Shown here one piece after another: positions 1 through 64,000 of a stretch of 64,000 bases of DNA. The notes below the pieces were generated by a model. It did no database searches and was not told where the DNA came from. It saw nothing but the letters and a program-made list of their open reading frames with translations. A program made the translations under genes and the position numbers. The DNA lies in assembly GCF_000193225.1 (NCBI RefSeq), contig NZ_AFAL01000350.1, positions 1 to 64,000 on the forward strand, given 5' to 3'. The DNA is from Verminephrobacter aporrectodeae subsp. tuberculatae At4. GTDB lineage: Bacteria > Pseudomonadota > Gammaproteobacteria > Burkholderiales > Burkholderiaceae_C. Every line of letters starts with the position of its first letter. The first letter of the stretch is position 1.

Positions 1-618
1 GCGTTCGGCGCGCGCGCCGTTGAAGGCGTGGGTGTGCAGCAGCATCTGCATTTCGCTGTGCAGGCGGTGCAGGGGGCGGGCCGCGCGCGCGTCGGGCAGC
101 CAGGGGCGCAGGTCGCGCAGCAGCGCCCGCTCCAGGGACGCGGTGGCGAGCGTGGCGAACCACTCGCTGCGCGCGAGCCAGCGCGTGGGCTGGTCGTAGT
201 GCAGGTGGATTCCGTCCTGCGCAAACCAGGGCGCGACGATGGCCAGCAGCGCGCGCGACGCGGCCTCGTCCAGGCCCAGCGCCTCGGGGTCGCACAGGCT
301 CACATGGTCGGCGCCGACCTGCCACTGGCAGGGCGTGACGAAGGCCCAGGCCTGGGCGTCGGCGGGCAGGCCCAGGGAATGCCGGTGCCAGGCGGCCCAG
401 GGGATGCGTCCGTCGGCGCAGGGCAGTCCCAGGGCCTGCGCCAGCGCGCGTTCGTGCGGGGTGGAGTAGCTGGTTTGCGCACCGCTGACCGCGGGTTGCA
501 TGGTGAGCCGGGCGAGCAGCCGTTGCAGATGCGGCAGGGCCAGGCCTTGCAGGGTCTTGTGGCAGGCCTCGGATGCGCCTGCGGCGTAGGCAATGATCAG
601 GTGGGCAGGGGCCGGCAT
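1..618 (-). CDS. RpfE-like conserved protein, 3' part cut off by window edge
   Basis: An uninterrupted reading frame of 206 codons runs leftward from an ATG at 618 to the window edge with no stop, so the C-terminus is missing. Recognisable stretches are an N-terminal HLIIAYAAG segment, a central TPHERALAQALGLP segment and, near the edge, LHRLHSEMQMLLHTH. This pattern fits a conserved family in Comamonadaceae that databases call RpfE or, misleadingly, phosphoglycerate mutase. I know of no proven biochemical role. The family is often found beside recJ, which would lie outside the window. It is divergent from lolC with a 77-bp gap that must hold both promoters. The identification rests on remembered family resemblance. 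Confidence 0.65.
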   Translation of the reverse strand, partial: MPAPAHLIIAYAAGASEACHKTLQGLALPHLQRLLARLTMQPAVSGAQTSYSTPHERALAQALGLPCADGRIPWAAWHRHSLGLPADAQAWAFVTPCQWQVGADHVSLCDPEALGLDEAASRALLAIVAPWFAQDGIHLHYDQPTRWLARSEWFATLATASLERALLRDLRPWLPDARAARPLHRLHSEMQMLLHTHAFNGARAER

Positions 619-695
619 CCGGGTATTTTGCGGGATGCCACAATCTGCCCCGGACTGCGGCGGGCAATCGCGCACCGCGCAGGCTTTTCACCACC

Positions 696-1949
696 ATGCA
701 AATTCCCTACGAACTGGCGCTGGGCTGGCGCTACACGCGCGCGGGCCGTGCCACGCGGCGCAATGGCTTCATCTCGTTCATCTCGGGCGTGTCCATGCTG
801 GGCATTGCGCTCGGCGTGGCGGCGCTGATCATCGTGTTGTCCGTGATGAACGGCTTTCAAAGGGACGTGCGCGACCGCATGCTCAGCGTCGTCTCGCACG
901 TCGAGATATTTGCGCCCCAGGGCGCGGCGCTGTCCGATCCGGATCGCACGCTGGCGCAGGCCCGGCAGAACCCCGAGGTCATCGGCGCTGCGCCGTTCGT
1001 CGCCGCGCAGGCGCTGCTCGCGCGGGGCGAGGACATGAAGGGGGTGCTGGTGCGCGGCATCGACCCCGCGCTGGAAGGCGCGGTGACCGACCTGGCAGCG
1101 GTCAACGAAGGGCTGCTGCAGCAGTTGGTGCCCGGCGCGTTCCGCGTAGTGCTCGGCCGCGAGCTGGCGCGCGCGCTGGGCGTGCGCGTGGGCGACGCGG
1201 TGACCCTGATCGCACCGTCCGGCCAGGTCACGCCGGCCGGCGTGGTACCGCGCCTCAAGCAGATGAAGGTGGCGGGAATGTTCGACTCGGGCCACTACGA
1301 ATACGACTCGGCGCTGGTGCTGCTGCACCATGAGGACGCGCAGCGCATCTTCCGCCTCGAAGGCCCGACGGGCGTGCGCCTCAAGCTGCGAGACCTGCAC
1401 CGCGCGCGCGCGGTGGCGCTGGAACTGACGCACAGCCTGAGCGGGCGCTTGCTGATCCGCGACTGGACGCAACAGAACCGCACCTGGTTTGCCGCCGTGC
1501 AACTCGAGAAACGCATGATGTTCATCATCCTCACGCTCATCGTCGCCGTGGCCGCGTTCAACCTCGTCTCGACGCTGGTCATGAGCGTCACCGACAAGCG
1601 CGCCGACATCGCCATCCTGCGCACGCTGGGCGCGAGTCCGAAGAGCATCATGGGCATCTTCGTGGTGCAGGGCGCGCTCGTGGGCGCGATCGGCACGCTC
1701 GCGGGCCTGCTGCTGGGCCTGGGGGTCGCGTGCAACATCGACGTCATCGTCCCGGCGATCGAGCACGCGCTCGGTGCGAGCTTTCTGCCCAAGGACATCT
1801 ACCTCATCAGCCAGATGCCCAGCGAGCCGCGCAGCAGCGACATCGTTCCCATTGCCGCCATCTCGCTGGTGCTGGCCTTCGTGGCCACGCTCTACCCGAG
1901 CTGGCACGCGAGCCGGGTGAACCCTGCCGAGGCGCTGCGCTATGAATGA
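696..1949 (+). CDS. lolC: lipoprotein-releasing ABC transporter permease LolC/LolE
   Basis: This is the inner-membrane permease of the Lol system, which extracts mature lipoproteins from the inner membrane and passes them to LolA. The 417-residue protein shows the family layout: a short cytoplasmic start, a first membrane helix at about 28-51, a large periplasmic MacB/LolC-type domain to about 270, and a FtsX-type permease domain with three more helices near 275-297, 315-345 and 380-400. It ends in the typical [13 protein letters not shown] tail. Its stop overlaps the lolD start by 8 bases, so the two are translationally coupled. Betaproteobacteria often have a single LolC/E-type permease acting as a homodimer, and only one is present here. 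Confidence 0.95.
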
Positions 1950-2703
1950 CCGGAACGACCGCCCCGCACCCGCCGATGCAGGCATTGCGCCGCCCTCCGA
2001 AGGAGAGCAGCACCCCCTTGCTGACGCCACGCCGGTTCTCGAAGCCCGGGGCCTGAGCAAGCGCTTTACGCAAGGCGGCCTCGACGTGAGCGTTCTGCGC
2101 GGCGTTGACCTGCGCATCCATGTGGGCGAAACGCTGGCCATCGTGGGCGCTTCCGGGTCGGGCAAGAGTACCCTGCTGCACCTGCTTGGCGGCCTGGACG
2201 CGCCGAGCTCGGGCAGCGTCCACCTCCAGGGGGAGGCGATCTCGACCCTGCCCGCGCAGCGCCAGGGCGAACTGCGCAATCAGCACCTGGGGTTCATCTA
2301 CCAGTTCCACCACCTGCTGCCCGAGTTCAGCGCGCTGGACAACGTCGCCATGCCGCTGCGCATCCGCCGCGAGCCGCTGGCTCAATGCCATTCCCGGGCG
2401 CAGCGCGTGCTCGCGTCGGTCGGCCTGGGCGAGCGCCTGCAGCACCGCCCGGCGGAACTCTCGGGCGGCGAGCGCCAGCGGGTGGCGATTGCGCGCGCGC
2501 TGGTGGCGCGGCCCGCGTGCGTGCTGGCCGATGAGCCGACCGGGAATCTGGACCGCAGCACGGCCGATGGCGTATTCGATCTGCTGCTGCAACTGGCGCG
2601 CGGGCAGGGGACGGCGTTCGTTCTGGTCACGCATGACGCGTCGTTGGCGGCGCGCTGCGACCGGGTCGCGCGGCTGGTGGCCGGGGTATTGGTCACGGCC
2701 TGA
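1942..2703 (+). CDS. lolD: lipoprotein-releasing ABC transporter ATPase LolD
   Basis: This is the ATP-hydrolysing subunit that powers lipoprotein extraction with LolC. The 253-residue protein has a Walker A motif GASGSGKS at about 69-76, a Q-loop in the segment [11 protein letters not shown], the ABC signature LSGGE at about 173-177 and Walker B ending ADEPTG at about 196-201. The phrase [17 protein letters not shown] is characteristic of LolD within the MacB/LolD/FtsE group. The N-terminus carries about 30 extra residues before the core, which is common in this family in Comamonadaceae. It overlaps lolC and converges on hexR with only 15 bases between the stop codons. Confidence 0.95.
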
Positions 2704-2718
2704 ACCGCGCCCCGAGCA

Positions 2719-3563
2719 TCAGGTGTAGCGCTTGGCGCGCAGGTTCTCCTTCATCTGCTGCAGGGTCGGCTGCAAGCGGCTGCCGATGCGCAGCGCCACG
2801 CAGGTCGCGAGCACGTCGATGATCAGCAGGTGCAGCAGGCGCGACACCATCGGGCTGTACTGGTCGTAGCTCTCCGGGTGGTCCGCCGCCAGATGAATCT
2901 GCAGCTGCGGGCCAGCGCAGAGCCGCTGGCCGTGATGGCGATGGTGGTGGCGCCGTTCTTGCGGGCGATGTCGGCGGCGTCCATCAGGTCGCGCGTGCGG
3001 CCCGAGTTGGAGATGATCACCGCGCAGTCTTGCGCGCCCAGCAGCGTGGCGCTCATGACCTGCATGTGGCCGTCGCTGGCGGCGATGGAGGTCACCCCCA
3101 GGCGGAAGAACTTGTGCTGCGCGTCCTGCGCCACGATGCCGGAGTTGCCCACGCCGTAGAACTCGATGCGCCGGCCCGTCTTCCAACTGGCCGCAATGGC
3201 ATCGGCTGCCCGTTTGATGGCCGTGGTGCTGGCGGCGTTGCGGTACTGCAGGAAGGCCGCAGCGGCGTTGTCCACCACCTTCACGAGCACGTCGCCGGTC
3301 TTGTCGTCGGCGTCCACGCTGCGGTGGACGAAGGGCACGCCCTCGCTCACGCTGCCGACGAGCTTGAGCTTGAAATCGGCCAGCCCGTCGTAGCCCATGC
3401 TGCGGCAAAAGCGCACCACCGTGGGCTTGCTCACCTGCGCGCGCCGGGCCAGCTCGCGCACGGGCAACCGGGAGAAGGCGCGTGCGTCGCTCAGCACCAG
3501 CCTGGCCACGCGCTGCTCGGCGGGCGGCAGTGACGGCAGGGAGGCGGTGATGCGATGGAGCAT
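2719..3563 (-). CDS. hexR: HexR, RpiR-family regulator of sugar catabolism (frameshifted)
   Basis: HexR represses sugar-catabolic genes and is released by 2-keto-3-deoxy-6-phosphogluconate. The N-terminal RpiR helix-turn-helix (about 1-77, with [17 protein letters not shown]) and most of the SIS domain ([28 protein letters not shown]) read in one frame from the ATG at 3563. The last 60 or so residues ([23 protein letters not shown] to the stop at 2719) are in another frame. The switch falls near 2900-2908, and one added base would give a normal protein of 281 residues. Both parts are well conserved, so a sequencing error or very recent mutation is likely. It is divergent from tal, and three candidate HexR operators lie in the neighbourhood (4736, 9007, 9096). 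Confidence 0.88.
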
Positions 3564-3712
3564 GTCAGTTCTTCGACAAAGGGGCAGGGCGGCCATGGGC
3601 ACCCTGCGGGGCGGTGCGTGAACGTATTGGAACTGAGTTTCCATGGCTCCGCGCGCATTGGCTGCCATGCGCGGCCACAGGGCGCTGCGGAGGCGGGTGG
3701 AATAATGACGCC

Positions 3713-4660
3713 ATGAACCAACTCGATGCCCTCAAACAGTTCACCACCGTGGTTGCCGATACCGGCGACTTCAGGCAATTGGCGCAATTTCGACCCCGCG
3801 ACACCACCACCAATCCGTCATTGATCCTCAGGGCCGTGCAAGGGCCCGAGTACGCGCCGCTGCTGCATGACACCGTGGCGCGCTGGAAGGGGCGCGCGCT
3901 CGACGAAATCGCCGACCGCCTGCTGGTGCGCTTCGGCTGCGACATCCTGGCGCTCATCGAGGGCCGTGTTTCGACCGAGGTGGACGCGCGCCTGAGCTTC
4001 GACACCCAGGCCACCGTCACGCGCGCCGAGCGCATCGTCGAGCTGTACCAGGCCGAGGGCGTGCACATCGACCGCGTGCTCATCAAGATCGCCGCCACGT
4101 GGGAGGGCATACAGGCGGCGCAAACGCTTGAGCGGCGCGGAATCCATACCAACCTCACGCTGCTGTTTGCGTTTGCCCAGGCCGTGGTCTGCGGCCAGGC
4201 CAGGGTGCAGCTGATCTCGCCCTTTGTCGGACGCATCTGCGACTGGCACAGAAAGCAGGCCGGCGCCGGCTGGGACGAGGCCGCCAACGCCGGCGCGAAC
4301 GATCCGGGCGTGCAGTCGGTGACGCAGATATACAACCATTACAAGCGCTTTGGTATTGCCACCGAGGTGATGGGCGCGAGCTTCCGCAACCTGGGCCAGA
4401 TCAGGGCGCTCGCGGGCTGCGACCTGCTGACCATTGCGCCCGAGCTGCTGGCGCAACTGGCCGCCAGCGATGCGCCGCTACAGCCCGCGCTCGACGCCCA
4501 GGCGGCCAGGGGAATGGACCTGCCTGCCGTGCACTACGACGAGGCCGGCTTTCGCTATGCGCTCAACGAGGACGCGATGGCGACGGAAAAGCTCGCCGAA
4601 GGCATTCGCGCTTTCGCGGCAGACGCCGCGCGGCTCGAGCAGCTGATTCGCGCCGTCTGA
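3713..4660 (+). CDS. tal: transaldolase
   Basis: Transaldolase moves a dihydroxyacetone unit between sugar phosphates in the non-oxidative pentose phosphate pathway. The 315-residue length matches the TalB type. The N-terminus reads [17 protein letters not shown] followed by [10 protein letters not shown], and the Schiff-base lysine is in [11 protein letters not shown] at about residue 125. Near the C-terminus [14 protein letters not shown] is typical. The ATG at 3713 is chosen because homology begins there; the longer frame upstream has no family resemblance. It is divergent from hexR, a common pairing in HexR-containing bacteria. I see no HexR-type palindrome in the 149-bp hexR-tal gap. Confidence 0.96.
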
Positions 4661-5164
4661 ATCGCTCTGCGAACCAGTTCCGCACGTGGCCCCAATGCAA
4701 CACACAGGGAAAGCCCTGATGGGGTGATGAATCGATGTAATTAGATTACCGACTTCGCCGATCGGCAATGGTTTTCACGGCGCGACAAAGAATCAGAAGT
4801 CATATCGGGGAGGTGAGGGAATGGAAAAGACGACAGGGGCAGCTGCATTCGCGGCGCTGTCTGCCAGCGCGGGGGAGGTCGAGGTTCTGCGCGGGAGGAC
4901 CCCGGGGTGCGAGGCCAGGTACAAGGGTCCCGCTCCGGTGCGCACGGAGCGGTTTCACGCCCGTGCCCGGTGCTCCGTCCAAGGATTTTGCCGAAGCCGC
5001 CAAGGGCAGCAGTTTGGTGCCCGGTGCGGTCCAGGGCATGGCGATTGCGCCCGCGGGCGCTCTCAGGAATGTGGTCAGCCCATTTCGGACTGATGACAGG
5101 GAGTGGCGTTGCTGACGCCATAAAAAAAATCGCGGCCGCCGCGAAAACCAAATGGAGCTCTTCA
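4661..5164. other. 504-bp intergenic region between tal and porin
   Basis: This stretch holds the HexR-like operator at 4736-4750 and otherwise no gene I recognise. Short open frames exist on both strands (for example 4768-5115 plus and 4800-5165 minus), but their Arg/Pro-rich translations resemble no family I know and look like GC-driven chance frames. A small hairpin (GGCGT/ACGCC, about 5105-5120) is followed by a run of A, so it is not a terminator on either strand. The operator is more than 400 bases from the porin start. This suggests either a long leader or that genes once present here, such as a sugar transporter, have been lost. Confidence 0.4.
4736..4750. promoter_or_regulatory. putative HexR operator upstream of porin
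   Basis: The 15-mer TGTAATTAGATTACC is a near-perfect palindrome matching the known HexR consensus of the form TGTAAT-N3-ATTACA, with one mismatch at the last base. It lies in the tal-porin gap, in a block of genes that HexR typically controls. Confidence 0.65.
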
Positions 5165-6355
5165 ATGATGAAAAAACGCCTTACTGCCGTGGCCTTGGCC
5201 GCTGCATGCGCCACCAACGGCGCAATGGCACTGGATGTCGCGGGATTTGAAATCACGGGTTACTCACGCGGGGGGCCGGTGTTCGGCTACTCCGACGACG
5301 TTAAAGGGGGACTCTCCCTGGGCGGAGACCTGCAGAAATACCGGCTGGGCAACGAAGGGGATTACGGCATCGAAGTCGGCATTGCGCGCAGCTTCGAGAG
5401 CGGTGGCGTCAAGTGGAGCGTGAACTACATGCCCAGCAAGTGGGGCAGCGGCGACGTCGCCACCGAAATGGCGTATGTGGAGATGAGCGGCCTGTCCTTC
5501 CTGCCCGACGCCAAGTTCTGGGCTGGCCAGCGCCGCCTGCGCATCGAGGACGTGCACATCGTCGACAACTTCCTGATGAACTACGGCGACTACCAGGGTG
5601 CCGGCGTGACCGATATTCCCCTGGGAGGCGCCAAGCTCGGCCTCGGCGTGTTCACCGGCGACCAGTTTGACAAGCGCCTGCCCAGCGGCGTGAAGGCGAA
5701 CCGCTTCAACGCCGATTTCTCCGAGATCAAGGTCAACCCGGGCGGCAAGCTGCGGGTGCTGCTGACGGCCGTCGGCGGCAAAGGCCAGGTCGGTGGGGGT
5801 TCGGGATCAGGTGTTTCGCTGCTGCACAACCAGTCCGACCTCGGGCTCAAGGGCATGAGCAACTCGATGTTCCTGCAAACCTCGCGCGGCCATGCGCGCA
5901 TCGACGGCGAGTTCGAGTCCATCGACGGCAAGAGCGTCGGCAAGAAGGCGCTGCGCATTGCCGACGCGATCGGCTGGCAAAGCGGCCCCTTCGGCGGCCA
6001 GGCGCTGATCGGCTACCAGACCGGCAGGGCCGACGCCGTCGGAGCGGTGACGACCAAGGATTTCTCCTTGGGCGGACGCGCATCGTATGCCTTCACAAAG
6101 AATTTCAAGGGCCTGACCGAGGTCTCGACCACCACGCGCAAGAGCGCGGGGATGCCGAACCAGCGCCTGAACAAGTTCACGCTGGCCGGCGCCGTGGCGT
6201 TGTCGGAAGATTTCTGGTCGCGCCCCGAACTGCGGTTGTACGTCACCAAGGCCAACTGGAATCGCCCCGCTGCGATGGCGAATGCGGCCAGCTTTGGTGC
6301 CAATGGCAAGACCTCGCGCACGCTCATGGGCTTGCAGTACGAAGTTTGGTGGTGA
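5165..6355 (+). CDS. LamB/maltoporin-family carbohydrate porin
   Basis: This is an outer-membrane sugar-selective beta-barrel. The 396-residue precursor starts [22 protein letters not shown], a classic signal peptide cleaved after about residue 22. The mature protein shows LamB-type signatures: YRLGNEGDYGIEVG near the start, FWAGQRRLRIEDVHIVDNF in the middle, and a C-terminus ending in aromatic residues (YEVWW) as expected for an outer-membrane barrel. The ATG at 5165 (with another at 5168) is preceded by GGAG about 10 bases upstream. It sits between tal and glk, and a HexR-like site lies upstream, so it probably admits a sugar fed to Glk/Zwf/Pgi. The specific sugar cannot be told. A terminator follows at 6427. 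Confidence 0.85.
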   Translation: MMKKRLTAVALAAACATNGAMALDVAGFEITGYSRGGPVFGYSDDVKGGLSLGGDLQKYRLGNEGDYGIEVGIARSFESGGVKWSVNYMPSKWGSGDVATEMAYVEMSGLSFLPDAKFWAGQRRLRIEDVHIVDNFLMNYGDYQGAGVTDIPLGGAKLGLGVFTGDQFDKRLPSGVKANRFNADFSEIKVNPGGKLRVLLTAVGGKGQVGGGSGSGVSLLHNQSDLGLKGMSNSMFLQTSRGHARIDGEFESIDGKSVGKKALRIADAIGWQSGPFGGQALIGYQTGRADAVGAVTTKDFSLGGRASYAFTKNFKGLTEVSTTTRKSAGMPNQRLNKFTLAGAVALSEDFWSRPELRLYVTKANWNRPAAMANAASFGANGKTSRTLMGLQYEVWW

Positions 6356-6426
6356 TGCCCATTTCCAACTCCGGACACTCCATGAGTCCGTGCTGATTGG
6401 TCAGTGATTGGTGTGGGTTACTCTTT

Positions 6427-6451
6427 GGGGGCTGCAGGCCCCCTTTTTTTT
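6427..6451 (+). terminator. rho-independent terminator after porin
   Basis: A GC stem (GGGGGC / GCCCCC) with a TGCAG loop is followed directly by eight T residues. It lies 70 bases after the porin stop and just before glk, so glk must have its own promoter or depend on read-through. Confidence 0.9.
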
Positions 6452-6481
6452 CGCGCCGCAGAAACATTCCCGAAACGATTC

Positions 6482-7462
6482 ATGAAGTCACCGCGTTTGC
6501 TGGCCGACATCGGCGGCACCAATATGCGCCTGGCCTGGCAGGAGCGGCCGGATGGCCCGCTGCACGACACCCGCGTTCTGCCCTGCGCAGGCTACCCCAC
6601 GGTGCACGCTGCGATCGCCGCGTATCTGGCCGGGGCCGCAATCGCCGCCCCGCACGAGGCGGCCCTTGGCATGGCCAACCCGGTGACGGGCGACCTGGTG
6701 CGCATGACCAACCACAGCTGGAGCTTCTCGCAGAGCGCCCTGCGCGAGGCGCTCGGGCTGCGGCGGCTGATCGTCGTCAACGACTTCACGGCGCTGGCGC
6801 TGGCGCTGCCCCTGCTCACCCCCGACCTGCTGCGCCAGGTGGGCGGCGGCGTGGCGGTCGCGGGCAGCGCGGTCGCGCTGCTCGGGCCGGGAACGGGGCT
6901 CGGGGTCTCGGGACTGGTGTTCCCGCCGGGCGCGCACAGCGGCGTCCCCCTGTCGGGCGAAGGCGGGCATGTGAGCGTGGCCGCGCAGACGCCGCTGGAG
7001 TTCGAGGTGCTGCGCATCCTGCAGGCGCGCTACGGCCATGTGTCGGCCGAGCGCGCCGTGTGCGGCGCGGGGCTGGTGGACCTGTACCACGCGCTGCGCC
7101 AACTGGGTCAGTCGGGCGCAGCCGGGGTCGATTCCGCCGCGCAGGTCAGCGATCTGGCCTTGCAGGACGGGGATCCGCTGGCCTTGCAGGCGCTGGAACT
7201 GTTCTGCGGCTTTCTGGGCAACGTCGCGGGCAATCTGGCGCTCACGCTGGGCGCGCTCGGCGGCGTCTACATCGGCGGTGGAATCGTGCCGCGCCTGGGT
7301 GCCTGGTTCGATCGCTCGCCGTTTCGCGCCCGCTTCGAGGCCAAGGGGCGCTTCCAGCCCTACTTGGCGGCGATTCCGTGCTGGGTCATCGACCCCGGCG
7401 CGACCCCCGCGTTGTACGGCGCGGCGCGCGCGCTGGACATTGCGGGTGCGCAGGGGCGCTGA
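6482..7462 (+). CDS. glk: glucokinase
   Basis: Glucokinase phosphorylates glucose with ATP to glucose-6-phosphate. The 326-residue protein has the ATP-binding start LLADIGGTNMRLAW, the catalytic aspartate in VVNDFTALA (about Asp101), the phosphate loop GPGTGLGVSGL and the sugar-binding GEGGHVS. The C-terminal GGVYIGGGIVPRL is typical of bacterial ROK-independent Glk. The ATG at 6482 is chosen because homology begins there; the frame extends upstream only across the porin terminator. It lies between the porin and zwf and converges on zwf with about 40 bases between stops. Its product is the substrate of both neighbours zwf and pgi. Confidence 0.95.
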   Translation: MKSPRLLADIGGTNMRLAWQERPDGPLHDTRVLPCAGYPTVHAAIAAYLAGAAIAAPHEAALGMANPVTGDLVRMTNHSWSFSQSALREALGLRRLIVVNDFTALALALPLLTPDLLRQVGGGVAVAGSAVALLGPGTGLGVSGLVFPPGAHSGVPLSGEGGHVSVAAQTPLEFEVLRILQARYGHVSAERAVCGAGLVDLYHALRQLGQSGAAGVDSAAQVSDLALQDGDPLALQALELFCGFLGNVAGNLALTLGALGGVYIGGGIVPRLGAWFDRSPFRARFEAKGRFQPYLAAIPCWVIDPGATPALYGAARALDIAGAQGR

Positions 7463-7501
7463 TCCCCGTGCGTGCGCTTGGCGAGCTGCGCGTGCCGTCT
7501 G

Positions 7502-8956
7502 TCAGACCTCTTCGCTCCAGCAATGGCCATCGCGCGCAATCATCGCGCTCGCCGCGCTCGGCCCCCAACTGCCCGCCGCATACGGCCGTGGCCTCACCGG
7601 GTCGTTCTTCCAGTGCTGCAAGATGGGCTCGACCCAGTGCCAGGCCTGCGCCTGCTCGTCGCTGCGCACGAACAGGTTCAGGCGGGCGGCGATCACGTCG
7701 AGCAGCAGGCGCTCGTAGGCACCCACGCGCTCGGTGCCAAAGCGCTGCTCGAAGTCCAGGTTCAGGTGCGCCTGCGACAGCGCGAGCTCGCCCTGGTGCT
7801 GCGCCGCACCCTGCGCCAGCAGGTGCAGTTCCAGCCCGTCGCGGGGCTGCAGGTTGATGACCAGCCGGTTCGCCGCTCCTGCGGGTGTTTTGAAGATCGG
7901 GTGCGGAACGGGGCGGAAGTTGACGACGATGTGCGCGTCGCGCCCCGCCAGGCGCTTGCCGGTGCGGATGTAGAACGGCACGCCGGCCCAGCGCCAGTTC
8001 AGGATCTCGGTGCGCAGCGCGACAAAGGTTTCGGTGCGGCTGTCGGGCGCCACGCCCTTTTCCTGCCAATAGCCCGCAACCGCCTGGCCCTGCACGGTGC
8101 CCGCGGCGTATTGCCCACGGATCACCTGCTGGCCGATGCTCTCCGCGGTCCAGGGCTTGAGCGATTGCAGCACCTTGAGCTTCTCGTCGCGGATGGCGTG
8201 CGCGCCGGAGTTGATCGGCGGCTCCATGCCGATCGCGCACAGCAGCTGCAGCGCATGGTTTTGCACCATGTCGCGCAGCGCGCCGGTCTGGTCGTAGAAC
8301 GCGCCGCGCGTCTCCACGCCCAGGTCCTCGGCGATGCTGATCTGGATGTTGGCGATGGTTTCGCGCCGCCACAGGGGCTCGAACAGCGCATTCCCGAAAC
8401 GCAGGGCGAACAGGTTCTGCACCGAGGGCTTGCCCAGGTAGTGGTCGATGCGGAAAACCTGCTCTTCGCCGAACACGCGGCGCAGGGTGTCGTTGATCGC
8501 CTGGTTCGATTGCAGGTCGTGGCCCAGGGGCTTTTCCAGCACCACGCGGGTCGCGGGGCCGTTCAGGCCCACGGCCGCGATCTGCTCGCACACGGTGGTA
8601 AACAGGCTCGGCGCGATGGCCAGGTACATCACCACCGAATCGGCGGCGCGCGCGTTCAGCATCTGCGCCAGGCGCTCGTAGTCCTGCGCCTGCGACAGGT
8701 CCATGCGCAGGTAATGCAGCAGGGCCGCGAAGCGGGCAAATTCGTCGGGCGTGGGGCGCTTGGCGAGTTCCACGCCGTCAAAGCGCGACTGGATCAGGCT
8801 GCGGTAGCGTTCGTCGCTCAGCGTATCGCGCGCCACGGCAATGATGCGCCCGCCCGGCGGCAGCGTGCCGTGCCGGAACGCCTGAAACAATGCGGGCATG
8901 AGCTTGCGCCAGGCGAGGTCGCCGGTGCCGCCAAACAGGACGAGGTCGAAACCCAT
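7502..8956 (-). CDS. zwf: glucose-6-phosphate 1-dehydrogenase
   Basis: This enzyme oxidises glucose-6-phosphate to 6-phosphogluconolactone, the entry to the Entner-Doudoroff and pentose phosphate routes. The 484-residue protein has an N-terminal dinucleotide-binding motif LFGGTGDLAWRKL (the family usually has GASGDL, so the GTG is a mild variant), EKPLGHD, and the active-site motif RIDHYLGKP at about 169-177. The C-terminal domain includes IRTGKRL. It is divergent from pgi. A HexR-like palindrome at 9007-9021 ends 51 bases before its start, in a position suited to block its promoter. Confidence 0.97.
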   Translation of the reverse strand: MGFDLVLFGGTGDLAWRKLMPALFQAFRHGTLPPGGRIIAVARDTLSDERYRSLIQSRFDGVELAKRPTPDEFARFAALLHYLRMDLSQAQDYERLAQMLNARAADSVVMYLAIAPSLFTTVCEQIAAVGLNGPATRVVLEKPLGHDLQSNQAINDTLRRVFGEEQVFRIDHYLGKPSVQNLFALRFGNALFEPLWRRETIANIQISIAEDLGVETRGAFYDQTGALRDMVQNHALQLLCAIGMEPPINSGAHAIRDEKLKVLQSLKPWTAESIGQQVIRGQYAAGTVQGQAVAGYWQEKGVAPDSRTETFVALRTEILNWRWAGVPFYIRTGKRLAGRDAHIVVNFRPVPHPIFKTPAGAANRLVINLQPRDGLELHLLAQGAAQHQGELALSQAHLNLDFEQRFGTERVGAYERLLLDVIAARLNLFVRSDEQAQAWHWVEPILQHWKNDPVRPRPYAAGSWGPSAASAMIARDGHCWSEEV

Positions 8957-9006
8957 GGTGTCTCCATGAAAACTGGTTCAGGGGCGTGATTTTGCAGGCT
9001 CCGGAT

Positions 9007-9021
9007 TGTAATCATGTTACA
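9007..9021. promoter_or_regulatory. putative HexR operator, zwf-proximal
   Basis: TGTAATCATGTTACA is a 15-base near-perfect palindrome of the HexR type. It lies in the zwf-pgi divergent promoter region, 51 bases upstream of the zwf start. Confidence 0.75.
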
Positions 9022-9095
9022 TGGCGCTCATGCGCTCTGTACTTGCGTGAACGCCTTTCATCGCATGCGTGAAAAACCGGGCTGCGGGGCTGCCA

Positions 9096-9110
9096 TGTAA
9101 TCAAGTTACT
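9096..9110. promoter_or_regulatory. putative HexR operator, pgi-proximal
   Basis: TGTAATCAAGTTACT shares the TGTAATCA-GTTAC core with the site at 9007 and lies 42 bases upstream of the chosen pgi start. The two sites are 89 bases apart, close to eight or nine helical turns, so each may serve one gene or both may act together. Confidence 0.72.
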
Positions 9111-9151
9111 GGCTACCATTGCTACCATCGCGCTGTCCCCGACCCGACCCC

Positions 9152-10750
9152 ATGCATTCCAACCGATCGATGTCCACGCCCATGCCCACGCCCATCCGTT
9201 GCGACCAGACTGCGCCCTGGCCCCTGCTCGCGGCCCATTTCTCGGCCCGGGGCCAGCGCCTCGACCTGCGCCAGGCCTTCGCGCAGGATGCGCAGCGCTT
9301 CGAGCATTTCAGCCAGTGCGCGCCGCACCTGTTCGCCGACCTGTCCAAGAACCTCTGGGAGCGCGACACCGAAGCCCTGTTGCTTGACCTGGCGCGCAGC
9401 TGCGGTCTGGAGCAGCACCGCGCTGCGCTGCTCGCCGGGCAGGCCGTGAACAGCACCGAGAACCGGGCCGCGCTGCACACGCTGCTGCGCCGCCCCGCGG
9501 GCCTGGCCTGGCCCGGCGATCGGCCCGAGACGGCGCAGCGCCTGGCCGACGTACACGCCACGCTCGACGCCATGCTGGCCTATGCCGAGCGCGTGCGCGG
9601 CGACGACGCCATCACCGACGTGGTGAACATCGGCATCGGGGGCTCGGACCTGGGCCCGCACATGGCGGTGCTCGCGCTCGAGGAATTCCGCATTCCCGGC
9701 AAACGCTTTCACTTTGTCTCAAACGTTGACGGGCATGAACTGCACGGCGTGCTCCAGGGCTTGCGCCCCGAAAGCAGCCTGTTCCTCGTGGCCTCCAAGA
9801 CCTTCACCACCGACGAGACCATGACGAATGCGCGCTCAGCGCTGGCCTGGTTTTCTGCGGCGGGCGGGCGCGACGTGGCGCGGCATTTTGCCGCGCTCAC
9901 CACGCACACCGAGGCCGCGGGCGCGCTCGGAATCACCACCTGCTTCGGCTTCTGGGACTGGGTGGGCGGGCGCTACTCGCTGTGGTCGGCGATTGGCCTG
10001 CCGCTGGCCATTGCCATCGGGGCGCAGGGCTTTCGCGATCTGCTCGCGGGCGCGCACGCCATGGACGGGCATTTCCGCAGCGCACCGCTGGCGCAAAACC
10101 TGCCCGTGCGTCTGGGCCTGCTCGATGTCTGGTACCGCAATTTCCATGGCTTTGCGAGCCGCTGCATCGCGCCCTACCACGCGGCGCTGCGCCGCTACCC
10201 GGCCTACCTGCAGCAGTTGGAGATGGAGAGCAACGGCAAGCGCGTTGCGCAGGACGGCGCGCCGCTGGCCCACGCGACAGCGCCCGTGCTCTGGGGCGAG
10301 CCCGGAACCAACGGCCAGCATGCGTTCTTCCAGATGCTGCACCAGGGCCGCGACGTGCTGCCGCTGGAGATCGTCGCCGTGCGCCAGGCCACGCACCCCC
10401 TGCCCGGTCACCACGAGAAACTGCTCGCGAACGCGCTGGCGCAGGCCCAGGCGCTGATGCTCGGCCAGGCCAGCGCGGACGGGCATCGGCACTTTCCGGG
10501 AAACCGGCCCAGCACCTTCATCCTGCTGGAGTCGCTCAGCCCCGCGTCCCTGGGCGCGTTGATTGCGCTGCAAGAGCACCGCGTGTTCGTGAGCGGCAGC
10601 CTGTGGGGCATCAACAGCTTTGACCAGTGGGGCGTGGAACTGGGCAAGACGCTGGCCAAGGACCTTCAGCAGCGGCTGGCCAGCGGCGACGCGGCCGGTC
10701 TGGACGGCTCCACGGCGGGGCTGCTGCGCCGGCTGCGCGCAGGCGCATGA
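9152..10750 (+). CDS. pgi: glucose-6-phosphate isomerase
   Basis: Pgi interconverts glucose-6-phosphate and fructose-6-phosphate. The protein of about 532 residues has the substrate-binding motif IGIGGSDLGP, the phosphate-binding SKTFTTDET, MESNGKR, GEPGTNGQHAFFQ and the family signature segment VFVSGSLWGINSFDQWGVELGK in two overlapping parts. The start is uncertain: ATG 9152 and ATG 9170 both lie just before the homologous region, and neither has a clear ribosome-binding site. It is divergent from zwf and followed 25 bases later by the sugar epimerase gene, probably in one operon under the 9096 HexR-like site. Confidence 0.95.
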   Translation: MHSNRSMSTPMPTPIRCDQTAPWPLLAAHFSARGQRLDLRQAFAQDAQRFEHFSQCAPHLFADLSKNLWERDTEALLLDLARSCGLEQHRAALLAGQAVNSTENRAALHTLLRRPAGLAWPGDRPETAQRLADVHATLDAMLAYAERVRGDDAITDVVNIGIGGSDLGPHMAVLALEEFRIPGKRFHFVSNVDGHELHGVLQGLRPESSLFLVASKTFTTDETMTNARSALAWFSAAGGRDVARHFAALTTHTEAAGALGITTCFGFWDWVGGRYSLWSAIGLPLAIAIGAQGFRDLLAGAHAMDGHFRSAPLAQNLPVRLGLLDVWYRNFHGFASRCIAPYHAALRRYPAYLQQLEMESNGKRVAQDGAPLAHATAPVLWGEPGTNGQHAFFQMLHQGRDVLPLEIVAVRQATHPLPGHHEKLLANALAQAQALMLGQASADGHRHFPGNRPSTFILLESLSPASLGALIALQEHRVFVSGSLWGINSFDQWGVELGKTLAKDLQQRLASGDAAGLDGSTAGLLRRLRAGA

Positions 10751-10775
10751 CATTTGATTTACCGAGGAGAGACGA

Positions 10776-11993
10776 ATGACCGCAGCCCGGCCGGACTTCC
10801 GGTCCAGCGAATTTCTGCGCGCGCACAGCCGCGAGATCATGGCCTTCTACGACCCCGTGGCCACCGACCCCGACGGCGGCATGTACCACTTCTTTCTCGA
10901 CGATGGCACGGTGTACGAGCAGCGCACGCGCCACCTCGTGAGCGCCACGCGCTTCGTCGTGACGCACGCCATGCTCTACCGCATCACGGGGGAAGAGCGC
11001 TACCGCAGAGGCGTTCTGCGCGCGCTGTGGTTCGTGCGCACGGCGTTTCTCGACCGTGCCAGCGGGGGCTACGCCTGGCTCATCGACTGGCACGCGGGCG
11101 CCGCGACGCCGCTCGACGCAACGCGCCACTGCTACGGCATGGCCTTTGTGATGCTCGCCTGCGCGCACGCGCTGCAGGCCGGCGTTGCCGATGCGCGCGG
11201 CTGGCTCGCCGAGTCCTTCGAGATGGCCGAACAGCACTTCTGGCAAGCGGACGCGGGCCTGTACGCCGACGAGGCCGACAGCGGCTGGACCCTCACCGGC
11301 TACCGCGGCCAGAACGCCAACATGCACGCCTGCGAGGCCATGATCGCGGCCTTCCGCTTCACGGGCGAGCCCCGCTACATCGAACGCGCCGAGCAACTCG
11401 CGCAGGGAATCTGCCAGCGCCAGGCGATGCTCTGCGGCGGCTGGGTGTGGGAACATTTCCATGCCGACTGGTCGCCGGACTGGGACTACAACCGCCACGA
11501 CCGCAGCAACATCTTTCGCCCCTGGGGCTACCAATTGGGCCACCAGACCGAGTGGGCCAAGCTGCTGCTGCAACTCGACACGCTGCACCCCGCGCCCTGG
11601 CATCTGCCCTGCGCCCGGCGGTTGTTCGACACGGCCATCGAAAAGGGCTGGGACCAGGCGCACGGCGGCATCTTCTACGGCATGGCGCCCGACGGCAGCA
11701 TCTGCGACGACAGCAAATACCACTGGGTGCAGGCCGAGAGCCTGGCCGCCGCCGCCTTGCTCGCGCTGCACACCGCAGAGAAACGCTATGCGCACTGGTA
11801 CGAGCGCATCTGGGACTACTGCTGGACGCATTTCGTGGACCACAAGCATGGCGCCTGGTTCCGCATCCTCGACGGCGCGAACCGGAACCACACGCGCGAA
11901 AAAAGCAACGCCGGCAAGGTGGACTACCACAACCTGGGCGCGTGCCACGACGTGCTCATGGCGCTCCAGGCACATGACAAGCAGCGGCTCTGA
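10776..11993 (+). CDS. AGE-family sugar epimerase/isomerase (mannose isomerase-like)
   Basis: This 405-residue protein belongs to the N-acylglucosamine 2-epimerase superfamily, an (alpha/alpha)6 barrel that includes mannose isomerases and YihS. Expected catalytic histidines are visible in GQNANMHACEA (about His184), WGYQLGHQTEW (about His256), KYHWVQAES (about His316) and the C-terminal DYHNLGACHD. A strong ribosome-binding site (GAGGAGA) precedes the ATG. Lying 25 bases after pgi, it most likely feeds free hexoses, for example mannose to fructose or epimerised to glucose, into the Glk/Pgi pathway. The substrate is inferred from context; N-acetylglucosamine is less likely because no aminosugar genes are near. 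Confidence 0.82.
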   Translation: MTAARPDFRSSEFLRAHSREIMAFYDPVATDPDGGMYHFFLDDGTVYEQRTRHLVSATRFVVTHAMLYRITGEERYRRGVLRALWFVRTAFLDRASGGYAWLIDWHAGAATPLDATRHCYGMAFVMLACAHALQAGVADARGWLAESFEMAEQHFWQADAGLYADEADSGWTLTGYRGQNANMHACEAMIAAFRFTGEPRYIERAEQLAQGICQRQAMLCGGWVWEHFHADWSPDWDYNRHDRSNIFRPWGYQLGHQTEWAKLLLQLDTLHPAPWHLPCARRLFDTAIEKGWDQAHGGIFYGMAPDGSICDDSKYHWVQAESLAAAALLALHTAEKRYAHWYERIWDYCWTHFVDHKHGAWFRILDGANRNHTREKSNAGKVDYHNLGACHDVLMALQAHDKQRL

Positions 11994-12090
11994 AACCCGC
12001 TGCGGCAGACGGCGGGGTCGGGCGCAATTCCTGTTGCGCAGGAACAAGGGGAACTGAGCGACGGCTGTCCTGGCCCGGTCGAGGCCGCTT

Positions 12091-13152
12091 TCAGGCTGCG
12101 ATGCCGTGCGCCGGCTGCGCGTCCGTCCCCGTGCCGCAGGCATGGCAGAAACGGACAAAGGCGCTCTTGCGGGTGCGGCAATGGTCGCAGTGCTGAAACA
12201 GGCAGATGCCGCAGTGCGCGCAGAAGTCGATTTTCTCGTCCCGGCTGTCCACCGGGCGCTCGCAGCCCGGGCAAACGTTCTGCGCCAGGCGCGCCAGGGC
12301 CACGTCGTAGCCGAGTTCCTTGCGGCGCTCCTGGTCGGGCAGGGACTCGACCTGCTTTTGGCGCTCCAGGTAGCGGGTGAGCGCCAGGATGGCGGAGCGC
12401 CCCACCAGCAGCGTCACCACGATGCCGACCGTATAGCGCACATAGCCGCCGTAGCTGGGCAGGTAGGGCACCAACTCCACGAAGAAAGCAAACAGCGCAA
12501 AAAAGATGAAGCCCCACACGAATGGCCAGTAGGTGCCCTTGCGCTTTCTGACGTACAGCCAGCCCGCCAGCGCCAGCAGCGGCAGGGTAAGCGCCAGGCG
12601 GTACAGGAACACGCGCAACTCCACCTTGCGGCGCGCGGAGTTCAACTTTTCGTGGGCTTCGGACTCCAGCCGGCTCAGGTGCTCCTGCGCCGCTGCAGCG
12701 CCCTGGCGCGCGTCGAGTGCGGCCTGCTCCTGGCGCTCGACCGCTTGCTCGGCCTTGCGCTCGATGCGCTTGAGGGCGTCCAGCGCCTGGGTGCGTGCGA
12801 TGACTTCCGGATTCTGCTCGGAGCTCTGGGTCACGCTGCGTGCGGCCAACCAGTTGTTGAAGGTCTCGCGCTCGGCCCGGCTCTCGTTGTGCGCCTTGTC
12901 GCGTTGCAACTTGGCCTGCTCCAGCGCGGTCTCGGCATCGCGCTCGGCCCGGCGCGCATCCCGCATTTGGTCGCGCAGGGGCTGCGTTGCCTGCATGTCC
13001 AGAAAGTCATCCACCTCCAAGGGGGTTTCGACCTTGGGCAGGTCGCTCACAAGGGCGCTGCCCAGGCCGATGAGAAAGCTGGAAAACACCAGCGCCACCA
13101 GCCACAGGCCACGCCGGAACCATTGTTCGGACAGTCTCAGGGATTTACTCAT
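12091..13152 (-). CDS. membrane coiled-coil protein with C-terminal double zinc ribbon, function unknown
   Basis: I do not recognise a function. The 353-residue protein has one membrane helix near the N-terminus (about 15-37), a long charged Ala/Glu/Arg-rich coiled coil (about 50-170), three hydrophobic segments (about 180-200, 205-230 and 240-262) and a C-terminal cysteine-rich region (about 294-341) with CPGC, CAHC, CDHC and CHAC pairs, which together suit two zinc-ribbon folds. The coiled coil would lie on one side of the membrane and the ribbons in the cytoplasm. Its ATG overlaps the stop of the truncated AbiEii remnant as ATGA, so it may now be co-translated with that remnant. Codon use looks like its neighbours. 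Confidence 0.8.
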   Translation of the reverse strand: MSKSLRLSEQWFRRGLWLVALVFSSFLIGLGSALVSDLPKVETPLEVDDFLDMQATQPLRDQMRDARRAERDAETALEQAKLQRDKAHNESRAERETFNNWLAARSVTQSSEQNPEVIARTQALDALKRIERKAEQAVERQEQAALDARQGAAAAQEHLSRLESEAHEKLNSARRKVELRVFLYRLALTLPLLALAGWLYVRKRKGTYWPFVWGFIFFALFAFFVELVPYLPSYGGYVRYTVGIVVTLLVGRSAILALTRYLERQKQVESLPDQERRKELGYDVALARLAQNVCPGCERPVDSRDEKIDFCAHCGICLFQHCDHCRTRKSAFVRFCHACGTGTDAQPAHGIAA

Positions 13153-13295
13153 GGGCTTCTTTCCAGTACGCCGAGCGTCCAGACCACCCAGACGTCCTTT
13201 TCGAGCAGATGGGTGGGACGGCCCGTCTTTTCCCGGGCCTGTTCCAACACGTCGTCCTGGTCCTCCCGATCGAGGGCAAAGCAGGACTCATCCAC
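13149..13295 (-). pseudogene. truncated AbiEii-type nucleotidyltransferase toxin remnant
   Basis: A 48-codon frame starts at GTG 13295, overlapping the end of the antitoxin, and reads VDESCFALDREDQDDVLEQA then THLLEKDVWVVWTL before stopping at 13149. The EKD-W-VCWTL-type segment is the start of AbiEii/DUF1814 toxins, which normally run to well over 200 residues and carry the nucleotidyltransferase active site further on. That part is gone. The remnant stops inside the start codon region of the zinc-ribbon gene, so a deletion junction lies near 13150-13170. Without its catalytic domain it cannot be an active toxin. Confidence 0.7.
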
Positions 13296-13885
13296 GGATT
13301 GCTTCTTCGCCAATGGCCCTTGCCATCCAGGATGGCAAGGTGGCGCGCGCCGATGCCAGCGTCTGCCAATCCGAGGGTGGCAGTGTGCTGTGCAAGGTGG
13401 TCAGCGCTTTGCCCGCATGGGTCGGCCCCAGCCAAGCCAGCGCGCGCACGGCCGCACCGGCCAGCCCGGATCCCGGCGCCAGCATCCAGCGCGGAGCGTG
13501 TTTGAGCATGACCTCGGCGCGCCCGAGCTTGAGCTTGCGGGTACGTCCCGAGGTCAGGTAGACCTGCCGGATTGGCAACTGCTGCAGTCAGGCCCAGCGC
13601 GTTTGCCGCGTGGGCCCCGTGGGGCGTCACGACCTCGCCAGTTTGGGCGGCCAGCGCTTGCACCACCTTTTCGGGCGCCGGCGCACGCGTCCCGAACCGG
13701 CTCGACACCGGTGCGACATAGCTGCCACGCACGACACGCAGCAGCCGGCCTTCCTTGGCGAGCCGGGACAGCGCCTGATCGACAGCGGCACGGCTTGCGA
13801 GGTGCAGAAACTCCTTGGGCGACAGCACACCTCCCTCGGCGAGGGACTGTGCGTGCAGCAAGATGGATTCGGGGAGCAGTTTCAT
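13288..13885 (-). pseudogene. AbiEi-like (DUF6088) antitoxin, frameshifted
   Basis: This is the antitoxin half of a type IV AbiE-like toxin-antitoxin pair. The N-terminal winged-helix part (HLASRAAVDQALSRLAKEGRLLRVVRGSYVAP in two overlapping parts) reads from ATG 13885. The C-terminal part (PIRQVYLTSGRTRKLKLG, then VRALAWLG) reads in another frame to the stop at 13288. The switch is at about 13580-13587, next to a CTGCAG. Removing one base would restore a product of 198 residues, the usual size. Since the partner toxin is truncated, loss of function here is plausible and not merely a sequencing error. It lies 91 bases downstream of nuoN on the same strand. Confidence 0.75.
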
Positions 13886-13901
13886 GGCCACATCCGGAGC
13901 T

Positions 13902-13931
13902 GGATATCAGAACAATATCCCTGTTTCTGAC
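13902..13931. promoter_or_regulatory. inverted repeats upstream of AbiEi-like gene, likely autoregulatory operator
   Basis: GGATAT (13902-13907) and ATATCC (13915-13920) form an exact inverted repeat. An overlapping second one pairs TATCAGAAC (13905-13913) with GTTTCTGAC (13923-13931), with one or two mismatches. They lie 17-46 bases upstream of the antitoxin start. AbiEi-type antitoxins are known to bind inverted repeats in their own promoter, so these are probably the operator left from the intact module. Confidence 0.5.
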
Positions 13932-13975
13932 ATTATCCTGGGTCACCCGCCCAGGGCGGAATCCGGACACAAAAA

Positions 13976-15469
13976 TCAGGTCGACAATGCGCGCACCACG
14001 GCGTCCGCGCACAGCGCCATCAGGCCGCCGGGCAGCAGGCCGAGAACGAGGATCAGTGCGCCGTTGAGCGCGAGCACCACGCGCACGTCGGTGGGCGCCG
14101 AGACATTCGCCGCCGTCAGCGGGGCGTCGAAATACATGAGCTTGACCACGCGCAGGTAGTAGAAGGCGCCAATCAACGACATGAGCACGGCAAACACCGC
14201 GAGCGCGATGTACCCGCCCTGGCCGGACGCGAGCAGCGCTTGCAGCACCGACAGCTTGGCGTAGAAGCCGACCAGCGGGGGAATTCCGGCCATGGAGAAC
14301 AGGCACAGGGCCATGACGCCGGCGTACAGCGGGCTGCGCTGGTTGAGGCCGGCCAGGTCCGAGATTTCTTCGCTCTCGAAGCCCTCGCGCGCCAGCAGCA
14401 GGATCACGCCGAACGCCGCCAGCGTGGTCAGCACATAGGTGAGCACGTAGAACATGGCCGCGCCGTAGGCGTTCTCCACCGCTGCCGCGTCAACATGGCC
14501 GTTCACTACGCCGGACATCAGGCCGAGCAGAACGAAGCCCATCTGCGCGATGGTCGAATACGCCAGCATGCGCTTGAGGTTGGTCTGCGCAATGGCCGCC
14601 AGATTGCCCACGAGCAGCGACCCGATGGCCAGCAGCGCGAGCATCTGCTGCCAGTCGATCGCCAGCGGCAGCAGGCCATCGACCAGCAGGCGCAGGGTGA
14701 TGGCAAAGGCCGCGAGCTTGGGCGCGCCGCCGAGCATCAGGGTCACGGCGGTCGGGGCGCCCTGGTAGACGTCGGGAATCCACATGTGAAACGGCACCGC
14801 GCCGAGTTTGAACGCCAGGCCCGCGACGACGAACACCAGGCCGAAGATCAGCACCTGGTGCCGGATCTGGCCGGCGTTGATGGCCTTGAACACCTGGCCG
14901 ATGTCGAGCGACCCCGTCGCGCCGTAGAGCATCGACATGCCGTACAGCAGGAACCCGCTGGCCATGGCGCCGAGAACGAAGTACTTCATTGCGGCCTCGG
15001 TCGCCGTGGCGTTGTCGCGGCGCAGCGCCACGAGCGCGTAGCTCGACAGCGTGAGCAGTTCCAGGCCCAGGTAGAGCACCAGGAAGTTGTTGCCGCCGAT
15101 CATGATGAACATGCCCAGCAGGGAGAACATCGACAGCGTGAACAATTCGCCGCCGCGCAGCATGCCGCGGTCCGCCGCGTAGGGGCGGCCGTAGACCAGC
15201 GTGAGCATCGTGGCCACGCAGGCAAAGCACTTGAGCCAGTTGCCCATGGCGTCGCTGACCAGCATGTTGCCAAAGCCGTAAAGGGTGTTTCCACTGCTCG
15301 CGTACAGCGCCTGCAGCACGGCCACCACGGCGAGCGTGAGCATGCTCAGCGCATAGGTTGCGCCGCGGCGTGCGCTGCTGACGTCCAGATCGACCAGCGC
15401 GATCATGCAGGCCATGGCCAACAGCACGATCTCGGGGTAGATCACGAGCCAGCTGATGTTGTCTATCAT
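13976..15469 (-). CDS. nuoN: NADH-quinone oxidoreductase subunit N
   Basis: NuoN is one of three antiporter-like proton-pumping membrane subunits of complex I. The 497-residue protein is almost wholly hydrophobic, with about 14 membrane helices. It includes the conserved proton-channel lysine region in [20 protein letters not shown] (positions 213-232) and [15 protein letters not shown]. It is the last gene of the nuoA-N operon, 19 bases after nuoM. No strong rho-independent terminator follows; a GC-rich palindrome (CCGCCC/GGGCGG near 13945-13960) without a T-run is the only candidate. Confidence 0.97.
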
Positions 15470-15488
15470 TTTGAATTCCTCCGTCCGC

Positions 15489-16964
15489 TCAGTTCAGCTT
15501 GGACAGCGCGACATGCCGCAGCAGTTGCGCCACCGAGGCGTCCATCACGTCGGTGACGGGACGGGGGTACAGGCCCATGGCCAGCACGGCGCTGGCGAGC
15601 AGGGTGAGCACGAGGAATTCACGCCGGCCGATGTCGCTCAGCCCGCGGACGCTGTCGTGCACCACGGGGCCCAGGTACACGCGCTTGACCATCCACAGCG
15701 TGTACGCGGCGCCAAAGACCAGCGCCGTGGCGGCGACGAGCCCGATCCAGAAGTCGGCCTTCACGGCGCCCAGAATGACCATCCATTCGCCGACGAAGCC
15801 CGCGGTTGCGGGCAGTCCGCAATTCGCCATGGCGAACAGCAGCGCGAACGCCGTGAACCGCGGCATGGTCTCGACCACGCCGCCGTAGGCGGCGATCTCG
15901 CGCGAATGCACGCGCTCGTACAGGACGCCGATGCACAGGAACATGGCGCCCGAGACGAAGCCGTGCGCGATCATCTGCACCAGGGCGCCCGAGACGCCGA
16001 GTTCGTTGAACAGGAAAAAGCCCAGGGTCACAAAGCCCATGTGCGCCACCGACGAGTAGGCGACGAGCTTTTTCATGTCCGTCTGGACCAGGGCCACCAG
16101 GCCCACGTAGACCACCGCGATGAGCGACAGGGCGATCATCAGCCAGGCCCATTCGCGCGCGGCGTCGGGGGCAATCGGCAGCGAGAAGCGCACGAAGCCG
16201 TACGCGCCCAGCTTGAGCATGATCGCCGCCAGAACGGCGGAGCCGCCGGTGGGCGCCTCCACGTGCACGTCCGGCAGCCAGGTGTGCACCGGCCACATCG
16301 GCACCTTGACCGCAAACGCGGCGAAGAAGGCGAAGAACAGCAGGGTCTGCGCCTGGCCGCCGAGCGGCAGCCGGTGCCAAGTGGCGATGTCGAAGCTGCC
16401 GCCCGACTGGTTGTACAGGTAGATCAGCGCGATCAGCATCAGCAGCGAACCGAGCAGCGTATACAGGAAGAACTTGAACGCCGCATAGATCTTGTTCGGG
16501 CCGCCCCAGATGCCGATGATCAGGTACATCGGGATCAGCGTGGCCTCGAAGAACACGTAGAACAAAATTCCGTCGAGCGCGCTGAATACGCCGATCATCA
16601 GGCCCGAGAGGATCAGGAACGCGCCCATGTACTGGTTCACGCGCTCGGTGATCGCCTCCCAGGACGCGAGCACCACGATCAGCGTGATGAAGGCCGTCAG
16701 CGGAACGAACCACAACGAGATGCCGTCCACGCCCAGGTGGTAGTGGACGTTGAAGCGCTCGATCCAGGCCGCTTTTTCCACGAACTGCATGGCCGCGCTG
16801 CCCGGATCGAAGCCGCCGTACAGGGGCAGGGTGACCAGGAAACCGAACGCGGCCCCGAGCAGCGCCATCCAGCGCACCATGGGCGCATGCTCGTCGCGCC
16901 CGATGGCGAGCAGCAGCGCGCCGAAGGCAATCGGGATCCAGATGGCAAGACTCAACAAACCCAT
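15489..16964 (-). CDS. nuoM: NADH-quinone oxidoreductase subunit M
   Basis: NuoM is an antiporter-like proton-translocating subunit of complex I. The 491-residue protein has about 14 hydrophobic helices. Family motifs seen are [14 protein letters not shown], the conserved glutamate segment [17 protein letters not shown], the lysine-containing [20 protein letters not shown] and [17 protein letters not shown]. It follows nuoL after 13 bases and precedes nuoN, the usual order. A ribosome-binding AGGAGA precedes its start inside the nuoL-nuoM gap. Confidence 0.97.
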
Positions 16965-16977
16965 TTTTGTTCTTCTC

Positions 16978-18996
16978 CTACTTGTTGAGCCAGACGAAGT
17001 ACGTCATGAGGGCAAAAACACCCAGGACCATCACCAGCGCGTAGTGGTAGAGATAGCCCGTCTGCATCCGGCGCACGACGCCCGCGACCCAGCGCACCAG
17101 CTTCCAGGAGCCATTCACCAGCGCGCCGTCGATGAGCGCCTGGTCGCCGCCCTTCCACAGACCGGTGCCCAGCGCCCGCGCGCCGCGTGCCAGGAGCTTT
17201 TCGTTGATCCAGTCGAGGTAGTACTTGTTTTCCAGCAGGCCGTGCAGCGGCCGCAGGCGCGCCGCGATCGCGGCGGGCAGCGCGGGCCTGCGCAGATACA
17301 TGTAGTACGCGAGCGCGACGCCCGCGAGCGCGAGCCACAGCGGCGCCGCCTGCAAGCCGTGCAGGGCCATGGCCCAGGCGCCGGGAAAGTGCGCGGTCAT
17401 TTGCGCCATCGACGGGTGCCGGGCCGCGTCCACCACGATGGCCCCTGCGAAGAAGTCACCGAACAGCATGGGCTCGATGAACAGCAGGCCCGCGAGCACC
17501 GAGGGAATCGCCAGCAGCATCAGGGGCACCGTCACCACCCAGGGCGACTCGTGCGGCGCATGCGGGTGGGGGTCGGCGTGCCCGCCATGGTCATGGTGTG
17601 CGTCCGGGTTCTGGTCGTAGCGTTCCTGGCCGTGGAACACCAGGAAGTACATGCGGAACGCATAAAAGGCCGTCACGAAAACGCCGGCCAGGACGGCGAA
17701 ATGCGCAAACCCCGCGGCGGGCAGGCGGCTCAAGTGGACCGCGTCGATGATGCTGTCCTTGGAGTAAAAGCCCGCGAACAGGGGCGCTCCGATCAGCGCC
17801 AGCGAGCCCAGCAGCGAGGTGATCCAGGTGATCGGCATGTGCCGGCGCAGCGCGCCCATCCAGCGCATGTCCTGGTTGTGGTGCAGGCCCATGATGACCG
17901 AGCCGGCGCCCAGGAACAGCAGGGCCTTGAAAAACGCGTGCGTCATCAGGTGGAACACCGCGGCCGAATACGCCGAAGCGCCCAGGGCCACCGTCATATA
18001 GCCCAGTTGGGACAGCGTGGAGTAGGCCACGACGCGCTTGATGTCGTTCTGGACGATTCCCAGAAAGCCCATGAACAGCGCAGTGATCGCGCCCACCACC
18101 AGGATCAGGTTCAGCGCCGTGTCGGACAGTTCGAACAGCGGCGACATGCGCGCCACCATGAAGATCCCTGCCGTGACCATGGTCGCGGCGTGGATCAGCG
18201 CGGAGATGGGCGTCGGGCCTTCCATGGAATCGGGCAGCCACACGTGCAGCGGGAACTGCGCGCTCTTGCCCATGGCGCCGATGAACAGGCAGATGCAGAT
18301 CGCGCTGATCAGCATCCAGTCGGTTCCCGGGAGCGTGAGGCCGCCGAGCCGCCCGGCCTGGAAAAACACCTCGGCGTAGTTCAGCGTTCCGGTGTAGGCC
18401 GCGATCAGACCGATTCCCAGGATGAAGCCGAAGTCGCCCACGCGGTTCACCAGAAAGGCCTTCATGTTGGCAAACACCGCCGACGGCTTGTGGAACCAGA
18501 AGCCGATCAGCAGGTACGACACCAGGCCCACGGCCTCCCAGCCAAAGAACAGTTGCAGCAGGTTGTTGCTCATGACCAGCATGAGCATGGAGAAGGTGAA
18601 CAGCGAGATGTAGGCGAAGAAGCGGTTGTAGCCCGGGTCCTCGCGCATGTAGCCAATGGTGTAGACGTGCACCATCAGCGACACGAAGCTGACCACCACC
18701 ATCATCATCGCGGTCAGGCCGTCAATCAGGAAGCCGACCTCCATCCGCAGGCCGCCGGCGAGCATCCAGGTGTAGAGCGTTTCGTTGAAGCGCGCGCCGT
18801 CCAGGGCCACGCTCTTGAGCGTCATGGCCGACAGGACGAAGGACACGAGCACCCCGGAAACCGCCAGGCTGTGGCCCAGGCGGCGGCCGATCCGGTTGCC
18901 GCCAAGGGCCGTGCCGAAGATTCCGGTCAGCACGGCGCCCGCCAGCGGAGCCAATGCGGCGGCCAGGAGCGTTGAAGCAGAGAGGGTTTGACTCAT
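16978..18996 (-). CDS. nuoL: NADH-quinone oxidoreductase subunit L
   Basis: NuoL is the distal antiporter-like subunit of complex I, with the long lateral helix. The 672-residue protein begins SQTLSASTLLAAALAPLAGA and contains FFGWEAVGLVSYLLIGFW, the channel segment GKSAQFPLHVWLPDSMEGPT and DIKRVVAYSTLSQLGYM. A His-rich loop (HHDHGGHADPHPHAPH, about 460-475) lies between helices, a common feature in this family. The ATG at 18996 was chosen because homology starts there; the longer open frame runs back into nuoK. It follows nuoK after 38 bases. Confidence 0.97.
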   Translation of the reverse strand: MSQTLSASTLLAAALAPLAGAVLTGIFGTALGGNRIGRRLGHSLAVSGVLVSFVLSAMTLKSVALDGARFNETLYTWMLAGGLRMEVGFLIDGLTAMMMVVVSFVSLMVHVYTIGYMREDPGYNRFFAYISLFTFSMLMLVMSNNLLQLFFGWEAVGLVSYLLIGFWFHKPSAVFANMKAFLVNRVGDFGFILGIGLIAAYTGTLNYAEVFFQAGRLGGLTLPGTDWMLISAICICLFIGAMGKSAQFPLHVWLPDSMEGPTPISALIHAATMVTAGIFMVARMSPLFELSDTALNLILVVGAITALFMGFLGIVQNDIKRVVAYSTLSQLGYMTVALGASAYSAAVFHLMTHAFFKALLFLGAGSVIMGLHHNQDMRWMGALRRHMPITWITSLLGSLALIGAPLFAGFYSKDSIIDAVHLSRLPAAGFAHFAVLAGVFVTAFYAFRMYFLVFHGQERYDQNPDAHHDHGGHADPHPHAPHESPWVVTVPLMLLAIPSVLAGLLFIEPMLFGDFFAGAIVVDAARHPSMAQMTAHFPGAWAMALHGLQAAPLWLALAGVALAYYMYLRRPALPAAIAARLRPLHGLLENKYYLDWINEKLLARGARALGTGLWKGGDQALIDGALVNGSWKLVRWVAGVVRRMQTGYLYHYALVMVLGVFALMTYFVWLNK

Positions 18997-19034
18997 TCTT
19001 GAGAACCTTGGGGGAATACTGCGGTGCCGACCCG

Positions 19035-19343
19035 TCAACCCTTGAGGGTGTCGAGGTCTTGCGCGCTGATGCTCGAGCGGTTGCGAAACAGCAGCACCAG
19101 GATGGCCAGACCGATGGCCGACTCGGCGGCCGCCACCGTCAGGATGAAGAACACGAATACCTGGCCGTGCATGTCGCCCAGGTAGTGGGAGAAGGCCACG
19201 AAGTTCGTGTTCACCGCGAGCAGCATCAGCTCGATCGCCATCAGCAGCACGATCAGGTTCTTGCGGTTCAGGAAGATCCCGACCACCGCCAGCGCGAACA
19301 GCATCGCCCCCAGCGAGAGGAAATGGCCCAGGGTCAGCGTCAT
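19035..19343 (-). CDS. nuoK: NADH-quinone oxidoreductase subunit K
   Basis: NuoK is a small membrane subunit at the interface of complex I with three helices. The 102-residue length is exactly as expected. It has the conserved glutamates in [18 protein letters not shown] and [18 protein letters not shown], which are part of the proton path. Its start overlaps the nuoJ stop by 4 bases (ATGA). Confidence 0.97.
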
Positions 19344-19990
19344 GCGGTTTTCTCCTCGGCAGCTGGCGGCTTGGCCGGAACGTCGGCGTCCGCCTTGCGC
19401 GTGGCGGCAAACTTGAGCACCTGCAAACGGTCGCGGGCGCGCACGCGGACTTGCGCCGAGGCGTCGATGGCCTTGCTGTCCTTGCGCTGGCGCAGGGTCA
19501 GCGCGATGGCGGAGATCATGGCCACGAGCAGGATCACCGCCGCGATCTCCACCGGGAGCAGGTATTCGGTATAGAGCAGTCTGCCCAGCGCCTGGGTGTT
19601 CGAGTGCGCGGCATCGACGACGGCCGACTTGGGCTCGTCCATGCCGCGAAAGCCGCCCATCAGCACGGCGGCCATCTCCAGCGCAATCAGCGCGCCCACG
19701 GTCGCGGCCAGCGGAAAGTGCTTCCAGAAACCCGTGCGCAGGCGGTCGATGTGGACGTCGAGCATCATCACCACGAACAAAAACAGCACCAGCACCGCGC
19801 CCAGGTACACCAGCACCAGCGTGATCGCGAGGAACTCGGCCCGGAGCAGCAGCCAGACCGCAGCGGCCTGCGAAAACGCAAGCATCAGGTAGAGCACCGC
19901 GTGCACCGGGTTGCGCGCGGTGATCACGCGCAGGGCGGCAAACAGCAGCACGGCCGAAAAGAGGTAGAAGAAACCGGTCTTGGCGTCCAT
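19340..19990 (-). CDS. nuoJ: NADH-quinone oxidoreductase subunit J
   Basis: NuoJ is a membrane subunit of complex I with five helices. The 216-residue protein starts [20 protein letters not shown] and has the conserved [17 protein letters not shown] and [18 protein letters not shown] segments (the latter carries the pi-bulge helix in known structures). A charged cytoplasmic C-terminal tail of about 50 residues ([18 protein letters not shown]) follows the last helix. The ATG at 19990 was chosen by homology. It follows nuoI after 37 bases and overlaps nuoK. Confidence 0.96.
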
Positions 19991-20027
19991 GAATCGGGTC
20001 TTTATGGAAAGTCGGGTCCCGCAGCGT

Positions 20028-20537
20028 TTAGCGGTACTTGGCGTCGGCCGCCCTGGCCGCGGCGATTTCGGCCTCGTAGCGGTCGCCAACGGCCAAGAGC
20101 ATGTCCTTGGTGAAGTACAGGTCGCCGCGTTTCTCGCCGTGGTATTCGAAGATGTGCGTCTCGACGATCGAGTCCACGGGGCAACTTTCCTCGCAGAAGC
20201 CGCAGAAGATGCACTTGGTCAGGTCGATGTCGTAGCGCGTGGTGCGGCGCGACCCGTCGGCGCGCACGGTCGATTCGATGCTGATCGCCACGGCAGGGCA
20301 GACGGCCTCGCACAGCTTGCAGGCGATGCAGCGCTCCTCGCCGTTGTCGTAGCGGCGCAGCGCGTGCAGGCCGCGAAAGCGCGGCGAAAGGGGCGTTTTC
20401 TCTTCCGGGAACTGCACCGTCACCTTGCGGCGAAAGGCGTAGCGCCCGGTCAGGGCCATTCCCTTGAACAGTTCGACGAGCAGAAAGCTCTTGAAGAAAT
20501 CCTTGAGCGAAAAAGGTGCGGCAGCAATGGCAGTCAT
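20028..20537 (-). CDS. nuoI: NADH-quinone oxidoreductase subunit I
   Basis: NuoI carries two [4Fe-4S] clusters (N6a and N6b) that pass electrons to NuoB. Both ferredoxin motifs are intact: [12 protein letters not shown] and [12 protein letters not shown], at about residues 66-77 and 105-116. The 169-residue length is typical. The start at ATG 20537 is supported by the segment [20 protein letters not shown] and an AGAGGA ribosome-binding site. It follows nuoH after 10 bases. Confidence 0.97.
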
Positions 20538-20547
20538 CGGGGTCCTC

Positions 20548-21630
20548 TTATTGCCAAATGTTCCAGGGCGAGAGCAGCCACCCGCCAACGATGAGCAGCC
20601 ACACCAGCGTGACCGGAATGAAAACCTTCCAGCCCAGGCGCATGATCTGGTCGTAGCGAAAGCGCGGGAAGGTGGCGCGGATCCAGATGAACATGGACAC
20701 CACCAGGAAGGTCTTGATCCCGAGCCAGATCCAGCCGGGGACCGCGTTGCACAGCGCGCTGTCGATGGGCGGCAACCAGCCGCCCAGGAACAGCAGCGTT
20801 GCCAGGATGGAGACCAGCCACATGCTCGCGTATTCGGCCAGGAAGAAGACCGCAAAGCCCATTCCGGAGTACTCGACCATGTGCCCGGCGACGATTTCCG
20901 CCTCGCCCTCGACGACGTCAAACGGATGGCGGTTGGTCTCCGCCACGCCCGAGATCAGATGCACCAGGAAAATCGGCAGCAGCGGCAACCAGTTCCAGGA
21001 CAGGAAGTTCAGGCCCTTGTCCGCGGCCATTCCGCGCCCCTGCCCGAGAACGATCTCGGTCAGGTTCATGCTGCCCGAGACCATGATGACCACCAGAAAG
21101 CAAAAGCCCATGGCGATCTCGTAGCTCACCATCTGCGCCGACGCGCGCAGCGCGCCCAGAAAGGCGTACTTGGAGTTCGACGCCCAGCCGGCAATGATCA
21201 CGCCGTAGACCTCGATGGACGTGATCGCCATGACCAGCAGCAGGCCGGCGTTGACGTTCGCCAGCGCCACGTCGGGGCCAAAGGGAATCGCCACCCAGGC
21301 GGCGAGCGCCGGCATGATCGCCATGATCGGACCGAGCACGAACAGGCCCCGGCTCGCGGCCGCGGGGTGGATGATTTCCTTGGTCAGCAGTTTCAGGGCG
21401 TCGGCAATGGGTTGCAGCAGGCCGAAAGGGCCCACGCGGTTCGGACCATGGCGCACCTGCATGAAACCCAGCAGCTTGCGCTCCCACAGCGTCAGGTACG
21501 CGACGGCGCCCATCAGCGGGACCAGGACGCAAACGATCTTGAGCAGGATCCAGAGCACCGGCCAGGCCATGCCGCTCCACCAGCCCACCGCCAGCAGGTT
21601 GCGTCCCGTTTCGTAGAGCGCGTCGATCAT
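20548..21630 (-). CDS. nuoH: NADH-quinone oxidoreductase subunit H
   Basis: NuoH forms much of the quinone-binding chamber of complex I. The 360-residue protein has eight or nine hydrophobic helices and the conserved loops [20 protein letters not shown] and [19 protein letters not shown], which line the quinone site in known structures. Its start overlaps the nuoG stop by 4 bases (ATGA). Confidence 0.97.
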
Positions 21631-23792
21631 GCGGCGACTCCTTCAGCGGCCTGGCGTGCGTCGGCCGTGCGTTGCAGCGACGCCGCGCGGCGCACCAGGC
21701 TGTCGAGTTGGTAGATGGAGGCGACCACGGGTTCGCTCGCCACCCCGGTCAGCGGGGCGGACTGCGCGGCGTTCGACACCGCGTTCGACAACTGGTCGGC
21801 CGGCAACTGCGTGATGCTGCCCGCGGGCGCATTCGTTGCGCGCGCCAGCACCTCCTGCGCGCTCTCGAAGTCAAAGCCGGGAACCTCCAGCAGATTTGCG
21901 AGCACGCGCAGCACCTTCCACGCGGGACGGGCTTCGCCCGGCGGGCGGACTACGGCGTGAAAGCTCTGCAAACGGCCTTCGGCGTTGACAAAGCTGCCCG
22001 GGGTTTCCGTGAATGCGGCGATCGGCAGCAGCACGTCGCTGAATTCCATATTCGCCCGGAACGGGCTCAGGGTCACGACCATTTCGGCCGCGGCCAGCGC
22101 TGTCGCGGCCCGCACGCCGGCGGCCGAGTCGTGCACGGGTTCGGTGTTGAGCAGCAGCGCGGCCTTCAGCGCGCCGCCGAGCATTTCACCGGCGTGCAGG
22201 CCGCCGTTCACGGGCCAGGCGCCCGCAAACTGCGCGCCCACGGTGTTCGCCGCTTGCGTGAGGTAGCCGACCGTGGCCCCCGTGTGCGTGCCAATCCAGT
22301 TGGCAAGCGCGAGCAACTGCGTGGCCTGGGCGTGGTGCGCGGCCGCATTGCCGAGCAGCACGGCCTTGCGCTCACCGCCGAGCAGGGAGCGGGCAATCGC
22401 GGTTTCCGCGGCGGTATCGGACCCATCGGCCCCATCGGACGAGAGCACGCCCTGCGGCGCAGCGATGCCCTTCTCCCGCGCGAGCGCTGCGGCAATGCCA
22501 CCGAGCGCCCGCACCCATTGGCCGGCGCCGTGCACCACCAGCCTGTGCGCGACCGGCAGGGCCCAGTCGCGCGCCACCGAGTCGAGCGCGCTGACCTCGC
22601 AACCATGGCGCGCGGCCTGGCGGATGCGCTGCGCAAACAGCGGATGGTCCTTGCGCAGGTTCGACCCCACGACGAGCACGCGCTGCAGCGTCGAGAGCGC
22701 AGCGATCGAGGTCCCGAGCCAGCGAATGCCCTCGGGGGCGGCGAATTCGGCGTTGCGCAGGCGGTGGTCGACGTTGTCGCTGCCCAGGCCGCGCAGCAGC
22801 GCCGCTGCCAGGTAGAGCTCTTCGAGCGTGCTGTGCGGGCTGAGCAGCGCGCCAATGCTGCCCGCGCCATGCGCGCTGCGGATGCTGCGCAGGCCCTGCG
22901 CAACGTACTCCAGCGCGCTCTGCCAATCGACTTCCTTCCAGACCCCGCCCTGCTTGAGCATGGGCCGGGTCAGGCGGTCCTCGGCGTTCAGCGCCTCGTA
23001 GGAGAAACGGTCGCGATCGGCGATCCAGCATTCGTTGACGGCCTCGTTCTCGAACGGCAGGACGCGCATCACCCGGTGGTTCTTGACCTGCACGATCAGG
23101 TTCGCACCCGTGGAATCGTGCGGGCTCACCGAGCGCCGGCGCGACAGCTCCCAGGTCCGGGCGCTGTAGCGAAAGGGCTTGCTGGTCAGCGCGCCGACCG
23201 GGCAGATGTCGATCATGTTGCCCGACAGTTCGGAGTCCACCGTGCCGCCCGTCACCGTGGTGATTTCCGCATGCTCGCCGCGGTGGATCATTCCCAGTTC
23301 CATCACGCCGGCCACCTCCTGACCAAAGCGCACGCAGCGCGTGCAGTGGATGCAGCGGTTCATCTCTTCCATGGAGATCAGCGGGCCCACGTCCTTGTGC
23401 GGGACCACGCGCTTTTCCTCCGTGTAGCGCGAGGAGCTGCTGCCGTAGCCTACGGCCAGGTCCTGCAGCTGGCATTCGCCGCCCTGGTCGCAAATCGGGC
23501 AGTCCAGCGGGTGGTTGATGAGCAAAAACTCCATCACCGAGCGCTGCGCGCGGATTGCCTTGTCGCTGTGCGTGCGCACCACCATGCCTTGCGCGGCCGG
23601 CGTGGCGCACGCGGGCATGGGTTTTGGCGCTTTCTCCACGTCAACCAGGCACATGCGGCAGTTGGCGGCGATGGAGAGTTTCTTGTGGTAGCAGAAGTGC
23701 GGAATATAGGTTCCCGCCTTCTCGGCCGCGTGCATCACCATGCAACCTTCGGCGACCTCCACCTTGCGACCGTCGAGTTCAATTTCAAGCAT
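21627..23792 (-). CDS. nuoG: NADH-quinone oxidoreductase subunit G
   Basis: NuoG is the largest peripheral subunit and holds several iron-sulfur clusters. The 721-residue protein starts with a [2Fe-2S] ferredoxin domain ([20 protein letters not shown], about 33-52), then a His-Cys3 motif ([15 protein letters not shown]), a [4Fe-4S] motif [10 protein letters not shown], and a molybdopterin-oxidoreductase-like domain that has no molybdenum. The extra N7 cluster motif of E. coli NuoG is not evident. It follows nuoF after 15 bases. Confidence 0.96.
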
Positions 23793-23807
23793 ATGTGTTT
23801 CCCGCGA

Positions 23808-25166
23808 TCAGGCGGCGGGCTGACTGGCCTGGGCCGTCCGGCTCTGGATCAGGGCCTCGAACTCGGGACGGAAATGCCGGAGCATGGCGCGCACCGGCAT
23901 CGCTGCGGCGTCGCCGAGCGCGCAAATCGTGCGCCCCTGGATGTCGTCCGCGACCGAGTTGAGCAGGTCCAGGTCGTCCGCGCGGCCCTGTCCCTTCCGG
24001 ATGCGCTCGAGCACGCGCCACATCCAGCCCGTGCCCTCGCGGCAGGGCGTGCATTGCCCGCAGGACTCGTGTGCGTAGAAGTACGACAGGCGCAGCAGGC
24101 TCTCGACCATGCAGCGCGAGTCGTCCATCACGATCACGGCGCCGGAGCCGAGCATCGATCCCGCCTTGGCGATGCTGTCGTAGTCCATGCTGCATTCCAT
24201 GATCACCGCCGCCGGCAGCACCGGCGCCGAAGAGCCGCCGGGAATCACCGCCTTGAGCGTGCGGCCCGCGCGCACGCCCCCGGCGAGTTCGAGCAGCCGG
24301 GGAAACGGTGTGCCCAGGGGCACTTCGTAGTTGCCGGGCTGCTCCACGTCGCCCGAGACCGAGAAGATCTTCGTTCCGCCGTTGTTCGGCTTGCCGCACG
24401 CAAGGTACGCGGCCGCGCCATGGCGGATGATCCACGGCACGGCCGCGAAGGTCTCGGTGTTGTTGATCGTCGTGGGCTTGCCGTACAAGCCGCAGCTCGC
24501 GGGAAACGGCGGCTTGAAGCGCGGCTGGCCCTTCTTGCCTTCGAGCGATTCGAGCAGGGCGGTTTCCTCGCCGCAGATGTACGCGCCAAAACCATGCGCT
24601 GCGTGCAGCTCGAAGCCAAAGCCGCTGCCGAGGACGTCGCCGCCCAGATAGCCCGCGGCGCGCGCTTCGCCGAGCGCCGCCTCGAAGCGTTCGTAGGTCT
24701 GGAAGATCTCGCCGTGGATGTAGTTGTAGCCCACGGAGATGCCCATCGCGTAGGCCGCGATGGCCATGCCCTCGATGACGACGTGCGGGTTGAACTGCAG
24801 GATGTCGCGGTCCTTGCAGGTTCCCGGCTCGCCCTCGTCCGAATTGCAGACCAGGTATTTCTGGCCCGGAAAGGCGCGCGGCATGAAGCTCCACTTGAGC
24901 CCGGTGGGAAAGCCCGCACCGCCGCGGCCGCGCAGGCCCGACTCCTTGACCATGGTGATCACCTGCTCCGGGCTCAGCCCCGCGCTGCCGTCCTTGCCGA
25001 GAATGCGGCGCAGCGCCTGGTAGCCGCCGCGCGCCACGTAGCCCGCAAGGCCCCAGTTGCTGCCGTTCAGGCCGGCGTAAATCTGCGGTTCGATATGGCG
25101 GCCATGAAAGCAGGTTTGCACGCCCGTCGCCCGGAACTCGGAGAGAATTTGTTGCGCTGTGCTCAT
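23808..25166 (-). CDS. nuoF: NADH-quinone oxidoreductase subunit F
   Basis: NuoF binds NADH and FMN and starts electron transfer. The 452-residue protein contains the NADH loop [18 protein letters not shown], the FMN-binding [29 protein letters not shown]-like [17 protein letters not shown], and the [4Fe-4S] N3 ligands in [11 protein letters not shown]. The ATG at 25166 overlaps the nuoE stop as ATGA, which decides the start; the open frame upstream lies within nuoE. Confidence 0.97.
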
Positions 25167-25678
25167 GGCCCGTCCTCCGTGCGAAGCGCCGTTGTGCCCT
25201 CGGCCTGGCGCAGGCCATCGACGAGCTGATCGAGCTTGTCGGGGTCCATGAAACTGCACATCGTGCGGTCGTTGACGAGCATCACGGGTGCGTCGGCGCA
25301 GGCGCCCAGGCATTCGCACTGCTGCAGCGTGAACAGGCCGTCGGCCGTGGTCCCGCCCATGGACACGCCGAGCTTTTGCTCCAGATGCTGCAACGCCTGC
25401 TGACCCCCGCGCAGCTGGCAGGGCAGGTTCGTGCAGACGTTGAGCTTGTAGCGGCCGGCCGGCTGCTGGTTGTACATGTTGTAGAAGGTCGTGACCTCGT
25501 GCACGGCAATCGGCGCCATCCCCAGGTACTGCGCGACCGCCGCCTCGCTCTCGGCGCTGACAAAGCCCTGCTCCTGCTGCACGATGGCCAGGCAGGCCAT
25601 GACCGCAGACTGCTTCTGGTCTGCGGGGTACTTGGCCACTTCGCGCGCAAAACGCGCACGCGTCGTTTCGTCAATCAT
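25163..25678 (-). CDS. nuoE: NADH-quinone oxidoreductase subunit E
   Basis: NuoE is a thioredoxin-like subunit with the [2Fe-2S] N1a cluster. The 171-residue protein has four ligand cysteines in CTNLPC (about 92-97) and CECLGAC (about 131-137). The helical N-terminal half contains [11 protein letters not shown], typical of the family. It overlaps nuoD upstream and nuoF downstream by 4 bases each. Confidence 0.97.
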
Positions 25679-26928
25679 CGGTCAATCTCTCCGAACACGA
25701 TGTCCATGGTGCCAATGATGGCCACGGCGTCGGCGAGCATGTGGCCCCGCGCCAATTCATCGAGCGTGGCCAGATGCGCAAAACCGGGCGCGCGGATCTT
25801 CAGGCGATAGGGTTTGTTCGCGCCATCGCTCAGCAGATAGATGCCGAACTCGCCCTTGGGGTGCTCCACGGCGGCGTAGGCCTCGCCCTCGGGAACGTGA
25901 AAGCCCTCGGTGAACAGCTTGAAATGGTGGATCAGCTCCTCCATGCGGGCCTTCATCGATTCGCGCCCTGGCGCCGCCACCTTGTGGTTGTCGGTGATCA
26001 CCGGGCCGGGGTGCGCGCGCAGCCAGTCCACGCATTGCGCGATGATGCGGTTGGCTTCGCGCATCTCCTGCACCCGCACCAGGTAGCGGTCGTAGCAGTC
26101 GCCCGTGCGGCCCACGGGAACGTCGAAGTCCATGTGCTCGTACACCTCGTAGGGCTGGGTCTTGCGCAGGTCCCAGGCGACGCCCGATCCGCGCAGCATG
26201 GGGCCGGTCATGCCAAGGTTCAGCGCGCGCTCGGGCGAGACCACGCCGATGCCCACCGTGCGCTGCTTCCAGATGCGGTTGTCGGTGAGCAGGGTCTCGT
26301 ACTCGTCCACGCAGCCCGGAAAGCGCTGGCTGAAGTCGGCGATGAAGTCCAGCAGCGAGCCCTGGCGGTTGCGGTTCAGTGCCGCGATCGCCCGGGCGTT
26401 GCGGATCTGGCCGGCCTGGTACTGCGGCATGCTCTCGGGCAGGTCGCGGTACACGCCGCCGGGACGGAAATACGCCGCGTGCATGCGCGCACCCGACACC
26501 GCCTCGTATATGTCGAACAGGTCTTCGCGCTCGCGGAAGGTGTAGATCAGGATCGTCGAACTGCCGCAGTCGTTGCCGTGCGAGCCGAGCCACATCAGGT
26601 GGTTCATCAAGCGGGTGATCTCCGAGAACAGCACGCGGATGTACTGCGCGCGCAGCGGCACTTCCAGGCCGAGCAGTTTCTCGATCGCCAGGCAGTACGC
26701 GTGCTCGTTGCACATCATCGAGACGTAGTCGAGCCGGTCCATGTAGGGCAGGGACTGGATATAGGTCTTGTGCTCGGCGAGCTTTTCGGTGGCGCGGTGG
26801 AGCAGACCGATATGCGGGTCGGCGCGCTGCACCACTTCGCCGTCGAGTTCCAGCACCAGACGCAGCACACCGTGCGCCGCCGGGTGCTGTGGACCAAAGT
26901 TCAGGGAGTAGTTCTTGATTTCAGCCAT
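25675..26928 (-). CDS. nuoD: NADH-quinone oxidoreductase subunit D
   Basis: NuoD forms the quinone-reduction site together with NuoB and NuoH. The 417-residue protein starts with the invariant [22 protein letters not shown], which carries the quinone-site histidine, and ends with the hydrogenase-like DIVFGEIDR. Other conserved parts are [19 protein letters not shown] (about 44-62) and TGCYDRY-like [11 protein letters not shown]. It follows nuoC after 6 bases. Confidence 0.97.
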
Positions 26929-26934
26929 GGTGGA

Positions 26935-27558
26935 TCACAGGGGCGCGCCGCGGCGCAGGCCTGCATACGATTCCTCGCGGACGATGCGCGGCGTGTTCTC
27001 GCGCGGCTCGATGCTCACGGGCTCGTAGACCACGCGGCGCAGTTCGGCGTCGTAGCGCATTTCCACATGGCCGGACAGCGGGAAGTCCTTGCGCATCGGG
27101 TGGCCGACGAAGCCGTAGTCGGTGAGGATGCGGCGCAGGTCGTCGTGGCCGTCGAACACGATGCCAAACAGGTCGAAGGCCTCGCGCTCGTACCAGTTCG
27201 CCGAATTCCACAGCCCGGACACGGAGGCCAGCAGCGGCAAATCGTCGTCCGGGCAGAACACCTTCACGCGCAGGCGCTGGTTCAGGCTGACGGACAGCAG
27301 ATGCACCACCACGCAGTAGCGCGGCCCCTCGTGCACCGCGTCGGCGTACGTGGAGTAGTCCACGCCGCACAGGTCGATCAGTTGCTCGAAGCGGCAAGCC
27401 TCGGCGTCGCGCAGCACGCGCATCGCGTCGAGGTAGTCGGCGGCGGCGAGCAGCACGCTGACCTCGCCCAGCACCCGCGTGCTCTGGCGCACCCGGGCGC
27501 CGAGCGCCGCGCAGACAGTGTCCTGGAGTTTTTCTGGCCGAATGGCAACAGCGCTCAT
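26935..27558 (-). CDS. nuoC: NADH-quinone oxidoreductase subunit C
   Basis: NuoC is a peripheral-arm subunit of complex I. The protein of about 207 residues contains [12 protein letters not shown], the family signature [19 protein letters not shown] and [19 protein letters not shown]. Two ATGs are adjacent (27561 and 27558). I chose 27558 because AAGGA then sits about 6 bases away; the other start would add one residue. NuoC and NuoD are separate here, unlike the NuoCD fusion of E. coli. Confidence 0.95.
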
Positions 27559-27568
27559 CATCGATCCT

Positions 27569-28048
<480 letters not shown>

Positions 28049-28077
28049 TGCATCCTCCTTGGTTTGCTGCGGCCCGC

Positions 28078-28437
28078 TCATTCCCAGTCCAGCGCCCCCT
28101 TTTTCCATTCGTAGACAAAGCCCACGATCAGCACGGCCAGGAAGATCAGCACCGCCACGAAGCCGGTGCCGCCGACCTCGCGCAGCGTCACCGCCCAGGG
28201 GAAGAGGAACGCGATTTCGAGATCGAACAGGATGAACAAAATGGCCACGAGGTAGTAGCGCACGTCGAACTTCATGCGCGCGTCTTCGAAGGCTTCAAAG
28301 CCGCATTCGTAGGGGGAGTTCTTCGCGGCGTCCGGGCGATTCGGGCCCAGTATGCGGCCGATGACGAGGGGGACGACGCCAACCGCGCTGCCGACCAAGA
28401 TGAACAAAAGGACGGGGAGGTACTGATCGAGGTTCAT
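28078..28437 (-). CDS. nuoA: NADH-quinone oxidoreductase subunit A
   Basis: NuoA is a three-helix membrane subunit and the first gene of the nuo operon. The 119-residue protein starts [17 protein letters not shown] and contains the conserved cysteine loop [20 protein letters not shown] and the second-helix segment [14 protein letters not shown]. It lies 63 bases downstream of tRNA-Leu on the same strand. Confidence 0.97.
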
Positions 28438-28499
28438 CTTGCGGATTGGATCATCGCTGTGGCCCTGCCAAGCCATGCGGGCAGGCCTTTGCTTTGTTC

Positions 28500-28584
28500 T
28501 GGTGCCGTCGGCGAGACTCGAACTCGCACAGCTTGCGCCACTACCCCCTCAAGGTAGCGTGTCTACCAATTTCACCACGACGGC
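28500..28584 (-). tRNA. tRNA-Leu(GAG)
   Basis: The minus strand reads GCCGTCGTGGTGAAATTGG at the 5' end and closes with GACGGCACCA, giving a 7-bp acceptor stem and an encoded CCA. The anticodon stem-loop CTACCTTGAGGGGGTAG gives anticodon GAG. The long variable arm expected of a class II tRNA and a canonical TTCGAGT T-loop are present. It lies between secG and nuoA on the same strand. Confidence 0.95.
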
Positions 28585-28690
28585 TGTCTTTCGCGTCCGG
28601 ATGGCATGAGGAACCCTGCGGTTTTGGCTGGTCCGGACAATCGGCGATTCTACTCCGGAAAAACCCTGTGGGCTCTCTGCGATCTCCAGA

Positions 28691-29059
28691 TTATTTGGTC
28701 GGAATCTGCGCGGCGCCCGAGGCCGGCGTCGCTGGTGGCGCGGTGGCGGCCGACGCCGCGTCCGCGGGCTGCGCGGCGGCAGCAGCAGGGGCCTCCAGCA
28801 CGCTGCCCGAACCTGCGGGACGGGCGTGGCCAAAGTACGCCAAGGCCAGCGTGGAGGCGAGGAACACCGAAGCCAGCACCGCCGTGGTACGCGACAGGAA
28901 GTTGGCGCTGCCGCTCGCGCCAAACAGGCTGCCCGAACTGCCGCTGCCAAACGCCGCGCCCATGTCCGCGCCCTTGCCGTGCTGGATCAGGATCAGACCG
29001 ATCATCACCAGCGCCGCGAGCATCTGCACGGCAAAAATCACATTCACGATCACGTTCAT
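28691..29059 (-). CDS. secG: preprotein translocase subunit SecG
   Basis: SecG is the small membrane subunit of the SecYEG protein export channel. The 122-residue protein has two hydrophobic helices (about 3-23 and 54-75) around the conserved loop [20 protein letters not shown], and an Ala/Pro-rich C-terminal tail that is low in sequence information, as is usual in Burkholderiales. Its ATG overlaps the tpiA stop as ATGA. Confidence 0.95.
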
Positions 29060-29840
29060 TCTTTGCCCACTCCTGATGCGATGACTGCGGCGCCATGGGC
29101 CGCGGCAATGATTGCCAAAAAGTCGGGGGCCTTGAGCGAGGCACGCCGACCAACCCCCCGTCGATGTCGGGCTGCGCCAGCAAGGGCGCCGCGTTCGCCG
29201 CGTTCAGACTGCCGCCGTAGAGCAGGCGGATGCGCCCGGCCTGCGCGCTCGCGGCGCGCAGTTGCGCGCGCAAAACGGCGTGCACCGCCTGCGCCTGCGC
29301 GGGCGACGCCGTGTGCCCCGTGCCGATCGCCCAGACCGGCTCGTACGCCAGCGCCACTTCGCTGATGCAATGGCCGTTGCGCTGGATCACCGCCGCAAGC
29401 TGGCGCCTGACCACGGCCTCGGTCTGGCCGGCCTCGCGCTCTTGCAGCGTCTCGCCCACGCAGACGATGGGCGTCAGGCCCGCAGCCAGCGCGCGCTGCG
29501 CCTTCTGCGCCACCACCTGGTCGGTTTCGCCGTGGTACTGGCGGCGTTCCGAATGCCCCACCAGCGTGTAGCGCACGCCAAAGTCCCTGAGCATGGCCGC
29601 GGAGACCTCGCCGGTGTACGCGCCCGCTTCGTGCTGCGACACGTCCTGCGCCGCCAGCGCGAGCACCGTTCCCGCAGTCAGCGCCTGCACCTGCGCCAGA
29701 TAGGGCGCGGGCACCGCGAGCGCCAGGTCGCAGGCCGCGTCTCCGATTCCGGCGAGGATGGCGTGCAACAGGGCCTCGTTCGCCGCCAGGTCGCCGTTCA
29801 TCTTCCAGTTGGCCGCGATGAGTTTTTTCTTGTCGTTCAT
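29056..29840 (-). CDS. tpiA: triosephosphate isomerase (frameshifted near the 3' end)
   Basis: TpiA interconverts dihydroxyacetone phosphate and glyceraldehyde-3-phosphate. From ATG 29840 the frame shows AANWKMNG, the catalytic histidine in LVGHSERR, the catalytic glutamate in [12 protein letters not shown] and the phosphate loop [10 protein letters not shown]. After DIDGGLVG the frame changes: the expected ending [17 protein letters not shown] is in another frame and stops at 29056. The break is at about 29142-29146, where CACGCC appears to lack one base (probably CACCGCC on the plus strand). Restoring it gives 261 residues, the normal size. As tpiA is rarely dispensable, a sequence error is likely. 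It overlaps both neighbours by 4 bases. Confidence 0.93.
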
Positions 29841-30841
29841 GGTGACCAGGTCAAAACAATTTTTCCGATATGCCGATTCGATTCCATCAGCGCATGCGCC
29901 TGCGCCGCATCCGCCGCAGAGAACGTGCTGTGAATCACGGGACGCACCTGGCCCGAGGCCAGCCGGGGCCAGACCTGCTCGCGCAGTGCGCGCGCAATCG
30001 CCCCCTTGAACGCCACGGGGCGGGGGCGCAGGGTCGACCCCGTGATCGTGAGCCGGCGCCGCAGCACCAGCCCCGCGTCGAAGCCGCTGCGCACGCCGCC
30101 TTGCACTGCGATGATGGCGATGCGGCCATCCTCGGCCAGGCATTCCACTTCACGCGCCACGTAGTCGCCGGCGACCATGTCGAGCACCACGTCCACTCCC
30201 TTGCCCTGCGTGATGCGCCGGACCTCCTCGACAAAGTCCTGCGTGCGGTAGTTGATCGCCTGTTGCGCGCCCAGCGCCAGGCAGGCCGCGCATTTCTCCT
30301 CGCTGCCCGCGGTGGCGATGACCGTGGCGCCAAAGGCCCGCGCCAGCTGGATGGCTGCGACGCCGATACCGCTTGTCCCGCCCTGCACCAGCAGGCTCTC
30401 GCCCGCCTGCAAGCGGCCGCGGTCAAAGACATTGCTCCACACCGTGAAAAAGGTCTCGGGCAGCGCGGCCGCCTGCACATCGCTCAGGCCCTCGGGAACC
30501 GGCAGGCATTGCACGACCGGCGCGACGCAGAACTCGGCGTAGCCGCCGCCGGCAAGCAGCGCGCAGACGCGGTCGCCGACCTGGATTCCCGCCTCGGCCA
30601 TGGCCGCAGAGTCCCCCGACTCGACCACGCCGGCGACTTCCAGCCCCGGAATGTCCGACGCGCCCGGTGGCGGGGCGTAGTGCCCGAGCCGCTGCAGCAC
30701 ATCGGGGCGGTTCACGCCGCTGGCGCGAACGCGGATCAGCAGTTCGCCCGCGCCCGGCTGCGGCACCGGGCGTTCGCCCGGGAGCAGCACCTCGGGCTTG
30801 CCAAAGGAGGTGATCTCGACAGCGCGCATGCTGCGGTTCAT
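29837..30841 (-). CDS. NAD(P)H quinone oxidoreductase, PIG3/zinc-independent MDR family
   Basis: This medium-chain dehydrogenase/reductase probably reduces quinones with NADPH. The protein of about 334 residues has the N-terminal catalytic domain ([20 protein letters not shown]), and a Rossmann fold with the nucleotide motif [20 protein letters not shown] at about 145-164. No structural or catalytic zinc cysteine set is seen. [14 protein letters not shown] near the C-terminus is characteristic of the PIG3-like subgroup. ATG 30841 and ATG 30829 are both possible starts. It lies between pnp and tpiA on the same strand and its stop overlaps the tpiA start. Confidence 0.88.
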
Positions 30842-30911
30842 CGATGCATGGGGTTGAGAAATGGTGTGGGCTGCCCGCCTGGGTGGCGGGCGCAGCCCAA
30901 GGCAGAAAAGC

Positions 30912-33161
30912 TCAGTCCAGGACCTGCCTGGACGCCGCGTCGTCGTCGGGCTGCTGCAAGGGCAACGGCTGTTGGTGCTGTTGCTCCACCGGCTGGCGCC
31001 CCGCGTCACGCCCCTGGTGGCGCGGCTCGCGCTCGGCAAACGCAGGGCGGTCGCCGCTGCCCCCGGCGGGGCGCTCGGCGAGCACCTTCATCGACAGCTT
31101 GATGCGGCCCTTTTCGTCGGTCTCCATGACCTTGACCTTCACGACCTGGCCCTCGCTCAGGTAGTCGGAGACCCGCTCGACGCGCTCGTGCGCGATCTGG
31201 CTGATGTGCAGCAGACCGTCCTTGCCGGGCAGCAGATTGACCAGCGCGCCGAAGTCCAGAATCTTCGTCACCGCGCCCTCGTAGATCTTGCCGATCTCGA
31301 CCTCGGCCGTGATCTGCTCGATGCGGCGCTTGGCCTCGTCGGCCTGGGCGGCCTGCGTCGCGGCGATGGTGATCGTTCCGTCCTCGCCGATGTCGATCTG
31401 GCAACCGGTCTCCTCGGTCAGCGCGCGGATCACCGCACCGCCCTTGCCGATCACGTCGCGGATCTTCTCGGGGTTGATCTTCATCGTGTAGAGCTTGGGC
31501 GCGAAGTGCGACACCTCGGCCTTGGACTCGCCCATGGCCTCCTGCATCTTGCCCAGGATATGCATGCGCGCCTCCTTGGCCTGCGCCAGAGCCACCTGCA
31601 TGATCTCCCGGGTGATTCCCTGGATCTTGATGTCCATCTGCAAGGCGGTGATTCCCTCGGTCGTGCCGGCGACCTTGAAGTCCATGTCGCCCAGATGGTC
31701 CTCGTCGCCGAGGATGTCGGTGAGGACGGCAAAGCGGTTGCCGTCCTTGATCAGGCCCATGGCGATGCCCGCGACATGCGCCTTCAGCGGCACGCCTGCG
31801 TCCATCAGCGACAGGCAGCCGCCGCAGACCGAGGCCATCGACGAGGAGCCGTTGGACTCGGTGATCTCCGAGACCACGCGCAGGGTGTAGGGGAACTCTT
31901 CCTTGCTCGGCAGCACGGCCGCCAGCGCGCGCTTGGCCAGACGGCCGTGGCCGATTTCGCGGCGCTTGGTCGAACCCATGCGGCCCACCTCGCCGGTGGC
32001 GAAAGGCGGCATGTTGTAGTGCAGCATGAAGCGGTCCTCGTACTCGCCCGCGAGCGCGTCGATGCGCTGCGCGTCGCGCTCGGTGCCCAGCGTGGTCACC
32101 ACCAGCGCCTGCGTTTCGCCGCGCGTGAACAGCGCCGAGCCATGCGCGCGGGGCAGCACGCCGCTGCGGATTTCGATGGCGCGCACGGTGCGCGTGTCGC
32201 GGCCGTCGATGCGCGGCTCGCCCGCCAGGATCTGGCTGCGGACGATTCCGGCCTCGATGTCGAACAGCATGCCCTCGACCTTCGTGGCGTCGAACCCCAG
32301 GCCCCCGGCCGCGAGGTCCGAGAGAACCGCGGCGTAGGCTTCGCGGCAGGCCTGCGTGCGCGCCTGCTTGTTGCGCAGCTGGTACGCGGCGCGCAGCCGG
32401 TCGTTGGCCAGCGCCGTGACCTTGGCGATCAGGGCCTCGTCACGGGCGGGTGCCGCCCACTGCCACACGGGCTTGCCGGCCTCCCGCACCAAATCGTGGA
32501 TCGCGTCGATCACCACCTTGCCCTGCGCATGGCCGAACACCACGGCGCCGAGCATGATTTCTTCGGGCAACTGCCGGGCCTCGGATTCGACCATCAGCAC
32601 GGCGGCCTCAGTGCCGGCGACGACCAGGTCCAACTGCGAGTTCTTGCGCGCCGTCGGGCCCGGGTTGAGCCGGTACTCACCGTCGATATAACCCACGCGC
32701 GCGGCGCCGATGGGGCCGTTGAACGGAATGCCCGAAATGGCCAAGGCCGCGCTGCTGGCGATGAGCGCGGCGATGTCGGCGTCCACCTCGGGGTTCAGCG
32801 ACAGGGTGTGGATGACCACATGCACTTCGTTGAGAAAGCCCTCGGGGAACAGCGGACGGATCGGGCGGTCGATGAGCCGGCTGGTCAGCGTCTCGTGTTC
32901 GCTGGGCTTGGCTTCGCGCTTGAAGAAGCTGCCGGGGATCTTGCCCGCTGCGTAAGTCTTCTCGATGTAGTCCACGGTCAGCGGGAAAAAATCCTGGCCG
33001 GGCTTGGCCGACCTGGACGCGACCACGGTGGCCAGCACCACGGTGTCGTCGATAGCCACCAGCACCGCGCCAGAGGCCTGGCGGGCGATTTCGCCGGTCT
33101 CCATGACGACGGTCTTGTCGCCCCATTGGAAGGTCTTGCTGACTTTGTTGAAAATACCCAT
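30912..33161 (-). CDS. pnp: polyribonucleotide nucleotidyltransferase (PNPase)
   Basis: PNPase degrades RNA phosphorolytically from the 3' end. The 749-residue protein has two RNase PH domains (N-terminal with [20 protein letters not shown], second with [21 protein letters not shown]), a KH domain ([20 protein letters not shown], about 555-575) and an S1 domain ([26 protein letters not shown] in two parts, about 620-690). The C-terminal tail is Gln- and Asp-rich and less conserved. It follows rpsO with a terminator and a long stem-loop between them, as in many proteobacteria. Confidence 0.97.
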
Positions 33162-33234
33162 GTCGAACTCCTGTTGTAATGGCTGGCAGCACGCTGCCGG
33201 ATGGTCTTCGAGGGCAATTCACAGAACACGATGC

Positions 33235-33279
33235 CATTCCAGTGGAACTGCCACCGGGGGCGCCAAGCCCATTGGAATG
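33235..33279 (-). other. long stem-loop in rpsO-pnp spacer, probable RNase III processing site
   Basis: CATTCCAGTGG (33235-33245) pairs with CCATTGGAATG (33269-33279) with one mismatch in 11, and the inner part can extend the stem through GCC/GGC pairs. It lies about 75 bases upstream of pnp in the transcript. In E. coli RNase III cuts a hairpin at this place and PNPase then represses its own mRNA. The role here is inferred from position. Confidence 0.5.
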
Positions 33280-33312
33280 ACACAGCTTCGCTCTGTTTCG
33301 CAGCCCCGAAGC

Positions 33313-33341
33313 AAAAAACGCCTGAGAGCGGCCCCAGGCGT
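33313..33341 (-). terminator. rho-independent terminator after rpsO
   Basis: On the minus strand ACGCCTG and CAGGCGT form a 7-bp stem followed by six T. It lies just after the rpsO stop and before pnp, so pnp is expressed by read-through or from its own promoter. Confidence 0.85.
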
Positions 33342-33358
33342 CTTTGTGCAGGGAAGTA

Positions 33359-33625
33359 TTACTTGCGCAACCCCAGCTTGGCGATCAGGGCGGTGTAACG
33401 GTCTGCGTCCCGGGCCTTGAGGTAGTCGAGCAGCTTGCGCCGGCGGCTGACCATGCGCAGCAGGCCGCGGCGACCATGGTGGTCCTTGGCGTTCGCCTTG
33501 AAATGCGGGGTCAGCTCGTTGATGCGGGCAGTCAGCAGGGCCACCTGCACTTCCGGGCTACCGGTGTCGTTGGCCGAGCGGGCGTTCGCCTTGACGACCT
33601 CGGCCTTGATGGAGGATGCGATCAT
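33359..33625 (-). CDS. rpsO: 30S ribosomal protein S15
   Basis: S15 binds 16S rRNA early in small-subunit assembly. The 88-residue protein from ATG 33625 has the conserved [41 protein letters not shown] and ends in GLRK. The longer open frame upstream has no homology. It is the first gene of the rpsO-pnp-qor-tpiA-secG-nuo strand run and is divergent from the transposase fragment. Confidence 0.98.
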
Positions 33626-33840
33626 GATTTTCCTTGGAATGGAGCGGCCCGCCGCTGACGACAGACCACGGTTTTGACTTGCGCCAGCAGTTGGAACGGC
33701 CGCCGGCGTGCGTTTTGCACCATGCAAAACCGGCGAATTATAGCCCGAGCCGATTCTGAGCCGCTGCGAGCCTTGTCCAACGTGGTGAATCTGAAGGGGC
33801 GGTTCCAGGCCCCGAGCGAGGGTGGGTTGATCATCAGGAA

Positions 33841-34185
33841 ATGGTGGTCAACATGGACGAGACGCGGCGCACGACGATCGCGCAAATTGAGCAGTTTTTG
33901 GTCGCCAGCGCGGTGGTGCAATTCACCCCCAGCCAGGACGATGAGGAGCGCTACGCACACATCAGCCGGGTGCTCAAACGCTTTGACTATTCCTGCGCCT
34001 CGGCAAGGCCGACAAAGGGGTGCTGCTGCGCTACCTGGGCCACACCAGCGGCTACAGCCGCCAGCAGCTCACGCGGCTGGTCTCCCGCTGGCAGAGCAAC
34101 CGCCTGGCACCTACCCCACTGGTCAAGCGCTACATGGCTCCAAACGCCCCGTTTGCACGCAAGTACACCAGCGCCGATATGTATA
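33841..34185 (+). pseudogene. N-terminal fragment of an integrase-core transposase, frameshifted
   Basis: Two partial frames together resemble the N-terminus of a large integrase-catalytic-type transposase found in several Burkholderiales: IAQIEQFLVASAVVQF and YAHISRVLKRFDY in one frame, then GKADKGVLLRYLGHTSGYSR and QQLTRLVSRWQSNRLAPTPL with FARKYTSADM in the next. The frame changes at about 33994-33998, where one base seems missing. After about 34185 the resemblance stops, and the catalytic domain is absent. No terminal inverted repeats were recognised. It is a dead remnant between rpsO and the aroG leader. Confidence 0.6.
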
Positions 34186-34344
34186 TTTGCCATCGCCATT
34201 GGTTGCCGCATGCATGTGGAACTGGAAGCGGCGTAATCCGTGCTCAGGCGGCTATGGACGACTGACGGGCGTTGCATGGCCTTGGCACCAACTGTTTCCA
34301 CTGGTTCGTGCCGCCCGGCGCGCAGCTGTGCTACATTGCCCGCC

Positions 34345-34401
34345 ATGCAAGCGCACGGCAGGTCTTACTTCTGGTCCTTTATCTCGCCCCCCGGCGGATG
34401 A
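34345..34401 (+). CDS. putative aroG leader peptide rich in aromatic residues
   Basis: An 18-residue frame reads MQAHGRSYFWSFISPPGG. Codons 8, 9, 10 and 12 are Tyr, Phe, Trp and Phe, the very end products that DAHP synthase leads to. The frame ends just inside a sequence (CGGCGG, 34392-34397) that can compete with the downstream terminator. This is the arrangement of trp- and phe-type attenuators. The weak point is that no good ribosome-binding site precedes the ATG. It is located 178 bases before the aroG start. Confidence 0.6.
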   Translation: MQAHGRSYFWSFISPPGG

Positions 34402-34471
34402 GAGGCGCGCGCGCAAGCAGACACGAGCTCCCCCTACCAACCGCCGACGCTCCCGGGCCCGGCGGTTTTTT
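34392..34471 (+). promoter_or_regulatory. transcription attenuator upstream of aroG
   Basis: AACCGCCG (34439-34446) pairs with CGGCGGTT (34460-34467) and is followed by six T (34466-34471), forming a terminator. The same CCGCCG (34441-34446) can instead pair with CGGCGG at 34392-34397, inside the last codons of the leader peptide. A ribosome stalled at the Tyr-Phe-Trp-Ser-Phe codons (34366-34380) would leave 34392-34397 free and favour the antiterminator; one reaching the stop codon (34399-34401) would cover it and allow termination. The mutually exclusive pairings are visible in the sequence; the mechanism is inferred. Confidence 0.7.
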
Positions 34472-34522
34472 CGTTTTTCAGCCCTTCCGCTCTCATTCAT
34501 CACGTCTCCACGAGGAAGCCCC

Positions 34523-35643
34523 ATGACGGCCCAAGCCACCCCTCCAGCGATGCCTGGTACCGCAGCGTCGAGAAAACCAGCCAGACCGACGACGAACGCA
34601 TCAAGGACATCACCGTGCTGCCCCCTCCAGAGCATCTGATCCGCTTTTTCCCGATCCGCGCAACGCCGGTCGAGACGCTGATCACCCAGACCCGCAAAAG
34701 CATCCACCACATCATGGCGGGCAAGGACGACAGGCTGTTGATCGTCATCGGTCCCTGCTCGATCCACGATCCGGCGGCCGCACTCGAATACGCACGCCGC
34801 CTCGCGGCAGCGCGTGCGCAGTACGCCGACACCCTGGAAATCGTGATGCGCGTGTACTTTGAAAAGCCGCGCACCACGGTGGGCTGGAAGGGGCTCATCA
34901 ACGACCCCTACCTGGACGAGAGCTACCGCATCGACGAGGGCCTGCGCATTGCGCGCCAACTGCTCATCGAGATCAACCGCCTGGGCGTTCCGGCCGGCAG
35001 CGAGTTTCTGGACGTGATCTCGCCGCAATACATCGGTGATTTGATCAGCTGGGGCGCGATCGGCGCGCGCACCACCGAAAGCCAGGTGCACCGCGAGCTG
35101 GCCTCGGGCCTGTCCGCGCCCATCGGCTTCAAGAACGGCACCGACGGCAACATCCGCATCGCCACCGACGCCATACAGTCGGCGGGCCGGGGGCACCACT
35201 TCCTGTCGGTGCACAAGAATGGCCAGGTGGCCATCGTCAACACCAAGGGCAACAAGGACTGCCACGTCATCCTGCGCGGCGGCAAAGTCCCGAACTACGA
35301 TGCCGCGAGCGTCGCCGCCGCCTGCAAGGACCTGCAGGCCGCCAAGCTGCCCGCCACGTTGATGGTCGATTGCAGCCATGCGAACAGCAGCAAGCAGCAT
35401 GAAAAGCAGCTCGACGTGGCACGCGACGTCGCGGCGCAACTTGCAGGAGGATCGCGCAGCGTCTTCGGCCTGATGATCGAAAGCCACCTGAACGCGGGGG
35501 CCCAGAAATTCACGCCGGGCAAGGATCTGCCGGTCACGCTCGAATACGGCAAGAGCATTACCGACGCCTGCCTGGGTTGGGACGATTCACTGCGGGCCCT
35601 GGCGGATCTGGCGCACGCCGTGCAGGCGCGTCGCGCACGCTGA
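34523..35643 (+). CDS. aroG: 3-deoxy-7-phosphoheptulonate (DAHP) synthase, class I (frameshifted near the start)
   Basis: DAHP synthase joins phosphoenolpyruvate and erythrose-4-phosphate, the first step of aromatic amino-acid synthesis. ATG 34523, preceded by GAGGAA, opens MTAQATPP, but the conserved SDAWYRSVEKTSQTDDERIK is in the next frame and continues through LPPPEHLIRFFPI to the stop. One base appears missing at 34541-34546. Restoring it gives 373 residues, normal for AroG/AroF/AroH. Core motifs include LIVIGPCSIHD, FEKPRTTVGWKGLINDP, GARTTESQ and VDCSHANSSK. An attenuator with aromatic codons lies upstream. Without correction, translation could only begin later, for example at 34615, losing the N-terminal arm. 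Confidence 0.92.
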
Positions 35644-35708
35644 GCGCTTGGACTGTGCCGCTGACGGGGTGACCGGGTGGCCGCCGCACGGGTGCTTGGG
35701 CGCGGCAT

Positions 35709-36503
35709 TCAGCCCTGGCGATCCCAGTCAAAGCGCAGGGGTTCGCGGGCCTGGAACCGGGCCACGGCCTGCTGGTGGTAGTCGGTGCTGTGGGCCACCG
35801 TCTGGGCGTAGGCCTCCATCTCGGCCATGGCGTGGGCGTCAAGCTGGAAAGCCTGGTTCATGATTGACTTGGCCATTCCCAGGGCCGCCGTGGAGGCGTC
35901 GGCAAAGCGCGCAGCGAGCGCGCGCGCCCGGGTTTGCAACTGCGCCTCGGGGACGATGTCGTACACGATGCCCAGCGCACGCGCTTCCTCGGCCGCCATG
36001 GTGCGCGCGGTGAACACCAGTTCCTTCGCGCGCTGCAGGCCCACGATGCGCGGCAGCAACTGCATGGCGCCGAGGTCGGGGACGAGCCCGATGCGACCGA
36101 ACACGGCGCAAAAGCGCGCGCGTGGCGTGGCCAGAATGAAATCAGCGGCCAGCGCCAGGCTGAACCCGGCGCCAAAGGCCGGACCGTCAACGGCGGCAAT
36201 GACGGGTTTTTCCATATTCATCAGTTCGGGGAGCCAGCGGTGCAGTTGCCGGATGCGCTCGCGCCAGGCCATGCCGCCCTGCGTGGCGTCGAGCATCTGG
36301 GTAATGTCGCCGCCGGAGCAGAAAGCGCTCCCCGCGCCGCTGAGCAGCACGGCGTGCACGGTGTCGGCGTCGCGCACCCGGGCAATCGCTGCGGCCAGTT
36401 CCTCGCGCATCTGCTGGCTCAGGGCGTTGCGCGTCCGGGGGCAGTTCAGGGTGATTTGGGCAATGCCCTCGGAGCAATCGAGCAGGACGGCGGCTTCGGT
36501 CAT
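35709..36503 (-). CDS. enoyl-CoA hydratase/isomerase family protein
   Basis: This 264-residue crotonase-fold protein probably hydrates or isomerises an enoyl-CoA. It has the oxyanion-hole segments SGAGSAFCSGGDITQML (about 55-71) and VDGPAFGAGFSLALAADF (about 104-121), and the region GRIGLVPDLGAMQLLPRIVG, where many hydratases carry a catalytic glutamate; here the second position reads Asp in PDLGA, as in PaaG-like members. So the exact reaction (beta-oxidation, phenylacetate or other) is uncertain. It is convergent with aroG and has no operon partner. Confidence 0.85.
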   Translation of the reverse strand: MTEAAVLLDCSEGIAQITLNCPRTRNALSQQMREELAAAIARVRDADTVHAVLLSGAGSAFCSGGDITQMLDATQGGMAWRERIRQLHRWLPELMNMEKPVIAAVDGPAFGAGFSLALAADFILATPRARFCAVFGRIGLVPDLGAMQLLPRIVGLQRAKELVFTARTMAAEEARALGIVYDIVPEAQLQTRARALAARFADASTAALGMAKSIMNQAFQLDAHAMAEMEAYAQTVAHSTDYHQQAVARFQAREPLRFDWDRQG

Positions 36504-36958
36504 CGGGATTCATTCCAACAAGAATGGCGCGCGGTAGCCCGGTAGTCGATTGGCGTGCTGCGCGGGAGGGCAGGGGCCCGGATGGGCTCAGATCGGGTTC
36601 TGACCGAACAACGTCGGCCGGACTCGGGCACCTCATCCTATGCGACCATGACCCATGCGGGCATCGGGCATACCGCCACGCGGACCTGCATGCCGGATGC
36701 TGCGACGGCATCCGATAATGGGGGCCGCCGATTGGTCGCAAATTCTTTGCGTCTGTGTTCTTCGGACTCGGGCTGACAGCGCTTGCGGGAACTCAAGCAG
36801 CGGCCGGCCTGTCGTAGCCGATGTGCGGTCAGCGCAGCCACCGGCCGGCCTGGACGGTGCTACCTGCGGTTATCGCCGCCCTGCAGAACAGGGGCCGGGC
36901 ATCGTTGACAATGCTGCGCTGCGCAAAAATTCCAAGACCCTTCCGCAACGACTCTTCC
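36504..36958. other. 455-bp intergenic region upstream of tolQ
   Basis: No gene is recognised. An exact inverted repeat GGATGC/GCATCC (36695-36713) and a direct repeat of CGGCCGGCCTG (36801-36811 and 36842-36852) are present. A TTGACA (36905-36910) about 50 bases before tolQ could be a -35 box, but its -10 is poor. ybgC, which commonly precedes tolQ, is not here. Confidence 0.4.
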
Positions 36959-37651
36959 ATGAACTCCCCAAACATGTCCATCGTCTCTCTGGTGCTGCAC
37001 GCCAGCTGGGTGGTGCAACTCGTCATGCTGCTGCTGCTGGGCGTATCCGTCGCCAGCTGGGCGGCGATTTTCCGCAAGCTGTTTTCCTTGAAGCGCGTGA
37101 AGGCGCTGAACGAAGATTTCGAGCGCGAATTTTGGTCCGGCACCAGCCTCAATGAGCTGTACGCCGGCGCCGCCCGAAACGCCGCACGGATCGGCCCCAT
37201 GGAACGCATCTTTGCCAGCGGAATGCGCGAGTACCAGAAGCTGCGCGAGCGCCGCATCATGGACTCGGGAACCCTGCTTGACGGCACGCGCCGCGCCATG
37301 CGCGCGAGCTTCCAGCGCGAGATGGACATGGTCGAATCCAGCCTGTCGTTCCTCGCCTCCGTGGGCTCGGTGTCTCCGTATGTGGGTCTGTTTGGCACGG
37401 TTTGGGGCATCATGCACGCCTTCACGGGCCTGGCCGGAATGGAGCAGGTGACGCTGGCCACCGTGGCCCCCGGGATTGCCGAGGCGCTGGTGGCCACGGC
37501 CCTCGGCCTGTTTTCCGCGATCCCGGCCGTGATTGCGTACAACCGCTTTGCGCGTGACATCGACCGCGTGGCCACGCACCAGGAGACCTTCATCGAGGAG
37601 TTCTCCAACATCTTGCAGCGCAATCTGGGCGCGCAGCCCGCACACCACTGA
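36959..37651 (+). CDS. tolQ: Tol-Pal system proton channel subunit TolQ
   Basis: TolQ is the pentameric inner-membrane motor protein that, with TolR, uses the proton motive force to drive TolA during cell constriction. The 230-residue protein has three helices (about 15-37, 138-160 and 175-195) with VGLFGTVWGIMHAFTGL and the proton-path region ALVATALGLFSAIPAVIAYN. It starts MNSPNMSIVSLVLHASWVVQ; ATG 36974 is an alternative start. ExbB is the main alternative, but the TolA-type coiled-coil protein downstream favours TolQ. Confidence 0.92.
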   Translation: MNSPNMSIVSLVLHASWVVQLVMLLLLGVSVASWAAIFRKLFSLKRVKALNEDFEREFWSGTSLNELYAGAARNAARIGPMERIFASGMREYQKLRERRIMDSGTLLDGTRRAMRASFQREMDMVESSLSFLASVGSVSPYVGLFGTVWGIMHAFTGLAGMEQVTLATVAPGIAEALVATALGLFSAIPAVIAYNRFARDIDRVATHQETFIEEFSNILQRNLGAQPAHH

Positions 37652-37667
37652 CTCTGAAGGAACCCGT

Positions 37668-38096
37668 ATGCGGACCATGTCCACCACGGCGTCGCGCAGT
37701 CGCCGCACGATCAACGAAATCAACATGGTGCCGTTCATCGACGTGATGCTGGTGCTGCTCATCATCTTCATGGTGACGGCGCCCATGCTCACGCCGGGAA
37801 CGATCGACCTGCCCCGCGTGCGCAAGAAGAGCCAAGACCTGCCCCGGGTGATGGCGCAGGTCATTGTCCAGAAGGACGGCTCGCTCCAGTTCAAGACGCC
37901 CGAGGCCAGCGTCAGCCTGAGCCGGCGTGAAATCGGTGACGCAGCGCTCCGCTGGCAAAAAAGCCGGGGGCAGGACGGCGCGGTGCTCATCAGCGCCGAC
38001 AAGGGCGTGCCCTACGAAACGGTGGTCCAGGCCCTGGACGCGCTGCACCAGGCGGGCGTGCAGCGCGTCGGTCTGTCCGTCAGACAAGGTGTCTGA
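37668..38096 (+). CDS. tolR: Tol-Pal system protein TolR
   Basis: TolR is the partner of TolQ, with one N-terminal helix carrying the proton-binding aspartate in NMVPFIDVMLVLLIIFMVTAP (Asp at about residue 27) and a periplasmic domain (about 50-142). The start at ATG 37668 has a GAAGGA site 6 bases upstream. It follows tolQ after 16 bases. The periplasmic part ends with YETVVQALDALHQAGVQRVG, typical of the ExbD/TolR family. Confidence 0.94.
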   Translation: MRTMSTTASRSRRTINEINMVPFIDVMLVLLIIFMVTAPMLTPGTIDLPRVRKKSQDLPRVMAQVIVQKDGSLQFKTPEASVSLSRREIGDAALRWQKSRGQDGAVLISADKGVPYETVVQALDALHQAGVQRVGLSVRQGV

Positions 38097-38127
38097 ACCG
38101 AACCCGCCCCGCGTGAATCAGACGCCC

Positions 38128-38987
38128 ATGCACGCGCACGACGACCACGACCAATTTGCCCCGCCCCGCGCGCCTGCGCGCCTGCGCGCCATCGTGCTCG
38201 CGGTGCTGGTCCACGCGGTGTTGATCGGCGCACTGACCTGGGGGGTGCATTGGAAGAACAGCGCTGACACGCCTGCGGTGGAGGCGCAGCTGTGGGCCGT
38301 CGTGCCCGAACACGGCGCCGCACCTGCACCGCAGCCGGTCACGCCACCGCCGCAGCCGCAACCGGTTACGCCCCCCCTCCGCCGCCGCGTGCCGAGGAAG
38401 AGCCCGACACCCGCGTGGCCGACATGGCCATCGAACGCGAGAAAAAGCGCTTGGAACAGGAGCGCAAACGCAAGGAGGAAGAGCGGCGCAACCGCCTGGA
38501 GCAGGAAGAGCGTCAGCAAAAAGCGCAGCGCGAGCAGCAGCTTGCCGAGCAAAAAAAGGCCGAGCAGGACAAGCAAAAGAAACTCGTCGAGGACCGGCGC
38601 AAGGCCGAGGCGGAGGCCAGACAGCTGGCCGAACTGCGCGAAGCCAACCTGCGCCGCATTCAGGGCATGGCGGCGGGCACCACCGGCAGTGCCCAGCGCA
38701 GCGCGGGGCCTTCGGGCAGCTATGGCGATAAGGTGGCCGCCAAGGTCAAGTCGAACATCGTGTACCCCGACGCGCTCTCGGGAAACCCGCGCGCGGTGGT
38801 TGAGGTGCGGGCCGCCCCCGAGGGCAGCATCGTGGGCAAGCGCCTGATTCAGTCCAGCGGCAACAAGGCCTGGGACGAGGCCGTGCTGCGCGCGCTCGAC
38901 AAGACCGAGACGCTACCGCGTGATGTGGATGGGCGGGTTCCCCCTGCGCTGGAAATCGGCTTCCAACCCCGGGATTCCCGAGATTGA
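38128..38987 (+). CDS. tolA: TolA, TonB-like energy transducer (frameshifted in a C-run)
   Basis: TolA spans the periplasm between TolQR and the outer membrane. The N-terminal part in one frame has a single membrane helix (LRAIVLAVLVHAVLIGALTW, about 22-41) and a Pro-rich segment. From about codon 83 the continuation is in the next frame: RAEEEPDTRVADMAIEREKK, a long Lys/Glu/Arg coiled coil, then the TonB-like C-terminal domain (YGDKVAAKVKSNIVYPD, PRAVVEVRAAPEGSI). The switch lies in a run of seven C at 38371-38377; eight would restore a 286-residue TolA. GTG 38113 is an alternative start. tolB and pal do not follow. Confidence 0.88.
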
Positions 38988-39042
38988 GCCGGAGGCGCTA
39001 CCGTGCATGAGCCGGAGCGCTGCGGCGGGAATCAAAGATCAA

Positions 39043-39120
39043 TGGTCGGCGTGGCGGGATTCGAACTCGCGACCCCTTGCACCCCATGCAAGTGCGCTAC
39101 CAGGCTGCGCTACACGCCGA
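39043..39120 (-). tRNA. tRNA-Pro(GGG), with an 8-base T-loop
   Basis: The minus strand has acceptor stem CGGCGTG/CACGCCG, an encoded CCA, a normal D-arm and the anticodon stem-loop CTTGC-ATGGGGT-GCAAG giving GGG. The T-loop reads TTCGAAAT, one base longer than the normal seven, and the T-stem GCGAG/CCCGC has one mismatch, so the molecule is 78 rather than 77 bases. This could be one more sequencing indel or real damage. It is 11 bases downstream of the merR-type gene on the same strand. Confidence 0.88.
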
Positions 39121-39131
39121 AAGAGGGTGGA

Positions 39132-39563
39132 TTATAGGCAGAAAAATCCCCCGTCCGGATCCAACAGTGCACGAATTTCAAATAACTCCTTGCGCACTGC
39201 ATCCGCGTCCAGCGGGCCACCCTGGGCATCGGTGCCTGGCGCGCACAGACTCTCCTCCGGCGTTCCGGGTGCTTGCGCATCGGGCGCCGCGGCATCGAAC
39301 CCGTCGGGCTCCTGCTCTTGCAGGCGATTGCGCGCCCCGTTGATGGTGAAGCCCTGCTCGTACAGCAGGTTCCGGATGCGGCGAATCATGAGCACTTCAT
39401 GGTGCTGGTAGTAGCGCCGGTTGCCACGGCGCTTCATGGGGCGCAGTTGGGTGAACTCCTGCTCCCAGTAACGCAGGACATGGGGCTTGACGCCGCACAG
39501 CTGCGCCACCTCACCAATCGTGAAGTAGCGCTTGGCCGGGATCGAGGGAAAGGGTGTGTCCAT
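39132..39563 (-). CDS. MerR-family transcriptional regulator next to ihfA
   Basis: The 143-residue protein has an N-terminal MerR helix-turn-helix (YFTIGEVAQLCGVKPHVLRYWE, about 13-34) followed by the second wing NRRYYQHHEVLMIRRIRNLL. The C-terminal half is Ala/Pro/Asp-rich and has no metal-binding cysteines of the classic MerR type. A MerR-type gene directly downstream of ihfA is standard in betaproteobacteria, but its target is unknown to me. Confidence 0.9.
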   Translation of the reverse strand: MDTPFPSIPAKRYFTIGEVAQLCGVKPHVLRYWEQEFTQLRPMKRRGNRRYYQHHEVLMIRRIRNLLYEQGFTINGARNRLQEQEPDGFDAAAPDAQAPGTPEESLCAPGTDAQGGPLDADAVRKELFEIRALLDPDGGFFCL

Positions 39564-39638
39564 GGGGTGCTGGATTCAGCAAGTCAAGCAGAAAAAACCG
39601 GCAAGCGTACCGCAGACGCACGGGGCTACGCAATGCAT

Positions 39639-39965
39639 TCACGTGGCGGTCGCGATCTGGATCTGTTCCTTGAGTTTGCTGCTGGCATGAAACGTCACCA
39701 CCCGGCGTGCGCAGATCGAAATCGCCTCGCCGGTGTGCAGATTGCGCCCCGGACGGGGGAGCTTGGCGCGGGTCTGAAAATTGCCAAAGCCCGTCAGTTT
39801 GACGTCCTGGCCCTGCGCCAAGCTGTGCGTGATCAGCGCGAAGAACGCGTCGATCATGTCCTTGGATTCGCGCTTGTTCAGGCCGATCTGCTCGAACAGC
39901 AGGCCGGCCAGTTGCGCCTTGGTCAGCGCCGGGGTCTCCAGGCTTTCGACTGCCAATTCGAGCAT
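39639..39965 (-). CDS. ihfA: integration host factor subunit alpha
   Basis: IHF-alpha pairs with IHF-beta to bend DNA at specific sites. The 108-residue protein has TPALTKAQLAGLLFEQIGLNK, the dimer core ESKDMIDAFFALI, GFGNFQTRAKLPRPGRNLHTG and the DNA-binding arm region ending ISICARRVVTFHASSKLKE. The usual arm reads RNPKTG; here RNLHTG is a small variation. It follows pheT after 25 bases, the usual order. Confidence 0.95.
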   Translation of the reverse strand: MLELAVESLETPALTKAQLAGLLFEQIGLNKRESKDMIDAFFALITHSLAQGQDVKLTGFGNFQTRAKLPRPGRNLHTGEAISICARRVVTFHASSKLKEQIQIATAT

Positions 39966-39990
39966 GGCTTCACTCCTTTTGAAAACACCA

Positions 39991-42438
39991 TCAGACACGC
40001 AGCCTGGCACCCGTGCACTGGGCCAGCCGGGCCACCACCGCCTGCACTGCGGCATCGATTTGCGCCTCGGTCAGCGGGGCCTCGTCGTGCCCCAGGGTCA
40101 GGCGCAGGGCCAGGCTTTTCTCACCTGCTGCCAAGCCACCTGCGGGCGTTTCTTCGCCCGCACGCCGGGCCTTCGGGCGGTACAGATCAAACAGCACGGC
40201 CGCGCGCAGCATGGTGCCGGGTACGGCCTGCTGCGCCGCGGCCATGATCTCGGCGTGCGTCACGCGCTCGGCGACCACCACGGCCAGATCGCGCTCCACC
40301 GCCTGCTGCCTGGGCACGGGCTGGAACCGGGGCAGCACGCGCTGCTGCACGGCGTCGAGCGCCAGTTCGAACAGCACCGGAGCCTGCGGCAGTTCCCACG
40401 ACTGGCGCCACCGGGGATGCAGTTCACCGAGAAAACCGATGGTGTCCCCGTGCAGCAGCACGCGCGCGCAGCGGCCGGGGTGCATGGCGGGGTGGCTGGC
40501 CGGCTCAAAATCGGCTTGCAGCGGGGCCAACAACGCCTCGACGTCGCCCTTCACGTCGAAGAAATCGACGGCCTGCTCCTTGCGCCCCCATTGCAGCGCA
40601 TCGTTCGGGCCGTAGGCCAGGGCGGCGACGCGCATGGGCTGGTGAATGCCTTCCACGGTGCTGTCGCTGGCGCGCACGCTGGCGTCGCGCAGGAACACGC
40701 GGCCCAGTTCGAACACGCGCACGCGCTCGCTGCGGCGGTCCAGGTTGAACTGGAGTACCTGCAGCAGCGAACCGAGCAGGGTCGAGCGCATCACGCCCAT
40801 TTGGCTGGCGATGGGGTTGAGCAGTTTGATGGGCTGGGTATTCGCGGCGAGTTCATGCTCCCAGCGTTCCTGCACGAAGCTGAAGTTGATCGTTTCCTGA
40901 TAGCCCAGGCCCGCCAGCGCGCGGCGCACGGCAAATGGGCTGCGCCGGGTCTCGGTCGCAGGCCGGGGCGTGATCGGTGCCAGGGGGGGCGTGTCGGGCA
41001 GCTTGTCGTAGCCGAGCGTGCGTGCCACTTCCTCGATCAGGTCTTCCTCGATCGCGATGTCAAAGCGGTACGCGGGCGGCGTGACCGTGAGGCAGCCCTC
41101 GCCCGGCACCACGGGCAGGCCCAGGCGCTGCAGCGCGTCGGCGCATTGCGACTGCGTGAGCGGCATGCCGATGACCTTCGCGGCGCGCGCCACGCGCAGC
41201 GTTACGGGCTGTGGCACGGGCAGATTCAGGATCTGGTCGTCAACGGGTCCGCAGACGGTCTGCGGCGTTGCGCAGATGTCGATGACCAACTGCGTGATGC
41301 GCTCGATATGCTCCACGGTCAGGCTCGGATCGACGCCGCGTTCGAAGCGGTGGCCGGCTTCGGTCGCGAAGTGGAAGCGGCGCGAGCGCCCGGCCAGCGC
41401 CTTGGGCCACCAGAACGCGGCCTCGATGTAGATGTTGCGCGTATCCTCCGACACCGCCGTGGCGGCGCCGCCCATGATTCCGGCCAGCGATTCGACCTGC
41501 TGCGCGTCGGCGATCACCCCCACCTTGTCGTCCAGCGTGACGCGGCGGCCATCGAGCAATTCGAGTTGCTCGCCGGGCCGGCCCCAGCGCACGTCCAGGC
41601 CGCCGTGGATCTTGTCGAGGTCAAAAATATGCGAGGGGCGTCCGAGTTCGAACATCACGTAGTTGGAGATGTCCACCAACGGCGCTACGCCGCGCTGACC
41701 GCAGCGCGCCAGGCGCTCGAGCATCCACTGCGGTGTGCGGGCGCGGGCGTTCACGTTGCGCACGATGCGGCCGGAAAAGCGCCCGCACAGGTCGCTGGCG
41801 CTGACCTTCACGCGCAGCGTGTCGCTGAGCCCGGCTGCGACTGCGGGAAACGGGGGCTGCTGCAACGGCGCGCCGGTGAATGCCGAAAGTTCGCGCGCAA
41901 CGCCATGGACGCTCAGGCAATGCGCGAGATTGGGCGTGAGCTTCAGGGTGAACAGGGTGTCGTCCAGGTCCAGGTGCACGCGGATGTCCTGGCCCGGGGG
42001 GGCGCCGGCGTCGAGTTCGAGCAAACCGCCGTGCTCTTGCGATAGCCCGAGTTCGCGGGCCGAGCACAGCATGCCCTGGCTTTGCACGCCGCGCAGTTCG
42101 CTTACCCGAATCAGAATGGGCTTGCCGCCCTCACCGGGCGGCAGTTCGGCGCCCACCAGGGCGCAAGGCACCTTGATTCCCGCGCGGGCGTTCGGCGCGC
42201 CGCACACGACGTCGAGCAAGGCCGCCTGCCCCACGTCAACCTGGCACAGGCGCAGGCGGTCGGCGTCGGGGTGGCGCACGGCCTGCCGGATCTCGCCCAC
42301 CACGACCTTGCTGAAAGGCGGCGCCACGGGGCGCAGTTCCTCCACCTCGAGGCCGGCCATGGTCAGCGTTTCGGCCAATTCGGCCGTCGTCAGGGGCGGG
42401 TTGCAGAACGTGCGCAACCAGGATTCAGGAAATTGCAT
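39991..42438 (-). CDS. pheT: phenylalanyl-tRNA synthetase beta subunit
   Basis: PheT with PheS charges tRNA-Phe. The 815-residue protein has an N-terminal segment MQFPESWLRTFCNPPLTTAE, an EMAP-like tRNA-binding domain (about 40-150, with VVCGAPNARAGIKVPCALVG), the B3/B4 editing domain, the B5 domain, and the C-terminal anticodon-binding ferredoxin fold (PVPRQQAVERDLAVVV). ATG 42438 is chosen by homology. It is 73 bases after pheS. Confidence 0.97.
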   Translation of the reverse strand: MQFPESWLRTFCNPPLTTAELAETLTMAGLEVEELRPVAPPFSKVVVGEIRQAVRHPDADRLRLCQVDVGQAALLDVVCGAPNARAGIKVPCALVGAELPPGEGGKPILIRVSELRGVQSQGMLCSARELGLSQEHGGLLELDAGAPPGQDIRVHLDLDDTLFTLKLTPNLAHCLSVHGVARELSAFTGAPLQQPPFPAVAAGLSDTLRVKVSASDLCGRFSGRIVRNVNARARTPQWMLERLARCGQRGVAPLVDISNYVMFELGRPSHIFDLDKIHGGLDVRWGRPGEQLELLDGRRVTLDDKVGVIADAQQVESLAGIMGGAATAVSEDTRNIYIEAAFWWPKALAGRSRRFHFATEAGHRFERGVDPSLTVEHIERITQLVIDICATPQTVCGPVDDQILNLPVPQPVTLRVARAAKVIGMPLTQSQCADALQRLGLPVVPGEGCLTVTPPAYRFDIAIEEDLIEEVARTLGYDKLPDTPPLAPITPRPATETRRSPFAVRRALAGLGYQETINFSFVQERWEHELAANTQPIKLLNPIASQMGVMRSTLLGSLLQVLQFNLDRRSERVRVFELGRVFLRDASVRASDSTVEGIHQPMRVAALAYGPNDALQWGRKEQAVDFFDVKGDVEALLAPLQADFEPASHPAMHPGRCARVLLHGDTIGFLGELHPRWRQSWELPQAPVLFELALDAVQQRVLPRFQPVPRQQAVERDLAVVVAERVTHAEIMAAAQQAVPGTMLRAAVLFDLYRPKARRAGEETPAGGLAAGEKSLALRLTLGHDEAPLTEAQIDAAVQAVVARLAQCTGARLRV

Positions 42439-42511
42439 GCTCGGACTCTGGTGGGTAGCGGGGCGCGGCCACCGGGAGCGCGCCCCGCGGAAGGAATCTG
42501 CGGTATCGGCT

Positions 42512-43564
42512 TTACTGGAACTGCGACAGGAAGCGGATGTCGCCGTCAAAGAACAGGCGCAGGTCGTTGACGCCATAGCGCAGCATGCTCAGGCGGTCTG
42601 GTCCCATGCCAAAGGCAAAGCCGATGTGCTTCTCGGGGTCGAGTCCCATGTTGCGCACCACGTTGGGATGCACCTGGCCCGATCCGGCCACCTCCAGCCA
42701 GCGGCCCGCGAGCGGCCCGGTCTGGAAGCGGATGTCGATCTCGGCGCTGGGCTCGGTGAACGGGAAGAAACTGGGGCGAAAGCGCAGCACCAGGTCTTCG
42801 TGCTCGAAGAACGTGCGGCAGAAGTCGGTGAAGACGACCTTCAGGTCCTTGAAGCTCACGTTCTCGCCAATCCACAGGCCTTCGCATTGGTGGAACATGG
42901 GCGAGTGCGTGGCGTCGCTGTCAACGCGGTAGGTGCGGCCCGGGGCGATCACCCGGATCTCGGGGATGGACTGGCCTGCATCGAGCGCCGCCCGGTGCTT
43001 CTTCACATGCTGCAGCGCGTGGCGGATCTGCATGGGGCTGGTGTGCGTGCGCAGCAGGTTGGGCGCGCCGGCGCTGCCGCCCTCGACGTAGAAGGTGTCG
43101 TGCATGGAGCGCGCGGGATGGTCCTCGGGCGTGTTCAGCGCGCTGAAGTTGAACCAGTCGGTCTCGATCTCGGGACCTTCGGCGACGTCGAAACCCATGG
43201 AGCCGAAGATGCCCTGGATGCGCTCGAGCGTCAGCGACACCGGGTGCAGCCCCCCCGGTCCGCGCTGGCGGCCCGGCAGGCTCACGTCCAGCGCTTCGGC
43301 CTCGAGTTGCGCCTGCAGTTCGGCGTCGGCCAGGGCTTGGCGGCGTGCGTTCAGGGCCGCCTCGACGGCCTGCTTGGCCGCATTGATGGCCGCGCCGCGG
43401 GCTTTCTTTTCCTCCACGCCAAGCTGCGCCAGGCCCTTCATGAGCTCGGTCACGCGGCCCGAACGGCCCAGAAACTGCGCCTTGGCGTTTTCCAGATCGG
43501 CCGGGGTGGCACTTTGGGCAAAGCGTTGCACCGCGCTCTCGACCAGGGAATCCAACTCATTCAT
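42512..43564 (-). CDS. pheS: phenylalanyl-tRNA synthetase alpha subunit
   Basis: PheS is the catalytic subunit for phenylalanine activation. The 350-residue protein has an N-terminal coiled coil (about 1-90), then class II motifs including the motif 2 segment [11 protein letters not shown]-like [18 protein letters not shown] and motif 3 [32 protein letters not shown] carries the phenylalanine pocket. It follows rplT after 148 bases with a hairpin between. Confidence 0.98.
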
Positions 43565-43582
43565 GGCAACTCTTGAAAATGC

Positions 43583-43620
43583 ACGAGGGCCAGCGCCTTT
43601 TCACAAGCCCTGACCCTCGT
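43583..43620 (-). other. stem-loop between rplT and pheS
   Basis: ACGAGGG and CCCTCGT form a 7-bp stem that can be extended by inner GC pairs. On the minus strand it is followed by GCATTTTC, a weak T-run. It could be a partial terminator or attenuator limiting read-through into pheST. No phenylalanine-rich leader peptide was found here. Confidence 0.4.
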
Positions 43621-43712
43621 TGTTTGTCTGCGCGGCAAGCGAACCAGTGTTCTGCCCCGCGTCATGTGCCGATCTTCGCGCGGCAGGACACCAGGTCACC
43701 GGTCGTGAACAC

Positions 43713-44072
43713 TCAAGCCGCCAGCCTGGCCTTGACCTGCTCCACGATGCTGCCAAAGGCCGCCCTGTCGTGCACCGCGAGGTCGGCGAGCATCTTGCGG
43801 TCGATCTCGATCGAGGCCTTCTTCAGGCCGTCAGCGAACTGGCTGTAGGTCAGGCCCAGTTCCCGGGCGGCGGCGTTGATGCGGGCAATCCACAGTTGGC
43901 GGAATACGCGCTTCTTGGTGCGGCGGTCGCGGTAGGCGTACTGCCCGGCCTTCATGACCGCCTGTTTGGCGATCCGGAAGACATTGCCGCGGCGACCACG
44001 GAAACCCTTGGCAAGGGCGAGAACTTTCTTGTGACGGGCACGGGCCGTTACACCACGTTTGACGCGAGGCAT
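43713..44072 (-). CDS. rplT: 50S ribosomal protein L20
   Basis: L20 is an early 23S rRNA-binding protein needed for large-subunit assembly. The 119-residue protein starts [20 protein letters not shown] and has [20 protein letters not shown] and [19 protein letters not shown]. It follows rpmI after 25 bases. In E. coli L20 represses rpmI-rplT translation; the structure used there was not identified here. Confidence 0.98.
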
Positions 44073-44097
44073 GTGAGTACTCCTTGTTCGTCGGTTG

Positions 44098-44301
44098 TCA
44101 AAGTCCGGCGCCCGGCAGCATCTGTGCAATGGAGCCCATGTCGGCCCCATGCACGGCAACCGAACCCCGCAGGTGGCGCTTGTTCTTGGTGCTCTTCTTG
44201 GTCAGGATGTGGCGTTTGAAGGCTTGGGCGCGCTTGACGGTACCACCGGGACGAACACGGAAGCGCTTCTTCGCGCTGCTCTTGGTTTTCATTTTGGGCA
44301 T
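44098..44301 (-). CDS. rpmI: 50S ribosomal protein L35
   Basis: L35 is a small basic large-subunit protein. The 67-residue protein from ATG 44301 reads [20 protein letters not shown] and ends near [17 protein letters not shown]. It lies between infC and rplT, the universal order. Confidence 0.97.
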
Positions 44302-44495
44302 GTGACTGCTCCTGTTCATTGTGCTCGTGAGGCGTTTGCAAACCGATCTGCAAACTTGTTGGCCCCGAGCCACTTTTGTCGAAGTGGCTTTCGCCCTTCG
44401 TTCGGCGCCGCCGTGGCAGCGCCTGCGAACACCAGCGCCTTGCGGGCGCGGCGCGCGCATTCTCTCAGATTCCCGAATACTCCCGGATTCGGCCG

Positions 44496-45098
44496 TCAGG
44501 CCGTAGCGCCCGTTGCGGAAGCGGCTTCCGAAGCCGGTTTGGCAGCCGCCGGCTTTTTCTTGCCCGGGGCAATCATCATGATCATCTGGCGGCCTTCCAA
44601 CTTGGGAAACTGCTCGATGATGATGCTGTCAGCCAGATCGTCGCGGATACGATTCAGCAGGGCCAAGCCCAGTTCCTGGTGCGTGATTTCACGTCCCCGG
44701 AAGCGCAGCGTGATCTTGCACTTGTCGCCATCGGCCAAGAAGCGGCGGATGTTGCGCATCTTGATGTTGTAGTCGCCATCATCGGTACCGGGGCGGAATT
44801 TGACTTCCTTGATTTCGATGACCGTCTGCTTGGCCTTGGCCTCGGCCGCCCGCTTTTGTTCCTGGTACTTGAACTTGCCATAGTCCATCAGGCGGCACAC
44901 CGGGGGTTTCGCCGTGGCAGCGATTTCCACCAGATCCACGTCCAACTCACCCGCCATGCGCAGGGCTTCCGTCAGGCTCACGACGCCCAGAGGCTCGTTT
45001 TCCGGCCCGGAGAGGCGGACCTCCGGAGCCAGGATTTCCCGGTTCAGGCGGTGCTTGCGCTCTTCGCGGTGGCGACGATCACGAAATTCAGTAGCGAT
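44496..45098 (-). CDS. infC: translation initiation factor IF-3, AUC start codon
   Basis: IF-3 keeps ribosomal subunits apart and rejects wrong start codons. The frame has no ATG at the right place: the conserved N-terminus [20 protein letters not shown] begins just after an ATC at 45098, with AAGGA 9 bases upstream. A rare AUU/AUC start is the known way infC autoregulates, because IF-3 discriminates against such codons. From this start the protein has about 200 residues. Conserved parts are [32 protein letters not shown] and the C-terminal domain ([19 protein letters not shown]). A later GTG (44981) would lose the N-terminal domain and is rejected. Confidence 0.93.
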
Positions 45099-45121
45099 GA
45101 CTATCTTCCTTTAATTCAAAT

Positions 45122-45138
45122 GCTACAAATTATGTAGC
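45122..45138. repeat. inverted repeat in infC leader
   Basis: GCTACA (45122-45127) and TGTAGC (45133-45138) form an exact inverted repeat with a 5-base AT spacer. It lies 24 bases before the infC start, between thrS and infC. It resembles AT-rich GCTAC-type intergenic palindromes I recall from Comamonadaceae, but that link is from memory. It may shape translation control of infC. Confidence 0.45.
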
Positions 45139-45185
45139 TACAAACGCGTGCATGGCTGGCGCCAAAGAATTCATGCATACCAGAA

Positions 45186-47114
45186 TCAGACTTTGGTGGC
45201 GATGTCCTGGGCGATCAGTTCGGCGAAAGCTTCAACGGACATCACGCCGAGGTCACGGTTGCCCCGGCCACGCACTGCGACAGCGCCTGCGGCCTTTTCC
45301 TTGTCGCCTGCGACGAGGATGTACGGCAGCTTTTGCAACGAGTGCTCGCGTATTTTATAGGTGATCTTCTCGTTTCGTAGATCGAGCGCAACCCTGAGGT
45401 CTTGACCCGGCAGCATTTTTTGCAGCTTTGCGGCAATTTCGCGACAGTAGTCGGCCTGCGCGTCGGTGATGTTGAGCAGCGCCAACTGCACCGGCGCAAG
45501 CCAGACGGGGAGGGCGCCCGCGTAGTGCTCGATGAGCATGCCGATGAAGCGTTCCATGCTGCCCACGGTGGCGCGGTGCAGCATCAGCGGGCGCTTGCGG
45601 CTGCCGTCCTCGGCCACGTACTGCGCGTCCAGGCGCTCGGGCAGGTTCGGGTCGATCTGTAGCGTCCCGCACTGCCATTGGCGGCCCAGCGCGTCCTTGA
45701 GCGTGTATTCGATCTTCGGGCCGTAGAACGCGCCCTCGCCTGCAGCGATCTCGAACGCGCAGCCCGAATGGCGCAGGCCGTCCATCAGCGCCTTCTCGGC
45801 CAGGTCCCAGGATTCGTCCGTGCCGATGCGCGCATCGGGCCGCGTCGCCAGCTTGTAGATGATGTCGGTAAAACCGAAGTCCTTGTAGACCTTTTGCACC
45901 AGGGCCGTGTAGTTGGCGCACTCCTGGAGCACCTGCTCCTGCGTGCAGAAGATATGGCCATCGTCCTGCGTGAAACCGCGCACGCGCATGATGCCGTGCA
46001 GGCCACCCGTGGGCTCGTTGCGGTGGCAGGCGCCGAACTCGCCGTAGCGCAGCGGCAGATCGCGGTAGCTCTTGATCCCCTGCTTGTAAATCAGGATGTG
46101 GCCGGGGCAGTTCATCGGCTTGAGCGCGTAGGCGCGCTTTTCCGATTCGGTCGTGAACATGTTGTCGCGGTACTTGTCCCAGTGGCCTGTTTTCTCCCAC
46201 AGGCTCTGGTCCAGGATCTGCGGGCCCTTGACCTCCTGGTAGCCGTTGTCGCGGTACACGCGGCGCATGTACTGCTCCACCTCCTGCCACAGGGCCCAGC
46301 CCTTGGGGTGCCAGAACACGGTGCCCGGCGAGTGCTCGTCCAGGTGGAACAGGCCCAGCTCGCGGCCCAGCCTGCGGTGGTCGCGCTTCTCGGCCTCTTC
46401 GAGCACGCGGAGGTATTCCTGCAGTTCCTCCCGGCTCGCCCAGGCCGTGCCATAGATGCGCTGCAGCATCTCGTTGCGGTGGTCGCCGCGCCAGTAGGCG
46501 CCCGCCACCTTCATGAGCTTGAAGAATTTCAGCCGGCCCGTGCTGGGCACATGCGGGCCGCGGCACAGGTCTTCGAAATGGCCTTCGCGGTACAGGCTCA
46601 GTTCTTCGCCGCCGGGGATTGCGGCAATGATCTCGGCCTTGTAGTGCTCGCCCAGGCCCTTGAAGTAGGCCACGGCCTCGTCGCGCGGCAGCACGCGGCG
46701 CACGACGGGCTCGTCCCTTGCGGCCAGTTCCTGCATGCGCTTCTCGATCGCCGCCAAGTCTTCGGGCGTGAAGGGGCGCTGGTACGCAAAGTCGTAGAAG
46801 AAGCCGTTTTCGATCACCGGACCGACGGTCACCTGCGCTTCGGGGAACAACTCCTTGACGGCGTAGGCCAGCAGGTGGGCCGTGGAGTGGCGGATCAGTT
46901 CCAGCCCTTCGGCGTCCCGGGCCGTGATGATGGACAGCGGGCTGTCCGCCGTGATCTGGTGGCTGGTGTCCACCAGCCTGTCGCCAATCTTGCCGGCCAG
47001 GGCGGCCTTGGCCAGACCCGGGCCGATGGATGCCGCCACCTCGGTCACCGTCACGGGGCCCGGAAATTCGCGCTGCGCGCCATCGGGGAGCGTGATCCGA
47101 ATCATGGGAGTCAT
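45186..47114 (-). CDS. thrS: threonyl-tRNA synthetase
   Basis: ThrRS charges tRNA-Thr. The 642-residue protein has an N-terminal TGS domain (about 4-65), the editing domain with [19 protein letters not shown] (about 77-95), the catalytic core with [13 protein letters not shown] and [19 protein letters not shown], and a C-terminal anticodon-binding domain (about 540-640). ATG 47114 has AAGGAAAGA upstream. It starts the thrS-infC-rpmI-rplT-pheST-ihfA run. Confidence 0.98.
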
Positions 47115-47183
47115 TCTTTCCTTGCCAATGGGGCGCGTGCGCCAGGCCCGGCAACAAGCATGGCGCGCATCCCCTCTGCTGCT

Positions 47184-47630
47184 TTATGTGGAGGATGCAC
47201 AAAGACGCCGCTCGAGCGCTGCATTCATGGCACCAAAGCCACGCTCGGTGTCATGCCGAATGCTGTGGAATATGGGTGCCGACAAGAGACCGGAGAAAGT
47301 CTCGCTATGCGTCAGTTCGGTTCTTGCATTCGGCAAGGACCGAAGGTCGAACTGGTGCAGGCCACAGAAAAGCCATGTGCTGCCTTTCCAGGACCCACGC
47401 CATGCCAGCGATTGCGCGGGGACCAGGGTGAGCAGTGTCGCTTCAAAGGTTTGGCGTTTGGGGGGCTGCAAGGTCACCGCAATGCGCAAGGACGCACCCA
47501 GCGTGCACTGCCCGGAAATCTCGACGATAAACGGATTCCAGGAAGGGTAATTTGCAAAATCCGCGAGTACGGCCCATACGTCATTCACAGGTGCGTCCAT
47601 CTGGATCCGGGTGGTGATTTTCTTGGTCAT
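47184..47630 (-). CDS. SRPBCC (polyketide cyclase/dehydrase-like) family protein
   Basis: The 148-residue protein looks like a START/Bet v1 fold ligand-binding domain. It starts TKKITTRIQMDAPVNDVWAV, then LADFANYPSWNPFI, a typical opening for this superfamily, and ends with a helix (MNAALERRLCAS). There is no signal peptide or membrane segment. The start at ATG 47630 is where homology begins. Its ligand and role are unknown, and it lies 69 bases upstream of thrS on the same strand without clear coupling. Confidence 0.75.
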   Translation of the reverse strand: MTKKITTRIQMDAPVNDVWAVLADFANYPSWNPFIVEISGQCTLGASLRIAVTLQPPKRQTFEATLLTLVPAQSLAWRGSWKGSTWLFCGLHQFDLRSLPNARTELTHSETFSGLLSAPIFHSIRHDTERGFGAMNAALERRLCASST

Positions 47631-47794
47631 GACGGGGGGCCATCCCGTACCGGTGCGTACGGCCAGCCTCAGCGGCCGGGGGAGTGATCTCGTGGAATGA
47701 ATGGGCGCGCATCTTACCTTGTCGGAACATGACGCGAACTGCTTGCGTTTCCTTTCGTGCTGCCATTTGCGGGTCAGGACACCCGTGCGGGTGC

Positions 47795-48409
47795 TCACCG
47801 CTCTCTGGAAGGAAGCAAGGAATCGGCACCGGCGGCTTGAAAGTTCATGAGCCGCAGCCCCTCTACCTCGTCGCTGAGCGGCGGGTAGTCGCGCCAGTGC
47901 GGCAGGTTGTAGTGCCACCACTCCTTCGGGTTGTGCGCAAAGCCGCTGGCCACCATCAGGCCGAGCAATAGCGCGCGGTTGCGCTGGGCCACGATCGGCA
48001 CGTCGATGCGGCCGTGGCCGGACTGCGCCGTCATGTCGTCAAAGTCGGTGCCCATGTCCAGCGGCTCGCCCGCGCTGTTGGCCAACGTCAGGTCAACCGC
48101 CACGCCCCGGCTGTGCATCGGGCCCTGGCGTGGGTCGGCAACGAAGTTCGGGTCGGGTAGCACCTTCCACAACAGCCATTGGGCCGCCACCGGGCGGTAG
48201 GCGTCAAACACGCGCAGCCGCAGGTTCTGCGCTGCGGCGAGCGCAGCGGCGCGCAGCAGGGCCTGCAATGCATGCGGATGCAGCAAGGCGACCGTGCGCT
48301 GGTAGATGGGCCGCCGGGTCAGGTTGTCGGCGCTGGCATAGAGCAGGTCGATGTCGATCGAAGGGTGAGAAATGGTTTCGAGAAGCATGGGGTCATGGGT
48401 GGCGTTCAT
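47795..48409 (-). CDS. ddpX: D-alanyl-D-alanine dipeptidase (VanX/DdpX family)
   Basis: This metallopeptidase splits D-Ala-D-Ala, as VanX and E. coli DdpX do. The 204-residue protein has the zinc-site motif SRGVAVDLTL (His at the SRG-type position is replaced in spelling by HSRG: GPMHSRGVAVDLT), the aspartate in GTDFDDM, and EWWHYN, where Glu and His complete the active site. FDAYRP near residue 70 is also typical. There is no clear signal peptide, so a cytoplasmic recycling role is likelier than vancomycin resistance. No vanH/vanA partners are near. ATG 48388 is an alternative start. Confidence 0.85.
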   Translation of the reverse strand: MNATHDPMLLETISHPSIDIDLLYASADNLTRRPIYQRTVALLHPHALQALLRAAALAAAQNLRLRVFDAYRPVAAQWLLWKVLPDPNFVADPRQGPMHSRGVAVDLTLANSAGEPLDMGTDFDDMTAQSGHGRIDVPIVAQRNRALLLGLMVASGFAHNPKEWWHYNLPHWRDYPPLSDEVEGLRLMNFQAAGADSLLPSRER

Positions 48410-48524
48410 GCAAGGGCACTGCGCAATCGCTCGCGTGCACGGATGGCGCTGCTTGCAGCCACGGCAGTGTAGACGCAGCCGTCGCGGGGCCGGCCGGGTG
48501 AGCGGCGGATGGCAGAATGCCGCC

Positions 48525-49253
48525 ATGTTCACAGGCATCGTCCAGGCCACCGCCGCCATCGCCGCAGTCCACGCGCGCGCGGGGCTGCGCAGCCTGCTCC
48601 TGGAATTCCCCGCGGGCTTCTGCGAGGACCTGGGCATCGGCGCGAGCGTGTCGGTCGATGGCGTGTGCCTCACGGTCACCGGGCGGCCCTCGCCGACCGC
48701 GGCCGCGTTCGACGTGATGCAGCAGAGCCTGAACCTGACCACGCTGGGCGATTACGCGCCGGGCGAGCGCGTGAACGTGGAGCGCGCTGCCAGGGACGGC
48801 GCGGAGATCGGCGGGCACCCGCTGTCGGGGCACATCGACTGTGCGGCCACGCTCGCCGGGGTGCGCGCGGCCGAGGGCAATCTGGTGTGGCGCGTGGCCG
48901 TGCCGCCCGCGTTTTGCAAATACCTTTTTGCCCGGGGCTACATCGCCGTCCATGGCGCGAGCCTCACGCTGTCCGAGGTGAACCGCGCCGAAGGCTGGTT
49001 CGAGGTGTGGCTGATTCCCGAGACGCGCCGCGCCACGGTGTTCGAGCACAAGCGCGCCGGCGACCGGTTGAACATCGAGATCGAACGCAGCACGCAGGTG
49101 CTGGTGGATACCGTGCGCGAGGCGGTGCACGAAAGCCTGGGTCGCCTGCAGCCCGTGCTGGAGGAATTGCTTGCGCAAAAGGGCCTGGCGCTCGAAGACT
49201 TCATGCCGTCGGCGTGGCCACCGCACGCAGGCGGGCCGCCTGCTGCGCCGTGA
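48525..49253 (+). CDS. ribE: riboflavin synthase, alpha subunit
   Basis: Riboflavin synthase dismutates two lumazine molecules to riboflavin. The 242-residue protein has two lumazine-binding repeats: the first begins MFTGIVQATA and includes SVDGVCLTV; the second follows IGGHPLSGHIDC and includes VHGASLTLSEV and LIPETRRATVF. The C-terminus has about 30 extra residues over E. coli RibC. It stands alone, with no ribD, ribB or ribH nearby and no FMN riboswitch seen in the short gap upstream. Confidence 0.93.
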   Translation: MFTGIVQATAAIAAVHARAGLRSLLLEFPAGFCEDLGIGASVSVDGVCLTVTGRPSPTAAAFDVMQQSLNLTTLGDYAPGERVNVERAARDGAEIGGHPLSGHIDCAATLAGVRAAEGNLVWRVAVPPAFCKYLFARGYIAVHGASLTLSEVNRAEGWFEVWLIPETRRATVFEHKRAGDRLNIEIERSTQVLVDTVREAVHESLGRLQPVLEELLAQKGLALEDFMPSAWPPHAGGPPAAP

Positions 49254-49386
49254 GCCCGGCGTGTGTAGCCGGGCTCGACGAGCAAGGCCCTGCTCGTCGA
49301 GCGCATCGCGCACCGCCGGATGGATCGGCGGCTTCGGTCTGTCCGCATGAAGTGATGGTGCGCGCGCCATACCCCGAGACTCTCGC

Positions 49387-50553
49387 ATGAACTTTGACCT
49401 CACAGAAGAACAAAGCGCCTTTGCCCGGAGCGCGCGCGCCTTTGCCCGGGCTGAATTCGCGCCCCACGCCGCACGCTGGGACGCCGAGGCCATTTTCCCC
49501 AGGGAGGCGATTGCCCAGGCCGGAAAGCTCGGTTTCTGCGGCCTGTACGCTCCCGAGGCTGCGGGCGGTCTGGCGCTGCCCCGGCTCGACGCCACGCTGG
49601 TGTTCGAGGAACTGGCGGCCGTCGATCCGTCGACCAGCGCCTTCATCAGCATCCACAACATGGCAACCTGGATGCTCGGCACCTGGGCCACGCCCGCCGT
49701 GCGCGAGCACTGGGGTCCGCTGCTGAGCGCGGGCGAAAAGCTGGCCTCGTACTGCCTGACCGAACCCGGTGCGGGATCGGACGCCGCGGCGCTCAAGACC
49801 CGGGCCGAACGGGTGCGCGACGAATACCACATCGATGGCAGCAAGGCCTTCATCTCGGGCGCGGGCAGCACCGACGTGCTGCTGCTCATGGCGCGCACCG
49901 GCGGCGCAGACTCGGGCGCGGGCGGAATCAGCGCGTTCGTGGTTCCGGCCGACGCCGCGGGAATCAGCTATGGGAAAAAGGAGCACAAGATGGGCTGGAA
50001 CAGCCAGCCCACGCGCAGCATCCGCTTCGACGGCGTGCGCATCCCCGCTGACCACCTGCTCGGCCGCGTGGGCGAAGGCTTCAAGATCGCCATGCAGGGG
50101 CTGGACGGCGGGCGCATCAATATTGCCGCTTGCTCGGTCGGCGCGGCGCAGGGTGCGCTCGAAGCCGCCCGGCAGCACATGCACGAGCGCTGCCAGTTCG
50201 GCCAGCCGATCGCGCACTTTCAGGCGCTGCAGTTCAGGCTCGCCGACATGGCCACCGAACTGGTCGCCGCGCGCCAGATGGTGCGCCTGGCGGCGAGCAA
50301 GCTCGACGCGGGTGCGCGCGACGCCAGCACCTATTGCGCCATGGCCAAGCGTTTCGCCACCGACGCGGGCTTTGCCGTGTGCAACGAGGCGTTGCAACTG
50401 CACGGCGGCTACGGCTATATCCGCGAGTACCCTCTGGAGCGCCTGCTGCGCGACGTGCGCGTGCACCAGATCCTCGAAGGCAGCAATGAAATCATGCGCG
50501 TGATCATTGCGCGGCGCATGCTCGACGGCGACGCCCCGGATACCATCCGTTAG
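49387..50553 (+). CDS. acyl-CoA dehydrogenase, probably isobutyryl-CoA dehydrogenase
   Basis: This flavoprotein oxidises an acyl-CoA to the enoyl-CoA. The 388-residue protein has the family signatures YCLTEPGAGSDAAALKT (about 122-138) and QLHGGYGYIREYPLERLLRD, and the catalytic glutamate in ILEGSNEIMRV (about residue 370). ISIHNMATWML and the neighbouring mmsB favour the isobutyryl-CoA (valine) branch. The ATG at 49387 starts MNFDLTEEQSAFARSARAFA. It and mmsB are 68 bases apart and probably co-transcribed. Confidence 0.88.
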   Translation: MNFDLTEEQSAFARSARAFARAEFAPHAARWDAEAIFPREAIAQAGKLGFCGLYAPEAAGGLALPRLDATLVFEELAAVDPSTSAFISIHNMATWMLGTWATPAVREHWGPLLSAGEKLASYCLTEPGAGSDAAALKTRAERVRDEYHIDGSKAFISGAGSTDVLLLMARTGGADSGAGGISAFVVPADAAGISYGKKEHKMGWNSQPTRSIRFDGVRIPADHLLGRVGEGFKIAMQGLDGGRINIAACSVGAAQGALEAARQHMHERCQFGQPIAHFQALQFRLADMATELVAARQMVRLAASKLDAGARDASTYCAMAKRFATDAGFAVCNEALQLHGGYGYIREYPLERLLRDVRVHQILEGSNEIMRVIIARRMLDGDAPDTIR

Positions 50554-50621
50554 CGTTGGACCTTGCCCCTTGGACGGCCGGCGCAAGCGGCATTTTTTAC
50601 CGAAAAACGGGAGACAAGCGC

Positions 50622-51515
50622 ATGAAAATCGCATTCATCGGCCTGGGCAACATGGGCAGCCCCATGGCTCTGAACCTGCACCAGGCAGGCTACTCGGTAC
50701 AGGCGTTTGACCTCTCACGCCCCGCGTGCGACAGGCTCGCCGCTGCGGGCGTTCCGATCGCCGCCGATGCCGCCACGTCGGTACAGGGCGCGCAGATCGT
50801 GATCAGCATGCTGCCCGCGAGCCGGCATGTCGAAGCGCTCTTTCTGGGGGATGGCACGCGGGCGGGCCTGTTGCCGCTGCTCACCGCGGGCACGCTGGTG
50901 ATCGACTGCTCGACCATCGCCGCAGCGGCCGCGCGCAAGGTGGCTGACGCGGCGCATGCCCGGGGCGTTCTGTTCATCGACGCTCCCGTCTCGGGCGGAA
51001 CGGGCGGCGCCGTGGCAGGCTCGCTGACCTTTATGGTGGGGGGCGACGCCGCAGCGCTGGAACGCGCGCGCCCGGTGCTGGAGAAGATGGGCGCGAACAT
51101 CTTCCACGCGGGCGGCGTGGGCGCGGGCCAGACGGCGAAGATCTGCAACAACATGCTGCTGGGAATCCTGATGGCAGGCACCAGCGAGGCCATCGCCCTG
51201 GGCGTGGCCAACGGCCTGGACCCCAAGGTATTGAGCGAAATCATGCGCCGCAGCTCGGGCGGCAACTGGGCGCTGGAGAAGTACAACCCCATGCCTGGCG
51301 TGATGCAGACGGCTCCTGCCGCCAAGGGCTACACCGGTGGCTTTGGCACCGACCTGATGCTCAAGGACCTGGGCCTGGCGCAGGAAAGCGCGACCGCGGT
51401 GCAGGCTGCCACCCCCCTGGGCGGACTGGCGCGCAGCCTGTACGCCGCGCACAGCCTTGCGGGCAACGGCGCGCTGGACTTCTCGAGCATCATCTGCATG
51501 CTGCAAAAACGCTGA
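50622..51515 (+). CDS. mmsB: 3-hydroxyisobutyrate dehydrogenase
   Basis: MmsB oxidises 3-hydroxyisobutyrate to methylmalonate semialdehyde with NAD in valine breakdown. The 297-residue protein has the Rossmann motif FIGLGNMGSPMALNL, the substrate loop DAPVSGGTGGA (about 121-131), the catalytic lysine in GVGAGQTAKICNNMLLG (about Lys170) and the C-terminal YTGGFGTDLMLKDLGLA. CGGGAGA precedes ATG 50622. mmsA is not next to it. Confidence 0.93.
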   Translation: MKIAFIGLGNMGSPMALNLHQAGYSVQAFDLSRPACDRLAAAGVPIAADAATSVQGAQIVISMLPASRHVEALFLGDGTRAGLLPLLTAGTLVIDCSTIAAAAARKVADAAHARGVLFIDAPVSGGTGGAVAGSLTFMVGGDAAALERARPVLEKMGANIFHAGGVGAGQTAKICNNMLLGILMAGTSEAIALGVANGLDPKVLSEIMRRSSGGNWALEKYNPMPGVMQTAPAAKGYTGGFGTDLMLKDLGLAQESATAVQAATPLGGLARSLYAAHSLAGNGALDFSSIICMLQKR

Positions 51516-51535
51516 GGCGCAGAGGCCATCGGCCA

Positions 51536-52426
51536 TCAGGCCAGGGTATGCAGCGGAATGTCCTGTGCCTGCGCGAGCGCGTCGAGCTGCGCGCGGGTCT
51601 GCGTGCGCAGGAACCCGGCGATCGCCTGGTGCGTGGCCGGGGCGTGGAGCCGCAGCGCGTCCCCGGTGGCGGGCAGGCCGGCGGCGGCGCATAGGCGTGC
51701 GGCAAAGTGCGGCTCCAGCGCGGCCACGGCGACCCGTCCGTCGGCGCAGGGGTAGACGCGGTAGCCCGCGTGCCCGCCGCCCACGGGGCCCTCGGGCGTG
51801 GTCAGGCCCCAGTCGCGTGGCAGGGCCAGCCAGGCTGCGGCGTCCGCCAGCGCGACCTCGATGCACGCGCCGGCGCCGGTGTGGGCGCGCTCCAGCAGGG
51901 CTTGCAGAACGGCCTCGCTGGCCATCAGGGCGCCGCCCATGTCGGCGTAGAGCGTGGGCGGCATTTCGTCTCCCGTGACCAGGCCGGCCTTGGCCAGGTA
52001 GGTCAGATCGTGGCCCGGCTCTTCGGCGCGTTCGCCCGCGGTGCCCACGATGCGTATCAGCGACAGGCGGGGGTAGCGCGCCTGCAGGGTGTCCTGGTCC
52101 AGCCCCAGCCGGGCCAGCGCAGACGGCCGAAAGGAGGTGAGCAGCGCGTCGCTGCGCGCCAGTTCCGCGTGCAGGCTGGCCTGGCCTGCGGGCGTTTTCA
52201 GGTCCGCGTACAGCAGCCTCACCCCCGCGTGCAGCGTGGCATGGACCGCGGGGTCATGGCTGGCCATGGGGTCGGCACTGCATTGGCCGGGGGCGGGTGG
52301 GGATTCGAGCTTGCTGCATTCGGCGCCCATGCGCGCGCAGCGCATCAGCGCCGCAGGGCCGGGCAGATTCAGCGCCAGGCTCAGGATGCGGGTGTTGCGC
52401 AGCGGTTGGGGCAGGGCAGGGGGCAT
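51536..52426 (-). CDS. CoA-transferase family III (CaiB/BaiF, racemase-like) protein
   Basis: The 296-residue protein is shorter than the usual 360-400 residues of the family. It starts with the CoA-binding fold (LALNLPGPAALMRCARMGAE), contains DLKTPAGQA, FRPSALARLGLD and DLTYLAKAGL, a pattern like alpha-methylacyl-CoA racemases, and GHAGYRVYPCADGRVAVAAL in the second domain. The catalytic aspartate of the family probably lies in YADMGGALMASEAVLQA. It is convergent with mmsB and 23 bases from the aminotransferase on the same strand. The substrate is unknown. Confidence 0.8.
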   Translation of the reverse strand: MPPALPQPLRNTRILSLALNLPGPAALMRCARMGAECSKLESPPAPGQCSADPMASHDPAVHATLHAGVRLLYADLKTPAGQASLHAELARSDALLTSFRPSALARLGLDQDTLQARYPRLSLIRIVGTAGERAEEPGHDLTYLAKAGLVTGDEMPPTLYADMGGALMASEAVLQALLERAHTGAGACIEVALADAAAWLALPRDWGLTTPEGPVGGGHAGYRVYPCADGRVAVAALEPHFAARLCAAAGLPATGDALRLHAPATHQAIAGFLRTQTRAQLDALAQAQDIPLHTLA

Positions 52427-52449
52427 GGGGCGGTGCTCTTGCGCTGCCG

Positions 52450-53646
52450 TCAGAGCACTTGCGCAATGGCCCGGCAGACGTAGCCCATGTTCCTGTCGTT
52501 GAGCGCGGCCACGCACATGCGGCCGGTGTCGGTGCCGTATACGCCGAATTCATTGCGCAGGCGCAGCATTTGTTCGCGGCTCAGGCCCGAGTAGCTGAAC
52601 ATGCCGATTTGCCGGGCGATGAATCCCATGTCCTGCTGCACGCCGGCGGCCTTCAGTCCATCGACCAACTGCTGGCGCACGGCCTGGATGCGCGTGCGCA
52701 TGTGCGTCAGCTCTTTCTCCCACAGGGCGCGCAGTCCGGGGTCGTTCAGCACGGCGGCGACAACGGCGCCACCGTGGGTCGGGGGCGTGGAGTAGTTGGC
52801 GCGGATGACGATTTTGAGCTGGCTCAGCACCCGGCTGGCTTCCTGCTTGTCGGCGCAGAGCACCGACAGGCTGCCCACGCGCTCGCCGTACAGGCTGAGG
52901 TTCTTGGAAAACGAGGTGGACACGAGGAAGTCCAGGCCGGCAGCGACGCATTTGCCGATTACCGCGCCGTCTTCGGCGATTCCCTGGCCAAAGCCCTGGT
53001 AGGCCATGTCGAGGAAGAGCGTGAGGCCCCGAGCCTGGAGTACGGCGATGACCTGGTCCCACTGCGCGGAGTCGAGGTCGCAGCCGGTGGGGTTGTGGCA
53101 GCAGGCGTGCAGCACGACGATGCTGCCGGGGGCGGCAGCGTTCAGGTCCGCGAGCAAGGCTTCGATGTTCAGGCCGCGCTTTGCGGCGTCATAGTAGGTG
53201 TAGCTGCCGACGGCAAAGCCCGCCTGGGTGAACAGGGCGCGGTGGTTTTCCCAGCTCGGGTCGGAGATCAGCACCCGGGCGTCGGGGCTGAGCTTTTTCA
53301 GGAAGTCGGCGCCGATCTTCAGGCCACCGGTGCCGCCGATGGCCTGCACGGTGGCCACGCGGCCGGATTGGACGGGCTCGCTGTCGGCGCCGAACACCAG
53401 GCTCCTGACGGCCTGGTCGTAGGCCGCGATGCCGTCGATGGGCAGGTAACCGCGCGCGCTGGGGGCGCGCATCAGGTTTTTTTCGGCAGCCTGCACGCAT
53501 TCCAGCAGGGGCAGCTTGCCGTGCGCGTCGAAATAAACGCCGACGCCCAGGTTCACCTTGTCGGCCCTGGTGTCGGCGTTGAACTGCTCGCTCAGGCCCA
53601 GGATGGGGTCGCGCGGGGCCATTTCGACGGCGGTGAACAAGGACAT
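52450..53646 (-). CDS. tyrB: aspartate/aromatic amino-acid aminotransferase
   Basis: This PLP enzyme of subgroup I-alpha moves amino groups between aspartate or aromatic amino acids and 2-oxoacids. The 398-residue protein starts SLFTAVEMAPRDPILGLSEQ, has NLGVGVYFDAHGKLP, HACCHNPTGCDL, and the PLP lysine in STSFSKNLSLYGERVG (about residue 250), with the phosphate-site arginine downstream. Length and motifs fit TyrB and AspC equally well, so substrate preference is not settled. It is divergent from uvrB. Confidence 0.9.
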   Translation of the reverse strand: MSLFTAVEMAPRDPILGLSEQFNADTRADKVNLGVGVYFDAHGKLPLLECVQAAEKNLMRAPSARGYLPIDGIAAYDQAVRSLVFGADSEPVQSGRVATVQAIGGTGGLKIGADFLKKLSPDARVLISDPSWENHRALFTQAGFAVGSYTYYDAAKRGLNIEALLADLNAAAPGSIVVLHACCHNPTGCDLDSAQWDQVIAVLQARGLTLFLDMAYQGFGQGIAEDGAVIGKCVAAGLDFLVSTSFSKNLSLYGERVGSLSVLCADKQEASRVLSQLKIVIRANYSTPPTHGGAVVAAVLNDPGLRALWEKELTHMRTRIQAVRQQLVDGLKAAGVQQDMGFIARQIGMFSYSGLSREQMLRLRNEFGVYGTDTGRMCVAALNDRNMGYVCRAIAQVL

Positions 53647-53758
53647 GAGAATTCTCCAGAGCTTGGTCGATGGCAAAGCAAAGTGGTGTTACCGTGCCGG
53701 GTTGGGTCAATTCTAGTGCGCTGGAGAGGCCCGCCCATCCCCACCGCTGAGCGCAACC

Positions 53759-55849
53759 ATGCCGGATATCACACAGGCCCTGACGGATAAGCAGGACGGC
53801 GAATTCGTTCGTTTTCCCGATTCCCCTTTTGAATTGTTCCAGCCCTACCCCCCGGCGGGCGATCAGCCCGAGGCCATCGCCAAACTGGTCCAGGGGCTGA
53901 TCGACGGCGAGGCATTCCAGACCCTGCTGGGCGTGACGGGATCGGGAAAGACCTTCACCATGGCGAACGTCATTGCCCGCATGGGGCGCCCGGCGATCGT
54001 GTTCGCGCCCAACAAGACGCTGGCCGCGCAGTTGTACAGCGAGTTCCGCGAGTTCTTCCCGAAGAACGCGGTCGAGTACTTCGTGAGCTACTACGACTAC
54101 TACCAGCCCGAGGCCTATGTGCCGCAGCGCGATCTGTTCATAGAAAAAGACAGCGCGATCAACGAGCACATCGAGCAGATGCGCCTGAGTTGCACCAAGA
54201 GCCTGCTGGAGCGGCGCGACGTGCTGATCGTGGCCTCCGTGTCGGCGATCTACGGCATCGGCGAGCCGCAGAGCTACCACCGCATGGTGATGACGCTGCG
54301 CGTGGGCGACGGGCTGGGCCAGCGCGAGGCGATTGCGCAACTCATCCGCATGCAGTACCAGCGCAACGATGCCGATTTTTCGCGCGGCAAGTTCCGCGTG
54401 CGCGGCGAGACCATCGACGTGTTCCCGGCCGAGCACTCCGAGCTGGCCCTGCGCATCGAACTGTTCGACGACGCGGTGGAAAGCCTGCAACTCTTCGACC
54501 CGCTCACCGGGCACATCAGGCAGAAAATCCCGCGCTTTACCGTGTACCCCGGAAGCCATTACGTGACGCCGCGCGACAAGGTGCTGGCGGCGATCGAGAC
54601 CATCAAGCTGGAACTCACCGAGCGCCTGGCGCAACTGCTCGCCGACGGCAAGCTGGTGGAGGCCCAACGGCTCGAGCAGCGCACGCGCTTCGATCTGGAG
54701 ATGCTCGTCGAAGTGGGGCATTGCAAGGGAATCGAGAACTACACGCGCCACCTCTCGGGGGCGGCGCCGGGCGACCCGCCGAGCACGCTGACCGATTACC
54801 TGCCCAAGAACGCGCTGATGTTCCTCGACGAGAGCCACCAGATGATCGGCCAGCTCAACGCCATGTACAGCGGCGACCGCTCGCGCAAGACCACGCTCGT
54901 CGAGTATGGCTTTCGCCTGCCGTCGGCGCTGGACAACCGGCCGCTGAAGTTCGAGGAGTTCGAGCGGCGCATGCGGCAGGTGGTCTTTGTCTCGGCCACG
55001 CCCGCCGGCTACGAGAGGACCCACTCCGGTCAGATCGTGGACCAGCTGGTGCGGCCCACCGGCCTGGTGGACCCGCAGGTCGAGGTGCGCCCCGCGACGC
55101 ACCAGGTCGACGACGTGCTGCAGGAAATACGCATCTGCGTGGAAAAGCGCGAGCGCGTGCTCATCACCACGCTGACCAAGCGCATGGCCGAGCAGCTGAC
55201 CGACTACCTGACGGACAACGGCGTGAAGGTGCGCTACCTGCACAGCGACGTGGACACGGTCGAGCGCGTGGAGATCATCCGTGACCTGCGCCTGGGCGCG
55301 TTCGACGTGCTGGTGGGGATCAACCTGCTGCGCGAGGGGCTGGACATCCCCGAGGTGTCGCTGGTGGCGATCCTGGACGCCGACAAGGAGGGCTTTCTGC
55401 GCGCCGAGCGCAGCCTGATCCAGACCATAGGCCGCGCGGCGCGCAATCTCAATGGACGCGCCATCCTGTACGCGGACCGGATCACCGACTCCATGCAAAA
55501 AGCCATGGGCGAGACGGAACGCCGCCGGACGAAGCAGATCGCGCACAACGTGGAGCACGCCATCACGCCGCGCGGCATCGTCAAGCGGGTCAGAGACCTG
55601 ATCGACGGCGTCCACAGCGAGAAAGCGGGCAAGGACGCGCAGCGGCTGGAACAGGAAGCCATGCAGCGCGCGCAGCTGCAGGACATGTCCGAAAAAGATT
55701 TGGCGCGCGAGATCAAGCGGCTCGAAAAACGCATGCTCGAGCACGCGCGCAATCTGGAGTTCGAGCAGGCGGCCCAGATGCGCGACCAGCTCACGCGGCT
55801 CAAGGGCCAGGCGTTTGGCGCGCATGGTGGCGATGCGCTCGCCCTGTGA
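53759..55849 (+). CDS. uvrB: excinuclease ABC subunit UvrB
   Basis: UvrB is the damage-verifying helicase of nucleotide excision repair. The 696-residue protein has Walker [11 protein letters not shown] (about 59-68), the beta-hairpin region with [22 protein letters not shown] (Walker B region), helicase motifs [13 protein letters not shown] and [26 protein letters not shown], and the C-terminal UVR domain ([20 protein letters not shown]) that binds UvrC. No LexA box of the CTGT-N8-ACAG type was seen in the 112-bp gap upstream. Confidence 0.98.
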
Positions 55850-55900
55850 CGGAGCGGGCATATGGATTCACTGAGCAAATCGACGGGCGTACGCGCCTTA

Positions 55901-55934
55901 ACCCGACTAATTTACTAGGGATTTGTGCTAGACT
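55901..55934 (+). promoter_or_regulatory. iscR promoter with probable type 1 IscR site
   Basis: ACCCGACTAATTTACTAGGG followed by ATTTGTGCTAGACT matches the pattern of a type 1 IscR site overlapping an extended -10 promoter (TGTGCTAGA-like). It lies 180 bases before iscR. IscR with its [2Fe-2S] cluster represses its own operon in known systems, so the same feedback is expected here. Confidence 0.6.
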
Positions 55935-56111
55935 CGCACGAAACATTCAAAAACAAAAGCCCCATAAAGAGCAGCCTTGTTGCAAGCCCCTGTTCGGGCA
56001 ACGGTGTGCGGCCAAGGGCGCGGGGGGGATGGTAGGGAGGTGGTGCCTCACTGACCATCAGGCCAGCGAAGGCGGTTTCCACAACGAACAAGCCTTGACA
56101 AGGAGCTTGCG

Positions 56112-56648
56112 ATGCGTCTTACAACCAAAGGCCGTTTTGCGGTCACCGCGATGATCGACTTGGCACTGCGCCAGGACAATGGTCCTGTCACTCTGGTTGC
56201 AATCAGCCAACGGCAGGAAATTTCTCTGTCGTACCTGGAGCAACTCTTTGGCAGGTTGCGCCGCAATGAAATCGTGCAGTCCGTCCGGGGACCCGGCGGC
56301 GGCTACAAACTGGCCCGCGATGCGGCCGACATCACGGTGGTGGACATCGTCGTGTCGGTGGACGAACCCCTCGACGCCACGCAGTGCGCTGGCAAGGAGA
56401 ACTGTCTGGGCGAGGCCGGCCGTTGCATGACGCACGAACTGTGGTCGGCGCTCAACCAGCGCATGGTGGACTTCCTCAATTCCGTGAGCTTGAAGAAGCT
56501 GGTCGACGATCAACTCGCCAAGGGCTTTCAGATTGAAGATCGACGAGTGACTCGGCGTTCGATCTCGACATTCCCCGTGCACCAGTCCGCCTGTGCGAGC
56601 ACGACCCATTCGGTGTTCACACTGAACAATGCCTTAGTGAAATCCTGA
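56112..56648 (+). CDS. iscR: Fe-S cluster regulator IscR
   Basis: IscR is a Rrf2-family regulator that senses iron-sulfur status. The 178-residue protein has the winged helix (MRLTTKGRFAVTAMIDLAL, then LSYLEQLFGRLRRNEIVQSV) and the three cluster cysteines in CAGKENCLGEAGRC (about 92, 98 and 104). The tail (about 140-178) is longer than in E. coli and poorly conserved. It leads the iscRSUA-hscBA-fdx operon and has a probable IscR site upstream. Confidence 0.96.
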   Translation: MRLTTKGRFAVTAMIDLALRQDNGPVTLVAISQRQEISLSYLEQLFGRLRRNEIVQSVRGPGGGYKLARDAADITVVDIVVSVDEPLDATQCAGKENCLGEAGRCMTHELWSALNQRMVDFLNSVSLKKLVDDQLAKGFQIEDRRVTRRSISTFPVHQSACASTTHSVFTLNNALVKS

Positions 56649-56738
56649 TCCCCGGAATTGCCCTGAGCGTGTCCGCACGCATCTTTTTTCGTTTTTTGCC
56701 GGTTTGTTTGCCAGCCAGAAACCTCTACTGAGCCAGCC

Positions 56739-57959
56739 ATGAATATGACACCGCACTTTCCCATCTATCTCGACTACGGCGCCACGACCCCGGTAGACCC
56801 CCGCGTGGTGGACGCCATGGTCCCCTGGTTGCGCGAGCATTTCGGCAACCCGGCATCGCGCAGCCATGCCTGGGGTTGGGAGGCCGAAGAGGCCGTGGAA
56901 AAGGCCCGCGCGCAGGTGGCAGACCTGATCGGCGCGGACCCGCGCGAAATCGTCTGGACCAGCGGCGCCACGGAGTCCACCAATCTGGCGCTCAAGGGCG
57001 CGGCGCAGTTCTACAAGAGCAAGGGCCGGCACCTGATCACGCTCAAGACGGAGCACAAGGCCGTGCTGGATACCATGCGCGAGCTTGAGCGCCAGGGTTT
57101 CGAGGCCAGCTATCTGAATGTGCAGGAAGACGGTCTGCTCGACTTGGACGTCCTGCGCGCCGCGATTCGTCCCGACACCGTGCTGGTCAGCATCCTGTTC
57201 GTGAACAACGAAATCGGCGTGATCCAGGACATCGCGGCCATCGGCGCCCTGTGCCGCGAAAAAGGCGTCCTGCTGCACGTCGACGCGGCGCAGGCCACGG
57301 GCCGCGTCGAGATCGACATGAGCCGGCTGCCCATCGACCTGATGAGCATGACCGCGCACAAGACCTATGGCCCCAAGGGAATCGGTGCCCTGTACGTGCG
57401 CCGCAAGCCCCGGGTGCGCCTGGAAGCCCAGATGCACGGCGGCGGGCACGAGCGCGGCCTGCGTTCGGGCACCCTGCCCACGCACCAGATCGTGGGCATG
57501 GGCGAGGCATTTCGCATTGCCAAGGCAGAAATGGCCGAGAGCAACGCCAAGGCCCGGGTGCTGCAGCAGCGCCTGCTCGATGGTCTCAAGGACATCGAGC
57601 AGGTCTACATCAACGGCAGCCTGGAGCACCGTGTGCCGCAGAACCTGAACATGAGCTTCAACTTCGTCGAAGGCGAGTCGCTCATCATGGGGATCAAGGG
57701 GTTGGCCGTTTCCTCGGGTTCTGCCTGCACCTCGGCCAGCCTGGAGCCCAGCTACGTGCTGCGCGCCCTGGGCCGCAGCGACGAGTTGGCGCACAGCAGC
57801 CTGCGCATGACCATCGGTCGTTTCACCACGCAAGAGGAGATCGATTGCGCCATCCTCGCCATCCGCGAGAACGTGGCCCGTCTGCGCGAGCTCAGTCCAT
57901 TGTGGGAGATGCACCAAGAAGGCATCGACATCAGCAGCATTCAGTGGGCTGCACATTGA
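56739..57959 (+). CDS. iscS: cysteine desulfurase IscS
   Basis: IscS takes sulfur from cysteine for Fe-S clusters and tRNA thiolation. The 406-residue PLP enzyme has [41 protein letters not shown], the PLP lysine in [18 protein letters not shown] (about Lys207), and the active-site cysteine loop [20 protein letters not shown] (Cys at about 329). It ends ISSIQWAAH, the tail that contacts IscU. Confidence 0.98.
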
Positions 57960-58010
57960 ACGCACTGAATTTTCCCGAAGATTTCTGAAACATTAAGGAG
58001 GATACACATC

Positions 58011-58415
58011 ATGGCTTACTCGGAAAAAGTGGTTGACCATTACGAAAATCCGCGCAACGTGGGTTCGTTCGACAAGGGCGACGATTCGGTGGGCACCGGC
58101 ATGGTCGGCGCGCCCGCCTGCGGCGACGTGATGAAATTGCAGATCAAGGTGAATCCGGAAACCGGCGTGATCGAAGACGCACGTTTCAAGACCTATGGTT
58201 GCGGTTCGGCCATTGCCTCGTCGTCGCTGGTGACCGAATGGGTCAAGGGCAAGACGCTGGCGCAGGCGACGGCGCTCAAGAACAGTGAGATCGCGCAGGA
58301 GTTGGCGCTGCCGCCCGTCAAGATCCACTGCTCCATCCTGGCCGAAGACGCGATCAAGGCCGCCGTGCTCGACTACCAGGCCAAGCACGCCGCGCTCAGC
58401 GCAACTGCCGCCTGA
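58011..58415 (+). CDS. iscU: Fe-S cluster scaffold IscU
   Basis: IscU is the scaffold on which new clusters are built. The 134-residue protein has all three cysteines: [13 protein letters not shown] (about Cys37), [18 protein letters not shown] (about Cys63) and the HscA-binding [16 protein letters not shown] (about Cys106). An AAGGAGG site precedes its ATG. It follows iscS after 51 bases. Confidence 0.98.
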
Positions 58416-58422
58416 GTGTGTC

Positions 58423-58746
58423 ATGGCCATTACGTTGACAGAGGCCGCCGCCCGGCATGTGAGCCGCTACCTGGCGCGCCGTGGCAAGGGGCTCGGCGTG
58501 CGCTTGGGGATCAAGACCACCGGTTGCTCGGGGCTGGCCTACAAGCTGGAGTACGTGGACGACAGCAGACCCGAGGACGTCGTGTTTGAAAACCATGGCG
58601 TCAAGGTGCTCATCGACCCCAAGAGCCTGGCTTACATCGACGGGACCGAACTGGATTTCGTTCGCGAAGGTCTGAACGAGGGCTTCAAGTTCAACAACCC
58701 CAAGGAGCGTGACCGCTGTGGTTGTGGAGAAAGCTTCCGCGTTTGA
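58423..58746 (+). CDS. iscA: Fe-S assembly carrier IscA
   Basis: IscA is an A-type carrier that takes clusters to target proteins. The 107-residue protein has the three conserved cysteines in [18 protein letters not shown] (about Cys35) and [10 protein letters not shown] (about Cys99 and Cys101). It starts only 7 bases after iscU. Confidence 0.96.
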
Positions 58747-58776
58747 GGCTCCGTTCCCCCGCTCGTTTGCCATCCA

Positions 58777-58810
58777 AACCGCCACCGCGCTGTGTGCTGG
58801 CGGTTTTTTT
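58777..58810 (+). terminator. rho-independent terminator between iscA and hscB
   Basis: AACCGCCA and TGGCGGTT form an 8-bp stem with a 13-base loop, and the T-run totals eight or so. It splits the ISC cluster, so hscB-hscA-fdx would be made less than iscRSUA. Confidence 0.85.
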
Positions 58811-58857
58811 CTTGACCCCTGACCCCCTCTTGACCCGTTCGATCGCTCCTGCTGCGC

Positions 58858-59376
58858 ATGAATCTGCAATCTGACGACTTTGAACTGTTTGGCCTGCCGC
58901 ATCGCTTCCAGCAGGAGCGCAGCGCCATCGACGCGCGCTGGAAGGAATTGCAGCGCCAGGCCCATCCGGACCAATTCGCCGCGCAGGGTGCAGCGGCACG
59001 GCGCGTGGCCATGCAATGGTCGGTGCGCATCAACGAGGCTTATCGGCGCCTGAAGGACCCGCTGCTGCGCGCTGCCTACCTGTGCGAACTGCATGGCGCT
59101 GCGGTCCGTTCGGAGGACAACACCGCCATGCCCGCAGCCTTCCTCATGCAGCAGTTGCAATGGCGCGAGGCCCTCGAAGAGGCATCGGCCGTGCAGGCGC
59201 TGGACGCGCTGGACGCCGCGGTGCAGCAGGCGCGCAGTGCGGCGCTCGCCGAATGCGAGCGTTTGCTGGACCAGCAGCAGGACCATGCGGCGGCGGTCCG
59301 CCAAGTCAGAGCCCTCATGTTCATTGCGCGCTTTGCCGACGACATCGGGCGTCGCCGGGAGCAACTGGGACAATAG
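58858..59376 (+). CDS. hscB: Fe-S co-chaperone HscB
   Basis: HscB is a J-protein that hands IscU to HscA. The 172-residue protein has a J-domain (about 1-80) with the HPD motif in [13 protein letters not shown] (about 41-43) and the C-terminal three-helix IscU-binding domain starting [18 protein letters not shown]. It follows the terminator and precedes hscA. Confidence 0.95.
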
Positions 59377-59450
59377 CGCTTGAGTGTTTTTCCCTTCGCG
59401 AATCCGGCCGTTGCACTGGCGGATTCCACCCTGTCGAGATCCAGAATTTC

Positions 59451-61322
59451 ATGGTGCTTTTGCAAATTTCCGAACCCGGGCAATCCCCTGACCCGCACCA
59501 GCGGCGCGTCGCCGTCGGCATCGACCTGGGGACCACCCATTCCCTGGTGGCCACCGTGCGCAATAGCGTGTCCGAATGCCTGCCTGACGCGCAGGGCAGG
59601 GTGCTGCTGCCCTCGGTCGTGCGCTACCTGGAAGAAGGCGGATGCCAAATCGGCCACGAGGCGTTGGCCGCGCAGGCCCGCGACGCGCGCAACACCATTG
59701 CTTCGGTGAAGCGCTGGATGGGGCGCAGTCTGAAAGACCTCGTGGGCGCGGAGAAACTGCCCTACGACTTCGTTTCTGCGCGCGGCGGCTCAGCGCAGGG
59801 CATGCTCAGCCTCGCCACGGTGGCTGGAAACAAGTCGCCCGTCGAGGTCAGCGCCGAGATTCTGACGGCCCTGCGTGAGCGCGCCGAAGACAGCCTGGGC
59901 GCCCCCTTGTACGGCGCGGTGATCACCGTTCCCGCGTACTTCGACGACGCGCAGCGCCAAGCCACCAAGGACGCCGCGAGACTTGCGGGCATCCACCTGC
60001 TGCGCCTGATCAACGAGCCCACGGCCGCGGCCATCGCCTACGGGCTGGACAACGCGAGCGAGGGCGTCTACGCCGTCTACGACCTGGGCGGCGGCACTTT
60101 CGATATCTCCATCCTGCGCCTTGCGCAGGGCGTGTTCGAGGTCATCGCGACCGGCGGCGATTCCGCCCTGGGCGGGGACGACTATGACGCCGCGCTGGCG
60201 GACTGGGTCTTGCAGCAGGTCAGGCAGCAGGCCACGACGCCGGCGGACAAATTCGCCGTGCGCATGGCGGCGCGGACCTGCAAGGAGGCATTGACGGCCA
60301 GCGATCGGGCGGCATTCAGTGCCGATACATCGGACGGCGGCGTGCATTTCGACGTGCGCAGGTCGGACTTTGACGCGCTCACGGCCGACTTGACCGCCCG
60401 TTCCATGGCGGCCGTGCGCCGTGCGCTGCGCGACGCGCAGCTCGCGTGCGACGAGGTGCAGGGCGTGGTGCTGGTGGGGGGCTCCACGCGCATGCCGCAG
60501 GTGCAGCGCGCGGTGGCCGAATTCTTTGGCAAAACCCCCCTGACCAACCTCGATCCGGACCAGGTGGTGGCCCTGGGCGCGGCCATTCAGGCGCAGCATC
60601 TGGCGGGCAACACCCCTGCGGGCGAGTTGTTGCTGCTGGACGTGATTCCCCTGTCTCTGGGAATCGAAACCATGGGGGGACTCGTCGAGCGCATCGTCGA
60701 GCGCAACGAGAGCATTCCCACGGCAAAAGCGCAGGACTTCACCACCAGCCAGGATGGCCAGACCGCACTCGCAATCCACGTCGTGCAGGGAGAGCGCGAA
60801 CTGGTGCAGGACTGCCGCAGCCTGGCCCGGTTCGAACTGCGCGGAATCCCCCCGATGGTCGCCGGCGCTGCGCGCATCCGCGTGACCTTTGGCGTTGATG
60901 CCGACGGCCTCCTGAGCGTGAGCGCGCAGGAGCAGGTCAGTGGCGTGCAGGCGCGCATCGACGTGAAGCCCTCGTATGGCCTCTCGGACGAGCAGATCGC
61001 GCGCATGCTGCAGGATGGCTTCGCCGCTGCGGCGCAGGACCGGCAGGCCCGCTCCGTGGTCGAGGCGCGGGTCGACGCGCAGCGCATGCTCGGCGCCACA
61101 CAGGGCGCGCTGGACGCGGACGGCGATATGCTCACGCCCCGCGAGCGCGCGGACATCGAAGCCCTGATGCGCGCGCTGCACGGCCAGCGCGACTGCGACG
61201 ACGCCGCCGCCATCGAGGCCGCCACCGACGCCCTGACCAGGGGAACGGAAGCGTTTGCCGCCCTGCGCATGAACCGTGGCATCCAGCGTGCGCTGGCCGG
61301 CAGAAACGTGCAAACCCTTTGA
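59451..61322 (+). CDS. hscA: Fe-S chaperone HscA
   Basis: HscA is an Hsp70-class ATPase that drives cluster release from IscU. The 623-residue protein has [19 protein letters not shown] (about 21-39), [28 protein letters not shown] and the linker [18 protein letters not shown] leading to the substrate domain. It starts [19 protein letters not shown], where the family usually has [10 protein letters not shown]. It follows hscB after 74 bases. Confidence 0.97.
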
Positions 61323-61356
61323 AGAGCCCCGGCCCAGCAGAACCGCAAGCAGCCCC

Positions 61357-61695
61357 ATGCCCGTCATCAAGATCCTTCCCCACCCCGAGTACTGCCCTGC
61401 AGGCGCAGAAATCAGCGCGCCGGCCGGCACGTCGATCTGCGAGGCCCTGCTCGAAAACCACATCCCCATCGAGCACGCCTGCGACATGAGCTGCGCCTGC
61501 ACCACATGCCACGTGATCGTGCGCCAGGGGCTCGATTCGCTCGGCGCGGTCGAGGAGGAAGAGGAAGACCTGCTGGACCGGGCCTGGGGTCTGGAGCCCC
61601 AGTCGCGCCTGTCCTGCCAGGCCATCCTGGCGCAGCAGGATTTGCTGCTGGAGATTCCCCGATACACCATCAACCACGCCAAGGAACAGCACTGA
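61357..61695 (+). CDS. fdx: ISC system [2Fe-2S] ferredoxin
   Basis: This adrenodoxin-type ferredoxin gives electrons for cluster assembly. The 112-residue protein has the four ligands in EHACDMSCACTTCHVIV (about Cys42, 46, 48/51) and SRLSCQAI (about Cys87). It follows hscA after 34 bases and its stop overlaps the dnaQ ATG by one base. Confidence 0.97.
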   Translation: MPVIKILPHPEYCPAGAEISAPAGTSICEALLENHIPIEHACDMSCACTTCHVIVRQGLDSLGAVEEEEEDLLDRAWGLEPQSRLSCQAILAQQDLLLEIPRYTINHAKEQH

Positions 61696-62411
61696 TGTCG
61701 CGGCAAATCGTTCTGGATACGGAAACCACGGGCCTGTCGGCCGACAATGGCGATCGCATCATCGAACTCGGCTGCGTGGAATTGCTCAACCGCAGGCTCA
61801 CGGGAAACAACCTGCACCTGTTCTTCAACCCGGACCGCGACAGCCATGAAGACGCGCTCAAGGTGCACGGCATCAGCAACGAGTTCCTGAAAGACAAGCC
61901 CCGATTCGCCGAGGTGGTGGAGCGGGTCATCGAGTACCTGCGGGATGCCGAGGTCATCATCCACAACGCGGCCTTCGACCTGGGTTTTCTCGACAAGGAA
62001 CTCGCGCTCACGGGCCGTCCCGCGTTCCGCACCCACATAGCGAGCGTCACCGACACGCTCGCCATGGCCAGGGAGATGTACCCGGGCAAGCGCAACTCGC
62101 TCGACGCGCTGTGCGAGCGGCTGGGGGTGAACAATTCGGGCCGTATATTGCACGGCGCCTTGCTGGACGCCGAACTGCTCGCCGACGTATACATCCATCT
62201 GACCCGGGGCCAGGACGCATTGCTCATCGCCGACGACGCGCAGGAAAGCGCTCACGGCCTGAAAGTCACGGCCATCGATTTGCGTGCGCTCGTGCTGCCC
62301 GTCGTGCACGCGAGTGCGCAGGAACAGGTGGCGCACGCCGAGGTGCTGGCACAGATCGACAAGGCCAGCGGCGGCAAGACGATCTGGCGCAGCCTTGGGT
62401 CTGTGCCATAA
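61695..62411 (+). CDS. dnaQ: DNA polymerase III epsilon subunit (3'-5' exonuclease)
   Basis: DnaQ is the proofreading exonuclease of the replicative polymerase. The 238-residue protein has Exo I VLDTETTGLSADNGDRIIEL (Asp7, Glu9), Exo II HNAAFDLGFLDKEL and Exo III HGALLDAELLADVY. The C-terminal part (about 190-238) would bind the polymerase alpha subunit. It overlaps fdx by one base and precedes tRNA-Val by 24 bases. Confidence 0.96.
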   Translation: MSRQIVLDTETTGLSADNGDRIIELGCVELLNRRLTGNNLHLFFNPDRDSHEDALKVHGISNEFLKDKPRFAEVVERVIEYLRDAEVIIHNAAFDLGFLDKELALTGRPAFRTHIASVTDTLAMAREMYPGKRNSLDALCERLGVNNSGRILHGALLDAELLADVYIHLTRGQDALLIADDAQESAHGLKVTAIDLRALVLPVVHASAQEQVAHAEVLAQIDKASGGKTIWRSLGSVP

Positions 62412-62435
62412 TCCGCAGCCGCCACAGCGTGGCAC

Positions 62436-62510
62436 GGGTGATTAGCTCAGCGGTAGAGCACTGCCTTCACACGGCAGGGGTCACATGTTCGATCCATGTA
62501 TCACCCACCA
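62436..62510 (+). tRNA. tRNA-Val(CAC)
   Basis: The 75-base sequence has a 7-bp acceptor stem GGGTGAT/ATCACCC, an encoded CCA, the anticodon stem-loop CTGCC-TTCACAC-GGCAG giving CAC, and the T-loop TTCGATC. It lies directly after dnaQ. Confidence 0.95.
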
Positions 62511-62525
62511 TTTTCCGGTCGCCAC

Positions 62526-62555
62526 TTGTTTAATTTGCGACAGACCACTTACAAT
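62526..62555 (+). promoter_or_regulatory. possible sigma-70 promoter for the yqjD-like operon
   Basis: TTGTTT (62526-62531) and TACAAT (62550-62555) are separated by 18 bases. They lie between tRNA-Val and the yqjD-like gene, which starts at 62670, giving a leader of about 110 bases. Confidence 0.45.
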
Positions 62556-62669
62556 CGATAACCCTTTGCGGTCCCGTCCTGTGAGGAATTCCAGGCAGAT
62601 GACTAAGATGATCTGCATTCTCCGGCGAGGGATTCACAAACATCTTCGTTGCTTCACCGAAAGGCTGAC

Positions 62670-62978
62670 ATGACTGCTTCCGACACCACCCCCCCCACCA
62701 CCCAGAGCGAACTGGAAAAGCTGGTCTCCGATTTGCGGGGACTTTTGGCCAGCAAGAACCTGGATACGATCCCTGAAATCAAGCTCCTGCGCCAGCGCCT
62801 GGACGATGGCATGCACAACGTGCGCGAGTTGGCCGTGCGCGCCGCCCAGGACGCCGCCCGCCAGGCGAAGGAGGCCGCTCAGGCCGCCGACCGCTATGCG
62901 CACGACGAGCCCTGGCGCGTGGCCGGCGCGGCGCTGGCCATGGGCGCTCTGGTCGGTTTCCTGCTCGCACGCCGTTGA
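62670..62978 (+). CDS. yqjD: YqjD/ElaB (DUF883) family ribosome/membrane-associated protein
   Basis: The 102-residue protein has an amphipathic helical body (about 10-75, with SELEKLVSDLRGLLASKNLD) and a C-terminal membrane helix VAGAALAMGALVGFLLARR. This tail-anchored layout is typical of DUF883. In E. coli YqjD is a stationary-phase inner-membrane protein that binds ribosomes. The start at ATG 62670 is chosen by homology. It leads a three-gene set like E. coli yqjD-yqjE-yqjK. Confidence 0.85.
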   Translation: MTASDTTPPTTQSELEKLVSDLRGLLASKNLDTIPEIKLLRQRLDDGMHNVRELAVRAAQDAARQAKEAAQAADRYAHDEPWRVAGAALAMGALVGFLLARR

Positions 62979-63006
62979 GCATGACGGTACGCCAACGGGG
63001 CCGCGC

Positions 63007-63402
63007 ATGAACTGGCTCGCGCTTCTCGGGCTGGAGGGATTCGTTGCCCGCTGGCGTACGCATGCGATCGAAGGCGTCATCGCCGCCGAGGACCGGATGG
63101 AACTGGCCCGCCTCGAGTGGCGGGACTGGAAACGGCGCCTTCAGCAAGTGCTCGTGCTGACCATCATGATCGCCGGGCTCACGATGGTGGCCCTGACCAT
63201 GCTGTCGCTCGCCGTGTTGGTGCATTTCTGGGATACCCCCGAGCGCAGGCTCGTGGCCTGGCTGGTCGCGGGCGTATGGTCCGTGGCATGGACTGCCACC
63301 CTGGTGGGCCTGGTTTGCGCGGTACGGTGCGCGGGCCATGGCTTCGCCCTGACATGCCGGGAACTGGCGCAGGACTGGCGCGACATCAAGGAGCGCCTGT
63401 GA
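63007..63402 (+). CDS. yqjE: YqjE-like phage-holin-superfamily membrane protein
   Basis: The 131-residue protein has an amphipathic N-terminus, then two membrane helices (about 44-76 and 83-110) in a pattern of the YqjE/holin 3-6 superfamily. The name reflects fold resemblance only; there is no lysis cassette here. It follows the yqjD-like gene after 28 bases and overlaps the next gene by 4. Confidence 0.75.
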   Translation: MNWLALLGLEGFVARWRTHAIEGVIAAEDRMELARLEWRDWKRRLQQVLVLTIMIAGLTMVALTMLSLAVLVHFWDTPERRLVAWLVAGVWSVAWTATLVGLVCAVRCAGHGFALTCRELAQDWRDIKERL

Positions 63403-63716
63403 CGAGCCCTCTCAGCACCCCGACGGAACTTCGGCCCACGGCCGAGCAGCAGCGCGTGCTCGAGCGCATCGAACAGCAGCGCGAGCGCCTGCGTGCGCGC
63501 CGGGCGGCCCGTGTTCAGTTGCTGGCCATGGCCGGCGGGCACGAGCGCGTAGCGGGCGGTATGGACGAATCCCTCGCGTTGCGCGCCGTGGGTTTCGCAC
63601 GCGAGCACCCGTTGGCGCTGGCTGCGCTGGCGGGTGTGGCAATCGCCGCCGGGCCGCACAAGCTGATGCGCTGGGTCGGGGTTGTGCTGCCCCTGTTGCT
63701 GCGCCTTGGGCGCTGA
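63399..63716 (+). CDS. YqjK-like small protein
   Basis: This 105-residue frame starts at GTG 63399, which overlaps the previous stop (GTGA). It has an Arg/Gln/Glu-rich helical half (about 10-45) and a hydrophobic C-terminal region (about 70-103). Its place after YqjD and YqjE homologues suggests YqjK. Sequence conservation in this family is low, so the call rests mainly on context. Confidence 0.6.
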   Translation: MTSPLSTPTELRPTAEQQRVLERIEQQRERLRARRAARVQLLAMAGGHERVAGGMDESLALRAVGFAREHPLALAALAGVAIAAGPHKLMRWVGVVLPLLLRLGR

Positions 63717-63725
63717 CCGGTCCGG

Positions 63726-64000
63726 TCAGGCCATGGCCTGAATCGCCCTGGCCGCCTGCGCGACCAGAGCCGGACCTGCGTAGACCAAGCCGGTGTAGAT
63801 CTGCACCGCGTCGGCGCCTGCGCGGATCTTGCTTACTGCGTCTTCGGCGCTCATGATTCCGCCTACGCCAATGATGGGAAAGCGCGGCCCCAGGGCCGCG
63901 CGCAGTTGGCGCACCACCTGGTTGCTGGCGTGCAGCAGGGGCGCGCCGCTGAGCCCGCCGGTTTCCTCGCCATGGCGCATGCCCTGTACCGCCGTGCGAT
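63726..64000 (-). CDS. pyrD: dihydroorotate dehydrogenase (quinone), 3' part only
   Basis: PyrD oxidises dihydroorotate to orotate in pyrimidine synthesis and gives electrons to quinone. Only the C-terminal 90 or so residues are in the window: [20 protein letters not shown], then [20 protein letters not shown] and [19 protein letters not shown], which form the FMN phosphate site. These are typical of the class 2 membrane-linked enzyme. The 5' part lies beyond 64000. Confidence 0.92.

Follow-up and report, generated by a model that had tools for sequence, protein, structure and literature searches.

Results

A leader frame and alternative hairpins precede aroG

The window, by which we mean the whole stretch of 64,000 nucleotides of Verminephrobacter aporrectodeae subsp. 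tuberculatae At4 that was analysed, carries an aroG gene preceded by a short reading frame rich in aromatic codons and by four segments that can pair in alternative combinations (Table 1). The aroG product is a type I DAHP synthase (its score for the AroG-specific model NF006723 falls just below that model's own cut-off), and aroG is the first gene of aromatic amino-acid synthesis. The leader frame, with two Phe, one Tyr and one Trp, runs from an ATG at 34345 to a TGA at 34399-34401; in a relative of the same genus (L002) the leader reads MQVRSAFYFWFFISVPGG up to its stop codon. Segment 3 is common to an antiterminator formed with segment 2 (2:3) and to an intrinsic terminator formed with segment 4 (3:4), which contains a second CGGCGG at 34460-34465, and segments 1 and 2 can form a pause hairpin (1:2). 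The terminator T run ends 51 nt before the aroG ATG. Further upstream, the frames 33841-34236 and 34020-34265, neither with a Pfam match (E up to 0.01), overlap in different reading frames, as the parts of a frame-broken gene would.

A first-pass annotation of this DNA had already placed the ATG, the aromatic codons, both CGGCGG, the CCGCCG, the stop codon and T6, all of them rightly when checked against the sequence, and had located the first CGGCGG (34392-34397) in the final leader codons, where segment 2 indeed overlaps the last codons and the stop. The site is as it described, but it had missed the 1:2 pause hairpin, a promoter box by the ATG and a break in the aroG frame.

Table 1. Elements of the aroG leader region, in window coordinates
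Feature	Position	Strand	Remarks
Extended -10 promoter element TGTGCTACATT, hexamer TACATT at 34332-34337	34327..34337	+	7 nt before leader ATG
Leader ORF, MQAHGRSYFWSFISPPGG and stop	34345..34401	+	Predicted to be translated from a leaderless mRNA; aromatic leader in 70/70 family loci read
Regulatory aromatic codons, Tyr-Phe-Trp-Ser-Phe	34366..34380	+	Common family form FYFxYFWFS or FYFYFWFS
Segment 1, 5' arm of pause hairpin 1:2	34374..34388	+	Fold of -14.9 kcal/mol with 34393-34406
Segment 2, 5' arm of antiterminator, core CGGCGG 34392-34397	34392..34406	+	Overlaps last leader codons and stop
Segment 3, core CCGCCG 34441-34446	34433..34446	+	Common to antiterminator 2:3 and terminator 3:4
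Intrinsic terminator 3:4, arms 34439-34446 and 34460-34467, T6 34466-34471	34439..34471	+	Fold of -15.8 kcal/mol
Shine-Dalgarno-like GAGGAAG of aroG	34512..34518	+	Downstream of terminator; from sequence
aroG, DAHP synthase, controlled gene	34523..35643	+	PF00793 E 5.4e-94; TIGR00034 aroFGH above cut-off

aroG is not open throughout: its frame breaks between the ATG at 34523 and 34615, from where an open frame is listed. The break, at or close to a run of C, may be an assembly error or a real lesion. One could imagine that the unit is decaying in this genome, a reading compatible with attenuation, since the start of aroG is open in the four relatives compared (L002, L003, L004 and L130) and the window leader, with four aromatic codons, scores lowest of the 70 family loci. 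However, no second aroG match was found in this genome (90% complete, 1082 contigs), the rest of the gene is open for 342 residues that are 92% identical to the same-genus relative, the leader still forms the expected fold states, and in a draft of 1082 contigs assembly errors are likely at such a run of C. We regard decay as unlikely.

Taken by itself the window sequence proves nothing, and it is conservation in relatives that decides. Dinucleotide shuffles fold as well as the region itself (z 0.44), and a simple pattern scan found neither a promoter-like nor a terminator-like site here; internal-loop terminators lie outside the scope of that scan, and the folded window terminator is a hairpin with an internal loop. 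Among the Rfam covariance models, none reached its gathering score at the window site, and five relatives compared with Rfam at up to E 1 gave two sub-threshold matches only, both in L141 (RNAI, 26.2 bits with gathering at 47, and Leu_leader, 24.3 bits with gathering at 50).

The aromatic leader is conserved upstream of aroG

We sought aroG in 150 genomes of the family and found it in 149. Upstream DNA was read at 70 family loci, namely the window and the 69 best-matching relatives of the 149, which are not a random draw because they were chosen in this way. A further 80 named loci, chosen as the best of more than 590, were included, and one locus (L089) was dropped as too short. An aromatic leader was scored where a short frame no more than 450 nt upstream of the aroG match held at least four aromatic residues in eight. 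Such a leader precedes aroG in all 70 family loci read, as against an aromatic frame in 10 of 149 on the reverse strand, so that the leader frame, in a test set beforehand, is conserved in relatives.

Over all readable loci the leader was found in 139 of 149, four of these being judged spurious on inspection, and shuffled sequences gave an aromatic frame in 51 of 745 cases, counted before some loci were turned to gene orientation. The frames rejected after inspection were those of L128, L129, L135 and L142. No leader was found at 10 of the 149 aroG-like loci, Cupriavidus (L109, L111) and Polynucleobacter (L099, L100, L103) being among those without an aromatic leader within 450 nt; so at these loci the element has been lost, replaced or attached to another copy. 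In the analyses that follow, two duplicates (L084, L123) stand outside the 133-sequence pairing set, L102 outside the promoter table, and L102 and L113 outside the near set of 109 loci, which is made up of the 70 family loci, with the window among them, and 39 of the 48 named loci L071-L118.

The leaders are 18 to 32 residues long (135 loci), with FYFGYFWFS and FYFYFWFS as frequent forms, followed by GG or GGRE, and with a variable C-terminus. Phe codons occur in all 109 near-locus leaders (mean 4.37, window included), Tyr codons in 107 (mean 1.60) and Trp codons in 100 (mean 0.95). Trp was present in 115 of the 133 leaders of the first sequence set and, by our own count, in 13 of 34 leaders fetched from other families, being absent from the other 21. 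The codons themselves vary synonymously among the near loci (Phe, 294 TTT and 182 TTC; Tyr, 116 TAC and 58 TAT). The first-pass annotation had proposed a leader that senses Tyr, Phe and Trp together; all three codons are indeed frequent, but Phe dominates and Trp is missing from most of the other-family leaders, and judging from codon content the order of sensing should read as Phe first, with Trp common and not universal.

Among the near loci segment 2 lies at a nearly constant distance from the last aromatic codon (sd 2.1 nt), whereas its distance to the stop is variable (sd 6.7); segment 2 is followed by 9 nt to the end of the stop codon in 16 of 109, by 24 nt in 48, and by up to 36 nt. A ribosome at the stop codon would therefore cover segment 2 to differing degrees.

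The alternative pairings are conserved through joint changes

In the 133-sequence set, for which segment 2 was picked by best pairing and the tail of L117 was trimmed by hand, the five-base core of 2:3 pairs at all five positions in 129 sequences and at four of five in the other 4. Choosing segment 2 by best pairing is a mild bias, because the core is nearly fixed. At the position outward of the core, 98 of the 133 sequences carry a matching triple across segments 2, 3 and 4 (C-G-C in 82, T-A-T in 13, A-T-A in 2 and G-C-G in 1) and 13 more keep 2:3 by a G-U pair, while 2:3 is unpaired in 18 and 3:4 in 5, and 4 sequences pair 2:3 without pairing 3:4. These joint changes are counted as sequences, and the evolutionary events behind them are few.

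In three genomes (L053, L056 and L067) segment 3 reads CCGTC in place of CCGCC, and segment 2 reads GACGG or GACGA, which gives an Asp in the leader where relatives have Gly; segment 4 is still G-U paired. Because segment 2 follows segment 3 though 3:4 keeps its G-U pair, the change in segment 2 points to selection on 2:3 itself. Pairing in the 2:3 flanks averages -9.19, compared with -7.99 (sd 0.15) after swaps between species, and none of 100 swaps was as low; shared base composition and relatedness may still contribute to this difference.

In the close family the core of 3:4 hardly varies and has no double change, and RNAalifold on 61 close relatives returned the terminator only, with no covariation. 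A recount on 171 sequences, in which segment 3 was mis-set in L180, L183, L184, L192 and L195, is not relied on. Across the 133 sequences the alternative pairings are thus conserved with compensatory changes, and the mutually exclusive hairpins that had been proposed around CCGCCG hold up, folding in the window at -19.9 kcal/mol (2:3) against -15.8 kcal/mol (3:4) and sharing a conserved segment.

A promoter box adjoins the leader ATG

An extended -10 element ends 5-10 nt before the leader ATG in 106 of the 109 near loci, as against at most 1 of 109 in each of the other 6-nt windows from 11 to 64 nt upstream. The base preceding the leader ATG is C in 105 of 134 leaders. When start regions were paired with the 16S end, an anti-SD energy at or below -5 kcal/mol was obtained for 1 of 109 leader starts versus 63 of 108 aroG starts. 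A promoter box by the ATG and the near absence of ribosome-binding sites make it probable that the mRNA starts with the leader AUG. The ribosome-binding site had previously been described as weak; hardly any site is found, and a leaderless start explains this better than a poor site does. The conserved box likewise predicts a transcription start that coincides with the leader ATG or lies only a few bases away, and not downstream of 34401.

The leaderless form is not universal: in most Burkholderia and Massilia types no box adjoins the ATG, and many of them have a -10-like hexamer 23-39 nt upstream. In several other families (L162-L195) a -10 box seems, by eye, to lie immediately ahead of the leader ATG. 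This distribution may reflect repeated gain or loss of the leaderless form.

In the folding model, the order of synthesis decides which hairpin wins

We modelled the folding of the leader with a ribosome placed at successive positions, either before segment 4 had been made or with the whole leader present. With segment 4 unmade, a ribosome at the penultimate aromatic codon yields 2:3 in all 109 near loci, and one at the last aromatic codon in 96 of 109; of 1090 shuffles of the region, 411 had segment 3 paired with any upstream sequence at all. The window forms 2:3 at all four stall positions and, without a ribosome, 1:2. The near loci without a ribosome are divided (44 form 1:2, 49 form 2:3 and 16 neither), so that an untranslated leader need not terminate. 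Since a modelled stall at each aromatic codon gives the antiterminator before segment 4 appears, the leader in the model follows an OR logic, whereby a stall at any Phe, Tyr or Trp codon would lead to the antiterminator at the early stage.

Once the whole leader is made, a ribosome at the stop codon gives a predicted terminator in 109 of 109 near loci. At equilibrium the full leader does not favour the antiterminator: with the ribosome at the last aromatic codon the terminator is predicted in 104 of 109, and the antiterminator appears at any tested stall position in 15 of 109, in the window at the last stall position only. Because the terminator is favoured in the full leader even with a stalled ribosome, the antiterminator must, according to this model, win through the order of synthesis, that is, during transcription. 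In the known trp attenuator the decision is likewise made during transcription.

The element extends beyond the family

A covariance model was built from 61 leader regions; with six base pairs it is mostly a sequence model. It recovers the window at E 1.1e-18, and nothing else in that genome scores better than E 0.58. Of the 200 order-level genomes searched, 60 match at E 0.001 or better, six of them from the family (the window's own and five more), and some of the 60 are matched over the terminator only. Outside the family there were 44 full-length matches with E below 1e-4, of which 34, from 13 families, were fetched. All 34 have aroG downstream, so that the order leader, terminator, aroG is kept in 34 loci of 13 further families; 33 of their leaders have at least four aromatic residues in eight and the remaining one has 3. 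Six weaker or partial matches (L196-L201) do not lie in front of aroG.

A class-level search matched 21 of 276 genomes, three of the family among them. Outside the order it gave four full-length matches at E 1e-6 or better, from two families, all before aroG (60-63% protein identity), and three weaker full-length matches that are not before aroG. The matches L209-L211 do not lie in front of aroG. At L209 (201-350), which belongs to a non-member genome of the order, the short frame MIHNLPQIGRIYYFRPAGSVCLLKT contains Tyr-Tyr-Phe; a strong hairpin and a T run come next, and then a gene that by eye resembles a membrane transporter. This is possibly another aromatic attenuator, on a transporter.

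Discussion

We conclude that the element is, very probably, a ribosome-mediated transcription attenuator of aroG. Its anatomy, its conservation, the joint changes of its segments and the fold predictions are what the analysis shows; the start site, translation, stalling, termination and the response to amino acids are what we infer. Judging from the promoter box, RNA polymerase would begin with the A of the leader AUG or a neighbouring base, in which case the 5' AUG itself would load the ribosome. Under a shortage of charged Phe-, Tyr- or Trp-tRNA, the ribosome would stall in the aromatic codons and cover segment 1, segment 2 would pair with segment 3 before segment 4 is made, and polymerase would read through into aroG. 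When all three charged tRNAs are plentiful, the ribosome would reach the stop codon, segment 2 would be wholly or partly covered, and the 3:4 terminator would form.

The terminated, leaderless RNA of about 125 nt and its aromatic-rich peptide might in addition act in trans, and the leaderless start might make the switch respond to the state of ribosomes and initiation factors along with the charging of aromatic tRNAs, throughout Burkholderiales and in some relatives, but we give this wider proposal little chance. Less probable still is that the leader is primarily a functional small protein, or that the terminated RNA acts in trans, with the control of aroG secondary. Such a role has a precedent in Sinorhizobium meliloti, where, according to passages of PMC7298713, the trpL attenuator RNA and leader peptide act in trans, and the GGRE motif, which lies outside the aromatic run, is widely shared too. 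GGRE falls, however, in segment 2 and is under pairing constraint, the length and C-terminus of the leader vary, and the strong matches fetched from outside the family stand before aroG without exception.

It is also very hard to credit that the hairpin merely terminates an upstream unit, with an aroG promoter after 34471 and an incidental aromatic frame. The GC-rich hairpin with its T6, the separate Shine-Dalgarno-like site before aroG and the unexceptional fold energy of the region would all fit. Yet the aromatic frame is present at every family locus read, the promoter box precedes nearly every near-locus leader, segment 2 changes with segment 3 in three genomes although 3:4 does not need it, and the order of leader, terminator and aroG is kept in the further families. 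Finally, a metabolite-binding RNA or an RNA-binding protein almost certainly does not choose between the same hairpins independently of the ribosome, for although mutually exclusive hairpins leave the sensor unspecified and nearly half of the near loci form 2:3 unaided in the model, the frame is conserved, its aromatic codons change synonymously, the spacing from them to segment 2 varies little, and the Rfam families all score below gathering here.

Ribosome-mediated attenuation of this kind follows a familiar logic. The pheL-pheA and trpL-trp leaders of E. coli use the same three hairpins, 1:2, 2:3 and 3:4, as the aroG leader; unlike it, each senses one amino acid and has a Shine-Dalgarno sequence before the leader. 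E. coli aroG itself is controlled by TyrR, not by attenuation. Leaders that read several amino acids are known from the multivalent ilv attenuators, for branched-chain rather than aromatic amino acids. The mechanism as such is known, including for a DAHP synthase in Corynebacterium and, in leaderless form, for the trp leader of Sinorhizobium.

The E. coli pheL-pheA and trpL-trp systems, described in PMC11802643, also resemble the aroG leader in combining a stall at codons of the pathway's own amino acids with an intrinsic terminator. In Corynebacterium glutamicum, passages of PMC11802643 and PMC7356990 describe the aroR-aroF attenuator (Neshat et al. 2014), in which a leader peptide with Phe-Tyr-Phe residues precedes a DAHP synthase operon, as in our case; Phe limitation raises its transcription, and Tyr availability is reported to have no effect. 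It differs in belonging to another phylum, and these descriptions, by which we compared the two, mention no Trp codon for aroR. The S. meliloti trpL RNA (rnTrpL/peTrpL) begins with the ATG of the leader ORF, according to PMC7298713, and is thus a leaderless attenuator, as is predicted for the start of the aroG leader; unlike the latter, it controls trpE(G), senses Trp and has a 14-residue leader.

Among the open papers that our searches listed we found no earlier description of an aroG attenuator in Burkholderiales. The main text of a Burkholderia cenocepacia start-site paper (PMC4603805) does not mention aroG, the main text of Naville and Gautheret (PMC2965389) contains neither aroG nor DAHP nor aromatic, PMC1183508 has none of the terms sought, and the part of PMC2864571 concerned gives the name 'Burkholderiales-1' and no more. 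Merino's database of predicted attenuators, which is mentioned in a passage of PMC1173090, may hold an automatic prediction of the element.

The aroG leader is a concrete candidate, widespread in Burkholderiales, for the point at which the first committed step of aromatic synthesis is controlled. Its many natural variants with and without a predicted leaderless start would make the effect of leaderless loading on ribosome-polymerase coupling measurable and, for strain engineering, the leader would be a simple element to remove for relief of aroG control.
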